From Pseudocolwellia sp. AS88 (GTDB lineage: Bacteria > Pseudomonadota > Gammaproteobacteria > Enterobacterales > Alteromonadaceae): 64,000 nucleotides of DNA. The translations under genes were made by a program, and so were the position numbers. The DNA lies in assembly GCF_030551755.1 (NCBI RefSeq), contig NZ_JAUPEC010000012.1, forward strand, positions 1 to 64,000. The letters are read 5' to 3'. Below are positions 1 through 64,000 of this stretch, piece by piece. The notes under the pieces are model-generated. The model worked only from the letters and a program-made list of their open reading frames with translations, made no database searches and had not been told where the DNA came from. Numbering within the stretch: position 1 is the stretch's first letter; each line of letters starts with the position of its first letter.

Positions 1-73
1 ACTCAGAAGTGAAACGCAGTAGCGCCGATGGTAGTGTGGGAGTTCCCATGTGAGAGTAGGACATTGCTAGGCT
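1..73 (+). rRNA. rrf: 5S ribosomal RNA, 3' part (cut by window edge)
   Basis: The first ~72 bases match the second half of the complete 5S gene that follows almost base for base, ending in the 3' strand of helix I. The 5' half lies outside the window. This is the tail of an rRNA operon running left to right. Confidence 0.93.
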
Positions 74-82
74 TCTAATTCT

Positions 83-112
83 AAAAGCCCGTTGCTGATG
101 TGACGGGCTTTT
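83..112 (+). terminator. Hairpin between the tandem 5S genes
   Basis: A 10-bp perfect stem (AAAAGCCCGT at 83-92 with ACGGGCTTTT at 103-112) closes a 10-nt loop and has a short T-run in its 3' arm. It looks like an intrinsic terminator, or a processing hairpin, placed after the first 5S. If it terminates fully, the second 5S needs its own promoter or read-through; rRNA antitermination could allow the latter. Confidence 0.6.
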
Positions 113-162
113 AAACTCTAGAAATTAACAGATTTTATAAGTCTATTAACTTCTAAAGTTTT

Positions 163-280
163 TGTTTAGCGACAATAGCGCTGTGGCCCCACCTGATCCC
201 ATTCCGAACTCAGAAGTGAAACGCAGTAGCGCCGATGGTAGTGTGGGAGTTCCCATGTGAGAGTAGGACATTGCTAAGCG
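163..280 (+). rRNA. rrf: 5S ribosomal RNA, complete
   Basis: About 118 nt with the conserved gammaproteobacterial 5S core (CCGAACTCAGAAGTGAAACG around 205) and closing helix I formed by TGTTTAGC at the 5' end and GCTAAGC at the 3' end. It duplicates the partial gene at the left edge, so this rRNA operon ends in at least two 5S copies. Exact termini are estimated by alignment to the E. coli 5S as remembered. Confidence 0.95.
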
Positions 281-311
281 TCTATTTCAACCTAGTAATA
301 GGTTACCCCGT

Positions 312-396
312 GGAGGGGTTCCCGAGTGGCCAAAGGGATCAGACTGTAAATCTGACGGCTCAGCCTTCGGTGGTTCGAATCCACCTCCCTCCACCA
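312..396 (+). tRNA. tRNA-Tyr (anticodon GTA), CCA encoded
   Basis: An 85-nt class II tRNA. The acceptor stem is GGAGGGG paired with TCCCTCC, the anticodon GTA sits at 346-348 in an ACTGTAAAT loop, there is a long variable arm as expected for bacterial tRNA-Tyr, the T-arm contains GGTTCGAATCC, and a templated CCA lies at 394-396. It follows the 5S gene by ~31 bp and is probably co-transcribed with the rRNA operon. Confidence 0.97.
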
Positions 397-484
397 CTTC
401 TTTCTTTATCTTATTAATTCAAAAATAAACTTCAATTAAAATTACCCATAAAATATAAAACTACTTCAAACTATACCTTCAGTA

Positions 485-2113
485 TTATTTATTAATTACT
501 TCATTAAATTTATTCTTAAGTTTTTGATATCTATTATACGATTCTGAATTTACAGATAACTGACTAAATTCTTCTTCTAACCTATCCATTTGAATAATAT
601 CTTGCTCTCTTCCTCCATTGGTTTCGATAGATACCAGGATAACTTGAAATAAATTTAATTTAATACCAATATGATTTGGGAATAACGATGAAGCTTTATT
701 CAGCTTATCAATTGATAAGTGATATTCTCCTGTTCGATATAAATTAGTACCAATCTCTAATGCTATTTGTGCGTCTATCTTATTTTGATCGCTAATTGGT
801 TGGTTAGTTATTTTAGATATATCTGACATAAGATCTGAATCATCTGGATTCGATTCAGCTAAAGCTGTAATCAGGTTGTTTGCAAGTTCATCTTTTTTAA
901 CAGATATAAGAGATTTAGCTATCGCAAGTGTTCCTTTAGGTGAGTATTCGTTATCTACTTTTAGAAGTAATCGCTCAGCTTCATTTAGAGCTGTTGTTGA
1001 TAGAGAAAAGTCTTTAACTTTATGGTGTAACCGTGATGATAATAATAAAGAAAGAACTTTTAACTCAGGGAGTTTAAAGTCGTGAGTCATCTTTTTTAAC
1101 GCACTAAAGGCTTTAATGTTAAGTTGCTTTATTTGATACACCGAAAGCTGATCTGCATATTCTAAAAGTGCTTCAGCAAAGTTTATTGTATTTTCAGGTT
1201 TCCTATGAATTGAATGGTATGCTAAATCATGGGTATTACTATAAGCGGTTGTAGCATTTTCATAGTTTTTATTTGTTAAACACTGATCAGCATATCGCTT
1301 TAAACGCATAACTGAGCGCGGAGAAACATTAATAGCTTTTTCTAATGTTATCTCAACTTCAAATGGGTTTTCTAATAGTTGATATGTGTTTGCTAGCCAG
1401 TCGTAAGATGAAAGGTAGTGAGGATAATCATTAATTAGCCTCTCTAAATAGCTCTTTGCGAGCTCGTAATCCTTATTGATAATGGCTATTTTACTTAAAC
1501 CTATAATTGCCCATTGACAGTTTTCTTCGCTCTCGTAAGCAAGGTATATTTTTTTTGCCAGATCGTATTGTTTTAATTCGTAATATTGTCTAGAAATTAT
1601 CCCTAAACATTCATGTTTATATAGACTGTTTTTTCTCACCATTTTATTACAAAGAGTAATAACCTTGGCGTAATCACATTCATCCATCGCAATGTAGATA
1701 GGTGCCATGGCTTTTTTCTTTATCAGACACTTTTCTAGACGAGATGAAATGATCCCAAGTGTATAAGGTTTAGTTAAATAATCATCGGGTTTATGTTCTA
1801 AAGCGGCAAGAACCATGGCTTGGGATATTTCTGCAGTGATCATTAGCACTGTACAATGACGTGATATTAAATTCTTAACACGCAGTTCTTCTAAAATTTG
1901 CTGGCCATTCTTACGATCTTCACCTAAATCATAGCCAAGTAAAATTATATCGTATTCAATATTTTCACATTTATTAATTATATCTGGGGCATGCTGACTT
2001 GTATCAATACGTAAAGCATTAATACTCTGTGCGAACTGTTTTAAAATTTCTCGTGATTGTCGAACACCATCAATAATTAAAATGTTCTTGTTATAGCAAA
2101 CATCGTCGAGCAT
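485..2113 (-). CDS. Response-regulator-like protein, degenerate receiver plus TPR repeats
   Basis: 542 residues. Residues ~10-125 have a receiver (REC) fold: D15, T93 and K115 with the YLTKPY motif are in place. The residue at the phospho-aspartate position is Gly60 (ILLGYDLGE, where relatives have LLDYxLG), so normal phosphorylation looks impossible. The rest is helical with TPR-like repeats (~130-500), suggesting a protein-protein scaffold. An AAGGT Shine-Dalgarno lies just upstream of the ATG. No partner kinase is adjacent. Similar REC-TPR proteins occur in marine gammaproteobacteria, but their function is not established. The architecture is fairly secure; the role is unknown. Confidence 0.8.
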   Translation of the reverse strand: MLDDVCYNKNILIIDGVRQSREILKQFAQSINALRIDTSQHAPDIINKCENIEYDIILLGYDLGEDRKNGQQILEELRVKNLISRHCTVLMITAEISQAMVLAALEHKPDDYLTKPYTLGIISSRLEKCLIKKKAMAPIYIAMDECDYAKVITLCNKMVRKNSLYKHECLGIISRQYYELKQYDLAKKIYLAYESEENCQWAIIGLSKIAIINKDYELAKSYLERLINDYPHYLSSYDWLANTYQLLENPFEVEITLEKAINVSPRSVMRLKRYADQCLTNKNYENATTAYSNTHDLAYHSIHRKPENTINFAEALLEYADQLSVYQIKQLNIKAFSALKKMTHDFKLPELKVLSLLLSSRLHHKVKDFSLSTTALNEAERLLLKVDNEYSPKGTLAIAKSLISVKKDELANNLITALAESNPDDSDLMSDISKITNQPISDQNKIDAQIALEIGTNLYRTGEYHLSIDKLNKASSLFPNHIGIKLNLFQVILVSIETNGGREQDIIQMDRLEEEFSQLSVNSESYNRYQKLKNKFNEVINK

Positions 2114-2323
2114 GAAATACCTTAAATATCATTAAGATAATGACTAATAAATAAATCCATTTATTTGATTTTAGCAGCTATTTATATTTTATATAAGTAA
2201 AGGGAGAAGCTATATTGTAATAATGAATTAAAGGATGTTTGGTTGTAAGTAAATTGCCTTAATAGCAGCTATAATGTAAGCTTCAGCGCCGCAATTGGCG
2301 GTACTTTGTGAATTGAGAACATT

Positions 2324-3676
2324 ATGAGCTTTACATCTTTAGGCCTTTCTACAGAAATTCTTACCGCTTTATCAGAAAAAGGTTATGAGCAACCTTCCCC
2401 TATACAAGAGCAAGCTATTCCTGCCGTTTTGTCTAGAAAAGACGTTATGGCTGCAGCACAAACCGGTACAGGTAAAACTGCTGGTTTTACTTTACCTATA
2501 TTAGAAATCTTATCTAAAGGCCATAAAGCAAAGCCTAATCAAGCGCGTAGCTTAATACTTACACCAACACGTGAATTAGCTGCTCAAATTGCTGTGAATG
2601 TAGAAACTTATAGTAAATATCTGTCACTTAGTTCTACTGTTGTATTTGGCGGAGTTAAAATTAATCCACAAATGATGAGATTGCGCCAAGGTGCTGATAT
2701 TGTAATCGCAACACCAGGTAGATTATTAGATTTATATAACCAAAAGGCCATTCGCTTTGACCAACTTGAAGTGCTAGTGCTTGATGAAGCCGACAGAATG
2801 CTTGATATGGGGTTCCTACGTGATATTAAGAAAATCTTATCTTTTTTACCTAAGCAAAGACAGAACTTACTTTTCTCTGCGACGTTTTCAGATGATATTC
2901 GTGATTTAGCGCGCGGGTTAGTGAATAATCCTGTAGAAATATCAGTAACTCCTAAAAATTCGGCAGCTGAGTCTGTTTCTCAATTAGTTTATCCCGTAGA
3001 TAAAAAGAAAAAACCAGAATTATTAACGCAGTTGATCAAAGAAAATGATTGGCAGCAAGTGCTTGTGTTTATGAAAACTAAACACGGTGCTAATAAACTA
3101 ACAAAAGTTTTAGAAGAGGCAGGAATAAAAGCTGCTGCTATTCACGGTAATAAAAGCCAGGGAGCTCGTACAAAAGCTTTAGCTAATTTTAAAGATGGCT
3201 CGATTAGTGTATTAGTGGCTACAGACATAGCTGCACGCGGCATAGATATAGATCAATTACCGCAAGTTGTTAACTTTGAATTACCTAATGTTCCTGAAGA
3301 TTACGTTCATCGCATTGGTAGAACAGGTCGTGCTGGAGCAAGCGGTCATGCGGTATCGTTAGTTTGTGCAGACGAAATAGATTTGTTGAATGACATACAG
3401 CATGTTATGCAGAAATTCATTCCTCGTGAAATTTTCGAAGGTTTTGCACCATTTAACGAATTACCTGAATCGAGAACATTACGTCCATTAAAAGCAAAAA
3501 AATCTAAAAAGCCTAAAACTAATTTTGAGCATAAAGATGGTCAACGTTCAGGTGATAATGCACGTGGGCATAAACCTAAAAGTAAAAACTCAAGTCACAA
3601 AGTGCAAGGTAAAGCTACACGTAAACCTAATCCTCAAGGTACAGGTTCAAAAGACCCATACGCAGGTTCAAGATAG
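2324..3676 (+). CDS. rhlE: DEAD-box ATP-dependent RNA helicase, RhlE type
   Basis: 450 residues with the full superfamily 2 motif set: Q-motif PSPIQ (~25), Walker A AQTGTGKT (45-52), PTREL (81-85), TPGR (130-133), DEAD (154-157), SAT (~191) and HRIGRTGR (~352). The C-terminal ~80 residues are a Lys/Arg-rich disordered tail, typical of RhlE and useful for RNA binding. Likely role: ATP-driven RNA unwinding in ribosome assembly or mRNA decay, in the cytoplasm. No strong Shine-Dalgarno precedes the ATG. A second RhlE-like gene with an almost identical N-terminus lies 3 kb downstream. RhlE versus another DEAD-box subgroup is judged by overall similarity only. Confidence 0.93.
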
Positions 3677-3679
3677 TTT

Positions 3680-4132
3680 TTATTTAGCTTGATTCGCCGC
3701 AAGCCATTTGTCTAAGTTATTAGCAAAGGCTTGCCGATCATTTTGACTAATCGGTGGTACGCCACCTGTTTGAATACCACTAGATCTTAATGTATCCATA
3801 AAATCCCTCATATTAAGCTTTTGCTTAATATTTTGTATAGTATAAAGCTCACCTCTTGGGTTTAATGCGGTACAGCCTTTTTCAACAACTTCTGCGGCTA
3901 AGGGGATATCAGCTGTTATTACTAAGTCTTTTGGATCCGCTCTTTTTACTATTTCATCGTCAGCTACATCAAATCCAGAACTTACCTGTACAAAATTAAT
4001 GTACTTTGATGGAGGCGTTTTCAAATAATGATTAGCGACTAAAGTGACTTCAATTTTAGCTCGGTCAGCAGCACGAAAAAGAATATCTTTAATCACTACC
4101 GGACATGCGTCTGCATCTACCCAAACTTTCAT
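3680..4132 (-). CDS. YaiI/YqxD family (UPF0178) protein
   Basis: 150 residues, beginning with the family signature [15 protein letters not shown] and containing a conserved ITADIPLA block (~73-80) and a C-terminal GGVPP (~124). The family is related to PIN-like/NYN nucleases by fold, with conserved Asp residues (D7, D9, D74), but no reaction is firmly assigned. Its stop codon is only 3 bp from the helicase stop codon (convergent), leaving no room for a separate terminator. Confidence 0.9.
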
Positions 4133-4341
4133 TTTTTATTCCTATTCTCATTAAGCTATGCTTCTTTTTGGTGCAATAAAAAAGCGTTAATATTCTATCC
4201 CTTAATTTTGGCTGTTTTAAAGAGGTTATTAAAGGTTTAAATAGGAAAAACAGCGCTTTTAAGGTTATTATTAATGTGGAACAGAAACTGCTTAACTATA
4301 CCTATAAGATATTAGCTATCCATTACATAAGAGACATGAAG

Positions 4342-4830
4342 ATGAACAAACCGCAAAGAGATATAACACTAAGATTTTTAGCTGAGCCACAAGATGTAAA
4401 CTTTGGTGGTAAAGTTCATGGTGGAGCTGTAATGAAATGGATCGATTTAGCGGCTTATGCTTGTGCTGCTGGTTGGAGTGGTCGTTACTGTGTTACAGCA
4501 TACGCAGGTGGAATTAAATTTGTAGCGCCTATCCATGTAGGTAGCTTAGTAGAAGTTTCAGCTAAAGTTATTTATACAGGTACATCTTCAATGCATATCG
4601 CTTTGGAAGTAAATGCTTGTGATCCTAAATCACTTATTCGTCGTAAAACCACACACTGTATTGTGATCATGGTTGCTGTTGATGAAACGGGTCAGAAAAT
4701 TCAAATACCAGAATATATTCCAGAAACTGAAGAAGATATTTCTCAACATGATACCGCCATCAAATTGATGGAAATGAGAAAGAAAATAGGTGACGAAATG
4801 GAAATTTTTGCAATGCCTAAGAAAAAATAG
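4342..4830 (+). CDS. Acyl-CoA thioesterase, hotdog fold (YciA-like)
   Basis: 162 residues from ATG 4342. The block NFGGKVHGGAVMKWID is the hotdog thioesterase signature: the conserved Asn, HGG loop and catalytic Asp are all present. Expected reaction: hydrolysis of acyl-CoA to fatty acid and CoA in the cytosol. A GTG at 4276 and an ATG at 4336 are in frame, but the AAGAG at 4329-4333 is spaced best (8 nt) for ATG 4342, so that start is preferred. The next gene follows after 12 bp, so the two probably form an operon. Confidence 0.88.
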   Translation: MNKPQRDITLRFLAEPQDVNFGGKVHGGAVMKWIDLAAYACAAGWSGRYCVTAYAGGIKFVAPIHVGSLVEVSAKVIYTGTSSMHIALEVNACDPKSLIRRKTTHCIVIMVAVDETGQKIQIPEYIPETEEDISQHDTAIKLMEMRKKIGDEMEIFAMPKKK

Positions 4831-4842
4831 AAAAGGTTTAAT

Positions 4843-5214
4843 ATGAGTAATGAACAAAGCTTGAAGCAGATAATTAATTTAAATGATGAAGATCGCGTTA
4901 AATACTTTTTAAAAGAAGTTCGTCAGCATCAAGCGATTTGGATATTAACAGACGAACATGGTTGCGTGATGTTAAATACCGAAGATGAAGATTGCGTACC
5001 TGTTTGGCCTTCACAAGAAACCGCTGAGCTTTGGATTAACGAAGAGTGGACAACGTGTAAAGCTGAATCTATCGGTTTAAATAAATGGTATAGCCGCTGG
5101 ACAAACGGTTTAATGGATGACGAATTGGCTATTGTTGTTTTTCCTAATACTAATGAGGAAGGACACGTTTTTTATCCTGACGAATTAGAAAACGAATTAA
5201 GAAAAAAAGGGTAA
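4843..5214 (+). CDS. DUF2750 family protein
   Basis: 123 residues, acidic, with the family pattern WILTDEHG ... VPVWP ... A-WI-EW and a C-terminal VVFPN. No transmembrane segment or signal peptide. The function of DUF2750 is unknown. It sits 12 bp behind the thioesterase with its own Shine-Dalgarno (AAAGG), so it is probably co-transcribed. Confidence 0.88.
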   Translation: MSNEQSLKQIINLNDEDRVKYFLKEVRQHQAIWILTDEHGCVMLNTEDEDCVPVWPSQETAELWINEEWTTCKAESIGLNKWYSRWTNGLMDDELAIVVFPNTNEEGHVFYPDELENELRKKG

Positions 5215-5322
5215 GTTAATGTTACCTTTGCTGACAAATTAGCTTAATAAATAACTTTACTCGGTAATGCTTATTCAATTATGCTAAAAATCTATACATT
5301 TAATTTAGGGAGTTAATTAAAA

Positions 5323-5793
5323 ATGAAAAAATTATTAACGGCTATAGTTGTAGCATCTTCATTTGTAGTAACTGCAACAGCTACGGCTGATACAGCAACC
5401 TCATTAAAGCACGCCGAAAAATCAGCTGAAACACGTAAAGCTGTATATGGTTTATTAGGAAGCAACATGGGACCATTAGGTGCTATGGCTAAAGGAAAAA
5501 TTCCTTTTGATGCAAAAGCTGTTGAGAAATATGCTTTACGTATTAATCAATTATCATTAATGATAGAAGATTATATGCGTACCGATACTTCCGGTTTTGA
5601 CGTACCAGGCGATGCCCTTAAAGATATTTGGGAAAAACCTGAAGCTTTTGAAAAGCGCACTAATGCCTTAGTAACAGCATCTGCAGATTTATTAGCTGCG
5701 GCTAAGTTAGGTGAAGAGTCAGCAATTAAGAAAGCTATTGGTGGTGTAGGTAAATCTTGTGGCGGTTGTCACAATGAATTCAGAGAAGATTAA
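5323..5793 (+). CDS. Cytochrome c' (class II c-type cytochrome)
   Basis: 156 residues with an N-terminal signal peptide (cleavage near ATA-DTA, ~residue 22) and a single haem site CGGCH very close to the C-terminus, the arrangement typical of four-helix-bundle cytochrome c'. Acts in the periplasm; family members bind NO or CO and may protect against nitrosative stress or shuttle electrons. An AGGGAG Shine-Dalgarno is well placed. It faces a cytochrome b gene across a shared terminator, a common pairing in this family. Confidence 0.93.
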   Translation: MKKLLTAIVVASSFVVTATATADTATSLKHAEKSAETRKAVYGLLGSNMGPLGAMAKGKIPFDAKAVEKYALRINQLSLMIEDYMRTDTSGFDVPGDALKDIWEKPEAFEKRTNALVTASADLLAAAKLGEESAIKKAIGGVGKSCGGCHNEFRED

Positions 5794-5834
5794 TTCATTT
5801 AGCCTTAAATTAAATACTCAGTTTACTTATTTTG

Positions 5835-5870
5835 AAAAGGGCTGCTATTAGAAATAATAGCAGCCCTTTT
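5835..5870. terminator. Bidirectional intrinsic terminator
   Basis: A perfect 16-bp stem (5835-5850 with 5855-5870) closed by a GAAA tetraloop, with AAAA at one end and TTTT(TT) at the other, lies between the convergent cytochrome c' and cytochrome b genes. It can act on both strands. Confidence 0.93.
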
Positions 5871-5898
5871 TTGTTATCATGTTTGCGTATTAAAAACG

Positions 5899-6585
5899 TT
5901 AGTAATAATATTCTTCTGCTACAGGTGCATTCATCACCACAAGCCAATAAACAAAAGCCGCAACAGCAAGTGCAATAATTATGGCTAATATAATTTTTGA
6001 ATGTTTTATTGCATCTTTTTCAGATACATCATCAGATGATTTTTTACCTGTGATCATAGGTAATACTAAAGATTTATTTTTAAACTTCTTATAACTAATA
6101 ATAGCAATGATGTGGAGGGCAATAGCTCCTAAAATAAAATCAAAACTATTACGGTGTATAAACACCAAAATAGCTTCTATGTCTTTATCAATCGCTCCGT
6201 TATAAGGCCCAGCAGTAAAAATATCATCATTCATAAATAAGCCACTTACCGCTTGTAATAAAATAATAGTTAACATAAAAACAACCATTAAACTGCCTAA
6301 AGGATTATGTCCGGCTGGCTCTTGCATATGTTTGTCTTTTTTTACATAACTTATGAGTTTACTAGGTGTTGGGATGAAATTTTTAAATTGAGAGTGTCGA
6401 GTACCTAAGAATCCCCAAAGAAACCTAAAGGTTATTAAGCCTAGCGCAACATAACCACAAATAAGATGGTAATCAATAAAACCATTATCTTGATCTGATG
6501 TATACCAAGCCGCTGCTATAGTTGCGACTAACACCCAATGGAATATCCTTAAGGGTAAATCCCAAATTAAATATTTTGTTGTCAT
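5899..6585 (-). CDS. Cytochrome b561-like di-haem membrane protein
   Basis: 228 residues with about four to five membrane helices (~12-30, 38-60, 95-117, 145-165, 197-217) and candidate haem-ligand histidines in FHWVL (~17), DYHLICG (~40), FIHRN (~145) and ALHIIAI (~158). It belongs to the prokaryotic cytochrome b561 / Ni-Fe hydrogenase b-subunit family, which moves electrons from quinols to periplasmic cytochromes. Facing a cytochrome c' gene, it probably serves as that protein's quinol-side partner (inference from context). Start ATG 6585 with an AAGG upstream. Confidence 0.88.
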   Translation of the reverse strand: MTTKYLIWDLPLRIFHWVLVATIAAAWYTSDQDNGFIDYHLICGYVALGLITFRFLWGFLGTRHSQFKNFIPTPSKLISYVKKDKHMQEPAGHNPLGSLMVVFMLTIILLQAVSGLFMNDDIFTAGPYNGAIDKDIEAILVFIHRNSFDFILGAIALHIIAIISYKKFKNKSLVLPMITGKKSSDDVSEKDAIKHSKIILAIIIALAVAAFVYWLVVMNAPVAEEYYY

Positions 6586-6770
6586 TAAACCTTATCCTTA
6601 ATGGATCGAATTGAGCTAATTTTACGCATTATAAATACATGGTAAAAGCTTTAACTTTTATAATAAATTAATCTATTGAGTATCAATTGTAAAAGTTCTT
6701 TACGGCATTCATTATTCATTAACTCTGGTACAATAGCGCCATTAGAATTTTTAACAACTGTGAACACTGT

Positions 6771-8000
6771 ATGAGCTTTACCTCTTTAGACTTAAATCCT
6801 GTTTTATTAAAAGCGATTGAAGAATCAGGTTATGAGAAACCTACGCCTATTCAACTAGCTGCAATTCCGGCTATTTTAGAACATCACGATGTGATGGCAG
6901 GCGCACAAACAGGTACAGGTAAAACCGCAGCTTTCACATTACCTATCTTGCATCATATATTATCTAAGCCCGCGACTCGATCTGTTAAAGCTTTAGTTTT
7001 AACACCTACGCGAGAGTTAGCTCAACAAGTTTTTAAAAATATAGAAACTTACGCAAAACACACCGAAATTAAAGCGGTACTTGTTTATGGTGGTGTAAGT
7101 ATAAGACCACAAACTGAAGCGATAAATGCAGGTGCGGATATTATTGTTGCAACGCCTGGCCGTTTATTAGATCACTTAATTAATGGTTCACTGACTTTAG
7201 CCGACTTAGAATATTTAGTGTTTGATGAAGCCGATAGAATGTTGGATATGGGGTTTAAAGATGAAATTAATAACATCTTAAAAAGAATCCCAGCTAAACG
7301 TCAAACTTTATTGTTCTCGGCAACTTTCGACGACAGCATATTTAAATTAAGTAAAACCTTACTAAATGAACCTAAACTTATTGAAGTGGGCGAACGTAAT
7401 ACAGCTGCGACAGACGTAGAGCAGATTGTTTATACCGTAGATGCTGATAGAAAACGCGAGTTAACATCATTCCTGATCGGTTCGAAAAACTGGCGACAAG
7501 TACTTATTTTTATTCGAACAAAGCAGGGGGCAGATGCGCTTGCTAAAGAAATGTGTAAAGACGGAATAAAAACGCAATCTATCCATGGTGATAAATCTCA
7601 AGGGGCGCGTGATAAAGCTTTAGCTGAGTTTAAAGAAGGTAAAACTAGAGCCCTTGTAGCAACAGATGTTGCTGCGCGTGGTATTGATATTATCGATCTG
7701 CAATATGTCATCAATTATGAATTACCTTACGTTGCTGAAGATTATATTCACCGTATTGGTAGAACAGGCCGAGCAGGTAAAACAGGCTTAGCTTTGTCTT
7801 TAATGAGTCCAGATGAGGAATGGTTATTAAAAGCGGTGGAAGAAGTGCTTGATACTCGACTTTTACCACAATGGTTACCAGGCTATGAACCTGATCTAAA
7901 CAAACCCGCGAAAAATGGTCGAAGAACTCAAAGTGCGCCATCTAAGAAAACCGCCCGAAAAAAAGCATTAGGCGAACGTTCAAATCGTAGAAAGCGATAA
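6771..8000 (+). CDS. rhlE: DEAD-box ATP-dependent RNA helicase, RhlE type (second copy)
   Basis: 409 residues with Q-motif PTPIQ (~25), AQTGTGKT (45-52), PTREL (~79-83), TPGR (128-131), DEAD (152-155) and HRIGRTGR (~338), then a shorter basic tail ending RSNRRKR. The N-terminus MSFTSL is identical to the helicase at 2.3 kb, and the two are paralogues diverged along most of their length. As with its sister, there is no strong Shine-Dalgarno just before ATG. Role: RNA unwinding; division of labour between the copies is unknown. Confidence 0.93.
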   Translation: MSFTSLDLNPVLLKAIEESGYEKPTPIQLAAIPAILEHHDVMAGAQTGTGKTAAFTLPILHHILSKPATRSVKALVLTPTRELAQQVFKNIETYAKHTEIKAVLVYGGVSIRPQTEAINAGADIIVATPGRLLDHLINGSLTLADLEYLVFDEADRMLDMGFKDEINNILKRIPAKRQTLLFSATFDDSIFKLSKTLLNEPKLIEVGERNTAATDVEQIVYTVDADRKRELTSFLIGSKNWRQVLIFIRTKQGADALAKEMCKDGIKTQSIHGDKSQGARDKALAEFKEGKTRALVATDVAARGIDIIDLQYVINYELPYVAEDYIHRIGRTGRAGKTGLALSLMSPDEEWLLKAVEEVLDTRLLPQWLPGYEPDLNKPAKNGRRTQSAPSKKTARKKALGERSNRRKR

Positions 8001-8165
8001 TCCACTTTCTATTCTTTTAGTTGCACAGCTCTAATACCGCTGGCTAGTACAGCCAGTAATATATTGTTGTAATATCATGCTTTTTAGCGGTATATTTGCT
8101 CAATAAATACTTATCCTCTAATGCTCAAGTAATCATGCTAGAGGGAACTAATTAAGGTTGTTGTT

Positions 8166-9524
8166 ATTAAAATTACACTTCAAACATGGATAGTTACGTT
8201 ACTCTGCTGTTTTATTTTAAGCTGTGGTGGAGGTGGAAAATCAACAACTGACAATACTGTGCAAGTTAATACTCCTCCGGAAACAGAGCCTTTTGTTAAT
8301 TTGTCCCTGCAAAGTAAAGTTGAACAAGTGCAACCTATGACAGGTATTGTTTTTTGGGATACACATGAGTCTTGGAATACGCCTGAAAAAACAGTATTAG
8401 CTGAAGCGATTTCATTAGAATATAGCTATATATCTATCAACCAAATTGTTACAGCTGAGGATGTTTACGATTGGACCTACCTTGATAACAAACTTGATAA
8501 AATAGCCGCGCGAAACCATCAAGCTATTTTTAGGCTTTATTATACTTACCCTGGCAGAAACACAACGGTTCCCGACTATATTAAAAGTTTACCTGACTAC
8601 AACGAAACGGTAGGTACAACGGAAGGTTTAACCACACACTTTCCTGATTGGAGTCATGCTGAGTTACAAACTTTTACTCAAGAGTTTCATAGTAAATTTG
8701 CACAACGTTACGACAATGATAATCGTATCGCTTTTTTACAGCTAGGATTTGGATTATGGGGTGAATACCACATATATGACGGACCTGATAGATTAGGTGA
8801 TACCTTTCCAAGCAAAGCCTATCAAAAAACCTTTTTAACCCACCTAGAAAGCGTTTATAGCAACTTATCTTGGTCAGTATCAATAGATGCATCAGATATA
8901 CAAAGAACGCCGATGAATGAAGCTGAGGTAATCGATTTATCTTTTGGTTTATTTGATGATTCCTTCATGCTTCAAGATCATTCTGGTTATAACGAAAGTG
9001 CTTGGAACTTCTTTAATTATAATGAGCGTTATAAAAGTGTACCTTTTGGTGGAGAGTTTAGTTATGAAGAAGAAACCGATCAGCTTAATGTTTTGAAACC
9101 TGATGTGGGCGCTTATGGTATTTCGTATGAAGAGTTTGCTGATAAATTCCATATTTCATACATGATAGGTAACGATACGTACCATGGTGACTCAAGTGAA
9201 GAACAACCTATTTCACGTATTAAAGAAGCGTCTATGGCGAGTGGTTATCAATTCACAGTGACTAGCTTCTCGGCTAACTCAACGCACATTAAATTAACCA
9301 TTAAAAATACAGGTGTAGCGCCTATTTATTACGATGCTTTTGTTGTTATCGATGAAATAAAATCAACATCATCATTAAAAGGTCTTTTGCCTAATAACTC
9401 GCAAGAATTCATTATTGAGAAAAGTGCAGATATAAATACAGTAACAACTGATTCACCCAGTGTAACCATTGTTAGCGATCATATTTTGTCGAGTCAAACT
9501 ATAGAGTTTAATGCTGATTTATAA
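8166..9524 (+). CDS. DUF4832-like lipoprotein with an apparent AUU start
   Basis: The first usual start codon in frame is GTG 8259, but the frame is open back to a stop at 8139. The codons before 8259 encode a textbook lipoprotein signal: a basic start, a hydrophobic core, the lipobox ILSC at 8214-8225, then GGGG. No ATG, GTG or TTG exists in frame before it. Candidate starts are ATT 8166 (TAAGG at 8153-8157) or ATT 8151 (GAGGGA at 8141-8146). The mature part resembles DUF4832 proteins: a TIM-barrel-like N-half with LQLGFGLWGEYH (~160 residues into the GTG form) and a C-terminal beta-sandwich. Putative glycan-related surface protein; substrate unknown. Alternatives are a lost start codon or a sequence error. 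Confidence 0.72.
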   Translation: MKITLQTWIVTLLCCFILSCGGGGKSTTDNTVQVNTPPETEPFVNLSLQSKVEQVQPMTGIVFWDTHESWNTPEKTVLAEAISLEYSYISINQIVTAEDVYDWTYLDNKLDKIAARNHQAIFRLYYTYPGRNTTVPDYIKSLPDYNETVGTTEGLTTHFPDWSHAELQTFTQEFHSKFAQRYDNDNRIAFLQLGFGLWGEYHIYDGPDRLGDTFPSKAYQKTFLTHLESVYSNLSWSVSIDASDIQRTPMNEAEVIDLSFGLFDDSFMLQDHSGYNESAWNFFNYNERYKSVPFGGEFSYEEETDQLNVLKPDVGAYGISYEEFADKFHISYMIGNDTYHGDSSEEQPISRIKEASMASGYQFTVTSFSANSTHIKLTIKNTGVAPIYYDAFVVIDEIKSTSSLKGLLPNNSQEFIIEKSADINTVTTDSPSVTIVSDHILSSQTIEFNADL

Positions 9525-9575
9525 AGGTGAACATTAATAAGGCAAAAAAACTTTGGCAGAAAGAAGTGTTGAAAG

Positions 9576-9776
9576 TTAAGTAACACTTTTTACCAGTTGA
9601 TTAAATTTGTTTACGCAGCTTGCACAAATACACGACTGATTCCTTTGCTCACTAGGTACTTGCTCAATAAGTTCGGTGGGTATTTTTGTGTTCATACACC
9701 AGCAAGGCTCATCTGAATCTACAGCACAGTAATTATTTTGTTGGCATAAAGGGCAATTCAATTCAGCTTCAGTCAT
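9576..9776 (-). CDS. Cysteine-rich CWC family protein
   Basis: 66 residues from ATG 9776 (a GTG at 9785 is also in frame). The Cys pattern CPLCQQNNYC ... CWC ... CICASC is that of the CWC family, a small metal-binding (probably zinc) protein of unknown function. The stop lies ~50 bp from the convergent lipoprotein gene. Confidence 0.82.
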   Translation of the reverse strand: MTEAELNCPLCQQNNYCAVDSDEPCWCMNTKIPTELIEQVPSEQRNQSCICASCVNKFNQLVKSVT

Positions 9777-9874
9777 TATTAGCACTTATTAGTATCGGTT
9801 CTCATATTCGTTATAGTAACGTTAAATAATATATCTCGTCATAAAAACTCATTTATTCACAGTAAAAATCGCAT

Positions 9875-9906
9875 AAAAAAAGGCTTCGGAGAAAACTCGC
9901 GAAGCC
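9875..9906 (-). terminator. Terminator of the cyanate operon
   Basis: On the minus strand GGCTTCG (9906-9900) pairs with CGAAGCC (9888-9882) and is followed by a run of seven or more T. It lies ~75 bp after the channel gene stop and is well placed to end the cynS-channel transcript. Confidence 0.8.
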
Positions 9907-9979
9907 AAAACAAAACATTTAATAATAGAGGGTATACCTGAGTTAAATACTACCCAGGTATGGGGTCAAATATTGGTTA

Positions 9980-10792
9980 TTAAGACAGTTTACGCTCAGG
10001 TGAAGTTCTCACATGAGTAAAGTACAGTGGTAAGCCCACTAATAATAAACCGCCTGCTAAGTTACCTAAAACTGTCGGAATTTCATTCCAAAGTAAATAA
10101 TCATAAACGGTAAAGTCACCACCCATGATCATAGAGAATGGGAATAAAAACATATTCACAATTGAATGTTCAAAACCCATGAAGAAGAACAACATAACCG
10201 GCATCCACATGGCAGCCATTTTAGCCCCAGCAGAGGTAGAAATCATGGCGCCAACAACACCCATAGACACCATCCAGTTACATAACATACCGCGAATAAA
10301 AATAGTTAACCAACCGCCAATCCCGTGCTCTTGGTAACCTACCGTTCTTGATTCACCAATGTGAGCGACTTTAGCGGCAATTGCACCACCATCAGCAGAA
10401 TAACCATAGGTTAAAATAAACGACATAAAGAAGGCGGTGGTCATGGCACCACCAAAATTGCCTATAAACACCAAACCCCAATTGCGCATTACACTGCCAA
10501 AAGTAACACCTGGACGTTTATCTAATAAAGCTAAAGGCACTAAAGTAAATACACCTGTTAATAAGTCGAACTTCATCAGATAAAGCATGATGAAACCAAC
10601 CGGGAATAAACACGCGCCTAAAATAGGGCTGCCGGTTTTAGTTGCTACAGTAATAGCAAAAATAGCGGCTAAGCCAAGAATGGCACCCGCCATAAATGCA
10701 CGGATAACGGTATCTTTAGTCGACATGTAAACTTTCTGTTCACCAGAATCGACCATTTTGGTTACAAATTCACTAGGTTCAATATACGCCAT
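9980..10792 (-). CDS. Formate/nitrite transporter (FNT) family channel
   Basis: 270 residues with six membrane helices and the FNT pattern: GAILGLAAIFAI near the N-terminus, LTGVFTLVPLALLD (~75-90), a C-terminal half with GFEHSIVNMF (~206-215; the conserved pore histidine is H208) and NLAGGLLLVGLPLY. FNT proteins conduct small monovalent anions such as formate, nitrite and bicarbonate. It lies 37 bp downstream of cynS on the same strand, so it probably moves an anion of cyanate metabolism (cyanate in, or bicarbonate/carbamate-derived anions out). The substrate is inferred from context only. Confidence 0.9.
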   Translation of the reverse strand: MAYIEPSEFVTKMVDSGEQKVYMSTKDTVIRAFMAGAILGLAAIFAITVATKTGSPILGACLFPVGFIMLYLMKFDLLTGVFTLVPLALLDKRPGVTFGSVMRNWGLVFIGNFGGAMTTAFFMSFILTYGYSADGGAIAAKVAHIGESRTVGYQEHGIGGWLTIFIRGMLCNWMVSMGVVGAMISTSAGAKMAAMWMPVMLFFFMGFEHSIVNMFLFPFSMIMGGDFTVYDYLLWNEIPTVLGNLAGGLLLVGLPLYFTHVRTSPERKLS

Positions 10793-10829
10793 GGAGTTTT
10801 CTCTCTTCTTGGATTGATGGAATTAATGA

Positions 10830-11285
10830 TTAATAGGTTTTGTAAGGTAAAAATTTACCGCTTAATAAAATTTGAACACGATCACCGTTTTCATTAGGTT
10901 CACGCTTTAAATCCATATTGAAATCAATCGCACTCATTATTCCGTCACCAAACTCTTCATGTATTAATTCTTTAAAGGTGGTTCCATAAACGCTAATTAA
11001 TTCATAAAAACGATAGATAAGTGGATCAGTAGGTACAGCTGTTGGTAACGAGCCTTTGTAAGGCACAACTTGTAATTGAATAACGGCAGCTTCAGGTAGA
11101 TCTAACGTAGCGCCAATTTTTTCTGCCTGGTCAGCTGTTAATGTCATCTGGCCTAATAACGCTGCTGTAGTCCATTCTTTACTTAAACCAATTACTTCAG
11201 CTAATTCACCCCACGAAACTTTTTTGTAAAGTTTTTGGGTAACAATTAACTCAGTTACTTCATTACGTGTCATCGACATTGTCAT
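10830..11285 (-). CDS. cynS: Cyanate hydratase (cyanase)
   Basis: 151 residues, close to the usual ~156. The catalytic triad is visible as R92 and E95 (in YRFYE) and S118 (in GIMSAID), each offset by four from the E. coli numbering 96/99/122. Reaction: cyanate + bicarbonate to carbamate (then ammonia) + CO2; the enzyme is a cytosolic decamer. The N-terminal half is the helical DNA-binding-like domain usual for cyanases. First gene of a two-gene operon with the FNT channel, divergent from a sigma-54 activator. Confidence 0.97.
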   Translation of the reverse strand: MTMSMTRNEVTELIVTQKLYKKVSWGELAEVIGLSKEWTTAALLGQMTLTADQAEKIGATLDLPEAAVIQLQVVPYKGSLPTAVPTDPLIYRFYELISVYGTTFKELIHEEFGDGIMSAIDFNMDLKREPNENGDRVQILLSGKFLPYKTY

Positions 11286-11407
11286 TAGAAATCCTCGTTA
11301 GGTTTTAAAAAATAAGTTAACGCCACTGCACTGATATAGAACAAAATGCCAATTCAGTTTTTACTTTGTTAATTTATTTAAAATATAAAATGAAAGTTAA
11401 CCTGATA

Positions 11408-11425
11408 TAGCGATAAACATGCCAT
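11408..11425 (-). promoter_or_regulatory. Candidate sigma-54 (-24/-12) promoter of cynS
   Basis: Read on the minus strand, ATGGCATGTTTATCGCTA has GG at 11423-11422 and GC at 11411-11410 with exactly 10 bases between, close to the TGGCAC-N5-TTGC consensus. Transcription would start ~110 bp before cynS. It fits with the divergent sigma-54 activator gene. Confidence 0.75.
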
Positions 11426-11490
11426 AGCGTTAATAAATCATAGTTAGTTGATTTTTAAGAATAAAAATATAAGTTTCGTGTGAGAGGACG

Positions 11491-11544
11491 CAACGAAAAC
11501 TCGTTGAAAACGATTTTTCGTTGATCGGTAACGAAAATTCGTTG
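11491..11544. promoter_or_regulatory. Three palindromic activator sites (AACGA-N4-TCGTT)
   Basis: Three copies of a 14-bp palindrome lie at 11492-11505, 11509-11522 and 11530-11543, with centres 17 and 21 bp apart. The spacers AAAC, TTTT and AAAT differ while the arms are identical. They lie ~80-130 bp upstream of the cynS -12/-24 elements, the usual place for enhancer sites of sigma-54 activators, and ~55-105 bp before the activator's own start codon, so autoregulation is possible. Confidence 0.8.
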
Positions 11545-11597
11545 TTTGGCATAGCAATTGTATAAAGAGAAACAGTGAATGTTTTTAGGATAATAAT

Positions 11598-13463
11598 ATG
11601 CAGCACCTATTGTTTATGAATGCACCAACAGCCATGTTGTTGATTGATCCAACTAATAACCTTATCTTGCAGGCAAACGATAAAGGACAGGAGTTGTTTG
11701 ATCTGAATAATGATGAGGCTGGTAATATCTTAAAAGCTCAACCAGTATCGGCATTCTTTCCTGATTGTTTAGAGCAATTAATTCACTTTACTCAGCAAGT
11801 ATTAATACAAAAAGAAGCATGGACAAGCAACTTAAGTATCAAGGTAAATAACCAAACTATTCATCTCGAAATTAATGCTTCAAAAGTAGATGAAAACATC
11901 TTAATGAGTTGCCAGAACAGCGTAAAAAGCTTTGCTCGATACCATCAAGCTATTGTTGAATCTAATTATCAATCAGGGTTAACTCATTGGCGTAAAAATG
12001 AAACGGCTTTTGAAGAAATAGAACGTCAAAATCAGCTGTTATTAACTGCCGTTGGAGATGGGATTTATGGGGTTGATGCACAAGGTAATACCACTTTCGT
12101 TAATTTAGCTGCTGAACAAATTATTGGATGGAAACGGGAAGAACTTATAGGCAAAAAAATTCATAATGTTATGCACCATTCTTACCCTGATGGTACTCAT
12201 TATCATGCTCATGATTGTCCTATTTACGCAGCTTTTAATGATGGCGAAATACATAGTGTAGACGATGAAGTTTTTTGGGCGAAAGACGGTACTCCAGTAC
12301 CGGTGGAATATACAAGCACACCTGTGACTGAACACGGAATATTAATTGGTGCAGTCGTTATTTTTAGAGACATTACTGATCGTAAACGTATACAAGAAAA
12401 GTTACTCAATGCGATAGACGAAATAGACTCCTTAAAGCGTCGGTTAGAAATGGAAAATGCCTACTTATTAGAAGAGTTAAATGCTGATTTTAATTACCAT
12501 CAAATTATTGGGCAAAGTGCACAAGTGCAACACATGGTGCAACAAATAGAATTGGTGGGTCCAACTAACGCTAACGTATTAATTATTGGTGAATCAGGCA
12601 CAGGCAAAGAGCTTATTGCTCGTGCGATACATGAAGTAAGTGAACGTAAAGGAAGACCACTGATTAGAGTAAACTGTGCTGCTATTCCTGCTGATTTATT
12701 TGAGAGCGAATTTTTTGGTCATGTAAAGGGCGCATTCTCTGGCGCTATTTCAGATCGTGTTGGGCGTTTTGAGCTTGCTGATGGCGCTACGATATTTCTA
12801 GATGAAGTAGGCGAAATACCTATTCAGTTGCAAGGTAAATTATTACGTGTTCTGCAAGAGCAACAGTTTGAGCGGGTAGGTGATTCAAAAACACGTAGTG
12901 TGGATTTACGTGTGATATCAGCGACTAATCAAGATTTAAGAAAGCTCATCAAAGAAAACAAATTTAGGGAAGACCTATATTACCGTTTAAATGTTTTCCC
13001 CATTCAATCACCTGCGCTCCGCGACCGTATTGACGATTTACCGCTGTTAGCAAAACACTTTATTGATAAGGTTTGCACGCGCATTAATAAACCACAACCT
13101 AAAATATCATTAGCGCAAATGCATTTACTAGAACAGTACAGTTGGCCAGGAAATATACGTGAGTTAGAAAACATTATTGAACGACAAATTATTTTAGCTA
13201 AAGATCAGAAAATCAATTTCGACATCTTAACTAAACAAAATAACGATGTGCAGTTAACTACTAGAAAGATAGTGCCATCAGAATTGATGAGTGCGATACA
13301 ACATAAAGCATTAGAGAAAACCAACATTGAGCAGGCATTACTTCATTGTAACGGTAAAATTTATGGAGCAGATGGTGCAGCAGAATTATTGGGATTAAAA
13401 CCCACAACACTGGCTTCCAAAATAAAGAAATACGAAATTAATCGCCATCATCATAAAATATAG
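11598..13463 (+). CDS. PAS-domain sigma-54-dependent activator, likely regulator of cynS
   Basis: 621 residues. Two PAS-like regions (~5-110 and ~143-265, the second ending VIFRDITDRKR), a coiled linker (~265-295), an AAA+ domain with Walker A GESGTGKE (331-338), Walker B ATIFLDE (~397-403) and arginine-finger region, then a Fis-type HTH (GADGAAELLGLKPTTLASKI near the C-terminus). The sigma-54 contact loop reads GAFSGA (378-383) rather than GAFTGA, a conservative change. There is no receiver, so activation is probably by ligand or redox sensing through PAS. Divergent orientation and the three palindromes point to control of cynS and the channel. Confidence 0.9.
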   Translation: MQHLLFMNAPTAMLLIDPTNNLILQANDKGQELFDLNNDEAGNILKAQPVSAFFPDCLEQLIHFTQQVLIQKEAWTSNLSIKVNNQTIHLEINASKVDENILMSCQNSVKSFARYHQAIVESNYQSGLTHWRKNETAFEEIERQNQLLLTAVGDGIYGVDAQGNTTFVNLAAEQIIGWKREELIGKKIHNVMHHSYPDGTHYHAHDCPIYAAFNDGEIHSVDDEVFWAKDGTPVPVEYTSTPVTEHGILIGAVVIFRDITDRKRIQEKLLNAIDEIDSLKRRLEMENAYLLEELNADFNYHQIIGQSAQVQHMVQQIELVGPTNANVLIIGESGTGKELIARAIHEVSERKGRPLIRVNCAAIPADLFESEFFGHVKGAFSGAISDRVGRFELADGATIFLDEVGEIPIQLQGKLLRVLQEQQFERVGDSKTRSVDLRVISATNQDLRKLIKENKFREDLYYRLNVFPIQSPALRDRIDDLPLLAKHFIDKVCTRINKPQPKISLAQMHLLEQYSWPGNIRELENIIERQIILAKDQKINFDILTKQNNDVQLTTRKIVPSELMSAIQHKALEKTNIEQALLHCNGKIYGADGAAELLGLKPTTLASKIKKYEINRHHHKI

Positions 13464-13474
13464 GTTATTTAAGA

Positions 13475-13502
13475 GAGCAATGTTTTTTAAATTACATTGC
13501 TC
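13475..13502. terminator. Hairpin between convergent genes
   Basis: GAGCAATGT (13475-13483) pairs with ACATTGCTC (13494-13502) around a 10-nt AT-rich loop. It has no T-tract, so termination strength is doubtful, but it is the only hairpin between these convergent stop codons. Confidence 0.5.
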
Positions 13503-13509
13503 GATTAGA

Positions 13510-15057
13510 TTATGAGTTTGAGGCTTTATTCACTTTAGGCCAATCAATAATAAACTTACAACCTTTTCCTTCTTCAGATTCAATTCTGATGGTTCCATCA
13601 TAGAAATTAATCGCTTTTTGCACCATAGATAAACCTAAACCGCTGCCTTCAATTTCGTCTTTCGAGGCAAGCTTGTTAAAACGTTTAAATATTTTTTCAT
13701 GATACTTGGGATCAATGCCTGGGCCATCATCGGTAATTGATAATTGATAGCTATTTGGTTGTTCGATGCAAGTAACATCAATAGTGCCGCTTTTACTGGT
13801 GTGATGTTTAATAGCATTAGATAAAAGATTAGTTAATATCATTTCTAGCGGTATTTTAGGTAAGAAAACCGTTATGTCTTGCGTGTTAATGGTGAATTCT
13901 TCAGGCATGTTTAATAAATACAAGCAGTCAGTAACAACGGCTTGTAAACTTAACTTATCGATTTCTTGACCACATCGTTCTATTTTAGAATAACTAAGTA
14001 AGTCTTCTACCAATCTGCGCATCCTACCAACGCGTTTCTTAATTAAGCGAAAGTGTTCTTGGCTATCTTCATCAAGCTTGCCTTCAGTATCTTCTTCTAT
14101 CCAATCAATTAAATTTTCAATAGCATTTAAAGGTGATTTCAAATCATGGGATGCGCTATAAGCAAATTCATCTAAATCTTTATTAGACTTTTTCAATAAG
14201 CTGATAAGTTTTTCATTCTCAGTAATATCTCGACCAATACCAAGAATATAGTCCTCACCATTAGCACTTTTAAAGCGTTTTTTTGTTGTGAATAAGGTTT
14301 TAGTTTCTCCACTAGGAAAAGCAACCTTTTCTATAACTTCAGACATTCCTTTTTCAAAGGCGATGATGTCTTGTTCTAAAAACACAGCGGTATCTTTTTT
14401 CTTGTAGCCTTCTACTGTGGTGTAACCAATAATTTTATCGCGGCTTTCTTTAGGATATAAATTTATAAAGGCTGAATTTGCATGAATTATTTTGAATTCT
14501 CTATCTTTTGCAAAAATAATATCTGGATTAGTTTCACTGATCAGAGCATATATTTCTAAGATACGATCGAACTGATCATTTTTCTTAACAAGTTCAAATT
14601 GCACTGCTGCATTCTTTGCTAATAAGTTTAAGAATGAGATCTGGGTATCATCTAAAAGCTTAGCTTCTGTGTCCATTATAATAAGGTGACCTAATAAATC
14701 ACCCTTAACTGAAATGAGTGGAGCACTTGCATAAAAATGGATTTGATTACTAGCTAAAGGAGAGGTTTTATCTTCAAAGGCTTTTTCAGTTTTAATATCT
14801 TCAACTTGGAAAAAATTATCGTTATCCGTTAACCGATTAGCAATAGAATAGTTATAGCTAACCTCTCCATCAAAGCCTATTTTTGCTTTAACTAAAGGGA
14901 GCGTGTTTTGGGGATTTATTATTTGAATAAAAGCATACGGCACATTACAACTTTTGAGAGTTTGCTCCATTACGTCATCAAAAATAGGCGCTAAATTTAT
15001 TTGATTAAGATCAAAATTTATCAGCTCTATTGTTTTCAAATTCCTTTGGTTTGGCAT
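13510..15057 (-). CDS. GAF-PAS sensor histidine kinase
   Basis: 515 residues, no membrane segments. GAF-like domain (~20-165), PAS domain (~180-285, ending ILGIGRDITENEK), HisKA with H-box FAYSASHDLKSPLNAI (~300), and HATPase_c with N-box NLLSNAIKHH, G1 DDGPGID and G2 GSGLGLSMV. Soluble cytoplasmic kinase; the signal is unknown. No receiver gene is adjacent, so it is an orphan kinase. The GAF domain lacks the chromophore Cys-His pattern of phytochromes as far as can be seen. Confidence 0.9.
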   Translation of the reverse strand: MPNQRNLKTIELINFDLNQINLAPIFDDVMEQTLKSCNVPYAFIQIINPQNTLPLVKAKIGFDGEVSYNYSIANRLTDNDNFFQVEDIKTEKAFEDKTSPLASNQIHFYASAPLISVKGDLLGHLIIMDTEAKLLDDTQISFLNLLAKNAAVQFELVKKNDQFDRILEIYALISETNPDIIFAKDREFKIIHANSAFINLYPKESRDKIIGYTTVEGYKKKDTAVFLEQDIIAFEKGMSEVIEKVAFPSGETKTLFTTKKRFKSANGEDYILGIGRDITENEKLISLLKKSNKDLDEFAYSASHDLKSPLNAIENLIDWIEEDTEGKLDEDSQEHFRLIKKRVGRMRRLVEDLLSYSKIERCGQEIDKLSLQAVVTDCLYLLNMPEEFTINTQDITVFLPKIPLEMILTNLLSNAIKHHTSKSGTIDVTCIEQPNSYQLSITDDGPGIDPKYHEKIFKRFNKLASKDEIEGSGLGLSMVQKAINFYDGTIRIESEEGKGCKFIIDWPKVNKASNS

Positions 15058-15476
15058 GTATCTTCCTAATCCAATTCAGGATAAGCATAAAAATTGTAAT
15101 AAATAACCTAATATAATAATAGCAGGGTGTTTGCTTTCATCAACTTAAGTGTGAAAATTTCTTTAAATAAAATAGACTTACCTTAGAAACTTGTTTTAAA
15201 AGGCTCTAGTAGCCTCTGTATGCTAATGAGATGAGTTAGTCCAAATCAGTCAACCATTTGAATAAACCACCAAAACTCTACAACAGTAAATAATTCATTT
15301 ACCCAATAGGTATAGTGAATAATTAACAATTTTTTTGTAAAAAATACTCTTTTATCTTTAGAACTATCCCATTGAATAAATAAAGTCGCTATTTATCAGT
15401 TTGTTATATTTAGGCGTGAATATTGCTCTGCATTACACATACGTACATAAAAATAATACTGAGTGTAGGAAATATA
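15058..15476. other. Intergenic region between divergent genes
   Basis: About 420 bp of AT-rich sequence that should hold promoters for the kinase (leftward) and the MscS operon (rightward). Apart from TAGGA before ATG 15477, I see no repeat, RNA or conserved short ORF. Confidence 0.6.
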
Positions 15477-16376
15477 ATGGATTTATTAAATATAGATAAA
15501 TATTGGAAGCTTATTCAAGATAAGCTTATCAATTGGTTAGAAACAGGTGTGCAACACATACCTAATCTTATTGTTGCAGTAGTCTTTATTATTTTCTTCT
15601 CTTTCTTTGTTGGTATTGTTGGCAAAGTATTACAAAGAGGCTTGAGAAGAGCCTTTGACTCGGTACAAATTGCAGATCTCATTACCGGTATTTTGAAAAC
15701 AGCGCTGATCATGGTGGGTATATTCATTTGTTTAGACTTTGTTGGTTTAAAAGGTACGGTAACTTCATTACTTGCTGGTGCCGGTATTATTGGCTTAGCC
15801 ATTGGTTTTGCCTTTCAAGATATGACAGAAAATCTAATTGCTGGCATTGTTATGGGGATAAGAAAACCTTTTAAAACGGGTGATGTTATCCAAGCTCATG
15901 ATGTGTTCGGTACCGTTAAAATGATTAACCTAAGAAATACACTCGTTGAAACCTTTTCAGGTCAGATAGAAATCATTCCTAATAAAATATTATTCCGTAA
16001 CATTCTGACTAACTTCTCTATTTTAGGTATCAGAAAAGTAGAAGTTCCTGTATCTATTTCTTATGCCGATGATCCTCAACATGCTACCGATGTAATAGTT
16101 GCAGCAATTAATCAATGTGATTTTGTTATAAAACAAGATGAAACAGCAGTATTTGCCGAAAGCTTTGGTGATAGTGGTATTAACCTGCTAGTTTGGTTTT
16201 GGATTGATTACCCAGGAGAACCTGGCTTTATGGGAGCAAGACATGAAGCCATCACACGTATCAAAAAATCTTTAGAAGCAGAAGATATCTTAATTCCATT
16301 TCCTATTCGAACACTCGACTTTGGCGCAAAAGGCGGTAAAGAGTTAGGTGCTGTGTTAGCTGAGCAAGCTAAATAA
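15477..16376 (+). CDS. Small-conductance mechanosensitive channel, MscS family
   Basis: 299 residues from ATG 15477, which has TAGGA well spaced; an in-frame TTG lies 54 bp upstream. Three membrane helices (~27-50, 68-90, 98-125), with a Gly/Ala-rich third helix (LLAGAGIIGLAIGFAFQD) that lines the MscS pore, then the cytoplasmic beta domain. Opens under membrane tension to release solutes. It heads a tight operon: the MlaA-like lipoprotein gene starts 15 bp later. Confidence 0.93.
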   Translation: MDLLNIDKYWKLIQDKLINWLETGVQHIPNLIVAVVFIIFFSFFVGIVGKVLQRGLRRAFDSVQIADLITGILKTALIMVGIFICLDFVGLKGTVTSLLAGAGIIGLAIGFAFQDMTENLIAGIVMGIRKPFKTGDVIQAHDVFGTVKMINLRNTLVETFSGQIEIIPNKILFRNILTNFSILGIRKVEVPVSISYADDPQHATDVIVAAINQCDFVIKQDETAVFAESFGDSGINLLVWFWIDYPGEPGFMGARHEAITRIKKSLEAEDILIPFPIRTLDFGAKGGKELGAVLAEQAK

Positions 16377-16391
16377 ATACAAGAGGCTACT

Positions 16392-17249
16392 ATGTTAAAA
16401 GCTCATAAAAATAATTTTATAACGGGAATAAACCAAAAGCTGACTTACATATTTGTAGCACTCAGTTTTACGGTATTATCGGCATGTTCATCTACGCCAG
16501 AGAATGCTTCGTTAGAGCAAGCTGGCGTAAACGTTCAGCAAGAACAACCTCAAAAAGGTCCATACGAAACCGATGTAATGAGCCAGCCAAGTGTTGTGAG
16601 TTTTGTTTCGCCTGAAGATCCATTACGCTTTATTAACGAACCCATCTTCTCGTTTAACGATACTGCTTATACCTATGTATTAAGCCCCTTAGCTGAAGGC
16701 TATAAGAAAATAATGCCCGAAGCTGTTGCTGAAGCCATCTCCAATTTTTTCTACAATTTACGCGAGCCGCTGTATGCATTAAATCATTTACTGCAGGGCA
16801 ACTTCTCTGAAAGTTGGGCAAGTATAAAACGTGTAGTGGTTAACAGTACTGTAGGCATAGCAGGTTTATTTGATGCAGCAGATGATTTAATGAAAATTGA
16901 AAGAAACAAAACCACCTTCGGTAATACCTTGCAGTCTTATGGGGTAGGTCATGGTGCTTATCTTGTTTTACCTTTATTAGGACCATCAGATTTTCGAGAT
17001 ACAGGCTCCCTCACTTTTAATTATTTTGCTCACCCACTTAATTTTATTAACGACGAAAGTGCAGCACAGCAATTGTTGATTTTTGATGCCGCACAATCAC
17101 AAGTTCCAGTTTTATCTAATTACCCTAAGGTACTTGGTGATGTAGAAAACAAATACGAATTTGTTAGAAATCTCTACATGCAAAACTTACAACGCGATGG
17201 CAATGCTAAACGCCAAGAAACTTTTACACCTAAAACCACAGAAGAATAA
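16392..17249 (+). CDS. mlaA: MlaA/VacJ family outer-membrane lipoprotein
   Basis: 285 residues. A signal peptide ends in the lipobox LSAC (~29-32), then the MlaA domain: DPLRFINEPIFSFND, NLREPLYALNHLLQG, VGIAGLFDAA and YLVLPLLGPSDFRD. MlaA removes phospholipids from the outer leaflet of the outer membrane. Normally it works with MlaBCDEF; here the next gene, 2 bp away, is an MMPL/RND exporter instead, with an MscS channel ahead. It may be a paralogue specialised for another lipid route. Confidence 0.93.
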   Translation: MLKAHKNNFITGINQKLTYIFVALSFTVLSACSSTPENASLEQAGVNVQQEQPQKGPYETDVMSQPSVVSFVSPEDPLRFINEPIFSFNDTAYTYVLSPLAEGYKKIMPEAVAEAISNFFYNLREPLYALNHLLQGNFSESWASIKRVVVNSTVGIAGLFDAADDLMKIERNKTTFGNTLQSYGVGHGAYLVLPLLGPSDFRDTGSLTFNYFAHPLNFINDESAAQQLLIFDAAQSQVPVLSNYPKVLGDVENKYEFVRNLYMQNLQRDGNAKRQETFTPKTTEE

Positions 17250-17251
17250 TT

Positions 17252-19642
17252 ATGCCTAAATATAAACTTAACTATAAAGCCACGGCTTACGCATTATGTT
17301 TTTTATTTAGCATAATTACCGTTGCGTTAGCATGGCAGGCTCGAAACTTCGAAATTAATGCTTCTGCAGATACCTTGCTGGTAGACGACAACAAGCAGTT
17401 CATTTTAACCCAGTTAGCAGATCAGCGTTATGGCTCAGAAGAGTTCATTCTTATCGCTTATCAGCCTAAAACCGACAGTGTTTTTGACGAAGAAACATTA
17501 AATACTGTATCTGATATTGGTAAGGAAATTTCTACTATTGCTCGCGTTAAAAAAGTGAATAGTATTGTAAATGTTCCTATTTTTTCTGCCGCTGAAGCAT
17601 TTTCTACAGATATTCAAAATTTAACGTGGGAAGAACAAAAGTTTCCTAAAAATCAACTGTTATTGAGCCTGAAAAATCATCCATTGTATGAAGATTTATT
17701 AATTAACAAAGAGCAAACCGCTTTATCGTTACAGGTGATTTTTAATAGTGAACCTGAACTCGTTGAATTAAATAATCAAATCATCAACATTAAGAAAAAC
17801 TTACTAACACGTGAACTTAACGAGAAAGAGCGTTCGCAGTTAAATACCTTAAGAGACAAAAGAACACTAGCCAATAAAAAGCTAGAAACAAAGCGCATCA
17901 ATGAAATTGAAGAAATACGAACAATATTAAAACCTTATCAAGGCAGTGGAGAGTTTTACTTAGGTGGGAATAATTTACTGACTTATGAGCTGATCAAAAT
18001 TATACAGAATGATTTATTACTGTTTGGCTCAGCGATTTTTGCCTTAGTTATTTTTATTTTGGCTTATCTGTTTCGTCGTACAAGCTGGGTGTTATTACCT
18101 ATTGTGTGCTGTGCTTCGAGTGTCATTATTACAGTAGGTTTGTTAACGGCTTTAGCGTTTAAAGTAACGGTTATTTCAGCAAATGTTTTTGCTCTACAAA
18201 TTATTTTGTCGCTGGCGATGATCATTCACTTGATTGTTCATTACCAAGAGTTAGTCACAAACCATCAAGACTGGTCTCATAAAAAACTAGTACTACAAAC
18301 CATAAAGCAAAAGATCCGCCCATGTTTTTATGCTGGCTTAACAACCACAATAGGTTTTGGTTCGCTTATATTTAGTGGTGTTCAACCGGTTATTAGTTTT
18401 GGCTGGATGATGGTAGTTGCCATGATGGTGAGTTTTTTAGTGAGCTTGGTATTTTTCCCTGCCTTATTACTCGCCTTTTTTAATAAACAATCTTATGTAG
18501 CGCAACATAAAGGCATTGAGCTTGGCATGTCGTGGTGCGCTAAAACCGTTAACCAAAAACCTAAACGTTTAGTTGTCGGTTCATTATTATTAACAGCTAT
18601 TGGCTTAGGTGGTTGTTTGCTTTTAACTGCAGAAAACAGCTTTCTAAATTACTTTGATGAATCTACTGATGTGCGCAAAGAGCTTACTTTTATTGATCAA
18701 CAGTTTGGTGGTTCAACTCCGTTAGATGTTTTATACACTATTCCTGAAAGTGAAATAAAAACAGATTTAGTGATCTCTGCAGCAGCCGTTCAAACCGTTA
18801 CTAGTATTCAAAATATGCTGGCTGAGCAAAAAGCTATTGGCTCGATTACCTCGTTGGCAGATTTTACTAAAATTGCGCAAGTCGTTAACGGTAAACCTTT
18901 AACAGAATACGAACTCACCTTGTTGTATAAAAGCTTGTCACCTGATTTACAAAAAGATTTGTTTGGTGCTTATTTCTCTGAAAAAGATAATCAAGCACGT
19001 ATTTCGGTGCGCGTGCAAGACAGTACCGAAGGATTAAACCGTGCCGAGCTATTAACTACAATTCATAAAAATCTAGCTGAGTTAGGTATTCAAAAAGAAG
19101 AATACAAACTTACCAGCTTATTTATATTGTACGAAGATATATTGTCGCGTTTAGTAGACTCGCAAATATTAACCTTAGCCATAGTCTATAGCGCTATGGC
19201 AATTACCTTGATGATCATCTTTTCATCAATCAAGGTAGCGCTTATCGCGTTAGTACCTAACTTTATAACCACTGCAATTATTATGGGAGTAATGGGGATT
19301 TTTGCGATACCACTCGATTTAATGACCATAACCATCGCTGCTGTTGCTATGGGGATATCGATGGACGACACCATACATTACGTTCATAGATATTTAAGTG
19401 AGTTAAAAAATACTGATAATAAAGAAAATACCGACCTGGTTTTAAAAACCAATGTGTCTGTTGGCTACGCATTAATGTACACAACTACCATTATAGTGGT
19501 TGGTTTTGGCTCACTTATATTCTCAAACTTTGTACCTAGTATGTTGTTTGGCTTACTAACAAGTATTGCCATGGTTGTGGCATTAATAACAGACATTACC
19601 ATTTTACCTGTGATGCTAAAAAAATACCTTCGCAAAAGCTGA
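17252..19642 (+). CDS. MMPL/RND-superfamily lipid transporter
   Basis: 796 residues with the two-fold RND layout: TM1 (~9-28), a periplasmic loop with a coiled-coil stretch (~165-215), TM2-6 (~250-405), a second TM (~428), a second periplasmic loop, and a final five-helix block (~625-790). Acidic GISMDDTIHY in the late TM block matches the proton-relay region of MMPL proteins. The family includes HpnN-like and other hydrophobic-molecule exporters. Position 2 bp after mlaA suggests coupled translation and a shared role in outer-membrane lipid traffic. Confidence 0.9.
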   Translation: MPKYKLNYKATAYALCFLFSIITVALAWQARNFEINASADTLLVDDNKQFILTQLADQRYGSEEFILIAYQPKTDSVFDEETLNTVSDIGKEISTIARVKKVNSIVNVPIFSAAEAFSTDIQNLTWEEQKFPKNQLLLSLKNHPLYEDLLINKEQTALSLQVIFNSEPELVELNNQIINIKKNLLTRELNEKERSQLNTLRDKRTLANKKLETKRINEIEEIRTILKPYQGSGEFYLGGNNLLTYELIKIIQNDLLLFGSAIFALVIFILAYLFRRTSWVLLPIVCCASSVIITVGLLTALAFKVTVISANVFALQIILSLAMIIHLIVHYQELVTNHQDWSHKKLVLQTIKQKIRPCFYAGLTTTIGFGSLIFSGVQPVISFGWMMVVAMMVSFLVSLVFFPALLLAFFNKQSYVAQHKGIELGMSWCAKTVNQKPKRLVVGSLLLTAIGLGGCLLLTAENSFLNYFDESTDVRKELTFIDQQFGGSTPLDVLYTIPESEIKTDLVISAAAVQTVTSIQNMLAEQKAIGSITSLADFTKIAQVVNGKPLTEYELTLLYKSLSPDLQKDLFGAYFSEKDNQARISVRVQDSTEGLNRAELLTTIHKNLAELGIQKEEYKLTSLFILYEDILSRLVDSQILTLAIVYSAMAITLMIIFSSIKVALIALVPNFITTAIIMGVMGIFAIPLDLMTITIAAVAMGISMDDTIHYVHRYLSELKNTDNKENTDLVLKTNVSVGYALMYTTTIIVVGFGSLIFSNFVPSMLFGLLTSIAMVVALITDITILPVMLKKYLRKS

Positions 19643-19719
19643 GAAAACAAGGTTTAGAATGCTTTAAGTTATTGTTTTAAAAAATAATGACATAATTTTT
19701 AACAAAAGTGATCTTTATT

Positions 19720-19752
19720 AACGCCATTGTTGTAGTGACAATGGCGTTTTTA
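19720..19752 (+). terminator. Intrinsic terminator of the MscS-MlaA-MMPL operon
   Basis: An 11-bp perfect stem (AACGCCATTGT 19720-19730 with ACAATGGCGTT 19738-19748), 7-nt loop, then TTTT. The rest of the 319-bp gap up to the BON gene shows nothing else but an AGGAG Shine-Dalgarno at its end. Confidence 0.9.
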
Positions 19753-19961
19753 TTTCTAGTGTTTATATTCAGACTTTATACAAAACAGATAAAGAATAAA
19801 TGGTTCTCCGCTGTGTAATTTTTACATAACAGCATGTAAAACAAGCCATAGATATTCTAGTTTGAATTGGTTGTTGTTGGATTAGTTCTTTAAAATCAAT
19901 TATTTATTTGTTGGCACAGAAGTGGCATTAGTTAAAGTGAATTAATTAAAAGGAGATTACT

Positions 19962-20513
19962 ATGAACAACTCAATTCGTTCTATTGTTACGTTAAGCTTA
20001 TTAACTCTTGGTTCATCTGCAGCATATGCTGATAACACTTGGGAAGATAAATCTAAAGATGCATGGTTAGACGGTAAAGCCGAAAGCACTTTACTATTTA
20101 ACGGAAATTTAAATTCTTTTGATATAAACACAGACGTTAAAAATGGCGTAGTTATTTTAACAGGGAAAGTCGATAGCAAAGTAGACAAAGCCCTAGCTGC
20201 GGAATTAGTACAAAGCTTAGAAGGCGTTAAATCAGTAGATAACAAACTTACTGTACTTAACGAAGAAGAACCAGAAAATAGCACCATTGTTGCTACGTTA
20301 ACTGACTCGAAGGTAGAAGCCGTTGTTAAAGCTAAGCTTTTATTAGAATCAGAAGTCAGTGGTACTAACATCGAAGTAGAAGTTAATGATGGTGTAGTAA
20401 CACTAACAGGTAAAGTAGGTTCAGACAGCGCAAAACAATTAGCTGTTGCTATAGCCAACAACACCAAAGATGTGAAGTCAGTGGTGAATAATCTAGAAGT
20501 CGCGCTAAGTTAA
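19962..20513 (+). CDS. Periplasmic protein with two BON domains (OsmY-like)
   Basis: 183 residues. A signal peptide (cleavage after AAYA, ~residue 23) is followed by two BON repeats (~40-95 and ~115-180), each with the G-V-x-L-x-G-K-V pattern (GVVILTGKVDS and GVVTLTGKVGS). BON domains bind membranes or are linked to osmotic-stress protection, as in E. coli OsmY. AAGGAG is 7 nt before ATG. Confidence 0.92.
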   Translation: MNNSIRSIVTLSLLTLGSSAAYADNTWEDKSKDAWLDGKAESTLLFNGNLNSFDINTDVKNGVVILTGKVDSKVDKALAAELVQSLEGVKSVDNKLTVLNEEEPENSTIVATLTDSKVEAVVKAKLLLESEVSGTNIEVEVNDGVVTLTGKVGSDSAKQLAVAIANNTKDVKSVVNNLEVALS

Positions 20514-20538
20514 TCGTTTAAATTGGCCTGATTAAAAA

Positions 20539-20566
20539 AAAAGCACACTTATGTGTGCTTTTAACT
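20539..20566 (+). terminator. Intrinsic terminator of the BON gene
   Basis: A perfect 10-bp stem AAAAGCACAC / GTGTGCTTTT with a TTAT tetraloop (20539-20562), preceded by a long A-run and ending in T residues. Could work on both strands. Confidence 0.88.
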
Positions 20567-20665
20567 GGAAACTATGGTTATTCACGTCTATACATAAGTG
20601 TTGATTAATTAATCATCACTAAGCTTACAAACTCAACCAGGTTACGGATAATTGGAGAATATGGA

Positions 20666-21652
20666 ATGAAGACCGTGAAGGAGGCTAATAATAAAGTTCA
20701 TCATTTAGCTTCAGCTAAAAATAACCTTCATTTAGTCACGCGAGTAAAAGAAAACTTAACCATTTTACTTGTGCACGAATATGACAACCAATTAGCTCAC
20801 TGGGTTGATATTTTTAAGCATGATTATTCAATCAAAATTGCTCACGATGCTGTAACGGCATTAAAAATTGTATTAGACGAAAATATAGATCTTGTTCTTT
20901 CTTCAGTTCAGTTATCAGATATGTCTGGATTAGATGTTTGTAAATTTGTTAAGCAGCATATTACAACCAAAGATATTCAAGTGATGTTTGTAAGTGATCA
21001 CTACAATGAATATGAAGAAGAGCAAGCCATAGAATTAGGCGCTATAGATTATATTTCGTGTGAAACGCCAAGCAACATTCTATTTAACCGTGTAAAAAAT
21101 CAAATGAAGCTAATTCAGCGCAGTCATGAGCTTGAACATGTTTCAAGAACTGATTCTTTAACGGGTATAGCGAATAGAATGCGCTTTGATCTTCAGCTTA
21201 AAGAAGATTGGACAACGGCAATAAGAGGAGAAAGTCCTATTTCTCTTATCATGATAGATATTGACCACTTTAAGCTTTATAACGACGAATTTGGTCATGT
21301 AAAAGGTGATGAGTGTTTAACATTAATTGCTCAAACTATATCAAGGTCTAATTTTAGATCTAAAGATCTCGTTGCTCGATTCGGTGGCGAAGAGTTTGTT
21401 ATTTTACTGCCTTTTACTGACTTAGCTGGCGCAGAGAAAATAGCACATGATGTGATTGAGGCTATTAGTAGCTTAAACATTAAGTCTGCAGCTAAAGCGA
21501 GTCAACGCATGGTTACCATAAGTGCTGGAGTCACATCTTTTTCACCTACATATAAGAAGAAAGCTGACTTTACTGCAACAGAGCTATTAAAAGCAGCTGA
21601 TGCTAAATTGTATCAAGCTAAGAAAAATGGTCGTAACCAATACGCTAGCTAG
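20666..21652 (+). CDS. Diguanylate cyclase with a degenerate receiver domain
   Basis: 328 residues. Receiver-like domain (~30-150) in which key residues are lost: Ser80 replaces the phospho-Asp (DLVLSSVQLSDMSG), the acidic pair reads HE, and the conserved Lys is absent (YISCETP). A GGDEF domain follows (~165-328) with the active site GGEEF and an intact inhibitory I-site RSKD five residues before it. Makes c-di-GMP from two GTP. Because the receiver should not be phosphorylated, control is probably by protein binding or product inhibition. Confidence 0.92.
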   Translation: MKTVKEANNKVHHLASAKNNLHLVTRVKENLTILLVHEYDNQLAHWVDIFKHDYSIKIAHDAVTALKIVLDENIDLVLSSVQLSDMSGLDVCKFVKQHITTKDIQVMFVSDHYNEYEEEQAIELGAIDYISCETPSNILFNRVKNQMKLIQRSHELEHVSRTDSLTGIANRMRFDLQLKEDWTTAIRGESPISLIMIDIDHFKLYNDEFGHVKGDECLTLIAQTISRSNFRSKDLVARFGGEEFVILLPFTDLAGAEKIAHDVIEAISSLNIKSAAKASQRMVTISAGVTSFSPTYKKKADFTATELLKAADAKLYQAKKNGRNQYAS

Positions 21653-21945
21653 TCTACGTTAGGCTTATTACACATAAACCACAGGATTGTTTTTCTTAAA
21701 GCAGAGGTATCCGATGATAAAATCATACGTAAACCAACTTTTATTCATCTTAAAGAAAATGAATAAAAGAAAATCACCAAACATATCAGTAAAAACTAAT
21801 ACTTGTTACTGCTGGTATAGCGAACATACGCCTAAATAACCATCCCGTAAATTTTAAAGATAATACCGCATTTAAAAGGCATTAGGACCTTTAATACCCA
21901 TTGATTAATTATTCAAATGGGTACCATTAACTTTAGGAGATAAAG

Positions 21946-22374
21946 ATGAAAATATTTGAAGCACTACGAAACGATCATGACAAACAAAGAGCACTTATCA
22001 ACCTGTTATTAGACACGCACGGAAAGTCAGATGTAAGAAGTGAATACTATCAGCAGCTGAAAACAGAACTTGAAACTCATGCTGTCGCTGAAGAGCGTTA
22101 CTTTTATGCGCCCCTAATGCAGCTAGACAATACAGTAGATCTTTCGCGTCATGGTGTTGCCGAGCATCATCAAATAGATAAGTACATAGCCGAATTAGAT
22201 GAACTAGACATGAGTTCACCACAATGGTTAGCCACCTTTAAAAAGCTGGCTCATAAAGTGGATCATCATCTAGCAGAAGAAGAACACGAGTTTTTTCAAC
22301 AAGCAGGTAAAGCACTTACCGAAAAAGATAAAAACAAAATGGCCGATAATTACCTCACCGAAATGGCTTCTTAA
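21946..22374 (+). CDS. Hemerythrin HHE domain protein
   Basis: 142 residues, all helical, with di-iron ligand candidates: H11 in RNDHD, H50 and E54 in ETHAVAEE, H73/H74 in AEHHQ and H104-E108 in DHHLAEEE. Cytoplasmic; HHE proteins bind O2 or NO, or sense iron/redox. ATG is preceded by TTAGGAGA. An inverted repeat TACCCATT/AATGGGTA (21895-21902 and 21916-21923) lies just upstream and may be an operator. Stands alone between a GGDEF gene and a membrane-protein triad. Confidence 0.93.
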   Translation: MKIFEALRNDHDKQRALINLLLDTHGKSDVRSEYYQQLKTELETHAVAEERYFYAPLMQLDNTVDLSRHGVAEHHQIDKYIAELDELDMSSPQWLATFKKLAHKVDHHLAEEEHEFFQQAGKALTEKDKNKMADNYLTEMAS

Positions 22375-22413
22375 CGCTGATAGTTACGTCACTATTTTGA
22401 ATTGATTAAATAC

Positions 22414-22441
22414 AAGCGCTCTTAACGGGCGCTTTTTTTTT
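22414..22441 (+). terminator. Intrinsic terminator of the hemerythrin gene
   Basis: AGCGC (22415-22419) with adjoining bases pairs with GCGCT (22429-22433) around TTAAC, followed by at least eight T. The remaining ~200 bp to the next gene contain no supported gene. Confidence 0.88.
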
Positions 22442-22642
22442 GCAAAACTTTCAAGTTCCCTTGCAATATTTACATACCTTTCTAAATATCAATGAACCCA
22501 TATTTGTCAAGTTATTGATATTGTTGAATAAAAGTCTTGGCTTGCTAGTTGCAACACTAAGTATGAGACAACGTTATAAGTACGAAAATAACGTAATCGC
22601 AATGAAAATTGTATATTTCAATAACTGAAAAGGAAAATCAAC

Positions 22643-22957
22643 ATGGCACAGTCAAAACAAGCAACTAAAGCTGATTTAGAAAAAACTATCCAAGAAGAGC
22701 ATCCAGTTACTGATAAGTTACAAGGCACCTTACACAGCTCAGTTGATACATTAGCTGGCAAAGCAGGTAAAGCGGAACAAACGATCCGTGAAACTGCGCA
22801 AAGTAGCTCAGAAACGCTGGCGCAAAAGCAAAGCGAAATTGAAGACAAATGGAACAAATCATCTGTTAAAAAATATGCCGTAGAAAACCCTGTAGCAACC
22901 GCAGGTATCGCATTTACTGTAGGTATGCTGGTTTCATCTCTTCTAAAAAGAAAATAA
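22643..22957 (+). CDS. DUF883 (ElaB/YqjD-like) membrane-anchored protein
   Basis: 104 residues: a long amphipathic helix rich in Lys/Glu/Gln, then a C-terminal hydrophobic anchor after ENPVATAGIAFTVGMLV and a basic tail LLKRK. This matches the ElaB/YqjD layout, whose E. coli members are inner-membrane proteins reported to bind ribosomes. First of three close genes that together resemble E. coli yqjD-yqjE-yqjK. Shine-Dalgarno AAAAGGAAA precedes ATG. Confidence 0.82.
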   Translation: MAQSKQATKADLEKTIQEEHPVTDKLQGTLHSSVDTLAGKAGKAEQTIRETAQSSSETLAQKQSEIEDKWNKSSVKKYAVENPVATAGIAFTVGMLVSSLLKRK

Positions 22958-22974
22958 CCGAGGCGTAGATTAGC

Positions 22975-23397
22975 ATGGATACTTCAGAGCAAAATAACAC
23001 GTTTGAAAAACAACCTCATGATAACGAGCTAGACTTACAAGCAGCATCGTTCAAGAAAACTTACGAAAGTATTGAGGCGTTATTTGGAAGTAAAATCGCC
23101 AGGCTAATCGCGTCTAAAAACCTAATAGCTGCTGAGGCTAAACTTAGCCTCAGCGCTGTCTTACTTTCGTTCGCTATTAGCTTAACCTTAGTGGTGATCG
23201 CCGCCGTAGTTTGGATACTGTTAAATATAGGCGTTGGCTTAATTGTTTATAAATTAATTCAATCGCTAAGTTTATCTATAATTTTATTACTGATCATCAA
23301 TACTTCTTTAGGTTTATGGTTGTTTAGCCAGCTTAGAAAAATATGGGATTTAGTGGGATTTCACACAACAGTCGCGAAAATTGCTGAAGGAGAATAA
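22975..23397 (+). CDS. YqjE-like inner-membrane protein (phage-holin-family label)
   Basis: 140 residues with a soluble N-terminal helix (~20-55) and two membrane segments (~58-85 and ~92-115). Layout and neighbourhood match YqjE, which databases often label phage holin superfamily III; there is no phage context here. It begins 18 bp after the DUF883 gene and ends one base before the next ATG. Function unknown. Confidence 0.78.
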   Translation: MDTSEQNNTFEKQPHDNELDLQAASFKKTYESIEALFGSKIARLIASKNLIAAEAKLSLSAVLLSFAISLTLVVIAAVVWILLNIGVGLIVYKLIQSLSLSIILLLIINTSLGLWLFSQLRKIWDLVGFHTTVAKIAEGE

Positions 23398-23398
23398 C

Positions 23399-23644
23399 AT
23401 GAAGTTTATTATTAAAGACGAAATCAAAGCAGCAGAAGATGCACTGCAAATTTATACCGCTGCTTGTGCCTTCGACAATCACACAAGCAAAGTGGTTAAA
23501 ACCAACATCAACACCTTACTTGCTTCTAAAGAAGGTCTTATGGCTTCTTTCGGCGCTGGCTTCGCTAAAGGAATGTTAAGCCAACCTAGCACTTCTTCTA
23601 AATCAGCACTGCCTGCTTTAATGCAGATATTGATGAAGCTGTAG
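23399..23644 (+). CDS. Small protein, third gene of a YqjD-YqjE-like operon
   Basis: 81 residues from ATG 23399, with AAGGAG 8 nt upstream; an in-frame TTG at 23381 overlaps the previous gene and is unlikely. Mostly helical, with no clear membrane helix. It fills the yqjK position but I see no convincing sequence match to YqjK, so it is left unnamed. Confidence 0.7.
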   Translation: MKFIIKDEIKAAEDALQIYTAACAFDNHTSKVVKTNINTLLASKEGLMASFGAGFAKGMLSQPSTSSKSALPALMQILMKL

Positions 23645-23936
23645 AGTTCTTATTGTTTATATCTTTATCTTTTTTATCAAGTGAACCCCTCGAACAACAG
23701 TTCCGCTTAATCAAAATTAACTAGGCTAGAAAACCTTCCTAATTTAGTCGTGACTTTAACGTTATAAATAACCTGCCTTGCCAATAAAGCAGAATTAAAT
23801 CCTCCTTCACACTTCAACCAGTTAAGTTGTATTTTCAATACCTTTGTGTATAAATAATAGTCACATAATAAGTTATTAGCTTCATAATTAATAATATAGG
23901 CATGGGTTTTTAGGTATTGATTTTAAGTGTTAAAAA
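23645..23936. other. Intergenic region before the decayed toxin-antitoxin locus
   Basis: About 290 bp of AT-rich sequence. No gene, RNA or convincing hairpin terminator is visible, although a T-rich stretch follows the stop codon. Confidence 0.5.
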
Positions 23937-23955
23937 TATACCCTAGTGGAGTATA
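23937..23955. promoter_or_regulatory. Candidate operator of the relict toxin-antitoxin locus
   Basis: TATAC (23937-23941) and GTATA (23951-23955) form an imperfect palindrome around CCTAGTGGA, the kind of site found before higBA-type operons. It lies ~100 bp upstream of the relict antitoxin start and remains although the toxin body is gone. Confidence 0.5.
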
Positions 23956-24021
23956 CTTTTATTTATAAAGACTAGAGAGTTTCTTGGTTTTGATCAAATT
24001 GAATTCGACCACCTTGTCTAA

Positions 24022-24060
24022 TCTGGAGAGCTAATACGAGTAGGTGCATACAATGAGTGA
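24022..24060 (+). pseudogene. Relict 3' end of a RelE/HigB-like toxin gene
   Basis: A short open stretch encodes SGELIRVGAYNE then TGA, overlapping the antitoxin ATG in the ATGA style common for toxin-antitoxin pairs. The frame upstream is closed by TAA at 24019, and nothing resembling a toxin body is present. Tail-type recognition only, so identity is tentative. Confidence 0.4.
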
Positions 24061-24257
24061 TATTTTAAAATCAGTTCATAGAACGGCTAAAGGTCTTAAA
24101 AAAATCGGGTGTAATGGATAAAACTACAATGCGTAAATTTGATGTACTATGTTTAATCAATGTTCATGAGTTCACACCTGACCAAGTTCGAAATCTAAGG
24201 TTGAAAAATAACCTTTCTCAGCCTGTATTTACACAGTACTTTAATGTTAGCAAATAA
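24053..24257 (+). pseudogene. Frameshifted, truncated HigA/XRE-family antitoxin
   Basis: The first frame gives MSDILKSVHRTAKGLKKIG and then stops. Skipping T24110 continues in the typical order VMDKTTMRKFDVLCL, VHEFTPDQVRNLRL, then NNLSQPVFTQYFNVSK, the first two helices of the HTH. It stops at TAA 24255-24257, where intact relatives go on with a WEQG-type block. So there is one +1 frameshift and a lost C-terminus. Confidence 0.75.
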
Positions 24258-24721
24258 TGGAAACGTTAGAGTTAGGTGAAATAATTATATCTTTATCGAC
24301 CAAGAATATTATCCTTGTTGATGGGTTTAATGGTTCAGGTAAAAGCTATCTAGCGCAAGAGTTATCTAAATCCTTAGCCGTCCCAACTTTAGATCTCGAT
24401 GACTATATTATTAAAACTGGTGGCAATCATTATTATGTCGATCGACTTGATTTAGATAAACTATATCTGGATATTGTTTCTAAAAATCCTATTATAGTTT
24501 CAGGTGCCTGTATTTTAGATGTGTTTTCTATACTTAATTTAAAGTTTGATTCACATATTTATGTTAAACGAATATCTGGTTCAAACTGGCATGATGGCTT
24601 AGATCTAGAAGATTATCATTCACAGAATTTTGATCCTAACAGGCAAGTTTGTACATTTAAGTATCATAAATTATTTGAACCACATTTGGTGGCAAATGTG
24701 GTTTATTCAAGGCACGAGTAA
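24257..24721 (+). CDS. Small P-loop NTPase of unknown function
   Basis: 154 residues with Walker A GFNGSGKS (~24-31), then LDLDDYI (~45-51) as a candidate Walker-B/acidic motif and IIVSGACILDVF (~79-90). The fold resembles small nucleoside/uridine-kinase-like proteins, but no substrate motif is recognised. Its ATG overlaps the stop of the relict antitoxin by one base (TAATG), so translation may be coupled. AT-richer than its neighbours, which suggests acquisition; function unknown. Confidence 0.6.
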   Translation: METLELGEIIISLSTKNIILVDGFNGSGKSYLAQELSKSLAVPTLDLDDYIIKTGGNHYYVDRLDLDKLYLDIVSKNPIIVSGACILDVFSILNLKFDSHIYVKRISGSNWHDGLDLEDYHSQNFDPNRQVCTFKYHKLFEPHLVANVVYSRHE

Positions 24722-24838
24722 TTTGTCTAACACACTCTGTAAATGTGACACTGGTGCTCCCATGTTTTTAGCGGATATCTCCTTATTGCATTGAGAAGAC
24801 TATCCCCCAAAAAATATCACCCAACCTGGTACCTCAAA

Positions 24839-25189
24839 ATGAAACAACCTAAACCTCCCGTAAATGTTCACGCTGCCTACCACGCTCATATCTATTTTGA
24901 TGCAACAACTGCTGTGCAAGCGAAAGCGCTTTGTGATGCTATTGATACAAACTTTGATCTAAAGGTTGGGCGTTTTCATGAAAAACCTGTGGGACCTCAT
25001 CCTTGTTGGAGTTGCCAAGTAATTTTTGAATCTCAAGATTTTGATGGCTTTATTTTGTGGCTTGAAGCACATCGAAAGGGTTTAACTATTTTTGTTCACG
25101 GCCTAACGGGTAACAACTTAAAAGATCATACTGATTATGCTTACTGGCTAGGTGAAGAAAAGCAGCTAAACTTAAGCATGTTTCTATAG
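24839..25189 (+). CDS. DOPA 4,5-dioxygenase family protein
   Basis: 116 residues from ATG 24839 (a TTG at 24791 is in frame). Family features: YHAHIYFD (~13-20) with two metal-ligand histidines, GRFHEKPVGPHPCWSCQV (~46-63) and a C-terminal HGLTGNNLKDHTDYAYWLG. Fungal and plant relatives cleave the DOPA ring; the bacterial proteins are ferredoxin-like-fold dioxygenase homologues with unproven substrates. Monocistronic. Confidence 0.9.
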   Translation: MKQPKPPVNVHAAYHAHIYFDATTAVQAKALCDAIDTNFDLKVGRFHEKPVGPHPCWSCQVIFESQDFDGFILWLEAHRKGLTIFVHGLTGNNLKDHTDYAYWLGEEKQLNLSMFL

Positions 25190-25251
25190 GTATTTACAAC
25201 ATTCTCTTTTTAACTTTGGTTAAATAAGCGATTAGTTTTATAAGGTGCATC

Positions 25252-25761
25252 ATGAATAAAGTTTTACTCATTATTAGTGTATTTCTTTTAAGTAGTTGTT
25301 TAGGTATGCCTGAATCGGTAAAGCCGGCATCTGATTTTGAGTTACAAAAATACTTGGGTAAGTGGTACGAGATTGCTCGATTGGATCATTCTTTTGAACG
25401 TGGTTTAAGCCAAATATCGGCTGAATACAGTTTAAAAGACGATGGTGGCGTTAAGGTGATTAATCGTGGTTTTTCTAAAGAGGATAATCAGTGGAATCAG
25501 GCTGAAGGTAAGGCATATTTTGTTAATGACGTTACGCAGGGGTATTTAAAGGTTTCGTTTTTTGGTCCGTTTTATGGTTCTTATGTCGTTTTTGAATTAG
25601 ATGAGGATTATCAATACGCTTTTGTTTCGGGGCCAGATACTGAGTATTTGTGGTTATTAGCCAGAACACCAACGGTTGATAAGAAGATTCTGAACAAATT
25701 TGTGGCTATGTCGAAAGCGCGTGGTTTTAATACCAAAAATATTATTTATGTAGAGCAGTAA
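25252..25761 (+). CDS. blc: Bacterial lipocalin (Blc-type lipoprotein)
   Basis: 169 residues. Signal peptide with lipobox LLSSC (~12-16), then lipocalin motif 1 YLGKWYEIARLDHSFERG (~34-51) and the barrel strands, with WLLARTP late in the protein. Blc binds lysophospholipids or fatty acids at the outer membrane and is a stress-response protein in E. coli. Shine-Dalgarno AAGGTG before ATG. Confidence 0.94.
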   Translation: MNKVLLIISVFLLSSCLGMPESVKPASDFELQKYLGKWYEIARLDHSFERGLSQISAEYSLKDDGGVKVINRGFSKEDNQWNQAEGKAYFVNDVTQGYLKVSFFGPFYGSYVVFELDEDYQYAFVSGPDTEYLWLLARTPTVDKKILNKFVAMSKARGFNTKNIIYVEQ

Positions 25762-25798
25762 AACAGATTTTAAGTATAAATTAAATGTGTATAAAAGC

Positions 25799-25842
25799 GC
25801 GAACATCAGCGCTGGAAGGGGAGGTCCAGAACTGATGTTCGC
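25799..25842. terminator. Two-part hairpin between convergent genes
   Basis: GCGAACATCAG (25799-25809) pairs with CTGATGTTCGC (25832-25842); inside, CTGGA (25812-25816) pairs with TCCAG (25825-25829). The stem is strong but lacks a T-tract on either side. It sits between the lipocalin and small-lipoprotein stops, so a termination or mRNA-stability role is likely. Confidence 0.55.
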
Positions 25843-25856
25843 TATAAAGTTATGAA

Positions 25857-26105
25857 TTAACAGTCTTTATCTTCTGCACCTAATCCATCTTTAACGTTTT
25901 CACAGGCATCTTCTACGGCATTACCTGCATCTGTTGCGGCATCTTTAATTGAATCGCCCATGTCAGATGTTGCATCTTTTGCGTCTGAAACTACATGATC
26001 AATTTTTTCACCAGCAGTTTCTGCTTTCTGTTCACTACATGCTGCTAAACCTAAAGCTGCAACAATTGTTAATACTAGTAATGATTTGTTTTTGTTAATG
26101 TTCAT
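25857..26105 (-). CDS. Small lipoprotein with alanine/aspartate-rich helical tail
   Basis: 82 residues from ATG 26105 (GGAG 7 nt upstream; an upstream in-frame start overlaps DUF1328 and is unlikely). The signal MNINKNKSLLVL ends in lipobox LAAC (~20-23). The mature part is a low-complexity amphipathic helix with A/D/K-rich 11-residue-like repeats (DAKDATSDMGDSIKDAATDA), like YtxH or LEA-like stress proteins, and two Cys near the C-terminus. A decayed paralogue with matching 5' region lies at 52.35 kb. Confidence 0.8.
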   Translation of the reverse strand: MNINKNKSLLVLTIVAALGLAACSEQKAETAGEKIDHVVSDAKDATSDMGDSIKDAATDAGNAVEDACENVKDGLGAEDKDC

Positions 26106-26153
26106 AGTAATTCTCCATAAAAATAAAAAGGGTTGTAAGCTGCACTTATTCAT

Positions 26154-26330
26154 TTAAGATTTTGGTGCTTTACCTCGTATAGCATTGGAAATTAATGAAA
26201 TAACCAATAATACGATGAAAATAAAAAATATAACTTTTGCTACTCCAGTAGCTGCTCCTGCTATGCCACCAAAACCTAAAATGGCTGCAACAATGGCGAT
26301 AACAAAAAAGGTTAATGCCCAACCTAACAT
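26154..26330 (-). CDS. DUF1328 (YtjA family) small membrane protein
   Basis: 58 residues: [20 protein letters not shown], then [13 protein letters not shown], a second membrane helix and a basic end. This is the two-helix DUF1328 pattern. GGAG precedes ATG 26330. The stop is ~50 bp before the small lipoprotein start; a tandem paralogue lies upstream. Function of the family is unknown; members are often in stress regulons. Confidence 0.88.
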
Positions 26331-26392
26331 ACGTTTCTCCTTTTCGATTGATAGTTAAAGTAGTGTGTTGAATCTTGTAACTCAGTATTAAA

Positions 26393-26587
26393 TTAAAACC
26401 TAATTCTTGTTTCTTCCGCTTTACATCTAATGGCGTTAATTGTTAACGAAATGGCCAATAACACGATAAAAATAAAGAATACTGATTTAGCTATTAGTGT
26501 TGCTATACCGGCTCCAACTGTTCCGCCAAAACCGAATATGCTTGCAATAACTGCTATAACCAAAAAGGTTAATACTAAAGTTAACAT
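26393..26587 (-). CDS. DUF1328 (YtjA family) small membrane protein, second copy
   Basis: 64 residues with the same two-helix layout (MLTLVLTFLVIAVIASIFGFGG, then [12 protein letters not shown]) and about half its positions identical to the 58-residue neighbour 62 bp downstream. A local tandem duplication. AAAGGAG before ATG. Confidence 0.87.
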   Translation of the reverse strand: MLTLVLTFLVIAVIASIFGFGGTVGAGIATLIAKSVFFIFIVLLAISLTINAIRCKAEETRIRF

Positions 26588-26857
26588 GTGTTCTCCTTTC
26601 TGATTTATTGCTTAATGACTTGATTCTTACTTATAGATAATGCGATTGTCGTGCCATCAATTAACCTGTTGTTATTATTGGTTTTATTTTATTTTTGTTT
26701 TTGATGAGACTTAATGGAACAGTAAAGTTTACAAAGGGAATGTAGTATTTTCATGGTCGGATAATTTAAGCTGAATTAAATAAGGGGTGTGATCCAGTTT
26801 GCTATAAATTTACTAGGTATTAGGTGGAAATGATTTATAAATGTTTATTAATAGCGA

Positions 26858-28867
26858 CTAAGCTAGGTTTTTGAGCATGTCTAAGTTAATTGGTTTTAAC
26901 AGGGCTTGGTCGATTGAGAAATCTAATAAAACTTTTGCTGAAATATCGTTACCACTAATAATAGTAATTTTACTCGCAGGCGATAGCTCTCGTATTTCTT
27001 TAGATAGCTCTAATCCATTAGCGTCGGGTAAATTAATGTCTAACAATATACGATCATAACTTGGGCTGCTGGCGTTGTTTATTCCATTACTTAAAAGAGA
27101 TAATGCTTCAGCAGCGCTATGAGCTAGTGTCGTTTCGATGCTCAGGCTATTAAGCAAAAGAGCAGTTATTTGAGCTGCATCTTTATCGTCTTCAATAATA
27201 AGGAAGTGTTTCGCTTCTTGCTTTGGTGTTTTTACGATTTGCTGTTTTGATTGTAGTGTAGTTTGCTCCGTTGATTTGCTAACGTCTTGTTTATTTAAGC
27301 AGCGTGATAGGACTTGATACAGACCATGTTTGTCGACAGGCTTAGCTACTACATCGTTAAAGCCCAAACTTTTAAGTTCTGTTTGTACTCCTTTCATGGT
27401 GGCGGCGGTAACCGCTATTATTGGAGTGGTTATGCCCATTTCTCTTAATTGTAAAATAGCGCGTTTGCCATCTAATACAGGCATATGAATATCCATCAAA
27501 ATGGCATCGAATGGATTAGCTTGTTGTTGAGCTTCAACTATTTTGGTGATGGCGTGTTCGCCATTGATGGCAAAAGAGGTTTCTAAATCAAATGAGCCAC
27601 AAATAAAGCCCATAAGGATTCTAATATCTTTTATATCATCAACAATTAATACATGACCTGCTAATGAAGGCAGGCTTTGTAGCATCGGGCTGGTATTAAC
27701 TCGGTTAAAAGCTAATGGTTCGATACAGGTGTTTGATAAGTCACCTAGATCTAGGCTGATAATAAACTTACTACCTACGTTTACTTCAGACTCAACTCTG
27801 ATGGTGCCATTCATTTGTTTTAATAGTTCACAACAAATGGCTAGCCCTAAACCTGCGCCTTCTTCGTTGCGCGAAACTATATCTTCTACTTGTTCAAATG
27901 GCTTAAATATAGTGCTTAATAAGTGTTTAGGAATACCAATGCCAGTATCGGTAATTGTGCAATGTAGTGTGTTTTTAGGTGAACTTTCGTTATTGGTTTC
28001 TAGCCAAATATCAATGTTGACTTGGCCTTTGTCGGTAAACTTTATTGCGTTATGGATCAGGTTAATAAATACCTGTCGAAGTCTTAATTCATCAGCATTA
28101 ATATTTAGTGGTAAGGCTGTTTTAGCGTTAATGTTTAGTTCTATGCCTTTGTCTTCTGCCGCTACAGATAATAATGCATACAAGTCCACTATAAAGCTGT
28201 CTAAGGCGATAGTTGAGTAGTTAAGCTCTAGTTTGTCAGCCGCTATTTTAGATAAGTCTAATACGTTATTAAGTAGCCCTAATAAGTGTTTGCCATTATT
28301 TAAAATGGTGTTTAATTCTGACTGTATGTGGGCATTGTCTTTATTAAATAAGAGCAGCTCGGTATAACCTAAAATAGAGGTTAAAGGTGTACGCAATTCA
28401 TGACTAAGGTGTGCAACAAACTTATCTTTTGAGCGGTTTCTTGTTTCAGCTTTAATACGCTCTAGTCGTTCATTTTCAATCTCTTTTCGCGAAAGAGCGT
28501 AACGAATAGCACGGTGGAAGCGATTGGTATTTAGTTCAGACTTTACTACGTAATCAACAGCACCAGCATCTAGCGCATCGTTATCAAGTTGATTGTCTGA
28601 CTGACCCGTTAGCATAATAATAGGTATGCCACAGCCTTCACTAATCGCTTGCTTTAATACTGTTAAACCATTAATTGAGCCAAGTTGGTAATCTAATAAA
28701 CAGATGTCGTGCTTGTTTTGTTTAAGTAACTCAAGTGCTTCAGTAGAGCTATCAGTCCATTGAATATCGAACTCGTAGTTAGACACTTGCTGAAGATAAT
28801 CACTTGTCAGTATGTAATCATCTTCGTCATCTTCTACTAATAAAACACTTTTAACCGCACTAGACAT
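26858..28867 (-). CDS. Hybrid histidine kinase: REC-HisKA-HATPase-REC-REC
   Basis: 669 residues, no membrane helices. REC1 (~5-125, phospho-Asp in ICLLDYQLG), HisKA with AHLSHELRTPLTSI (~152-165), HATPase_c (~255-375, with GIGIPKH and GAGLGLAIC), REC2 (~405-525, AILMDIHMPVLDG) and REC3 (~552-669, RILLDINLPDANG). All three phospho-Asp are present, so a multi-step relay is possible, although no Hpt domain is seen. It lies downstream of a four-gene signalling operon, split from it by a MITE-like element. Confidence 0.92.
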   Translation of the reverse strand: MSSAVKSVLLVEDDEDDYILTSDYLQQVSNYEFDIQWTDSSTEALELLKQNKHDICLLDYQLGSINGLTVLKQAISEGCGIPIIMLTGQSDNQLDNDALDAGAVDYVVKSELNTNRFHRAIRYALSRKEIENERLERIKAETRNRSKDKFVAHLSHELRTPLTSILGYTELLLFNKDNAHIQSELNTILNNGKHLLGLLNNVLDLSKIAADKLELNYSTIALDSFIVDLYALLSVAAEDKGIELNINAKTALPLNINADELRLRQVFINLIHNAIKFTDKGQVNIDIWLETNNESSPKNTLHCTITDTGIGIPKHLLSTIFKPFEQVEDIVSRNEEGAGLGLAICCELLKQMNGTIRVESEVNVGSKFIISLDLGDLSNTCIEPLAFNRVNTSPMLQSLPSLAGHVLIVDDIKDIRILMGFICGSFDLETSFAINGEHAITKIVEAQQQANPFDAILMDIHMPVLDGKRAILQLREMGITTPIIAVTAATMKGVQTELKSLGFNDVVAKPVDKHGLYQVLSRCLNKQDVSKSTEQTTLQSKQQIVKTPKQEAKHFLIIEDDKDAAQITALLLNSLSIETTLAHSAAEALSLLSNGINNASSPSYDRILLDINLPDANGLELSKEIRELSPASKITIISGNDISAKVLLDFSIDQALLKPINLDMLKNLA

Positions 28868-28913
28868 AACTTAAGTATTACCCTTTGGCTGAGGTTAATC
28901 TAAATTTAGATTA

Positions 28914-29228
28914 TACCAAACGGGTTAATTTATTGAGCAACTTAGAGCTACATTAGCAAGCTTAGAACAAGCAAAATTGATTAAACATAGTTATTCTATA
29001 TTTCTTCAATTTTGTGATGTTATCAGTTTGCTAATGAGCTCCCCAAGGGCGAGAATTTAAAAGCTTATATGCCGCGTTATTGATTTTGACAAGGGAATAA
29101 CCATTCTCTTCAATCAATGCCTCGCCTACATGGATGTAGGTGCTTAGGTTCAGTCTGGAACTATGAACCTGTGCCTCTAAGCCTTTTAATTCTCGCTAAG
29201 TGAGCAATAAATTAATCCGTTTGGTATT
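28914..29228. repeat. MITE-like element with ~30-bp terminal inverted repeats
   Basis: The left end ATACCAAACGGGTTAATTTA and the reverse complement of the right end ATACCAAACGGATTAATTTA differ at one of their first 20 positions, and similarity continues to ~35 bp (CTTAG). Inside are a palindrome CCTACATGGATGTAGG (29125-29140) and a hairpin AGGTTCA/TGAACCT (29146-29170). About 315 bp, with no transposase or ORF. The stop codon of the receiver gene lies inside the right end, so insertion abutted that gene. No clear target duplication is seen. Confidence 0.65.
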
Positions 29229-29679
29229 ACTTATCTTCAGAATCTGGAAACTCTACAAATTCTATCCAATATTTTCCTAAGGTTTTCATTAAATCCACTA
29301 AACCTTCAAAGTTTACTGGCTTGGTGATGTATGAGGCTGCACCTAAGTTGTAGCCTTTTACTTTATCTTCTTCTTGTTTTGATGTGGTTAAGATAACAAC
29401 AGGAATGCCTTTAAGATCAGGATTGGCTTTAATCTCTTTAAGGGCTTCGCGACCATCTTTACGTGGCATGTTTAAATCTAACAAAATTAAGTTAGGGCGC
29501 GGCGATTTTGTTTTATCTTGATATTTACCTTCGCGATTTAAATATTCAAGTAACTCTACACCGTCTTCTACACAATAAAGTGTATTAAGCACGCGGCTTT
29601 CGGTTAGGGCATCTTGTGTTAATAGTCTGTCGTCTTCATCGTCGTCAGCTATTAATATAGTGATTGCATTCGTGTTCAT
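29227..29679 (-). CDS. Single-domain response regulator (Rcp1/CheY-like)
   Basis: 150 residues, one REC domain: DDDEDD near the start, phospho-Asp in LILLDLNMPRKDG (~67), Thr in VILTTSKQ (~97) and Lys in SYITKPVNF (~118). The ITILIADDDEDDRLL start and long beta4-alpha4 region are of the Rcp1 type that partners with bacteriophytochrome-like kinases. Starts 10 bp after the CHASE3 kinase gene, presumably its partner. Confidence 0.93.
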   Translation of the reverse strand: MNTNAITILIADDDEDDRLLTQDALTESRVLNTLYCVEDGVELLEYLNREGKYQDKTKSPRPNLILLDLNMPRKDGREALKEIKANPDLKGIPVVILTTSKQEEDKVKGYNLGAASYITKPVNFEGLVDLMKTLGKYWIEFVEFPDSEDK

Positions 29680-29689
29680 TAAAATTACC

Positions 29690-31168
29690 TTAACCGGTTG
29701 TTGTATATATAAAGTTGTGTGGGATTTTTATAATGAATTCAGACCCTAAGTCGGTTTCACTTTTTACTGAAATTTCACCACCATGGCGTTCAACAATACG
29801 TCGACATACGGCAAGCCCAATACCTGTTCCTTTGTATTGAGTACGGGCATGTAAGCGTTGAAACGGAATAAATATTTTGTCTTCAAATTCTTGTGAAAAT
29901 CCAATGCCGTTGTCTTTAACTTTTATTTCGTACCATAAGCTATCTGTTTTAAGAACGTTATCGAAAATTGTTTCTTCTTTGTAACTAATGTTGATCACAG
30001 GCGAAGTATCAGGTTTTCTAAATTTAATAGCGTTACTTAATAAGTTTAAAAAAAGCTGATTAAGTTGTGTGATGTCGCCATTAATTTGAGGTAATGGGTC
30101 TGCTTTAATAACCGCAGAACTTTCTTCTATTGCAACTTCTAAATCGCCTATTACATCAACTAAAACTTGATCGAGAGACACTTCAACAAACTCTTTGCCG
30201 CGTGTGTTAATGCGCGAATATTCTAATAGGTCGCTGATTAAGTTAGACATACGTTCGGCAGCATTGTACATGCGCTTTAGATAGTCTTGACCGGTTGGAT
30301 CTATGTCGGCAGCGTAGCTTGTCATTAACCGGTCACCAAAAGCTCTAATTTTTCTTAAAGGTTCTTGCAGATCATGAGAGGCAACAAAAGCAAAGTCTTC
30401 TAACTCACGGTTACTGCGAGAAAGCTCTTCTGAATAAAGGGTCAATTCTTTAGTTCTTAGCTTTACTTCATCAACAAGTTTGAGGTTTTGTGCTTCTAAA
30501 GAATCTTTGTATTGTTGTTCAGCTTTATTATTAACTCGGACTAAAACCCATAAACCTAATAACAGTAAAAAACTGGTGATAGCTGAAATACTGAAGGTGA
30601 ATTTAGCTTCTTTTTCAATAAGTTCTAATTTTTTATAAAGATGATTACGGTGTTTAATTTCGGCACCTTGCAACTCATCAAAATGCTGTTTTATTTCGTT
30701 GTAGAAGTTTTTTCCGCGCCCGGTCATCATGGCTTTAAGGGCTTTCTTTTCTTGATCGCCTAAGGCTAATTCAACGGTAAAGCTAAGCTCTATTAATTTT
30801 TGCTCAACTAAGCTGAGTAATTCAATTTGCTTGCTTTCAAGGCCCACCATATCAAGGCGGAGTTTTTTAACCTCTTTGATTTGGTTCATAACTAACGAGA
30901 TGGCTTCTTGGTAAGGTGCTAGATATTCTTCATTTTCAGTGAGTAAATAACCTCGTTGTCCTGTTTCTGCAGATAGTACAAGAATGTGTAACTTGTCGAG
31001 GGATAAGATAACTTCACCCGTATTGGTTAAGCCTTTTTGTGTTTTAGCTAATTCGTCAACCGTTTTGATTGCTAGGCTGACATTAATAAAAATAACAGCC
31101 GTAACAATAATATAAACTAACGCCCACGATACTTTTCTGTTATTGAATAATCGTTCGATGGTTGACAT
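29690..31168 (-). CDS. CHASE3-domain sensor histidine kinase
   Basis: 492 residues. TM1 (~14-34), a periplasmic helical CHASE3 domain (~40-180, with GQRGYLLT), TM2 (~187-207), a coiled linker, HisKA with FVASHDLQEPLRKI (~262-275), and HATPase_c with NLLSNAIKFRK, DNGIGF and GTGIGLAVC. Senses an unknown periplasmic or membrane signal. It is followed by a single-domain receiver and preceded by a DHp-only protein, so both are likely partners. Confidence 0.93.
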   Translation of the reverse strand: MSTIERLFNNRKVSWALVYIIVTAVIFINVSLAIKTVDELAKTQKGLTNTGEVILSLDKLHILVLSAETGQRGYLLTENEEYLAPYQEAISLVMNQIKEVKKLRLDMVGLESKQIELLSLVEQKLIELSFTVELALGDQEKKALKAMMTGRGKNFYNEIKQHFDELQGAEIKHRNHLYKKLELIEKEAKFTFSISAITSFLLLLGLWVLVRVNNKAEQQYKDSLEAQNLKLVDEVKLRTKELTLYSEELSRSNRELEDFAFVASHDLQEPLRKIRAFGDRLMTSYAADIDPTGQDYLKRMYNAAERMSNLISDLLEYSRINTRGKEFVEVSLDQVLVDVIGDLEVAIEESSAVIKADPLPQINGDITQLNQLFLNLLSNAIKFRKPDTSPVINISYKEETIFDNVLKTDSLWYEIKVKDNGIGFSQEFEDKIFIPFQRLHARTQYKGTGIGLAVCRRIVERHGGEISVKSETDLGSEFIIKIPHNFIYTTTG

Positions 31169-31180
31169 TAAATGACTCGT

Positions 31181-31426
31181 TTATTTATTTGAAATTTGTT
31201 CCAAGAATTGACTACATTCTTGGCATGAATTAATGATCTTAGTTGCAGCTTCTAGCGCTTTTTCTCGCGGCATATCATTTTCAAGCACTAGTTTAATAAG
31301 TTCAGCTTGCATAGATATTCTGTTTAAAGGCGCGCGAGCATCATGTATCAATTCATTAATGTTTTTTGATGCTGGATCTTGGATATTAGCACCGCTATTG
31401 TTTTCATTATTTTGTGTCGCACTCAT
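31181..31426 (-). CDS. Stand-alone DHp (HisKA-like) protein without a kinase domain
   Basis: 81 residues. After a disordered ~20-residue start, INELIHDARAPLNRISM (~24-39) matches an H-box with candidate phospho-histidine H28, and a second helix (to ~80) would complete a dimerisation/histidine-phosphotransfer hairpin. No ATP-binding domain follows: the next gene starts 12 bp after the stop. Could take phosphate from the CHASE3 kinase, compete for dimerisation or act as a phosphotransfer hub. Its own Shine-Dalgarno is weak. The domain reading is from the motif, not a search. Confidence 0.7.
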   Translation of the reverse strand: MSATQNNENNSGANIQDPASKNINELIHDARAPLNRISMQAELIKLVLENDMPREKALEAATKIINSCQECSQFLEQISNK

Positions 31427-31439
31427 ATTGATTACCTAT

Positions 31440-32786
31440 TTATTCTTTAAATTCGCCATAAGCGTGCAGACGGTTGTAAAGGGTTTTGGTACTAATACCT
31501 AGCATTTCTGCAGCTAATGATTTGTTTCCATCAACGTCTGCAAGGGTAACTTTTATTAGTTCTTTTTCAACATCTTCTATTGTTTGACCTGCAGCCAAGC
31601 TATGTTTTTTATCTGAAACCGATGAGAAAGGTGAACGAAAATCTTTTGGCAATTCTATCGATGTTGATTGTGGTTCAGACATAATAAATGCGCGATGAAT
31701 GGTGTGGCGTAATTCACGTACATTACCAGGCCAATCGTAATCTACTAAGCGTTGAAGTTGCACTGCAGCCCATTGGTAGTTACGTTCATACTCGTCATTC
31801 AGTTCATTTAAAAAGGTATTAGCTAATAAAGGAATGTCTTCTTTACGTTCGCGCAGCGCTGGAATTGAAATAGGGAAAACGGCAAGGCGGAAGTAGATAT
31901 CTTCACGTAAACATTTCTTTTCAGCGATTTCGGCTACAGAGCGGTTTGAGGCAGAAATAACTCGACAATTAACGTCGATTTCTTTAGTGCCACCTACCGG
32001 TGTTACTTTTTTGTTTTCAAGCACACGTAATAAGTTAGGCTGCATATCGATGGGCATTTCAGTCACTTCATCTAAAAATAAAGTACCGTTGCCAGCGAGT
32101 TGGAATACACCTTCTTTTTTTGCGATAGCGCCGGTAAATGCGCCTTTTTCATGACCAAATAATTCACTCACAATTAAGTCTTTAGTCATAGCTCCACAGT
32201 TAGTGGCAACGAGTTTATGCTGACTATTGTTAGCTTTGTTGGTGGCGTGATGTATGGCTTGCGCAACAACTTCTTTACCAACGCCGCTTTCTCCCATCAA
32301 CATTACATTGGCTTGGGTAAGAGCTACACGCTCTATCATGGTGTAAAGCTCTTGCATGGCTGGCGACTCACCAATTAAACAATCAAAATGTTTATTTGGC
32401 ATTGAAGCTTTATTTTTTTTACCTGAAACGGGTTTAGCTTTTTGGTTTAACGCTTGTTCTAAATCTTCACGCTGTAAAGGCTTAGCGATGTAACCTATTT
32501 TAGGTCCACATAAGCTAGTTAACATGCCTTTAACTAAAGGATGTCCGGTAATTAGGGTAATGTAAGGCGTTTTTTCTTGTTTGTTGATGTGATCAATTAA
32601 ATGTAAGCCGCTGCCATCAGGTAACATAAAATCTAGAAATATATGATCGAATTCATTGTGCTCAAGAACTTGATAAGCATCTTGTAAAGAGTTGGCTGTT
32701 AAAACATCGTGACCAAGAAATTCAATAATATGACAAGCGACGCCTGTAAATTCTTCGTCATCATCTACTAATAATATATTTAACAC
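31440..32786 (-). CDS. NtrC-type sigma-54 response regulator
   Basis: 448 residues. REC with phospho-Asp D52 (FLDFMLPDGSG), AAA+ domain with Walker A GESGVGKE (~163), an intact GAFTGA loop (~216) and Walker B GTLFLDE, and a C-terminal Fis-type HTH (NKSLAAEMLGISTKTLYNRL). Activates sigma-54 promoters when phosphorylated. First gene of the operon with the DHp-only protein, CHASE3 kinase and single receiver, spacings 10-13 bp. Targets unknown. Confidence 0.93.
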   Translation of the reverse strand: MLNILLVDDDEEFTGVACHIIEFLGHDVLTANSLQDAYQVLEHNEFDHIFLDFMLPDGSGLHLIDHINKQEKTPYITLITGHPLVKGMLTSLCGPKIGYIAKPLQREDLEQALNQKAKPVSGKKNKASMPNKHFDCLIGESPAMQELYTMIERVALTQANVMLMGESGVGKEVVAQAIHHATNKANNSQHKLVATNCGAMTKDLIVSELFGHEKGAFTGAIAKKEGVFQLAGNGTLFLDEVTEMPIDMQPNLLRVLENKKVTPVGGTKEIDVNCRVISASNRSVAEIAEKKCLREDIYFRLAVFPISIPALRERKEDIPLLANTFLNELNDEYERNYQWAAVQLQRLVDYDWPGNVRELRHTIHRAFIMSEPQSTSIELPKDFRSPFSSVSDKKHSLAAGQTIEDVEKELIKVTLADVDGNKSLAAEMLGISTKTLYNRLHAYGEFKE

Positions 32787-33122
32787 GGTTATCCTTCACT
32801 CTTTAGGGCTAAGTAACATTGGATACTTAGTTTATATTGATTGTTAGTTCTTTTGTTTGTATTCGTGTGTAATTGAATAACTAAACATTGAGTATGCGTT
32901 GTAAATGTTGATCTTGGCAATTGTAGATGATTTAAGATGAAACCTCACTATTGATAAGAGTTTGAGAAGAATAAACATATTCTTTCAACAGAACTTAATC
33001 TTGTTGCACTCTTTTTTACCTATACGTTGGTTTAACTATTCTGGATCACAATTAAAATAAAGAATTGTGTTGAGAACTTTTATTTCAAGAGTTTAGGGTT
33101 TTATTTTGTTCTTGAATAATCA
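32787..33122. other. Intergenic region upstream of the signalling operon
   Basis: 336 bp of AT-rich sequence between the SDR gene stop and the NtrC-type gene start, both on the minus strand. It must hold the promoter of the signalling operon; I see no convincing -24/-12 site, repeat or RNA. Confidence 0.55.
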
Positions 33123-33896
33123 TTAACGAGCTAGCCAACCACCATCAACCGCTAAAACATGACCATTAACATAATCGCTGGCTGAACTGGCTAAGAAAGT
33201 AACCGCGCCAACGAGCTGTTCTGGCTCTCCCCATTTTCCAGCGGGTATTCTTTTTTCAATATCAGCATTGCGCTCTGGGTTATCTTGCAGGGCTTGAGTA
33301 TTGTCTGTACGAAAATATCCTGGCGCTATGGCATTAACTTGAATGTTTTTGCTAGCCCATTCATTAGCTAACGCTTTGGTTATACCAACAACAGCATGTT
33401 TACTGGCTGTGTAAGCAGGAACTGTAATACCGCCGGTGTAAGACAACATAGAAGCAATGTTAATGATTTTGCCTGCTTGTTTCTCTAGCATTTTTATTCC
33501 AACCAATTGGCAGATTTGAAAAACTGAATTTAAATTCACATCAATCACTTTTTGCCACTCGTTTAACGGGTATTTGTCTGCCGGATATCGAGAAATTGTA
33601 CCGCCGTTGTTTACTAAAATATCAATGGTGCCTGTAAACTCAAATGCAGCGTTAACCATAGAGTTAACTGCATCCTGATCTGATAAGTCCGCACTTACGG
33701 AAAAAGATTTTCCGCCAATGTTTTTGATCATGTTTTCAGTTTCTAGCGTGCCATTTTCTTTTGAGCTACTGCAAATAATAGTGGCACCAGCTTTAGCCAA
33801 ACCTACTGCTATGGCTTGCCCTAAACCTCTACTTGCACCTGTTACAAGAGCGGTTTTTCCTACCAACGAAAACAATGATAAATCAGGGGTATTCAT
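33123..33896 (-). CDS. Short-chain dehydrogenase, KduD-like
   Basis: 257 residues with the classical SDR pattern: TGASRGLG cofactor loop (~19-26), NNGG (~95), catalytic Ser-Tyr-Lys in IASMLSYTGG...PAYTASK (~147-166), and the C-terminal SSASDYVNGHVLAVDGGW. The C-terminal half closely resembles 2-dehydro-3-deoxy-gluconate 5-dehydrogenase KduD, but many sugar or 3-oxoacyl reductases share this. Its place after nagA and a GlcNAc-type kinase suggests a sugar substrate. Confidence 0.87.
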   Translation of the reverse strand: MNTPDLSLFSLVGKTALVTGASRGLGQAIAVGLAKAGATIICSSSKENGTLETENMIKNIGGKSFSVSADLSDQDAVNSMVNAAFEFTGTIDILVNNGGTISRYPADKYPLNEWQKVIDVNLNSVFQICQLVGIKMLEKQAGKIINIASMLSYTGGITVPAYTASKHAVVGITKALANEWASKNIQVNAIAPGYFRTDNTQALQDNPERNADIEKRIPAGKWGEPEQLVGAVTFLASSASDYVNGHVLAVDGGWLAR

Positions 33897-33950
33897 TTTT
33901 ATAATTCCATAGTATTGATTGTGAGTTTTATAAGGGGTGATGACTTTATG

Positions 33951-35078
33951 TTACACACTGAAAACTTGTTTACCGCCAATATAGGTTTGTGTCACATGCA
34001 AATCATCAGTTAAAACAATCCAATCAGCATCATAGCCCTCACTTAACTGACCTTTGGTATTTTGCAATTCAACAAACTTGGCAGGGGTTGATGAAGCTAT
34101 TTGTAAGGTTTGATCTAACGGAGTATCAAGGTTGGTTACAGTATTTCGCACTGCTGTTGCCATGTCTAACGCTGAGCCTGCTAAGCGACCGCCTTCAATC
34201 GTTAATTTGTTACCTGTTCTAGAAATTTCCATACCTGCGAAAGTTAACAAGGTTTGGTTGCTACCGACATGAGACATAGCATCGGTAACTAACATGATCT
34301 TCTCGCTGGTTTTACACTTTATGGCAAGCTGACAGCTCACTTTATCAACGTGTTCGTGATCAACAATAAGCCCACAATAAGCTTCATCTCTTAATAAAGC
34401 AGCTCCCACCATACCTGCGGCGCGGCTAGTGAGTGGCGACATTGCGTTATATAAATGAGTGAAGCCTGTAGCTCCTGCATCTATAGCCGCAAGGGTTTGT
34501 TCAACACTGGCATTTGAATGGCCTAAACAGATTTTTACACCTGAACTAACCAGTTCTTTTATAACATCACATGAAACATTTTCTGGCGCTAAGGTGACAC
34601 AAACAACACCTAAGTCTTTACGTTTAAATAAAGCTAATTCTTTCTCAGATATGGGGCGTATATGAGATTCAGGGTGTATGCCTTTTTTAGGCGAACTTAA
34701 ATGTGGACCTTCAAAATGAATACCGATGATGCCAGGGATTTTATTTGTTAAAGCTAATGCAACAGCATTTGCCGCTAATGTCATCGTTGCCAAGTTATCA
34801 GTAATTAGTGTTGGCAACATAGCTGTTGTACCAAAGGTTTGATGAGCACGACTCATGGTTTCTAACGTGGCTAAATTCGGCTCATTATTAAATAACTTAC
34901 CGCCGCCACCGTTGACTTGAACATCAATAAATCCAGGTGCAACTAAGCCTGAGAGCAAGGTGTCGGCTTCATCCGCTGTGCCTTGTTCCACTGAAACAAT
35001 TTTCTGATTTTTTACCGTAATGACTTGGTTACTTTTAAAGACCAATCCATCAAATAAACGTTGTGCAAAGTAGCGCAT
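33951..35078 (-). CDS. nagA: N-acetylglucosamine-6-phosphate deacetylase
   Basis: 375 residues, amidohydrolase fold. Motifs: PGFIDVQVNGGGG (~47-59), HFEGPHLS (~124-131, metal-binding Glu), GHSNAS (~191), THLYNAMSPL (~212-221) and VTDAMS (catalytic Asp, ~270). Converts GlcNAc-6-P to glucosamine-6-P and acetate. It lies 9 bp downstream of a kinase gene that would supply GlcNAc-6-P. No nagB or transporter is seen in the window. Confidence 0.95.
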   Translation of the reverse strand: MRYFAQRLFDGLVFKSNQVITVKNQKIVSVEQGTADEADTLLSGLVAPGFIDVQVNGGGGKLFNNEPNLATLETMSRAHQTFGTTAMLPTLITDNLATMTLAANAVALALTNKIPGIIGIHFEGPHLSSPKKGIHPESHIRPISEKELALFKRKDLGVVCVTLAPENVSCDVIKELVSSGVKICLGHSNASVEQTLAAIDAGATGFTHLYNAMSPLTSRAAGMVGAALLRDEAYCGLIVDHEHVDKVSCQLAIKCKTSEKIMLVTDAMSHVGSNQTLLTFAGMEISRTGNKLTIEGGRLAGSALDMATAVRNTVTNLDTPLDQTLQIASSTPAKFVELQNTKGQLSEGYDADWIVLTDDLHVTQTYIGGKQVFSV

Positions 35079-35087
35079 GTTTTTACC

Positions 35088-35957
35088 CTAATACTTTGAA
35101 TATAAAATAGCCCCTTGTTCAGGGCTTCCTAAGGGGCTTTGAATTTGTGCTTTAAGCTCAGGATCTAAATACGGTGTGATACTGTCGGTAAGACCACCGA
35201 TTAATGAGAACCTTGCTGGCTTCAACTTGAATAGCTGCTTGCTTAGTTTGTTAATGTAATCGGCAGCGTCTTCTACTAAGGCTTTAGCAAAAGGTTCTTC
35301 TTGTTTAGCTAGAGAAAATATCAAAGGCGCAAGTGTGGCAAAAAAGTGTGGTTTAGCGCCTAATGTTAAGGTGACTAATTGATGCGCTGTTGAGCAGCCT
35401 AAAAATGCCATAACATCATCAGTAAATTTATCTCGGTTTTTGATGCCATCAAGTGCTTCTAAAGTATGCGTTACTGCCATCTTTCCTAACCAAGCGCCAC
35501 TGGCTTTATCGCCAACGGCAAAACCATGACCACCTAATTCAAATTGTTGCTCACGTTTTATGGCAACACCTGAAGAGCCTGTTCCAATAATTATTATCGC
35601 ACCATCATCTATTTGGTGTGCGCCTAAACAAGCTATGTATAGGTCGGTCGTTATATTGGTGTTGGCAAAGGGCAGTGATTTAGCTTTGAATTCGGTCATC
35701 ACTTCAGGAATATTCAAGCCTGCTAAACCTATACCTGCATGAATATCTTGTGGTGTTAAATTGGCGATGCCTGATTCCGCAATCACTTTGTCAGTAGCTT
35801 CTAAAATAGAATGAATAGAACCATTAAGATCACCCGCAGCATTTGCAGGTCCAGCAAATGTTTCCGCTAATACATTGCCTTGAGCATCTTCTAAACGTGC
35901 TTTGCACTTTGTGCCTCCGCCATCGATACCTATAAAGTATTTTTGAGGATTATTCAC
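35088..35957 (-). CDS. nagK: BadF/BadG-type N-acetylglucosamine kinase
   Basis: 289 residues of the ASKHA fold: phosphate-1 GIDGGGTKCKARLED (~9-23), IGLAGLN (~72), phosphate-2 IIGTGSSG (~125) and late adenosine motif LIGGL (~252). Typical of the BadF/BadG/BcrA/BcrD ATPase family members that phosphorylate GlcNAc or glucosamine. The operon link with nagA supports GlcNAc. Specificity is inferred. Confidence 0.88.
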   Translation of the reverse strand: MNNPQKYFIGIDGGGTKCKARLEDAQGNVLAETFAGPANAAGDLNGSIHSILEATDKVIAESGIANLTPQDIHAGIGLAGLNIPEVMTEFKAKSLPFANTNITTDLYIACLGAHQIDDGAIIIIGTGSSGVAIKREQQFELGGHGFAVGDKASGAWLGKMAVTHTLEALDGIKNRDKFTDDVMAFLGCSTAHQLVTLTLGAKPHFFATLAPLIFSLAKQEEPFAKALVEDAADYINKLSKQLFKLKPARFSLIGGLTDSITPYLDPELKAQIQSPLGSPEQGAILYSKY

Positions 35958-36009
35958 CTATTGCTCCTAGCGTTATTGTTGATTTCTGACGGTTTATTAT
36001 GAGTTCAGG

Positions 36010-36876
36010 CTACTTACAGTTTGACTCTAAAAAGTCGATTGTGGTGGTAATAAGTTCTTCACGAGATGAGTTAAAACTGTGGTCGTCGCTGATCAACTTA
36101 TAAGAAATTTTACTGTTTTTAGTGCTACGTAATGCTTTTAATAACGGCGTGATATGCGACTCCATAGGGATAACAGCGGTATCGGCTGGGATAAGCAATA
36201 CAGGTCTGCCGTTTAACGAATTTACTCGACGCACTAAGTTAAGGGCTTTGGCGTTTTCTTTTAGCTCGGTTAGAGCTTTTTCGCCAGACCATCCTTCTAA
36301 CATAAACAAGGTGTCGCTGTATTCTTCCCAAGGAATTGTTGTTGCAGGGTCCGCTGCTATGCCCAGATCATTAACGCCTAAGTTAGCTCCATCGTAAGCG
36401 ACCGCACAACTGACTTCTGGGTTGTCTAGTATGCCAGCTATCGACAAATGACCACCCATGCTATGACCTACAAGTGATATGGATTTTTCATCAATACGTA
36501 ATTTATCAGCGTTGTTTTTCATGTATTTCAAAACACTTTGCACATCAGTCTCAGCATTTAAAAAAGAGAATTCACCTTCGCTACCCCAGGCACCTCGGTA
36601 ATGAAAAAACACAACGTTCCAACCTTTACTTCTTAAGGCTTGGGCAACATCTAAATTCTTTTCGTTTCCAGGGTAGCCATGTAATAACAATACGCTTGGG
36701 TGAGGTCCTTTACCTGCGGCTTTGTAAATAAAACCTGACATTTTCTTACCGTTAGACTCAAAAGTTAGTTCTTCTGAACTTGCTGCATATTCACCATGAG
36801 ATTTTGCGTGACTTAGGTTTGATAAGCCCAGTACAGCTAACATGCAGAGCAAATATAGTTTTGAAAAACGTTTCAT
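36010..36876 (-). CDS. Secreted alpha/beta hydrolase
   Basis: 288 residues with a signal peptide (cleavage after SHA, ~24). Serine nucleophile in GHSMGGH (~138), oxyanion-hole HGYPG (~66-70), late acid D233 region and SDDHSF near the end supplying His. Dienelactone-hydrolase/peptidase-like family; substrate unknown. It precedes the GlcNAc kinase by 53 bp on the same strand, so may be the first gene of that cluster. Confidence 0.85.
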   Translation of the reverse strand: MKRFSKLYLLCMLAVLGLSNLSHAKSHGEYAASSEELTFESNGKKMSGFIYKAAGKGPHPSVLLLHGYPGNEKNLDVAQALRSKGWNVVFFHYRGAWGSEGEFSFLNAETDVQSVLKYMKNNADKLRIDEKSISLVGHSMGGHLSIAGILDNPEVSCAVAYDGANLGVNDLGIAADPATTIPWEEYSDTLFMLEGWSGEKALTELKENAKALNLVRRVNSLNGRPVLLIPADTAVIPMESHITPLLKALRSTKNSKISYKLISDDHSFNSSREELITTTIDFLESNCK

Positions 36877-37223
36877 GAACTTACCTTTTATATTTTGGGA
36901 TAGTTAACATTAAGAGACTGAATTATTGCATTCTATGTTATTAAAAAACATGTGATTTTAGTTTAAGTTCAACTAAAGTCTCATTGATAGTCTTGATAAA
37001 GATTGAGATTATAGTGTGAACCAATATTTACCAAGTCATTTTATTCTATATCTACATCTACAAATAGTTGAATAAAACCAAGATACAATTGATAGCGGTC
37101 AATAAACACTTTTTTAATAAGCGCATACTTTAGACATAATTAAGCTTTCAGGTGTTAGCATAGGCTAAAATGAAAGATGATAACGCGATAGCTAAACACA
37201 TAGATTTCAGCCAAGGAAACGTT
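36877..37223. other. Divergent intergenic region
   Basis: 347 bp separating the leftward hydrolase cluster from the rightward CoA-transferase operon. It holds a 7-bp inverted repeat TTTAGTT/AACTAAA (36957-36963 and 36971-36977) ~80 bp upstream of the hydrolase start, a possible operator. An in-frame upstream start at 37170 exists for the rightward gene, but ATG 37224 has the better ribosome site (AAGGAAA). Confidence 0.55.
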
Positions 37224-39080
37224 ATGACGAAACAACATGAGTCAGCTGATAGTAATAAACAAACCATTAAATGGGGCGATTATCTCAAGTCGGGTAATCG
37301 TATATTTATAGGGTCGAATGCCGCAGTTCCTAACGCATTAATAGATGACTTAATTGCCAATAGCCAAGGTTTCCACGATATTGAAACGGTGCACATGTTA
37401 ACTTTGTCTGAAAACGTGTGGGCAAAACCAGAGCATAAAGACTTATTTAAAGTAAATAGCTTGTTTATCGGTGGTAAGAATATTCGTGAAGCTATTGCAG
37501 AAGGGCGTGGCGACTATACGCCATGTTTTATTTCTGACGTTCCACGTTTATTTAACGAAAATGTATTACCGCTGGATGTAGCGTTAATTATGGTAAGTCC
37601 ACCAGATGAATATGGTTACTGCTCTCTTGGTGTGAGTGTTGACATTGTTTCATCTGCATTGAAATCTGCTAAGTATGTTATTGCACAAATAAATTCAAAA
37701 ATGCCACGTACCAATGGTCATAGCTTTGTTCATGTAAACCAAATTCATGCCTCTATTCATGTTGACCAAGCTATTCCTGAAATTATGCCACCTGAAATGG
37801 ATCAACGTACTGAGCAAATTGGTCAGTACGTTTCTATGTTGGTTGAAAATGGCGCCACCTTGCAGATAGGTATAGGTAAAATCCCCGAAGCGGTATTAAC
37901 CTATTTAGGTAACCATAAAGATTTAGGGGTACACAGCGAAATGATCTCTGACGGTTTGATTGATTTAATGCTTAAAGGCGTGATCAATAACCGTAAGAAA
38001 ACTTATCATAAAGGTAAGTCTGTCGCGACTTTCTGTATTGGCAGCCAAAAGGTTTACGACTATGTTGATGGTAATCCTCATATAGAATTTTATCCATCAG
38101 AGCATGTTAACTCGCCCGTCAAAATTGCCAGAAATGACAATATGATTTCTATTAATAGTGCGATTGAAGTGGACTTAACTGGGCAGGTGGTTTCAGATTC
38201 AATTGGCTATCAGTTTTATAGTGGTATTGGTGGGCAAGTAGATTTTGTGCGTGGCGCTTCGTTAAGCAACGGCGGCAAACCGATTATCGCGCTACCTTCA
38301 ACCACTAAAGACGGCAAGATTTCCCGTATTGTTGCTCATATAACTGAGGGCGGTGGGGTGGTTACGTCTCGTGGTCATGTCTCGTATGTAGTAACAGAAT
38401 TCGGTATTGCGTCGTTACGTGGCAAAAGTATACGAGAACGTGCTTTAGAGCTTATTCGTATTGCGCATCCTAAATTTAGAGATCAACTACTTAATGATGT
38501 ACGTAAACATTACTGGGTGCCTGAATATCAAGAAACTTCACCAAGCTCGGTGCCTGAATTAGGTTCAATCGAGATGAAGCATTTCATCTTCGATAAAATG
38601 AAATATATATTGCGTCCATTAGCTCCAGCAGATGAACGTAAGCTGCAAGAGTTCTTTTATTCTCATAATAAAGAAACTTTAATGATGCGTTATAACCATC
38701 ACGTGACTCAGATGACACGAGAAAAATCTTGTAACTTGGTGAGTGTTAATCAGCATACTGACTTAGCTTTATGTTTCACCAAAAAAGATGCGTTAGGTGA
38801 AGCTATTTACGCTGTTGCTCGATACTATTATCTTGAAACCATTAATAGTGGCGAAGTCGCTTTTGTGATTAAAGAAAGCTTACGCGGCTTAGGTATGGCG
38901 AGTACTTTATTGGGCGAGATTATTGCCATTGCCAAAATTCGTAAACTAAACAGTTTAGTTGCTTGTGTACGACGCGATAATGCTTCTATGTTAAAAGTAT
39001 TTGAGAGAGCAGGATTTATTCGTCAACCAAGTGAAGATTTTGATGAAGTAAGTTTAGAACTGCCACTACAAGAAAAATAG
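37224..39080 (+). CDS. Acetyl-CoA hydrolase/transferase fused to a GNAT acetyltransferase
   Basis: 618 residues from ATG 37224. The N-terminal ~440 residues are a class I CoA-transferase (family of acetyl-CoA hydrolase/4-hydroxybutyrate CoA-transferase), with GNAAVPNALIDDL near the start, GIGKIPEAVL (~215) and a C-terminal block GGGVVTSRGHVSYVVTEFG. Residues ~465-610 are a GNAT domain with acetyl-CoA-binding LRGLGMASTLLGEI. So one protein may both handle and use acetyl-CoA. It is 8 bp from a deacetylase gene. Substrates are not known. Confidence 0.9.
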   Translation: MTKQHESADSNKQTIKWGDYLKSGNRIFIGSNAAVPNALIDDLIANSQGFHDIETVHMLTLSENVWAKPEHKDLFKVNSLFIGGKNIREAIAEGRGDYTPCFISDVPRLFNENVLPLDVALIMVSPPDEYGYCSLGVSVDIVSSALKSAKYVIAQINSKMPRTNGHSFVHVNQIHASIHVDQAIPEIMPPEMDQRTEQIGQYVSMLVENGATLQIGIGKIPEAVLTYLGNHKDLGVHSEMISDGLIDLMLKGVINNRKKTYHKGKSVATFCIGSQKVYDYVDGNPHIEFYPSEHVNSPVKIARNDNMISINSAIEVDLTGQVVSDSIGYQFYSGIGGQVDFVRGASLSNGGKPIIALPSTTKDGKISRIVAHITEGGGVVTSRGHVSYVVTEFGIASLRGKSIRERALELIRIAHPKFRDQLLNDVRKHYWVPEYQETSPSSVPELGSIEMKHFIFDKMKYILRPLAPADERKLQEFFYSHNKETLMMRYNHHVTQMTREKSCNLVSVNQHTDLALCFTKKDALGEAIYAVARYYYLETINSGEVAFVIKESLRGLGMASTLLGEIIAIAKIRKLNSLVACVRRDNASMLKVFERAGFIRQPSEDFDEVSLELPLQEK

Positions 39081-39088
39081 GGATTACC

Positions 39089-40042
39089 ATGACTGTTGGA
39101 ATAATAGGACATTATCACTGTGCTGAGCACGACATGGGCGAGCACCACCCAGAAAATGGCAAACGATTAGATGCTATATCTGATCAACTTATCCGCAGTG
39201 GTTTGGAATATGTTATTAGGCAGTTTGACTCTAAACCTATAGAGAAAAGCTTATTTGCATTAGCACATACTCAAGATCACATAGACTTTGTTTATGATAA
39301 TGCACCACAGGCTGGCGAAGGACACTTTACAACGGGTCCTGATGCGGTGATGAACGATAAAACCCTCACTTCTATTTTATATTCTGCTGGCGCTGCAGTA
39401 GATGCTGTGGATTTGGTGATGGATAAAAAGTTAAGAGCCGCGTTTTGTTTAACAAGGCCGCCCGGTCATCATGCCACGCGCAATAAAAGCATGGGTTTTT
39501 GCTTTTTTAATAATGTAGCAATTGCTGCTGCTTATGCAAAACAGAAATATGGCTTAAAGCGTGTTGCTATTGTGGATTTTGATGTTCATCACGGTAATGG
39601 TACGGAAGATATTATAACGAATCATTTTAATGCGACGGCAGCAGACGATAAAGGTTATTTGTTTTGCTCAAGCTATGAATATCCCCTTTATCCTTTTGAA
39701 GTAACAGAAAGCGACACGCCACCTATTATCAATGTACCTTTAGCCGCGACAACGAAAGGTCCAGAGTTTCGAGAAAAATTAGCAGAACATTGGTTACCTG
39801 CACTACATAAATTTAAGCCAGAGATGATTTTCATTTCTGCTGGTTTTGACGCACATATTGAAGACGAAATGTCGCAAGTTAGTTTAACAGAAGCCGATTA
39901 TCGCTGGATAACGGATGAAGTTAGAGCTATCGCTAATCAATATAGTGAAGGGCGCATTGTGTCTGTACTTGAAGGTGGATATGCACCCAGCGCACTAGGC
40001 AGAAGTGTAGTGGCGCATATTAATGGTTTAATTGGCGGTTAA
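39089..40042 (+). CDS. Class-II-like histone deacetylase family hydrolase
   Basis: 317 residues. Deacetylase family motifs: HHPENGKRL (~19-27), RPPGHHA (~128-134, catalytic His pair), GFCFFNNVAIAA (~142), zinc ligands in DFDVHHGNGT (~168-177), SAGFDAH (~253) and a C-terminal EGGY. Bacterial members act on acetyl-lysine, acetyl-polyamines or similar amides. Co-transcribed (8-bp gap) with the GNAT-fused CoA-transferase, suggesting an acetylation/deacetylation pair. Confidence 0.92.
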   Translation: MTVGIIGHYHCAEHDMGEHHPENGKRLDAISDQLIRSGLEYVIRQFDSKPIEKSLFALAHTQDHIDFVYDNAPQAGEGHFTTGPDAVMNDKTLTSILYSAGAAVDAVDLVMDKKLRAAFCLTRPPGHHATRNKSMGFCFFNNVAIAAAYAKQKYGLKRVAIVDFDVHHGNGTEDIITNHFNATAADDKGYLFCSSYEYPLYPFEVTESDTPPIINVPLAATTKGPEFREKLAEHWLPALHKFKPEMIFISAGFDAHIEDEMSQVSLTEADYRWITDEVRAIANQYSEGRIVSVLEGGYAPSALGRSVVAHINGLIGG

Positions 40043-40174
40043 TTTAAGTCAGCTGTTTAATGTTCAAAACTATTCGGTTAATCAAATTAAAGTAAAGTTT
40101 AAATAACCAATAATATAAGTTATTAAGGCAGTAGTGGTATAATTCTCTTAAAGGTAAATGTTGAGAGTTTAAAC

Positions 40175-41359
40175 GTGTTGAAATTTGATGTTGTTGTTAT
40201 TGGAGCAGGTGCTGCAGGTCTTATGGCTGCTTCAAAGTCTGGCGAAAGAGGAAGAAAAACAGTTGTCCTTGATCATGCAAAACAGCCGGGTAAAAAGATT
40301 TTAATATCAGGTGGAGGTAGAAGTAACTTTACTAATTACTATATTGAACCAGAAAAGTTTCTTTGCAAAAACCCTCATTTTTGTAAATCAGCACTAAACC
40401 AATACACACAGTGGGACTTTATTTCTTTGGTCGAGAAATACAAAATTCCATATCATGAAAAGACTTTAGGGCAATTATTTTGTGATGATTCAGCTAAAGA
40501 AATTGTAGCTATGCTTGTTTCTGAGTGCGAACAAAGCGCTGTTAACTTTAGCTTCCAAACTGAAATACTAAGTATCGAAAAGTTAGAGTCAGGTCAGTTC
40601 CTTATTAAAACCAATAAATCTGATTATCAATGTGAAAGCTTAATCATTGCAACTGGTGGTTTATCTATGCCTAAGTTAGGCGCAACTCCATTTGCCTATA
40701 AAATAGCAGAGCAGTTTAATCTTGAAGTACTTCCAACCAGAGCAGGTTTAGTTCCTTTTACTTTGGATCCTGCATTAAAAGAAGTTTTGGCAGAAGTTTC
40801 AGGTATATCAACCAATGTCACCGTAACAACAAACAACACCTCTTTTGCCGAAGATATGCTGATTACCCATCGAGGTTTATCTGGGCCAGCTATATTACAA
40901 ATTTCGTCTTATTGGCATTCTGGAGATATTGTCGAAATTGATTTACTCCCGAGTGAAAATATAACAGACATTATCAACAAAGCATTATCTGAACAACCTA
41001 ATGTATCTACTAAGAACTTACTGTCGAACCATTTTGCTAAAAGATTCGTAGAAAAGTTAATAGATTTATTTGAAATCCCTAATGTCCCTATTAAACAACT
41101 TAGCCATAAACAAATTCAATTATTATCCGAAAACATTCACTCTTGGAATCTAAAACCTTCAGGAACAGAGGGATATAGGACGGCCGAAGTTACTATTGGG
41201 GGACTTAATACTAATCACTTATCATCTAAAACAATGGAAGTTAAAACAGTGCCTGGTTTATTCTTTATTGGCGAAGCTACCGATGTTACTGGCTGGCTCG
41301 GTGGATACAATTTTCAGTGGGCTTGGAGTAGTGGCTGGGTTGCAGGAACAAATGCTTAG
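40175..41359 (+). CDS. YhiN/HI0933-family FAD-dependent oxidoreductase
   Basis: 394 residues. N-terminal dinucleotide fold VIGAGAAGLMAA (~8-19), then PGKKILISGGGRSNFTN, the hallmark of the HI0933/BaiN family, and a C-terminal FAD contact GEATDVTGWLGGYNFQWAWSSG (central residues visible). Substrate not established for most members. GTG start at 40175 is the only early start. Monocistronic, 130 bp after the deacetylase gene. Confidence 0.92.
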   Translation: MLKFDVVVIGAGAAGLMAASKSGERGRKTVVLDHAKQPGKKILISGGGRSNFTNYYIEPEKFLCKNPHFCKSALNQYTQWDFISLVEKYKIPYHEKTLGQLFCDDSAKEIVAMLVSECEQSAVNFSFQTEILSIEKLESGQFLIKTNKSDYQCESLIIATGGLSMPKLGATPFAYKIAEQFNLEVLPTRAGLVPFTLDPALKEVLAEVSGISTNVTVTTNNTSFAEDMLITHRGLSGPAILQISSYWHSGDIVEIDLLPSENITDIINKALSEQPNVSTKNLLSNHFAKRFVEKLIDLFEIPNVPIKQLSHKQIQLLSENIHSWNLKPSGTEGYRTAEVTIGGLNTNHLSSKTMEVKTVPGLFFIGEATDVTGWLGGYNFQWAWSSGWVAGTNA

Positions 41360-41410
41360 TGATTTTTACCCTTTTTAATAATTTTACTTCTAGATAAACC
41401 AATAGAAACA

Positions 41411-41441
41411 AAAAAAACGGCCTTGAATTCGAAGACCGTTT
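41411..41441 (-). terminator. Terminator downstream of rutR
   Basis: On the minus strand AAACGG (41441-41436) and CCGTTT (41420-41415) form a stem with inner CTT/AAG pairs, followed by a run of T (A-run 41411-41417 on plus). It lies ~200 bp after the rutR stop and could also receive rightward transcripts from the flavoprotein gene. Confidence 0.7.
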
Positions 41442-41646
41442 AAAAGGGGGTATTTAAATTGAAAAGTCAGAGATAAAAGAACAAGGCGGCATAAATGTAA
41501 ACTTTAGGCGACACTAGCTTGAAATACGCCGTCTATGAGAAAAGAGAACCGATATGTATTTCGGAGAGTAATTTCTTACGACCCCTCTACTCAATATAAC
41601 GCTCATCGCTTATAACTTCGATTCTATTAAATATTACTTACCACTA

Positions 41647-42336
41647 TTATGTCGATGTATCTGTAATACCATTTAAAATAAGTTGGGTTATAGATTGTAA
41701 GGTCGAGTTAAAAAAATCTGGATCGTTTAAGTCCTTTCCCGCGACTGCTAAGATTTGTACATTGAAGTCAGCATAATGTTGAGTGATTGCCCAAATACTG
41801 AAAATTAAATGATATGGGTCTATTGGTTTCAATTTACCTTGATCTATCCATTGCTGAATCACCTGAGCTTTCTGCTTTACCAAACTTTGTACATTGGTAT
41901 TTAATACACTGGTTATTAATGGCGCACCTTGGAGTAATTCCATACAAAACAGTTTAGATTCAGCAGGATTATCCCTAGATAGCTCAAGTTTTACTTTTAT
42001 ATACTGCGTGATTGCTTTAACTGCTTCTTGCTCAGCAGAAAAGCTTTGTAGTGGTGTTAACCACACTTCTAGTAACTGTGTTATCACCTCAAGATAAAGT
42101 TGTTCTTTATTTTTAAAATAATACAACAAATTTGTTTTTGAGACTCCTGCAAGTTCAGCAATTTGCTCAACACGGGTACCCTTAATGCCTTGTTTAGAAA
42201 AAAGATCCAGCGCAGCTTTCATTATCTTTTGTCGTTTGTTTTTTAGAATAAGCTCTCTTTTTGCTAATGTTTTAGAGCTGAAGGTTCGTGATGTTTTTTT
42301 TTGTTTAGATTTAGAAATGTTTACTGTACCTGACAT
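41647..42336 (-). CDS. rutR: TetR-family repressor RutR
   Basis: 229 residues. N-terminal HTH (~40-85: ALDLFSKQGIKGTRVEQIAELAGVSKTNLLYYF split around the recognition helix), then a ligand-binding all-helical domain with QLLEVWLTPL and FSIWAITQHYADF, as in E. coli RutR, which binds uracil or thymine and releases DNA. An extra basic ~20-residue N-terminal tail precedes the HTH. Divergent from rutA with a matching operator between them. Confidence 0.93.
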   Translation of the reverse strand: MSGTVNISKSKQKKTSRTFSSKTLAKRELILKNKRQKIMKAALDLFSKQGIKGTRVEQIAELAGVSKTNLLYYFKNKEQLYLEVITQLLEVWLTPLQSFSAEQEAVKAITQYIKVKLELSRDNPAESKLFCMELLQGAPLITSVLNTNVQSLVKQKAQVIQQWIDQGKLKPIDPYHLIFSIWAITQHYADFNVQILAVAGKDLNDPDFFNSTLQSITQLILNGITDTST

Positions 42337-42515
42337 TTAGCTTCTCCCCAGAATCTACTACATTTTGTAAGATACAAATGTATCCATCAACACATTCCAT
42401 CAGGTGATTTTATAATAGTCAAGCGATACCCATATGCCTAACCACCAAATGATTTTGCGACAAGGTTAAATTTTGCACTAGTTTTGAGCAACATATGAAC
42501 TAAATTGAACCAAAT

Positions 42516-42531
42516 TAGACCATTTAGTCCA
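42516..42531. promoter_or_regulatory. Candidate RutR operator
   Basis: TAGACCA-TT-TAGTCCA matches the E. coli RutR consensus TTGACCA-NN-TGGTCAA at 11 of 14 fixed positions and lies between rutR and rutA, 160 bp before rutA. The palindrome and place support uracil-responsive control of the operon, and perhaps of rutR itself. Confidence 0.7.
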
Positions 42532-42690
42532 CATTGAAAATTTACATAAGGTTAACGTGTTGATTTTAATGGTTATTTGTGTATGGCCTAAATCCTGCTT
42601 AGTTAAAGCTCTAACGTTTTACTTATTTAAGTGAAAACTAACAACCCAAACTGTAGCGTTTGATCGCAACAAAACTAAGTGAGAAGTAAT

Positions 42691-43767
42691 ATGGATATAG
42701 GTGTATTTATTCCAATTGGAAACAATGGCTGGTTAATTTCAAAAACTTCGCCTCAATACAAACCCACTTTCGAATTGAACAAACAGATTGTCGTTAAAGC
42801 AGAAGAGCATGGTCTTGATTTTGCGCTTTCGATGATCAAATTGCGTGGTTTTGGAGGAGAAACAGAGTTTTGGGATTATAACCTTGATTCGTTTACCCTG
42901 ATGGCGGGTTTAGCCGCCGTTACTTCTAAAATACAACTTTACGCTACCGCCGCTACATTAGTTATGCCGCCGGCTATAATGGCAAGAATGGCCAGTACAA
43001 TCGATTCAATATCTAACGGTCGGTTTGGCGTTAATTTGGTTACAGGATGGCAACGTCCAGAGTACTCACAAATGGGCATGTGGCCAGGAGATGAGTTTTT
43101 TGGAAACCGTTACGAATATCTCGAAGAATACATTACTGTAGTTAAGGAACTATGGGAAACAGGTAAAAGTGATTTTAAAGGCGATCATTTCCAAATGGAT
43201 GATTGTCGTATGTTACCTAAACCGCAAGGTAAAATTCCGCTCATTTGTGCAGGGCAAAGTGCCTCTGGTATGGGCTTTTCAGCGAAGCATGCGGACTATA
43301 ATTTTTGTTTTGGTAAAGGTTTAAATACCCCTACAGCCTTTGCACCTACTTCAGAGCGATTAGTTGAGGAAGCCGCAAAAGCGGGAAGAGATGTAAGTTC
43401 AGCCGTTTTAATCATGGTTATTGCCGATGAAACCGATGATAAAGCCATGGCTAAATGGGAATTATATAAATCAGGCAAAGACCAATCAGCCCTAGACTGG
43501 ATGACAACGCAAGGTGCGGTAGACAAAAAATCAGGCAAAGATACTAATGTACGAGATATGACAGACCCTACCTCGGCAGTGAATTTAAATATGGGCACCC
43601 TTGTTGGTTCTTTTGAATCAGTAGCCGCGATGTTAGATGAAATAGATACTGTGCCGGGATGTAAAGGTGTGTTGCTTACCTTTGACGACTTTATTAAAGG
43701 AATGGACGATTTTGGTACTAAAATCCAACCGCTGATGAAAACTCGACAACATATTTATAGCGAATAA
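42691..43767 (+). CDS. rutA: Pyrimidine monooxygenase RutA
   Basis: 358 residues from ATG 42691 (GAGAAG upstream; a GTG four codons earlier is less likely). Luciferase-like flavin monooxygenase: [17 protein letters not shown] start and [19 protein letters not shown] mid-protein are RutA hallmarks. Opens the uracil ring between N3 and C4 with O2 and FMNH2, giving a ureidoacrylate peracid. FMNH2 comes from RutF encoded in the same operon. Confidence 0.97.
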
Positions 43768-43777
43768 GGTAACGTAA

Positions 43778-44521
43778 ATGTCAGAATCAGGAAGCTATAC
43801 AGTATCGGGCTATTTTCAGGATGCTAACAATGATAATCCAGAGCGCGTAATTATACCTGCGCGACCGGAACCCCTTTCCATTTCGCCAACTGAAACGGCG
43901 ATTATTGTGGTCGATTTACAAAATGCTTATGCCAGTATAGATGGCTATTTAGACAAAGCCGGTTTTGATGTATCAACAACCGGTCCGGTGATTGAAAACA
44001 CTAAGCGAGTAATTGCCACAGCCCGTAAAGCGGGTATGCCAGTTGTGTTTTTTCAAAACGGATGGGATCCCCAATATCACGAAGCAGGCGGGCCAGGCTC
44101 ACCCAACTGGTATAAATCTAATGCGTTAAAAACCATGCGCAAGCAACCCGAGTTAATGGGGAGTTTATTAGCGAAGGGTACGTGGGACTATGAGTTGGTC
44201 AAAGAACTCAAACCTCAAGTGGGTGATATAGTGCTTCCCAAGCCACGCTATAGCGGTTTTTACAACACAAGTTTAGATAGTATGTTACGTAGTCGTGGCA
44301 TCAAAAACTTGGTCTTTACTGGTATCGCAACGAACGTTTGCGTTGAATCTACCTTGCGAGATGGGTTCTTCTTAGAATATTTTGGTGTGATTTTAGCTGA
44401 TGCCAGTCATCAAGCCGGCCCACCTAATATTCAACAAGCTTCACTTTACAATATAGAAACATTCTTTGGCTGGGTGTCAAGTGTAGATGAATTTTGCACC
44501 GCAGTGGCCTCTTCAAGCTAA
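43778..44521 (+). CDS. rutB: Ureidoacrylate amidohydrolase RutB
   Basis: 247 residues, isochorismatase-like cysteine hydrolase. Catalytic triad residues are visible: Asp in [12 protein letters not shown] (~46), Lys in [13 protein letters not shown] (~155) and Cys in [15 protein letters not shown] (~190). Cleaves (peroxy)ureidoacrylate to aminoacrylate (or its peracid) plus carbamate, which decays to ammonia and CO2. 10 bp after rutA. Confidence 0.97.
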
Positions 44522-44550
44522 TAAACTGTCAATAAAAAAGGATAAACCTT

Positions 44551-44943
44551 ATGCCTAAAAAAGCAATTATACCCGCTGGAACTGCACCACCACTTGCTCC
44601 TTATGTGCCAGGTTCAATGGCCGACAATATTTTATATGTCTCTGGTACGCTGCCGTTTGACGAAAATAACGACGTGGTACATGTAGGTGATGCCGAAGCG
44701 CAAACGCGTCACGTTTTAGAAACCATTAAAAGTGTTATAGAAGAAGCCGGAGGAACGATGGACGATGTTACCTTTAATACAGTACTTGTTACCGATTGGG
44801 ATAACTACGGAGCGGTAAATAAGGTTTATGCTGAGTATTTTCCTGGTGAAAAGCCGGCACGCTATTGCATAAAAGTTGGCTTAGTTAAACCTGAAGCACT
44901 GATTGAAATTTCTAGTATTGCTCATATAGCGCCGGATGAATAA
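44551..44943 (+). CDS. rutC: Aminoacrylate deaminase RutC (RidA family)
   Basis: 130 residues, RidA/YjgF fold with [17 protein letters not shown], then [17 protein letters not shown] and [19 protein letters not shown]; the conserved Arg (~107) is present. Turns 3-aminoacrylate (or its peracid form) into malonic semialdehyde and ammonia. The stop overlaps the rutD start by 8 bp. Confidence 0.96.
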
Positions 44944-45727
44944 GCCTATGTATATAGAAGTTTTGGGCCAACAAAATGCAAATGCCCCGACTGTTGTATT
45001 TAGCTCTGGTTTAGGTGGCTCTGCTCATTTTTGGCAGGGGCAATTAAAAGAATTGTGTGAAAAATATAGAGTCGTTATATACGACCAGTTAGGAACAGGG
45101 CGAAGCCCAGCTCAATTACCCAAAAACTATAGCATTGAGCATATGGCTGATGAGCTGCAAGAAGCCCTAAATAAGCTTGATATTACTACTTTTCATTTCG
45201 TAGGTCATGCCCTTGGGGGGTTAGTGGGTTTAGTGTTGGCGCAACGAATACCAAAACAAATTATGAGCGCAGTGTTAGTGAATGCATGGAGCTACGCTAA
45301 CCCTCATACACTTCGCTGCTTTGCTATCCGGAAATCTTTGTTAGCAAGCGGTGATAATGCAGCTTATTTGAAGATGCAGGCACTGCTGTTGTATCCGCCA
45401 GACTGGATTAATGCAAATATTGGCAAACTGGAAGAAGAAGAGCGTCATATGCAGAAAAACTTTCCTGACATGGATAACTTGTTGTTGCGAATTGGAGCAC
45501 TTAGTCAATTTGATATTGATAAAGCACTAGCCAGTATTAATGTGAAAACGCTAGTAATTGCTAATAAAGATGATTTACTCGTTCCTTGGCAACAGTCAGA
45601 AAATTTAGCCAGTAAGCTACCATCGGCCTCGCTTTGTTTAATGGAATATGGCGGTCATGCGTCATCAATAAGCACGCCCGATGAGTTCAACCGCATACTC
45701 ATTGAGCATTTAGAAAATGTTTCTTAA
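44936..45727 (+). CDS. rutD: Alpha/beta hydrolase RutD
   Basis: 263 residues. [12 protein letters not shown] (~22-33) is the RutD-type oxyanion region; the nucleophile position is GHALGGL (Ala in place of Ser), with late Asp (~217) and GGHASS. RutD speeds aminoacrylate hydrolysis. Loss of the catalytic Ser is compatible with a role that does not use an acyl-enzyme. Overlaps rutC by 8 bp, so translation is coupled. Confidence 0.93.
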
Positions 45728-45757
45728 GGCATTTACCCCATTAACCGGATTAAAAAT

Positions 45758-46348
45758 ATGAACACACCACTATCAAACGACGCACTAGCACAATTATTTA
45801 CCCAAGCGCATACCCACACCACTTGGCAAAACAAAGCAATTTCGAAAGACACTATCGCTCAACTGTATGAGCTAAGTAAATTAGGCCCAACATCTGCAAA
45901 TTGCTGTCCTGCACGCTTTGTATTTATTTGTTCAGATGAAGCCAGAGAAAAACTTAAACCCTGTTTATCAAGCGGAAATGTCGAGCAGACTATGACTGCA
46001 CCTTGCACGGTGATTGTGGCGTATGATGCGGAATTTTACGAAGCATTACCTAAGCTTTTCCCGTATGCAGATGCCCGCAGTTGGTTTACGTCTAGCCCTG
46101 ATGCTGCCTATGAAACTGCCATGCGCAATAGTTCCTTGCAAGGCGGATACTTAACATACGTGGCAAGAGCACTAGGTTTAGACACTGGGGCAATGTCAGG
46201 CTTTGACCCGAAATTACTAAACGAAACTTTTTTTGCTGACAGTACATGGAAAGTAAACTTCTTACTTAACATAGGCTACGGAGACGGCGAAAAAGTCCAC
46301 AAACGATTACCAAGACTGAGCTTTGAAGAAGCCTGTCAAATCATTTAA
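45758..46348 (+). CDS. rutE: Malonic semialdehyde reductase RutE
   Basis: 196 residues, nitroreductase-like flavoprotein with [16 protein letters not shown] (~47-62) and [11 protein letters not shown] (~143-153), as in RutE. Reduces toxic malonic semialdehyde to 3-hydroxypropionate. Here it may compete with the CoA-acylating dehydrogenase encoded two genes downstream. Confidence 0.95.
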
Positions 46349-46368
46349 CAAAAACGGAAGAGCTCACT

Positions 46369-46908
46369 ATGACATTAACCGCCACAAATATTACAGAAAT
46401 TGACACACAAACGAGTGTGTCTCCAGCAGCATTTCGAGACGGAATGGCCAGTTTAGCTGGCGCTGTCAGCATTGTTACCACCATCGGTAAAGCAGGCAAA
46501 GCAGGATTCACCGCAACGGCAGTGTGTAGCGTCAGTGATGACCCCGCCACCTTGCTAGTGTGTTTGAATCGTAGCGCTTCTGTACATCAAATTTTTATGC
46601 ACAGCACACATTTGGCTATAAATACTCTAGCTGATAAACAAGACAATTTATCCAACTTATTTGGTGGAAAAGCAGCTATGGGCGAACGTTTTGAGCAAGG
46701 AGACTGGGGTACTTTACAAACGGGTTGTCCTGTACTTAACACCGCGGCTGTTACTTTTGATTGTGAGATTATTGAGTGTAAAAGTGTTGCTACTCACGAT
46801 GTTATTTTTTGTCGAGTTCTAGACATTAAGCAAAATCTAGATGCTGGCGCATTGCTATATTATCAGCGTGGATATTACCATGTTACTAACAACACCCAAG
46901 CTAAATAA
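46369..46908 (+). CDS. rutF: Flavin reductase RutF
   Basis: 179 residues, flavin reductase-like domain: FRDGMASLAGAVSIVTT (~22-38), GFTATAVCSVSDDPATLLVCLN (split over ~46-67) and NTLADKQ. Makes FMNH2 from NADH for RutA. 20 bp after rutE with a GAG Shine-Dalgarno. Confidence 0.96.
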   Translation: MTLTATNITEIDTQTSVSPAAFRDGMASLAGAVSIVTTIGKAGKAGFTATAVCSVSDDPATLLVCLNRSASVHQIFMHSTHLAINTLADKQDNLSNLFGGKAAMGERFEQGDWGTLQTGCPVLNTAAVTFDCEIIECKSVATHDVIFCRVLDIKQNLDAGALLYYQRGYYHVTNNTQAK

Positions 46909-46933
46909 TTGTGCTAATAATAAGGATTAAAAT

Positions 46934-48424
46934 ATGAAAATAGTTGGGCACTTTATTAATGGGCAAATATGCTCACCCGAGGGTCGTTTTCAGGATGTGT
47001 ACAATCCTGCAACAGGGAAGGTTGAGAAACAGGTATTACTGGCATCACCAGCAACCGTAGCTGATGCGATTGGAATTGCCCAAGAGGCTTTCCCAAAATG
47101 GCGAAATACCCCTGTCGCCAAACGTGCACAAATAATGTTTAAATTTAAATTTCTTCTAGAGCAAAACGCCAAAAAAATTACTGATTTGATCGGGCAAGAG
47201 CACGGTAAAATAAGTCATGATGCAGCGGGTGAATTACAGCGCGGTATCGAAAATGTTGATTTTGCATGCGGCGCTCCGCAGCTGCTTAAAGGTGAATACA
47301 GTAAAAATGTTGGTCCTAACATAGACTCGTGGAGTGAGTTTCAACCACTCGGTGTAGTAAGTGGTATCACGCCCTTTAATTTCCCTGCAATGGTGCCTTT
47401 GTGGATGTTTCCTTTGGCAATAGTGTGTGGCAATACGTTTATACTAAAACCTTCTGAGCGTGACCCTAGTTGTGCTTTATATTTAGCCGAGTTACTCAAA
47501 GAAGCAGGCTTACCAGATGGTGTATTTAATGTGGTTAACGGTGATAAATCTGCCGTGGATGCAATATTGACAGACGAACGAATCAAGGCAGTTAGTTTTG
47601 TTGGTTCAACGCCTATCGCTCAATATATTTATGAAACTGCAAACGCTAATGGTAAACGTTGCCAAGCCCTCGGTGGAGCTAAAAATCACGCAATTGTGAT
47701 GCCTGATGCGGATATAGAAAACGCGGCTAATCAACTTTTAGGTGCTGCATTTGGTTCATCAGGCGAGCGCTGTATGGCCTTATCTGTTGTGCTTGCGGTT
47801 GGTGATAAAATTGCTGATCAACTCATTGATAAATTAAAAAACGGCATGGCAAGCTTGAAGGTCGGTGCTTACACCGACGATAGCAACGATTTTGGTCCAC
47901 TGATAACGTGCGCTCACAAAGAAAAAGTAGAGGGCTACATTAATCATGCGCAAGAACAAGGCGCAACTATTGTTGTTGATGGGCGTAACCCAACTGTTGA
48001 AGGTAATGATGAAGGCTTTTACGTAGGTGCCACACTGATTGATAAAGTGGGCGCTGATATGGATAGCTATAAAGCAGAAATCTTCGGTCCTGTGCTACAA
48101 GTAATGCGAGTAGAGTCGATGGAGCAAGCCATGACGCTCATAAATGATCACGAATATGGTAATGGTACTTGTATTTTTACCCGCGATGGAGAAGCCGCTC
48201 GTTATTTTTCTGACCACATTCAAGTGGGTATGGTAGGTATTAATGTGCCTTTGCCTGTACCTGTTGCTTATCACAGTTTTGGTGGTTGGAAACGTTCATT
48301 ATTTGGTGATTTACATGCCTATGGACCTGACGGTGTGCGCTTCTATACAAAACGTAAAACTATTACGCAAAGGTGGCCATCTAGTGGTATAAGAGAAGGC
48401 GTCAGCTTTTCGTTTCCTAGTTAG
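46934..48424 (+). CDS. mmsA: CoA-acylating (methyl)malonate-semialdehyde dehydrogenase
   Basis: 496 residues, aldehyde dehydrogenase fold with PFNFPAMVPLWMFP (~152-165), FVGSTPIAQYIYE (~219) and nucleophile Cys in SSGERCMALS (~282). The Cys context and lack of the general-base Glu pattern are typical of MmsA/IolA. Oxidises malonic semialdehyde with NAD and CoA to acetyl-CoA and CO2. Located 25 bp after rutF, it gives an energy-yielding fate for the rut product, which E. coli lacks in its operon. Confidence 0.95.
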   Translation: MKIVGHFINGQICSPEGRFQDVYNPATGKVEKQVLLASPATVADAIGIAQEAFPKWRNTPVAKRAQIMFKFKFLLEQNAKKITDLIGQEHGKISHDAAGELQRGIENVDFACGAPQLLKGEYSKNVGPNIDSWSEFQPLGVVSGITPFNFPAMVPLWMFPLAIVCGNTFILKPSERDPSCALYLAELLKEAGLPDGVFNVVNGDKSAVDAILTDERIKAVSFVGSTPIAQYIYETANANGKRCQALGGAKNHAIVMPDADIENAANQLLGAAFGSSGERCMALSVVLAVGDKIADQLIDKLKNGMASLKVGAYTDDSNDFGPLITCAHKEKVEGYINHAQEQGATIVVDGRNPTVEGNDEGFYVGATLIDKVGADMDSYKAEIFGPVLQVMRVESMEQAMTLINDHEYGNGTCIFTRDGEAARYFSDHIQVGMVGINVPLPVPVAYHSFGGWKRSLFGDLHAYGPDGVRFYTKRKTITQRWPSSGIREGVSFSFPS

Positions 48425-48514
48425 TTAAAACATTAAGTAATTCCAAAAGAAGAACTTAAAGCAGTCTAATAATAATAATTTTTTAATATAAACACGTTTA
48501 TAAAGGGGTTACAT

Positions 48515-50773
48515 ATGAATACTTACATTTCTAAGATATTAGTTAGCAACATCTCGCCTGTCGCTTTGGCTGTTGCGTTTGCCGTAACTTCCATTTCTCA
48601 AGCTGCTTATGCACAAGAGACTAAAGCTGCGGATGAAGAAGTAATTGAAGCGATCACTGTTACTGCCACTAAGCGCCAGCAAGTTATATATGAAGTACCA
48701 ATCGCAATAAGTGCATTTGATGGCGATATGCTAGCAGTGCAAGGTATTACTGACTTAACAGATGTTGGAAAGTTTGTTCCAAACTTAAGTGTAACTGGCT
48801 TTTCAGCTGGGCACACTTCTTCTGTAAATCCTTTTATTCGTGGTATTGGTCTGCAAGATCACCTCATTACAACTGATCCAGGTGTAAGTATTTATGTTGA
48901 TGGCGTTTATTTAGGCCGCCAAGTAGGACAGAACTGGAGCCTGAATAATATCGAGAGAATCGAGGTGCTTCGTGGCCCTCAAGGGACGTTATATGGTCGA
49001 AACTCAATTGGTGGCGCTATTAATATTATCACCAAAGAACCCGAACAAGGTGATGTAACTAAAATTAATACGGAATTTGGTACACGTGGTCGTGTTAAAG
49101 CAGACCTATTTGTCAATCATGCCTTATCTGACACCTTAGCCTTTAATATGAACCTTGCTTACAACACACGTGATGGTTTAGGTGAGTTTATCAACGTACC
49201 TAATGCCGAATATGATGTAGGCGAAACGGAAGATATTTCTGGTCGAGTTTCTGTTAAATACGAGCCATTTGATGATTTTCGAATGATACTAACCGCTGAT
49301 GCTAATAATGGTGATGGGGGTCTACGACCTTATACCGTGCTTATAGATGAATTGCCTGGAGGGCGCTTTTATAGCGGGACAAATGGTTTAGGCCTTGAAC
49401 TTAGAAATACAGATGTTACACCAGATGGTTTTGATATTTACGACAACGCTACTGGTGCTCCAGAAGTAACGAGCGTATCTAATGAAGCTCGCGGTCTAGC
49501 ACTTACCACTGAGTGGGATATTAACGACGAGTATACTGCCAAGGTTGTTGCAAGTAGTCGTTCATCCAAATACAAGGCCGGTCTTGATGATGACGGTACT
49601 ATCTTTTTATTAGACCAGTATCCTGAACGCGGAGAAGCTGACCAAACCTCAATTGAATTGCAATTAAATGGTTACATCAATAACTACACCGACTTTGTAG
49701 CCGGTCTTTATTACTTTAATGAAGAAGGAAGTAATCGCCAAGGTAGCGACTCAAGTTTTGATGGTGGTGGTAATACGTTTCAACTTGATCAAGAAACAAC
49801 GAGTAAAGCCATTTACTTAAATGTTCATCATGATCTTACTGACGAACTTAGTCTTTCGGGTGGTTTGCGATACACCGAAGATGAAAAAGAAGCATCTGCT
49901 AACGTATTTGATCCCCTAGGTACTGTTTTTGATTCAAATGACTGGGATGAGATAACATGGGAATTGGCAACTAGTTATACCTTCGAAAATGGCATGAACG
50001 GGTATGCGACAATTCAAAACGGTTACCAATCAGGCCAGTATCCGGCTCGCCCTTATTGTCTTATTGGTGAGTTTTTTGGTGCAGGTGGATTTGGTGACAT
50101 CGACGGCGCAACAGCTGCTGTAAATGCAAGCAACTGTTTTGTTGCGTCAGATAACATTACCGCAATCAACTATGAAATAGGTATTAAAGGTCGTGTAAAT
50201 GAATACTTTGATTTGAGTGTTGCGGTATTTAACACCGAGTTTGAAGATTTACCTTATCAAGTAAGCCGCGTAAGTGAAGTTGGTTTTGACACCGCGAACT
50301 TAGTGGTAGAGCAAACTTCTCGTGGTATAGAACTAGATACTACGCTAACAATTGGTAATTTTAGTATGTTAACCAGTATTGGTTTTATGGACGTAGAGGT
50401 GGATGAGCAAGATGGTTTTGAACCTGTTGCACCATTAACCCCGGATTTAACGTTTGCGATTGGACCAACTTATACCTTTGATCTTGAAGGTGGTGACAAA
50501 ATTCGTGCGCGAGTGGATTACTCATATCGTGGAGAAATGTATGGCGAGCCAAGTTCAGAACCTTCGCGTTTAACCACCATCGATAGTCGTGAGCTTGTTA
50601 ACTTCGATATTGCCTATACACCAGCCAGCGAAGCGTATACTGTTGCTTTATATGGTCGAAATGTTTTTGATGAGCGTTATGACAATGCACGATTAAATAC
50701 TGGCGATTATATTTTGCAAATTTTAAGCAACGATGCCAGCGAATTTGGTGTACGTTTTTCAACTGAGTTTTAA
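48515..50773 (+). CDS. TonB-dependent outer-membrane receptor
   Basis: 752 residues. Signal peptide (cleavage after AYA, ~33), EAITVTATKR plug start, plug domain (~50-160, RGPQGTLYGRNSIGGAINI), 22-strand barrel and terminal Phe (GVRFSTEF). Lies 90 bp after mmsA with no terminator between them; a terminator follows it. It is thus the end of the rut operon and probably imports a pyrimidine-related molecule or nucleoside; substrate inferred. No rutG uracil permease is present. Confidence 0.93.
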   Translation: MNTYISKILVSNISPVALAVAFAVTSISQAAYAQETKAADEEVIEAITVTATKRQQVIYEVPIAISAFDGDMLAVQGITDLTDVGKFVPNLSVTGFSAGHTSSVNPFIRGIGLQDHLITTDPGVSIYVDGVYLGRQVGQNWSLNNIERIEVLRGPQGTLYGRNSIGGAINIITKEPEQGDVTKINTEFGTRGRVKADLFVNHALSDTLAFNMNLAYNTRDGLGEFINVPNAEYDVGETEDISGRVSVKYEPFDDFRMILTADANNGDGGLRPYTVLIDELPGGRFYSGTNGLGLELRNTDVTPDGFDIYDNATGAPEVTSVSNEARGLALTTEWDINDEYTAKVVASSRSSKYKAGLDDDGTIFLLDQYPERGEADQTSIELQLNGYINNYTDFVAGLYYFNEEGSNRQGSDSSFDGGGNTFQLDQETTSKAIYLNVHHDLTDELSLSGGLRYTEDEKEASANVFDPLGTVFDSNDWDEITWELATSYTFENGMNGYATIQNGYQSGQYPARPYCLIGEFFGAGGFGDIDGATAAVNASNCFVASDNITAINYEIGIKGRVNEYFDLSVAVFNTEFEDLPYQVSRVSEVGFDTANLVVEQTSRGIELDTTLTIGNFSMLTSIGFMDVEVDEQDGFEPVAPLTPDLTFAIGPTYTFDLEGGDKIRARVDYSYRGEMYGEPSSEPSRLTTIDSRELVNFDIAYTPASEAYTVALYGRNVFDERYDNARLNTGDYILQILSNDASEFGVRFSTEF

Positions 50774-50828
50774 TAAATTATTTGAACCGTTATAAAAGAT
50801 AGCGATTACATATAAAGTAGGTGTTTAG

Positions 50829-50860
50829 AAGGCTGGTTGCTTATGACCGGCCTTTTTTAA
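50829..50860 (+). terminator. Terminator of the rut operon
   Basis: AAGGCTGGT (50829-50837) pairs with ACCGGCCTT (50846-50854), one G-T pair, followed by TTTTT. It ends the rutA to TonB-receptor transcript. Confidence 0.88.
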
Positions 50861-51011
50861 TCGCGATGCACATAAACTGCTGCTAGTGACTAGAATTTTA
50901 CGATTCATTACTTGTTATCTTTTTACAGTAAGCAATGTAGACACTAGCTTGGGATTTTAAATGCTAGCCGAACATAGAGATGTTGAAGAAACACTCAATA
51001 CACTAGTTGCT

Positions 51012-51911
51012 CTAATGGGTGATGTTGAATAATGCTGTTATCCAATCTACCGTTATGTTTAATACTTTATCTTTCTGACTTTTTTCAGGTTCATAAACAT
51101 TGAATATATGATCTGCACCACCTAGATAATAAACATCTTCACTCACTGCCGCACTTGCTTCAAAAATTTCTTTTTCATGTGCGGGTAAGTAGTCATCAGA
51201 ACCGCGAATTGCTAACAGATGTCCCTTAAATTCTCCTAAATTACGAATGGGATTATATCCCAACATCCCAATTACATGCTGCCTTGTTAAGGTTATGTCT
51301 GCCCATGTTTCTTTGAGTAAACTTTGCCCTTCATCAATTGCCTCTCTCACAGCCGAATAACTTTTAGGGAGCGTTACAATTTCATTAGGATTTAAAGCAC
51401 TAGACCACAACACTAGCCCCTTGAATGTTTCAGGGTGGCGGCTTACCAACTCCATTGCGGTTGCCCCCCCTAGGCTAAAACCTACAACTACTTTAGGTAA
51501 ACTTGGATATTGTTGTTGTAGATAATAAAGCGCAGACTCAGTATCTTCCATTCTACTTTTAAATGTACTGGTAAGAGTAAAGTTGCTACTTTCTCGCTCC
51601 GACTCACCTTGTACATCAAACCTTAATGATGCAATACAGTTAACTCGTAACTGTCTAGCTAAAGTTTTATACAGATCTCCAAGTTCGTCTTTCTGCCCAA
51701 CCCAACCATGGATTAACAATACCGCAGCTTCTGCTTCACAACTTGGCTGATCAAAAGTGGCGGTGGAACCCGAGCTTAAAACGACATCCTTAGATTCACC
51801 AGAGAAAGACTTTACTACATCAGTTAAGCTTCCATTAGAAGCAAAACTATAGCTAGCAAATGAAATACATAAGCTAACACCTACCAGAAATCGACTACAA
51901 AAATTATTCAT
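51012..51911 (-). CDS. Secreted alpha/beta hydrolase
   Basis: 299 residues from ATG 51911, which has GAGGTG 6 nt upstream; an ATG two codons earlier is too close to that site. Signal peptide (~1-27), oxyanion HGWVG (~75), nucleophile in GFSLGGA (~149), Asp in RGSDDYLP (~247) and His in GGADHIF (~276). Related to the 36-kb hydrolase in type but clearly distinct. Substrate unknown; monocistronic. Confidence 0.85.
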   Translation of the reverse strand: MNNFCSRFLVGVSLCISFASYSFASNGSLTDVVKSFSGESKDVVLSSGSTATFDQPSCEAEAAVLLIHGWVGQKDELGDLYKTLARQLRVNCIASLRFDVQGESERESSNFTLTSTFKSRMEDTESALYYLQQQYPSLPKVVVGFSLGGATAMELVSRHPETFKGLVLWSSALNPNEIVTLPKSYSAVREAIDEGQSLLKETWADITLTRQHVIGMLGYNPIRNLGEFKGHLLAIRGSDDYLPAHEKEIFEASAAVSEDVYYLGGADHIFNVYEPEKSQKDKVLNITVDWITALFNITH

Positions 51912-51965
51912 TATCATCACCTCAAAACCTATTGAAACCCTATAAGCAAAAATTTCTGCATGCAC

Positions 51966-52340
51966 CCGTGTTCACCTCACACGTATGTAATGGCTTAACT
52001 ATTTTAGACACCATATTAGACTCATTTTACTTCAAAATAACCTTTTTGCCCCGATAACCGGCTGCCATTAAACCTGCGGTAATAATTAATATGTCGGTCG
52101 TGATCAAAGTAGAATCTGAGAAGAGTATTTGTAGTATATGGCACTATTATACGGGTAAAAAGAAAAGAGCATATAGCTGCTTTTTACTCTGCTTTGAAAA
52201 CTATACATTTTTGTTTTGTAAAATTTACTTCTTTTTTAATCTATTTACTTACCAGAATAAAATAAAACATTAAATAACAATTAGTTAATAGTTGGCGCAA
52301 CTATCGCATTACAGTTGTTGAAGTAAATTTTAGTTTTTAG
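51966..52340. other. Intergenic region with no supported gene
   Basis: About 375 bp, AT-rich. A 60-codon frame at 52091-52273 has no ribosome site and a Phe/Lys/Tyr-rich, low-information translation, so it is not called. No repeat or RNA seen. Confidence 0.55.
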
Positions 52341-52352
52341 CGGAGAATTATT

Positions 52353-52547
52353 ATAAATATCAATAAAAACCAAAAGGCACCGGTATTAACACTGGTTGCT
52401 AATTCAGGCTTCACAGCTTGGACATACGATAAAGCTGATAATACTGGCGAACAAATTGACAAAGCAATCTCGGATGCAGTTAATGCTACAGAAGATACTT
52501 TTGTAGATATTAAAAAAGCTATGCGTACTAAAAACCAAGATTATTAG
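52353..52547 (+). pseudogene. Decayed paralogue of the 25.9-kb small lipoprotein (start codon lost)
   Basis: GGAGAATTATTATAAATATC here mirrors GGAGAATTACTATGAACATT before and across the start of the small lipoprotein at 26105 (minus strand): the ribosome site survives but ATG has become ATA. The frame then reads NINKNQKAPVLTLV like NINKNKSLLVLTIV, keeps TGEQIDKAISDAVNATED like AGEKIDHVVSDAKDATSD, but the lipobox LAACSE is now FTAWTY, without Cys. Probably non-functional. 64 codons, no internal stop. Confidence 0.8.
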
Positions 52548-52663
52548 GCCGTATTTTCACACAATCAGAAACACAGTTACTCATCAGTAATTATGAGTTT
52601 CTCAGTTCAGTAATTTAGTTTATCGACTACATAATATTTCTTTGTCGTCAGGAGTCACAATCA

Positions 52664-53134
52664 ATGAATAATACAATGCATTTAGTCATAAGAAGAGTAT
52701 TTGCCTTATCGTTTGCGCTGATTTTTTTAGGGTTAGCTGCAGCTATTTTGATCTCTTTAGTTATTAATGTGTTTAATCAACTCGCAACGGGTGTTGATAT
52801 TATGCAAATATTTTTAAATAGCATAAATACAGGCGTTATAGGTTTAGCCGTATTTGAGCTTGCACTCGTTATTAATAAAGAATATTCAAATAGTAAATTA
52901 GATGAACATGAAGATGATGCTATTGCAGTATTGCGAAGAACAATGCCGAGATTTATAGGTACGGTATGTGTTGCATTATCGCTTGAGGGATTGATTATGG
53001 TGATAAAGTATAGCCAATTAGATTTGGCGGGTAACCTTTATTATCCTGTGGCAATCATTTCTTGTACGGCACTTTTGTTAACTTCTTTAGGTTTGTTTTT
53101 ACACTTAACACGTAAGGATATTGTTAAATCTTAG
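52664..53134 (+). CDS. Unrecognised four-helix membrane protein
   Basis: 156 residues with hydrophobic segments at ~13-35, ~50-68, ~95-113 and ~125-146, and a charged loop EYSNSKLDEHEDDAIAVLRR (~70-90). I do not recognise the family; general layout is like small PsiE-type inner-membrane proteins. A ribosome site (AGGAGT, spacing 9) supports the start. No operon partners. Confidence 0.7.
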   Translation: MNNTMHLVIRRVFALSFALIFLGLAAAILISLVINVFNQLATGVDIMQIFLNSINTGVIGLAVFELALVINKEYSNSKLDEHEDDAIAVLRRTMPRFIGTVCVALSLEGLIMVIKYSQLDLAGNLYYPVAIISCTALLLTSLGLFLHLTRKDIVKS

Positions 53135-53624
53135 TAGCTTAAAAAGCATATGTTTTGAAACATTTTTCCATCAAAACATATCTGCATAAAATATAGGAGT
53201 GGCGTTAGAAATGACGCTGCTTACTACAACACTGACTTTCTAGAATATTTTTCCTTTGGTAATGCCTCGCTTAGATAAATCTTAATAGAGATAACCCCCC
53301 ACTTAGTTAGAAGCTTTATAGCAAACGTTCCACTTAGCTAAAATTAACCATGAGCTTCTTGCCTGAACATATCAAAGAACGAAATATATTATCCACTTTT
53401 GATGCGGGTAGAGAGAGATATGCACCTGAGTGGTGTAGATCAGGAAACCATCAACGTCGATTGTAAAATTTTCTTATACCTTGTTGTTTTTACAATTTTT
53501 TTACACAAGAGTTCTGTTAAATAAAGCATGAATTTAATTAAGTTATTGAATTTGTTTGTTTATATTTTGTGGTCTGTGATTTGCTTTGTACTTAGTAAGC
53601 TTTTAATTAGTACAAGGAAAACTT
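53135..53624. other. 490-bp gap upstream of outer-membrane protein genes
   Basis: AT-rich. Contains a 38-codon frame (53350-53466, MSFLPEHIKERNILSTFDAG start) that has no clear ribosome site and resembles no known small protein to me; it may be a gene remnant. AAGGAAA before 53625 is the ribosome site of the next gene. Confidence 0.5.
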
Positions 53625-54200
53625 ATGAAAAATAAATCATTAATATCTTTAGCTTTATCTCCGATGTTTTTAATTCCTGCTTATGCTGCAGACAATTCAT
53701 CTGTTGATACTCATGGTTTATATGTAGGTGCTGGTTATGGATTAATTAGTGCAGATAGCGAAAGTGATTTTGATGAAGATGATAATGCTTACAACGTTTA
53801 CATCGGTACTCAATTTAACGAATTTGTATCACTAGAAGGTGGCTACATTGATTTTGGCAAGTATGGCAACAGTAACATTAATGCTGAACTTGATGGTTAC
53901 ACTTTAGGGCTGAACTTAAGTTACCCGATTAACGATTATATTTCGTTATTTGTGAATGGAGGACAATTATGGTGGGACGCTGATATTGATAGCGCTGCCG
54001 GAAATACCTCAACAGATGGTAATGAATTCTTTTACGGAGCAGGAGCGACATTTGCTATTGCTCAAGATTGGGATTTAAAAGTGAATTATACGAGGTTTGA
54101 TTTCAATTTTGATGATGATGAAATTGGTGTTTTTTCGAATTTTGAGAACTTGGACACTGAAATTGATTATGCAAGCGTATCCGTTCAATACACATTTTAA
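53625..54200 (+). CDS. Outer-membrane beta-barrel protein (OmpA-like 8-strand)
   Basis: 191 residues. Signal peptide (cleavage after AYA, ~21), then alternating amphipathic strands with GLYVGAGYGLIS, EGGYIDFGKYG and a terminal aromatic strand VSVQYTF ending in Phe. Eight-strand porin-family barrel, unusually Asp-rich. Role probably structural or adhesive; no plug or enzyme motif. Confidence 0.88.
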   Translation: MKNKSLISLALSPMFLIPAYAADNSSVDTHGLYVGAGYGLISADSESDFDEDDNAYNVYIGTQFNEFVSLEGGYIDFGKYGNSNINAELDGYTLGLNLSYPINDYISLFVNGGQLWWDADIDSAAGNTSTDGNEFFYGAGATFAIAQDWDLKVNYTRFDFNFDDDEIGVFSNFENLDTEIDYASVSVQYTF

Positions 54201-54304
54201 ATCATCAAAGAACACTTAAAACATTTAACTAAATAACAACTTAATATATTGCATTTATTAAATATTAACTGAAAAAGCGCAATGTATTTAAACAAGGATC
54301 ACAT

Positions 54305-55348
54305 ATGAAATTTTTTAAAATATCTATCTTAACTGCATTAATCAGTACATCAGCAATGGCAGACGAAACTATTGATAAAACATGGGAGCTAGGCGTTTTT
54401 GGCGATTATGTTAAATCGAGTACGAGTAAAGAAACCTCAATAGAGTGGGACCAAATGGAAGCGGGTAAATCTTTAGGTATAGATTTACAAAGAGCAGTTA
54501 ATGAATTTTGGAAAGTAAGAATAGAGTTTGCTCGTACTCGTTATGATGTTTTAAATGGTAACGAAAAGTCATACGGTAACCGTTACGGTGTTGATGCGAT
54601 TTATACTCCTGAAGATTCAGATATGTATTTATTCACCGGTGTAAAACGTTTTAATAATGCTAAAAGTTACAACGCCCTAAATATTGGTGTTGGTTATGAC
54701 TTTGAACTGAGTGCACGCTCTTCTATTTATACTGAAGCCGCTATGTATCGTGATGTAAATAATGGCTATACAGATCATGGTTTTAAACTAGGTTATAAAT
54801 ATGCCTTTGGAGATACCAAAAAAACTATGCCAGTAAAAGCTGAGGAACCTGCCAATATTCAACCGGTAGTAAAGAACTTGGATGGCGATAAGGATGGTGT
54901 TTTTGATAAAGATGATTTTTGTAAAGACACACCAATAAGCGTTAAGGTTGATTCTAGAGGTTGTACTTTATATGCCGAAGAAACAGTATCAATTAACTTA
55001 AACGTTAACTTTCCTATTGAAAGTGCTGCACTAGGTTCTAAAGGAATGATAGAAATTCAGCGTTTAGCAGACTTTATGAAGGAATATAAAGATACCGATG
55101 TTGTTATTGAAGGCCATAGTTCTTCAACAGGTGAAGCAAGTTATAACCTAGACTTATCGGAAAAACGTGCATATTCAGTGCAGAATGCTTTGATTAATAA
55201 TTTCGATATTAGCCCTAGTCGTCTTAGCGTAAAAAGCTTCGGAGAAACTCAGCTTTTATCTGAAGGGAATACGGCAGCCGACCATAGAATGAATCAGCGT
55301 GTTGTTGCACAAATACAAACTACAACGAAAGAAGTCGTTAAGAAATAA
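54305..55348 (+). CDS. OmpA-family protein with thrombospondin-3-like repeat
   Basis: 347 residues. Signal peptide (~1-19), N-terminal barrel (~25-170), a calcium-binding-type acidic linker DGDKDGVFDKDDFCKDTP (~195-212) and a C-terminal OmpA domain (~228-340: VVIEGHSSSTG, NLDLSEKRA, SPSRLSVKSFGE) that binds peptidoglycan. Links the outer membrane to the cell wall. Follows the small barrel gene by 104 bp. Confidence 0.92.
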   Translation: MKFFKISILTALISTSAMADETIDKTWELGVFGDYVKSSTSKETSIEWDQMEAGKSLGIDLQRAVNEFWKVRIEFARTRYDVLNGNEKSYGNRYGVDAIYTPEDSDMYLFTGVKRFNNAKSYNALNIGVGYDFELSARSSIYTEAAMYRDVNNGYTDHGFKLGYKYAFGDTKKTMPVKAEEPANIQPVVKNLDGDKDGVFDKDDFCKDTPISVKVDSRGCTLYAEETVSINLNVNFPIESAALGSKGMIEIQRLADFMKEYKDTDVVIEGHSSSTGEASYNLDLSEKRAYSVQNALINNFDISPSRLSVKSFGETQLLSEGNTAADHRMNQRVVAQIQTTTKEVVKK

Positions 55349-55400
55349 ACGAAACAGCGTAAATAGCGATATTCATTTATAACGCTAAATGATAAAAATA

Positions 55401-55439
55401 AAACAGTGATAAATACCTTTAATTTATCACTGTTTTTTT
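55401..55439 (+). terminator. Terminator of the OmpA-family gene
   Basis: A 14-bp perfect stem (55401-55414 with 55422-55435) around a 7-nt loop, followed by further T residues; the A-rich 5' arm makes it usable in both directions. Confidence 0.9.
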
Positions 55440-55499
55440 GTTTTTAACTTACAATACTCTTAATTCATTTAAGTAACTAAAAATAAGGTTGGAATATAA

Positions 55500-56618
55500 G
55501 TGACATCAACCACTCAAGAAAATAAAACTCTAAATAAGAGCTTAGTTTGTACTGTTACGCTAACTGTTTTAGCTGTTCTCTATACCGTATATTTTGCGCA
55601 AGAGTTAATTCTTCTTTTAGTCGCTTCAGCTTTAATCGCATTGTTATTAAGTTCAGGGGTTAATGCGCTCGAGCGTTTATATGTACCAAGAGTTTTAGGT
55701 GCCATATTTCTATTAGGTTGTTTGATTTTTCCTACAGGTGCATTAGTGGTTCAACTGGAAGAGCCCGTAACAAAGTGGACCAAGATGCTTCCCCAAATTT
55801 CGAGTCAGATATCAGAAAAGCTCGATAAGTATCAAAATATTATCGACACTAAAAGCGCAGATATTACAGGTGAAACACAAAGTTCAGGTGACAGCTGGTT
55901 TTCATGGTTTAAAGAAAAACCAAAGGTTGATAAAAGCTCAGAAAATAAAACACTTATTCAAACTCGTTTAAAAGAATCGTTATTTTCTTTTGCTGCAGAG
56001 TTTATGGTTTTGGCGCCTTTTGCTCTGATACAGCTTATTACTGCAATCATATTAATTTTATTTACCTTGGTATATTCTCCCAAACTTTTTAAAAATTATG
56101 TACAGCTTTTTGTTGTTGAAGGACAGCAAGAAAAAGCCTTTAAATTTGTTTTAGATGTGCAGCAACAACTCTCTCGATATATCTTAACCGTTAGCTTAAT
56201 AAATTTATTTCTTAGTGTAATCGCAATGATCTTATTTAGTTTTATGGGGTTGGAAGACGCTTTACTTTGGGGACTTATTGTTGGTTTTGTTAATTTTATT
56301 CCATTTGTTGGACCAGCTTTTGCTTTAGGCGCTATTACACTGGCAAGTTCAGTTCAATGGGGAATAGATATCAAAGTATTGATAGTTGTAGGTGGCGTAC
56401 TTTCGCTTAATGTTTTGGAATCACAATTCATAACACCGTTAATATTATCTAAAAAGATGCGAATTAATCCATTTATCATTATTGTTTGGTTATTAATTAT
56501 AGGCTGGTTATGGGGCTTAATTGGGTTGTTGATTGCCGTACCTTTACTCGTCTGTATAAAGTTAATACTTACACTGTTTGAACAAACAACACCATGGGTT
56601 CGGTTTTTAGAAACTTAG
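55500..56618 (+). CDS. AI-2E family (TqsA/PerM-type) membrane transporter
   Basis: 372 residues, GTG start with AAGGTTGG upstream. About eight membrane helices in the PerM pattern: two pairs at the N-terminus (~15-85), a soluble stretch (~85-165), and a C-terminal block with FVNFIPFVGPAFALG (~262-276) and NPFIIIVWLLIIGWLWG. Members have been proposed to export autoinducer-2 or act as antiporters; the substrate is not predictable. Confidence 0.92.
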   Translation: MTSTTQENKTLNKSLVCTVTLTVLAVLYTVYFAQELILLLVASALIALLLSSGVNALERLYVPRVLGAIFLLGCLIFPTGALVVQLEEPVTKWTKMLPQISSQISEKLDKYQNIIDTKSADITGETQSSGDSWFSWFKEKPKVDKSSENKTLIQTRLKESLFSFAAEFMVLAPFALIQLITAIILILFTLVYSPKLFKNYVQLFVVEGQQEKAFKFVLDVQQQLSRYILTVSLINLFLSVIAMILFSFMGLEDALLWGLIVGFVNFIPFVGPAFALGAITLASSVQWGIDIKVLIVVGGVLSLNVLESQFITPLILSKKMRINPFIIIVWLLIIGWLWGLIGLLIAVPLLVCIKLILTLFEQTTPWVRFLET

Positions 56619-56644
56619 ATTTTTATTAAATTACAGACAAAAAG

Positions 56645-56667
56645 AAAGGAGCATATTGCTCCTTTTT
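56645..56667. terminator. Bidirectional terminator between transporter and ferritin genes
   Basis: AAAGGAGCA (56645-56653) pairs with TGCTCCTTT (56657-56665) around a 3-nt loop, with A and T runs on the sides. Serves convergent genes ending at 56618 and 56691. Confidence 0.88.
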
Positions 56668-56690
56668 AGTACGGTAAGTTAACTGAAGTT

Positions 56691-57215
56691 TTAGTTAGCT
56701 TTGATAATGCTACTTTCTGCAGTTGAATTAGCCATTGCTGCTAAATCTTTATCAACGAAGAATAATGCATGACCGTCGTTACCTACTAAGTCAATTTTGT
56801 CTAATACACTTTTAAATAGTGTTTCTTCTTCGTGTTGTTCTGCAACATACCACTGTAAGAAGTTGAATGTAGAGTAATCTTGGCTAGTAAAAGCTTCATG
56901 CGCTAGCGAATTAATGCGTTCAGTGATCAAACATTCATGTTCATATGTTTTTCTAAACAGATCGCCTAACGATTCAAATTCATGTGGCGGAGCATCAATG
57001 GCACCTAAAATAGGTAATGCACCTGTTTCACTAACGTAAGTGAATAAGCGTGTCATGTGTTCCATTTCTTCATCAGCATGCTTACGCATAAATTTAGCAG
57101 CACCCTCGAATCCATTTGCTTCACACCAAGCACTCATTTGTAAATAAAGGTTTGACGAATAAAATTCTAAATTAATTTGGGTATTTAGTTTTTCAACCAT
57201 TGGAGCTTTTAGCAT
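56691..57215 (-). CDS. ftnA: Ferritin (FtnA type)
   Basis: 174 residues from ATG 57215 (GAGAAAC upstream; upstream in-frame codons translate into unrelated residues). Four-helix ferritin with ferroxidase ligands: E in [12 protein letters not shown] (~17), EEMEHM (~50-55), and the EQHEEETLF cluster (~127-135). Stores iron in the cytosol. A Fur-like site lies ~100 bp upstream. The peroxiredoxin gene next door suggests joint iron/peroxide management. Confidence 0.95.
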
Positions 57216-57312
57216 TGTGTTTCTCGAGTGTTGTTTGATGGGACGTATTCTGCCTTGTTTATCTACATAATTCAAGTGGTGAGAAAAGAAAACCATAATA
57301 AAAACAGTAACA

Positions 57313-57331
57313 TATAATGATAATGGTTTTC
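57313..57331. promoter_or_regulatory. Candidate Fur box upstream of ftnA
   Basis: TATAATGATAATGGTTTTC matches the 19-bp Fur consensus at 15 positions, with a continuous 11-base run ATAATGATAAT. It sits ~98 bp before the ftnA start and after the peroxiredoxin stop. Whether Fur represses or activates ftnA here cannot be told from sequence. Confidence 0.7.
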
Positions 57332-57366
57332 GTTTCCTTTACTAATTAGAATAGCGTTAGTGTTGT

Positions 57367-57840
57367 TTATAAGCTTGCTAGTATAGTTTCAGCTTTACTT
57401 GCTTCAAATTCTTTTGGCTTTTCAACAAGTAATGTTGTTACAACGCCGTTGTCGATTACCATAGCGTAACGTTGAGAGCGTGTGCCACCAAAAGCAGCGG
57501 TCTCTAATGATAAACCTAATTGTTTTGTGTAACTAGCATCGCCGTCTGCAAGCATAGTAATGTGTTCAGCATTGCTTGCCTTGCCCCAAGCACTCATTAC
57601 AAATGCATCGTTTACCGATAAACAGATAATTTGGTCAACGCCTTTAGCTTGAAGTTGGTCGGCTAATACTACATAACCTGGTAAGTGAGATTCTGAACAG
57701 GTTGGTGTAAATGCACCTGGCACAGCAAATAATACAACTTTCTTGTTAGCAAATAGCTCGTCTGTATTATGGCTAACCATCCCGTCAGCTGTTAATTCTG
57801 ATAATTCACCCGTTGGCATTTTTTCATTTTGCTTGATCAT
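57367..57840 (-). CDS. Type II (Prx5-like) peroxiredoxin
   Basis: 157 residues. Peroxidatic Cys48 in PGAFTPTCSESHLPGY and a second Cys73 (IICLSVNDAF) as in the Prx5/atypical group, plus the FGGTRSQRYAMVI block (~118-129). Reduces H2O2 and organic peroxides in the cytosol with thiol donors such as glutaredoxin or thioredoxin. Divergence of roles from AhpC is by family. Confidence 0.94.
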   Translation of the reverse strand: MIKQNEKMPTGELSELTADGMVSHNTDELFANKKVVLFAVPGAFTPTCSESHLPGYVVLADQLQAKGVDQIICLSVNDAFVMSAWGKASNAEHITMLADGDASYTKQLGLSLETAAFGGTRSQRYAMVIDNGVVTTLLVEKPKEFEASKAETILASL

Positions 57841-57892
57841 TTGTTGTCCTTACTCCGAAGAGTTCATTGAGGATTGATATAATGTGTTCTAC

Positions 57893-58057
57893 TTAATTCG
57901 ATATAGGTAACTTTACGGGTTTACACAGATAACCTTTATCGTGTGCTACCCGCGCACAATCTTTACAAGCAAAGCGCGGTTTATCAACAATATGTACTAA
58001 TTCGTGAAGACCTTTTTCAATCTCTTTTTTTTTCCACTTACATAAAGTTTTAGTCAT
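57893..58057 (-). CDS. Conserved-looking 54-residue CxxC protein
   Basis: Starts ATG 58057 and encodes MTKTLCKWKKKEIEKGLHEL, then a C-terminal zinc-ribbon-like half with CKDCARVAH and a further YLCKP. Two CxxC-type Cys plus separate Cys (positions 6, 31, 34, 45) suit a small metal site. Relatives of this kind occur in Vibrio and Shewanella as I recall, but no function is known. Below the usual ORF-length cutoffs and easily missed. 52 bp before the peroxiredoxin start, same strand. Confidence 0.72.
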   Translation of the reverse strand: MTKTLCKWKKKEIEKGLHELVHIVDKPRFACKDCARVAHDKGYLCKPVKLPISN

Positions 58058-58290
58058 AGGTTTAGCCTTCTGCCTGCTATCACCTTATTCTAGATTATTA
58101 TTAAGTAGCTTGGCTAGATAATGGTGTTATTTCTGTCATGCTATCTGTAAGCATTTATGTGGATATATTAAGAAAACCATTAATAATTAAAACTTATTAA
58201 TGGTTTGAATTTTTAAATTTGATAAAACTATAACGGTGATAGAGAATAAAAGATTAAGGTTTTAGCGATTTATATTTTGGAGAAAATATC

Positions 58291-58995
58291 ATGTCGGGTT
58301 TTAACAAAGTGGTTGAAAGTTACGAAGAGGCCATGTCTGGCTTAGAGGACGGTATGACAATTATTGCAGGCGGCTTTGGTCTTTGCGGTAATCCAGAAAA
58401 TCTAATTAAAGAAATTAAAAAGAAAGGCACTAAAGGCTTAACTATCGTTTCAAACAACTGTGGTACAACAAATCATGGTTTAGGTATTTTGTTACATGAT
58501 AAGCAAGTTAAAAAAATGGTGGCTTCTTACGTTGGTGAGAATGAAGAATTTGAACGCCAAATGATGAGTGGTGAGCTTGAAGTTGAATTAACTCCACAAG
58601 GTACATTAGCCGAAAAAATGCGTGCTGCTGGCGCTGGTATACCAGCATTTTTTACAGCTACAGGTTACGGAACGCCTGTTGCTGAAGGTAAAGAAACACG
58701 CGAAATAAATGGTCGTCATTATATTTTAGAAGAGTCTATTAAAGGTGACTTCGCTATAGTTAAAGCTTGGAAAGCAGATACTTATGGTAATTTGGTGTTT
58801 CGCAAAACAGCGCGTAACTTTAATCCTATGGCAGCAACTGCTGGTAAAATCACGGTTGTTGAAGTGGAAGAGATTGTTCAGCCAGGCGAATTAGACCCTG
58901 ATCATATTCATACGCCAGGTATTTATGTTGACCGTGTAATTAAGGGCAACTTCGAGAAAGTAATTGAACAGCGTACTACACGTCCTTCAGCTTAA
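58291..58995 (+). CDS. scoA: 3-oxoacid CoA-transferase, subunit A
   Basis: 234 residues, class I CoA-transferase alpha subunit: [12 protein letters not shown] (~28-39), [13 protein letters not shown] and [18 protein letters not shown] (central stretch). With subunit B moves CoA from succinyl-CoA to acetoacetate or a similar 3-oxoacid. 12 bp before scoB, and the first gene of the pair. Confidence 0.95.
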
Positions 58996-59007
58996 GGGAG
59001 CAATATT

Positions 59008-59667
59008 ATGGCTTTATCAAGAGAACAATTAGCACAACGCGTTGCGCAAGAATTACAAGACGGATATTACGTAAATTTAGGTATTGGCATTCCAACCTTA
59101 GTTGCCAATTATGTTCCAAAAGGCATTGAAGTGATGCTGCAGTCTGAAAATGGTTTACTTGGCATGGGACAGTTTCCTACCGATGACGAAGTTGATGCCG
59201 ATTTAATTAATGCGGGTAAACAAACAGTAACTATGGCAACAGGAGCATCATTATTTGATAGCGCCGAGTCTTTTGCCATGATACGTGGCGGCCATGTAGA
59301 TTTAACGGTGTTAGGAGCGTTTGAGGTGGATTGCCAAGGTAATATTGCTTCGTACATGATCCCTGGCAAGCTAATTAAAGGGATGGGTGGCGCGATGGAT
59401 TTAGTGGCTGGAGCAGATAATATTATCGTTACTATGACACATGCTTCAAAACACGGGGAATCTAAACTTTTAGCTGAATGTACGTTACCGTTAACGGGTA
59501 AAGGCTGTATTAAGAAAGTACTTACCGATTTGGCATTCCTTGAAATTAAAGAGGGTAAGTTTCATTTACTTGAGCGTGCGCCAGGTGTTTCGGTAGACGA
59601 AATTGTTAAATTAACAGCCGGCGAATTAGTTGTGCCAGACAATGTACCTGAGATGACATTTTCTTAA
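59008..59667 (+). CDS. scoB: 3-oxoacid CoA-transferase, subunit B
   Basis: 219 residues. The catalytic glutamate E47 is in LQSENGLLGMG, with NLGIGIPTLVANYVP before it. The terminal third carries KGCIKKVLTDLAFLEI. Forms the active heteromer with the A subunit. Terminator follows at ~59.7 kb. Confidence 0.95.
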   Translation: MALSREQLAQRVAQELQDGYYVNLGIGIPTLVANYVPKGIEVMLQSENGLLGMGQFPTDDEVDADLINAGKQTVTMATGASLFDSAESFAMIRGGHVDLTVLGAFEVDCQGNIASYMIPGKLIKGMGGAMDLVAGADNIIVTMTHASKHGESKLLAECTLPLTGKGCIKKVLTDLAFLEIKEGKFHLLERAPGVSVDEIVKLTAGELVVPDNVPEMTFS

Positions 59668-59688
59668 AGCTTGATAAGAAATCATAAG

Positions 59689-59726
59689 AAAGCCTCTATG
59701 CAAATGCTGTATTAGAGGCTTTTTTG
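59689..59726 (+). terminator. Terminator of scoAB
   Basis: AAAGCCTCTA (59689-59698) pairs with TAGAGGCTTT (59713-59722), 14-nt loop, then more T. Confidence 0.88.
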
Positions 59727-59876
59727 TATTTATGATTGTCGTTTAATTATTGTTCATGTGTAGGTATTAATTTACTTCATTAAATCAATACTTAGTGGCA
59801 TTTAATTGTATAATTGAGAAGTAACAACTAAAGTATTTATATACATATACATTTAAAAAACACACCGGAGTTAAAT

Positions 59877-60359
59877 ATGAGTAAATCTGCAGCTGGATCT
59901 CATTCACAAGATGAAACAACACAGTGGGTAAAATTTAGCTTAGGCGGTGAAAACTACGGGATTCGTGTACTTAAAGTACAAGAAATACAACGTTATAGTG
60001 AAATATCGCCGATTCCAGGCGCACCAAGTTATGTTCTAGGTATTATTAATTTACGTGGTAGTGTGATCAGCGTTTTGAATACACGCGAGAAGTTTGGTTT
60101 GCCTGATTATGAAATTACAGATGATTCGCGCATTGTTATTTTAGAAGTTGGTAAACAAATTATTGGTATTTTAGTTGATAGTGTTGCTGAGGTTATAAGC
60201 TTACAAGCAAGCGATGTCGATATAGCACCTAACGTAGGTAATGACGAAACGGCTAAATTTATTGATGGAGTTTCTAATAAAGGCGGAGAGCTTTTGATTT
60301 TATTAGATGCTGAGAAGATATTGAATGAAGATGAGTGGGAAGATCTTAGCCACTTATAA
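59877..60359 (+). CDS. cheW: CheW chemotaxis coupling protein
   Basis: 160 residues, one CheW domain: WVKFSLGGENYGIRVLKVQEI (~17-36 visible core), PGAPSYVLGIINLRGSVISVLN (split ~50-70) and VDSVAEVI (~102). Couples receptors to CheA at polar arrays. No cheA or receptor gene is adjacent, so it is a stand-alone or extra copy. Start ATG 59877 with CCGGAG. Confidence 0.94.
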   Translation: MSKSAAGSHSQDETTQWVKFSLGGENYGIRVLKVQEIQRYSEISPIPGAPSYVLGIINLRGSVISVLNTREKFGLPDYEITDDSRIVILEVGKQIIGILVDSVAEVISLQASDVDIAPNVGNDETAKFIDGVSNKGGELLILLDAEKILNEDEWEDLSHL

Positions 60360-60399
60360 CGATTAACTGCTTTTTATTTGATTGGTTTTTATACTCTAC

Positions 60400-60441
60400 A
60401 ACCTAAGTTAAAATTCTTTCATTGGATATTTAACTTAGGTT
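60400..60441. terminator. Inverted repeat between convergent genes
   Basis: AACCTAAGTTAAA (60400-60412) pairs with TTTAACTTAGGTT (60429-60441), 13 bp around a 16-nt loop. Lacks a T-tract, so it may be a weak terminator or a mRNA-end stabiliser between cheW and a receiver gene. Confidence 0.5.
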
Positions 60442-60478
60442 AATTAATGATTTATCACCGCATGTAAATTCTCTTATA

Positions 60479-60922
60479 TTATTTAGGTAGCTCTGAAGTT
60501 AATACCCAATAATAATTTAGTTCTATCATTTTTTTCGAAAAATCTTCAAATTGTAATGGCTTAGTTACATAACCACTGGCTCCTAACCTATAACATTCTT
60601 TAATTTCAGGTGCTGTAGTTGATGTACTAATCATTACTACTGGTATATCTTTTAAAGCATCATCATTTTTAATAATTTTAAGTGTTTCTATACCACCTTG
60701 TCGTGGCATTCTAATATCTAGAAATACGATATCAGGTCGTGAATATCTTTCTTTGTCTTCGTAAGGTGATTGATTTCGTAAATATGCGATTGCTTGCTCA
60801 CCATCTAGTACATGGTCGATAGAATTTTTAATATTAAATTCATGAAAAGCGTCCAGCATCAGCTCAGCATGATCTATATTATCCTCAACCATTAGCCCCG
60901 AAATTGCTTTAAAGTTATTCAT
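60479..60922 (-). CDS. Single-domain response regulator (Rcp1-like)
   Basis: 147 residues, one REC domain with phospho-Asp in IVFLDIRMPRQGG (~68), Thr in MISTSTT (~99) and Lys in YVTKPLQF (~122). Similar in size and type to the 29.2-kb receiver. Downstream of the REC-kinase gene on the same strand (57-bp gap), its likely partner. Confidence 0.92.
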   Translation of the reverse strand: MNNFKAISGLMVEDNIDHAELMLDAFHEFNIKNSIDHVLDGEQAIAYLRNQSPYEDKERYSRPDIVFLDIRMPRQGGIETLKIIKNDDALKDIPVVMISTSTTAPEIKECYRLGASGYVTKPLQFEDFSKKMIELNYYWVLTSELPK

Positions 60923-60979
60923 TTTATATCCTTTATTTATTTCTATATTATCGTCAGACGTAAACGTCTTGAAACTTGA

Positions 60980-62047
60980 TTAATCTTTTATAAAGTTGAG
61001 TGTGAAAAGGCTGCCTTTGTCTATTTCTGATTCAACTTTAATACTACCGTCATGTTTTTCAATAATTCTTTTAACAATACTTAAACCTAAGCCAGAGCCG
61101 TTGTAACTATTTTTATGTGCAAGACGTTTAAAGGGGGTAAATATTTCATGGGATTTGTCTGTGTTAAAACCTATTCCATTATCTTTAACAGATATTTGCA
61201 GTAATTGATCAGTTTCCTCAAATGAAATAGTGATCACAGGAGAATTTTCGTTAAATTTAATACTATTGCTAAATAAATTATGAAAAAGTAAATGCAATAA
61301 TGTGGCGTTACCACGAAATTTAGGTAAGCTTTTTTCAACGTTAATAACAAACTCCTTATCAACTGATGCTTTTAATGCAGCCGATGCTTTACTTATGACT
61401 CTATTCATATCGACTACTTCGTCAGACTTTAAAGTGTATTCCATAGCTAGATAGTGTTGCAGGTCATCAACAAGCTGATGGATTTCTGCCGTACTGTTAT
61501 TTAAATATTCGAATAGGGTTAATTCCCCAGGCGTGAGTTCAAGCCTTTCTTCTAAGTCTAACTTGAGAATGCTTGATACGCCTTTAATACGAATAATTTG
61601 ACCATTAAAGTCGTGAGACAAGCTAGAACAAAATGCTTTCATATCCTTATTATAGGTTTCAATTTCACGTTGATGCTTCCATCTATCTATTGCATATCTG
61701 CAGGTACGAAAAAGCAGTTGAGGTGAAATATCATCTTTGGATATGTAGTCTTGAATGCCTTTATTTAATAAGGTTTTTGCTATTTGCAGGCTATTAATTG
61801 ACGTTAAAATAATGATGGGTACCGGAAAACTTCGAGTCGCTAACCATTCAACTGTTTGCTCTAAAGGCGAATCAGGCAAGTTTAAATCACATAAACAAGC
61901 ATCAAAACGTTCTGTTAGTAGTAAACGATTACCTTCTGCAAGAGAGCTTGCAGCTATAATATTAACATTAACCTCAGTTATTGATTCTAATGCATCCGTT
62001 ATAACGTCTAGATGATCAGAGTTATCTTCAATAATTAAAATGTTCAA
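60980..62047 (-). CDS. REC-histidine kinase with unusual H-box
   Basis: 355 residues. N-terminal REC (~1-120, CLCDLNLPDSP supplies phospho-Asp). HisKA region around SLSHDFNGQIIRI (~147-159): the His-Asp pair is kept but the usual Pro is Gln. HATPase_c with NLFSNSIKFNE, DNGIGF and GSGLGLSIVKR. Soluble. A fused REC upstream of a kinase suggests a relay inside one protein or with the neighbouring receiver. Confidence 0.88.
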   Translation of the reverse strand: MNILIIEDNSDHLDVITDALESITEVNVNIIAASSLAEGNRLLLTERFDACLCDLNLPDSPLEQTVEWLATRSFPVPIIILTSINSLQIAKTLLNKGIQDYISKDDISPQLLFRTCRYAIDRWKHQREIETYNKDMKAFCSSLSHDFNGQIIRIKGVSSILKLDLEERLELTPGELTLFEYLNNSTAEIHQLVDDLQHYLAMEYTLKSDEVVDMNRVISKASAALKASVDKEFVINVEKSLPKFRGNATLLHLLFHNLFSNSIKFNENSPVITISFEETDQLLQISVKDNGIGFNTDKSHEIFTPFKRLAHKNSYNGSGLGLSIVKRIIEKHDGSIKVESEIDKGSLFTLNFIKD

Positions 62048-62207
62048 TAGATGGTCGTCCCTATTCGTTCTGTTTAGTAAAAAAATGCTCTATTTTGTAA
62101 ATATAGTCTAAAATTAATTTAATACTTAGCGACATCAATTTTTTTATAAAAAATGTTAAAAATAAATTTATGTTGAAAATTTGTTTTATTTTGACTTGGA
62201 GCTATAA

Positions 62208-63926
62208 ATGCGAATATTGATTGTTGATGATAACGTGATAGATATAGCCCTTGTAAAAAGAGAACTAGACTCCTCATTGCTATGTGACTTTTCTATCAAA
62301 ACATCTATTTCAGTGTCTGATGGTTTAAAAAAATTAGAAACAGAAAGCTTTGACGTTATTCTTTTAGATTATGAAATGCCTGAAATAGACGGCATAGAAA
62401 TGATTATTGAAATCCGCTCAAAACCTAACCTGGGTAACACTGCTATTATTGTTGTAAGCGCCTCGTTAGATTCTAGCGTTGCGCTAAATTGTATTGAAGT
62501 GGGCGCACAAGACTTTATTCCCAAAAGTAGTATTACTCAAGTAAAGCTTTATCAGGCCATTATTCACTCTCGAAAGCGTTTTGAGATGGAACAGAAAATG
62601 TACGAAAGTTATTTGTCTGTTAAAACTATGGCTGAAAAAGATCCATTGACAGGTTTACACAATCGTTATTTCTTTGACGAAAACTTACAAATGATGATTG
62701 CTGCAAGCAAACGCTCTAATACGGCGATTGGTATGTTGGCACTCGACTTGGATAATTTTAAACATATTAATGATTCGATGGGACATGAAGCGGGAGATTT
62801 GTTGTTAAAAGAAGTGGTTGCACGCATAAAAAGATGTTTAAGAGTTAATGATGGTTTTGCTAGGTTAGGTGGCGATGAGTTTGCAATTACGCTTTCTAAT
62901 ATCAATGCAATTAGCGAAATTAACATGGTAACAGACCGTATAACTGACGCGTTTAAAGAGCCATTTGAGCTTTCAGGTAAAAATGTAATTTGTACTGTGA
63001 GTATTGGAGCTGCTTTATATCCAAATGATGCACCTAGTGGTAGTGAGCTTGTAAAGTGTGCAGATATTGCTATGTACAGAGCAAAACAAGGTGGTAAGAA
63101 TGGCGTTTGTTTTTATGAGTCTCATTACCAAGCGGAGTTTAACCGTCGTTTTACTATTCAAAACGATATTATGGATACATTAGCGGACTCTTCTTTTAGG
63201 CTTTTTTATCAACCTATTTTTTGTGATCAGGGAAAAGATATATTGGGTTTTGAGGCTTTGATCCGTTGGCCTGACATTGCCAACTCTCACTTCCCTGATA
63301 TTTTTATTCCTATAGCTGAAGAAAGCCGATTGATTAATGATATTGGTATTTGGGTGATTAGAACTGCGATAAAACAGTTATCAGTCTGGCATAAAAAATA
63401 TTCTGAAAACTTGTCTATGTCTGTCAACATTTCACCTATGCAGTTACATGATGGCGCTTTACTCGAGTTATTAAAATCAATAACAAGTGAATATAATATC
63501 CGTCCTGATTTAGTCACTCTTGAAATCACTGAAACTGCTTTACTAGAACATAACGACATAACAGTAAAAACGCTTAAAGACTTATCTGCTTACGGGTTTA
63601 AAATAGCCTTAGATGACTTTGGCATGGGATATTCATCCATATCACACCTCACTAATTTCGTGATTGATACTGTAAAAATAGATAAATCTATGCAGCCAAC
63701 AGACGCTGATGATGATAAAAGAAAAAATTTACTTGAAGCTCTTGCGATGATGCTAATACAACTTAACTTTAAAGTCGTTGCTGAAGGTGTTGAAACGGAA
63801 GAACAATTGTCTTTATGTAAAGCACTGCATATCGATTTAATCCAAGGCTATCTACTGAGTGTGCCTATGTCAGCAGAGCAAGTAGAAATACAATTAAACG
63901 CTGCCTTTCATAGTGAAATAGCATGA
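62208..63926 (+). CDS. REC-GGDEF-EAL c-di-GMP enzyme
   Basis: 572 residues. REC (~1-120, phospho-Asp in ILLDYEMPEIDG), GGDEF (~140-305, LGGDEF intact with RVND inhibitory site) and EAL (~320-565) with EALIRW, EITETALLEH, LDDFGMGYSS and AEGVETEEQ, all catalytic motifs present. It could both make and break c-di-GMP, switched by phosphorylation. Divergent from the kinase-receiver pair, suggesting a local circuit. Confidence 0.95.
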   Translation: MRILIVDDNVIDIALVKRELDSSLLCDFSIKTSISVSDGLKKLETESFDVILLDYEMPEIDGIEMIIEIRSKPNLGNTAIIVVSASLDSSVALNCIEVGAQDFIPKSSITQVKLYQAIIHSRKRFEMEQKMYESYLSVKTMAEKDPLTGLHNRYFFDENLQMMIAASKRSNTAIGMLALDLDNFKHINDSMGHEAGDLLLKEVVARIKRCLRVNDGFARLGGDEFAITLSNINAISEINMVTDRITDAFKEPFELSGKNVICTVSIGAALYPNDAPSGSELVKCADIAMYRAKQGGKNGVCFYESHYQAEFNRRFTIQNDIMDTLADSSFRLFYQPIFCDQGKDILGFEALIRWPDIANSHFPDIFIPIAEESRLINDIGIWVIRTAIKQLSVWHKKYSENLSMSVNISPMQLHDGALLELLKSITSEYNIRPDLVTLEITETALLEHNDITVKTLKDLSAYGFKIALDDFGMGYSSISHLTNFVIDTVKIDKSMQPTDADDDKRKNLLEALAMMLIQLNFKVVAEGVETEEQLSLCKALHIDLIQGYLLSVPMSAEQVEIQLNAAFHSEIA

Positions 63927-63973
63927 AATAAACACCTAGAGTGTTCCAAACAAATAAAACGGATTAATATCTA

Positions 63974-64000
63974 ATGGAATCTATATTACTTGCTGAGGAG
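63974..64000 (+). CDS. Possible start of a further gene (cut by window edge)
   Basis: ATG 63974 opens MESILLAEE, nine codons before the window ends. The beginning is similar to a receiver domain (hydrophobic strand then acidic pair). No clear ribosome site, so tentative. Confidence 0.3.

What the first reader, a model, noticed from the sequence alone, without database searches (positions are those of the whole stretch)
42691..50773. Extended rut operon: mmsA and TonB receptor present, rutG absent
rutABCDEF is complete, but the usual rutG permease is missing. It is continued without a terminator by a CoA-acylating semialdehyde dehydrogenase and a TonB-dependent receptor. The first would turn malonic semialdehyde into acetyl-CoA (carbon and energy) rather than only 3-hydroxypropionate by RutE. 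The second suggests active outer-membrane capture of a pyrimidine compound. No TonB receptor for pyrimidines is well established.
Basis: partly seen in the sequence, partly recalled or inferred. Interest (0 to 1): 0.6.

Follow-up and report, generated by a model that had tools for sequence, protein, structure and literature searches.

The report
Rut operon beside a borrowed receptor
A bacterium carries the known uracil-degrading gene set, extended by an enzyme expected to turn its waste aldehyde into usable fuel, followed by an outer-membrane receptor that seems to have been moved in from a propionate-burning gene cluster, while its relatives use a different receptor that goes with pyrimidine-degrading genes.

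Summary
The genes are as described: rutABCDEF, a CoA-acylating semialdehyde dehydrogenase (mmsA) and a TonB-dependent receptor, without rutG. mmsA belongs: it follows rutF in 12 of 18 close named rut loci and is the genome's only MMSDH above cut-off. The receptor differs. Its nearest relatives (77-81%, three genomes) lie beside the methylcitrate (prp) cluster; it nests among them, and the 90-bp mmsA-receptor gap is homologous to their leader, so it was probably moved here with that leader. Of ten orthologues read, four lie beside prp, none beside the pyrimidine genes sought. A pyrimidine role for this receptor is unproven. The idea gains support elsewhere: an unrelated receptor (family B) holds the same slot in Alteromonas, and in 19 of 21 loci read lies by pyrimidine genes of three kinds: Rut (12), PreTA reductive (3), and a set with F420 genes in which preTA was not found nearby (4). 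An NCS1 permease lies in 13 of the 18 related rut clusters; neither NCS1 nor a recognised RutG was found in this genome.

The parts
41647..42336 (-). rutR, TetR-family regulator, divergent from rutA
   Evidence: NF011584 263 bits over cut-off 230; TIGR03613 292 under 368
42516..42531 (.). RutR-like operator TAGACCATTTAGTCCA
   Evidence: score 21.1 with a matrix that includes this site, next best in the window 11.7; similar boxes before rutA in relatives
42691..43767 (+). rutA (ORF opens at GTG 42679; ATG at 42691)
   Evidence: TIGR03612 677/498
43778..44521 (+). rutB
   Evidence: TIGR03614 402/378
44551..44943 (+). rutC
   Evidence: TIGR03610 240/169
44936..45727 (+). rutD
   Evidence: TIGR03611 346/239
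45758..46348 (+). rutE, malonic semialdehyde reductase
   Evidence: NF003768 290/152
46369..46908 (+). rutF, flavin reductase
   Evidence: TIGR03615 219, below cut-off 255, best model
46934..48424 (+). mmsA, CoA-acylating (methyl)malonate-semialdehyde dehydrogenase
   Evidence: TIGR01722 670/449; only one above cut-off in the genome
48425..48514 (+). gap homologous to the leader of prp-side receptor genes
48515..50773 (+). TonB-dependent receptor, here called A
   Evidence: PF07715 and PF00593 over cut-offs; tree
50835..50852 (+). weak terminator-like site
   Evidence: consensus match only

Best explanation
A RutR-controlled rutABCDEF-mmsA operon degrades uracil (and thymine) to ammonium plus malonate semialdehyde (or its methyl form). 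RutE can reduce this aldehyde; MmsA instead oxidises it to acetyl-CoA (or propionyl-CoA), so that ring carbon is recovered, and propionyl-CoA can enter the methylcitrate cycle encoded elsewhere in the genome. The receptor downstream is not an original rut part: it is a relative of the receptor that in Alteromonas-like genomes stands beside the methylcitrate (prp) genes, and it was moved behind mmsA together with its own leader. It is most likely expressed at least partly on its own. Its ligand is unknown; my best guess is a compound tied to propionyl-CoA metabolism, the step that mmsA and prp share. Shown here: gene content, conserved order, single MMSDH, orthology, leader homology. Inferred: enzyme activities, regulation, direction of the move, ligand class.
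For: rutF-mmsA in 12 of 18 close named loci; single MMSDH over cut-off; acnD over cut-off in the genome, with prpB, prpC and prpF around it. Receptor: 4 of 10 orthologues beside prp in two arrangements, three in one genus; the window receptor is sister to G262/G272 with G026 next, all three prp-side; gap-to-leader local scores 51, 51 and 61 against the best of 1000 shuffles each, 40, 34 and 35; leader core found at 5 or fewer mismatches only before this receptor in 2.44 Mb of held, partly overlapping loci; no RutR-like box in the gap.
Against: Six of ten orthologues are not beside prp. The window genome's own prp cluster is on another contig and no receptor was recognised in the 20 kb read there. 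No start site was measured, and no terminator-like site parts the receptor from mmsA, so read-through from rut is possible. No dedicated uracil permease was recognised in the genome, which is odd for an operon that feeds on external pyrimidines.
Confidence: 0.6

Rival explanations
1. The receptor was recruited as a pyrimidine (for example thymine) receptor: it replaced the unrelated family-B receptor that stands in the same slot in Alteromonas, and is expressed with rut by read-through.
For: Same slot as family B, which is pyrimidine-linked in 19 of 21 loci read; the window's genome has no B at E<=1e-150. In G017 a more distant A-like gene (39-42%) stands in tandem with B beside a pyrimidine cluster. 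Two of the four prp-side genomes also have rut and a third the F420-type set. Thymine carbon would end as propionyl-CoA (family knowledge).
Against: Those three genomes already have a B receptor beside their pyrimidine genes, and A stands elsewhere, beside prp. No close relative of A in the 80 RutA loci. The gene keeps the prp-side leader.
Confidence: 0.25
2. Chance neighbourhood: a generic receptor with its own promoter happens to lie behind mmsA and has nothing to do with pyrimidines or propionyl-CoA, for example an iron or other nutrient receptor.
For: Six of ten orthologues lie in varied places; the best NCBIfam match is the generic siderophore subfamily, 126 bits, under its cut-off of 223.5; the genome has many receptors (25 matches in about 21 genes).
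Against: Two separate arrangements beside prp and the metabolic bridge through mmsA make pure chance less likely.
Confidence: 0.15

Closest known systems
Rut pathway operon of Escherichia coli (rutABCDEFG, rutR) (recalled)
   Same: rutABCDEF in the same order, divergent rutR, RutR-like box before rutA
   Different: No rutG; mmsA added after rutF; a TonB receptor follows
Alteromonas rut clusters (8 named loci)
   Same: rutABCDEF-mmsA followed by a TonB receptor
   Different: Their receptor is the unrelated family B and an NCS1 permease follows; the window has receptor A and no NCS1 gene was found in its genome
Receptor beside prpBC-acnD-prpF in G026, G262, G272, G033
   Same: Receptor 62-78% identical by blastp (66-81% in the genome search); leader shared in the first three
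   Different: There it stands beside methylcitrate genes, here behind mmsA
mmsA operons of Cupriavidus necator H16 (PMC6572756, passages)
   Same: MMSDH-type enzymes linked to breakdown of beta-alanine, 3-hydroxypropionate and valine
   Different: Not shown as part of a rut operon in the passages; that organism is said there not to grow on uracil

Membership tests
Rut pathway operon | rutABCDEF enzymes present and in order | tested here: met
   Five of six over curated cut-offs, RutF below its own but best model
Rut pathway operon | RutR regulator and RutR operator | tested here: met
   NF011584 over cut-off, TIGR03613 under; box at 42516; binding not tested
Rut pathway operon | RutG pyrimidine permease | tested here: not met
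   None in the window; two NCS2 elsewhere, neither named RutG at E<=1e-30; no NCS1
Rut pathway operon | Uracil or thymine used as nitrogen source | not testable with these tools
   Needs growth tests
CoA-acylating methylmalonate-semialdehyde dehydrogenase | Score over the TIGR01722 cut-off | tested here: met
   670 bits, cut-off 448.5
CoA-acylating methylmalonate-semialdehyde dehydrogenase | CoA-dependent activity on malonate or methylmalonate semialdehyde | not testable with these tools
   Needs enzyme assay
TonB-dependent receptor | Plug and beta-barrel domains | tested here: met
   PF07715 68.5 and PF00593 91.2 bits, both over cut-off
Pyrimidine-linked receptor family B | Orthology with the Alteromonas rut receptor | tested here: not met
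   About 26% identity; separate fully supported clades; no B in the own genome
prp-side receptor group | Orthology with prp-side receptors | tested here: met
   Nested among them; shared leader
prp-side receptor group | Lies beside methylcitrate genes | tested here: not met
   Own prp cluster is on contig C1, the receptor on C4

The most novel reading that the evidence does not exclude
Alteromonadaceae have dedicated outer-membrane TonB receptors for pyrimidines: family B, which goes with three different pyrimidine-degrading routes, and, by replacement in the window's genome, a second, unrelated receptor taken from the methylcitrate locus that now serves the rut-mmsA operon (perhaps for thymine, whose carbon would end as propionyl-CoA).
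Probability: 0.25. Interest if true: 0.7.

Novelty: new variant of a known kind. Interest (0 to 1): 0.45.

Why it matters
Active outer-membrane uptake of free pyrimidines would be unexpected, since such small molecules are usually taken to pass through porins (recalled). The survey moves the test to a better gene: family B, which goes with Rut, PreTA and F420-type pyrimidine clusters. For the window, mmsA would let the Rut pathway give carbon as well as nitrogen and remove a reactive aldehyde, and the receptor shows how an operon slot can be filled by an unrelated receptor that carries its own leader.

Tried and rejected
Receptor as a conserved rut partner: rejected for this gene. In the 80 RutA loci kept of 103 found its matches at E<=1e-10 were 24-43% identical, the best ones over 136-170 aa and lying in family B.

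RutR control of the receptor by a box of its own: none in the gap (best score -6.1; best of random 300-bp stretches averages 0.07, 95% point 5.8), and none in the family-B or NCS1 gaps of eight Alteromonas loci (best 2.3). Palindrome TATAAACACGTTTATA at 48487: present but not found before the orthologues; I think it within chance for this composition (own estimate, not run). Hairpin in the leader: weak, -4.5 kcal/mol, four sequences of which two are alike, covariation term unfavourable: no claim. Inverted repeat of the leader as a shared prp operator: the one perfect match was in the leader itself; matches elsewhere had 1-2 mismatches and gave no pattern. Insertion borders: the neighbour gene's surroundings in G001 and G002 are not syntenic with the window, so no empty site could be read. 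Solved structures: sequence matches covered mainly the plug region of siderophore, colicin, haem, B12, PQQ and like receptors and say nothing on the ligand.

Literature (held library only, 10 searches). RutR+TonB+pyrimidine: 3 papers, one seen as passages (PMC5343134): RutR regulons were reconstructed there, and the three TonB passages concern HypR, HutC and NagR/NagQ, not RutR. TonB-dependent+rutA+uracil+operon: 0 papers. Searches (20 of 24 listed; 19; 3; 2; 6; 15 of 607; 5; 15 of 251): nothing on a pyrimidine TonB receptor or a rut-mmsA operon in the titles and abstract starts listed. Passages only were seen of PMC6572756, PMC7190382, PMC12507026, PMC13390362 and PMC4757865. RegPrecise and paper supplements could not be searched, so I make no firm claim that these links are unpublished.

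Full report
What is there. The window holds rutABCDEF on the + strand from 42691 (the ORF opens at GTG 42679; an ATG stands at 42691) to 46908, then mmsA after 25 bp, then after 90 bp a 752-residue TonB-dependent receptor ending at 50773. Between rutR and rutA lies TAGACCATTTAGTCCA (42516-42531). Boxes with up to 4 mismatches to the recalled E. coli consensus stand roughly 160-230 bp before rutA in 21 of 22 relatives scanned; L041 gave none better than 5. With a matrix from 16 such sites, the window's own among them, this is the best site in the 64-kb window, 21.1 against 11.7 for the next. The mmsA-receptor gap has none.

rutG. The genome has two NCS2 genes, about 4 kb apart on another contig; one is best matched by pbuX (401.5 bits, cut-off 414), the other has no NCBIfam match at E<=1e-30. 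No NCS1 gene was found. So no dedicated uracil permease was recognised in a genome listed as 99.99% complete. In 13 of 18 close named rut loci an NCS1-type permease lies in the cluster (family model checked on L044 and L040), so a rut cluster with NCS1 in place of rutG is common in this group.

mmsA. Of the 80 RutA loci kept, 18 have RutA at 83% or more to the window (L031-L046, L094, L098). In 12 of these 18 an mmsA 79-84% identical follows rutF; L033 is cut by its contig end. The window's copy is the genome's only MMSDH above cut-off; the next aldehyde dehydrogenase scores 308 against 448.5 needed. An MMSDH-type gene was also matched in all 19 pyrimidine clusters, at 55-68% in the seven non-Rut ones, though in G692 only in part (57% over 187 aa); the family model was checked on L224 and L235. 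That MmsA passes malonate semialdehyde to acetyl-CoA, and its methyl form from thymine to propionyl-CoA, rests on family knowledge; a related case in Cupriavidus necator was seen in passages of PMC6572756.

The receptor. I call it A. It has no close counterpart in the 80 RutA loci. Searches of 118 relatives (E<=1e-80) and 394 order genomes (E<=1e-120), which overlap, gave ten other genomes with a 66-81% relative and nine with one at 41-45%. I read the neighbourhoods of all ten. Four are beside the methylcitrate cluster: in G026, G262 and G272, of one genus, the receptor stands divergent from gntR-prpB-prpC-acnD-prpF; in G033 it follows prpF (acnD and prpF of G026 confirmed by family model). 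None of the ten showed rutA, preTA or hydA within the stretch. The other six are elsewhere. The nine distant ones also showed no common context, except that in G017 the gene stands in tandem with family B. In a tree of 37 receptors the window's is sister to G262/G272, with G026 next, all prp-side. G001 and G002, of the window's own genus, have neither this receptor nor RutA at the thresholds used.

The leader. The gap before the receptor aligns with the 90 bp before the prp-side genes of G026, G262 and G272. Local scores are 61, 51 and 51, against shuffle means near 20 and maxima of 35, 34 and 40 in 1000 shuffles each. A 28-base core occurs, at 5 or fewer mismatches, only before this receptor in 2.44 Mb of loci then held, which partly overlap. 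So the receptor gene and its leader are one unit that now stands behind mmsA. G033 and the other six orthologues do not show the core. The simplest history is a move from a prp-side place, perhaps in a donor like Alteromonas. The segment's GC (0.417; window 0.366; 30 own loci 0.372) and third-position GC (0.34 against 0.28, sd 0.04, for 43 other window ORFs) fit but do not prove it. The genome's own prp cluster is on contig C1, and no receptor was recognised in the 20 kb read there.

The other receptor. In 8 of the 18 named loci, all Alteromonas, a different receptor follows mmsA (family B, 772 residues) and an NCS1 permease comes after it. A search of 395 family genomes found B in 22, not in the window's genome (E<=1e-150). 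I read 21 of these 22; G443 has only fragments at contig ends and was not fetched. By: 12 are beside rutA; 3 are beside preT-preA-aptA-mmsA-ureidopropionase-type gene-NCS1-hydA; 4 are beside aptA-mmsA-hyuC-type amidase-NCS1-hydA together with F420 genes; 1 is beside NCS1 only; 1 is alone. In the 4, preT and preA were not matched at E<=1e-30 in the two stretches of about 18-20 kb read per genome. Genes were checked by family models on single representatives: preA, aptA, MMSDH, hydA, NCS1, cofG, cofH, cofD, cofE and TIGR03842 are over cut-off. The ureidopropionase-type gene matched only N-carbamoylputrescine amidase below its cut-off, preT only glutamate-synthase-type models below theirs, and the hyuC-type gene is named hydantoinase/carbamoylase or allantoate amidohydrolase by models it passes, so those roles are inferred from context.

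Judgement. The idea of a pyrimidine receptor is weak for this gene and much stronger for family B. I put 0.6 on a prp-type receptor moved in behind a genuine rut-mmsA operon, 0.25 on functional replacement of B by A, 0.15 on chance neighbourhood. The operon is a new variant of a known kind. The wider pattern around family B and the F420-type clusters is the more interesting lead. NCS1 members that carry uracil and thymine are known (PA0443, as stated in a passage of PMC13390362), and an F420-dependent luciferase-family reductase has been proposed for another N-heterocycle in Chloroflexota (passages of PMC12507026). None of this was tested at the bench.

Noticed in passing
L227-L229 and L142 with L235-L238 (G752, G720, G272, G017): Pyrimidine-type clusters (hydA, hyuC-type amidase, aptA, mmsA, NCS1, RutR-like TetR, family-B receptor) stand beside F420 synthesis genes and a TIGR03842 luciferase-like oxidoreductase, and preT/preA were not found in the stretches read: a candidate F420-dependent uracil reductase.
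   Followed up: partly
L223, L224, L232 with L239-L241 (G538, G653, G450): Family-B receptor beside the PreTA reductive pyrimidine genes with mmsA and NCS1.
   Followed up: yes
L148:5966-15265 (own genome, contig C18): Two NCS2 permeases with another TonB receptor (801 aa) between them and an adenosine-deaminase-like gene nearby (models below cut-off): a possible purine uptake cluster.
   Followed up: no
L142:8020-12756 (G017): A distant relative of the window's receptor (39-42%) stands in tandem with a family-B receptor in the F420-type pyrimidine region.
   Followed up: partly
L174 (G380): An orthologue of receptor A (62%) stands near genes that look by eye like histidine ammonia-lyase and a urocanate hydratase type; not checked by model.
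   Followed up: no
L156, L157, L158: 3 of 22 RutA matches in the order search carry one in-frame TGA; all three are in another family of the order.
   Followed up: no
window 48487-48502: Perfect palindrome TATAAACACGTTTATA just before the receptor's start, not seen before its orthologues.
   Followed up: partly
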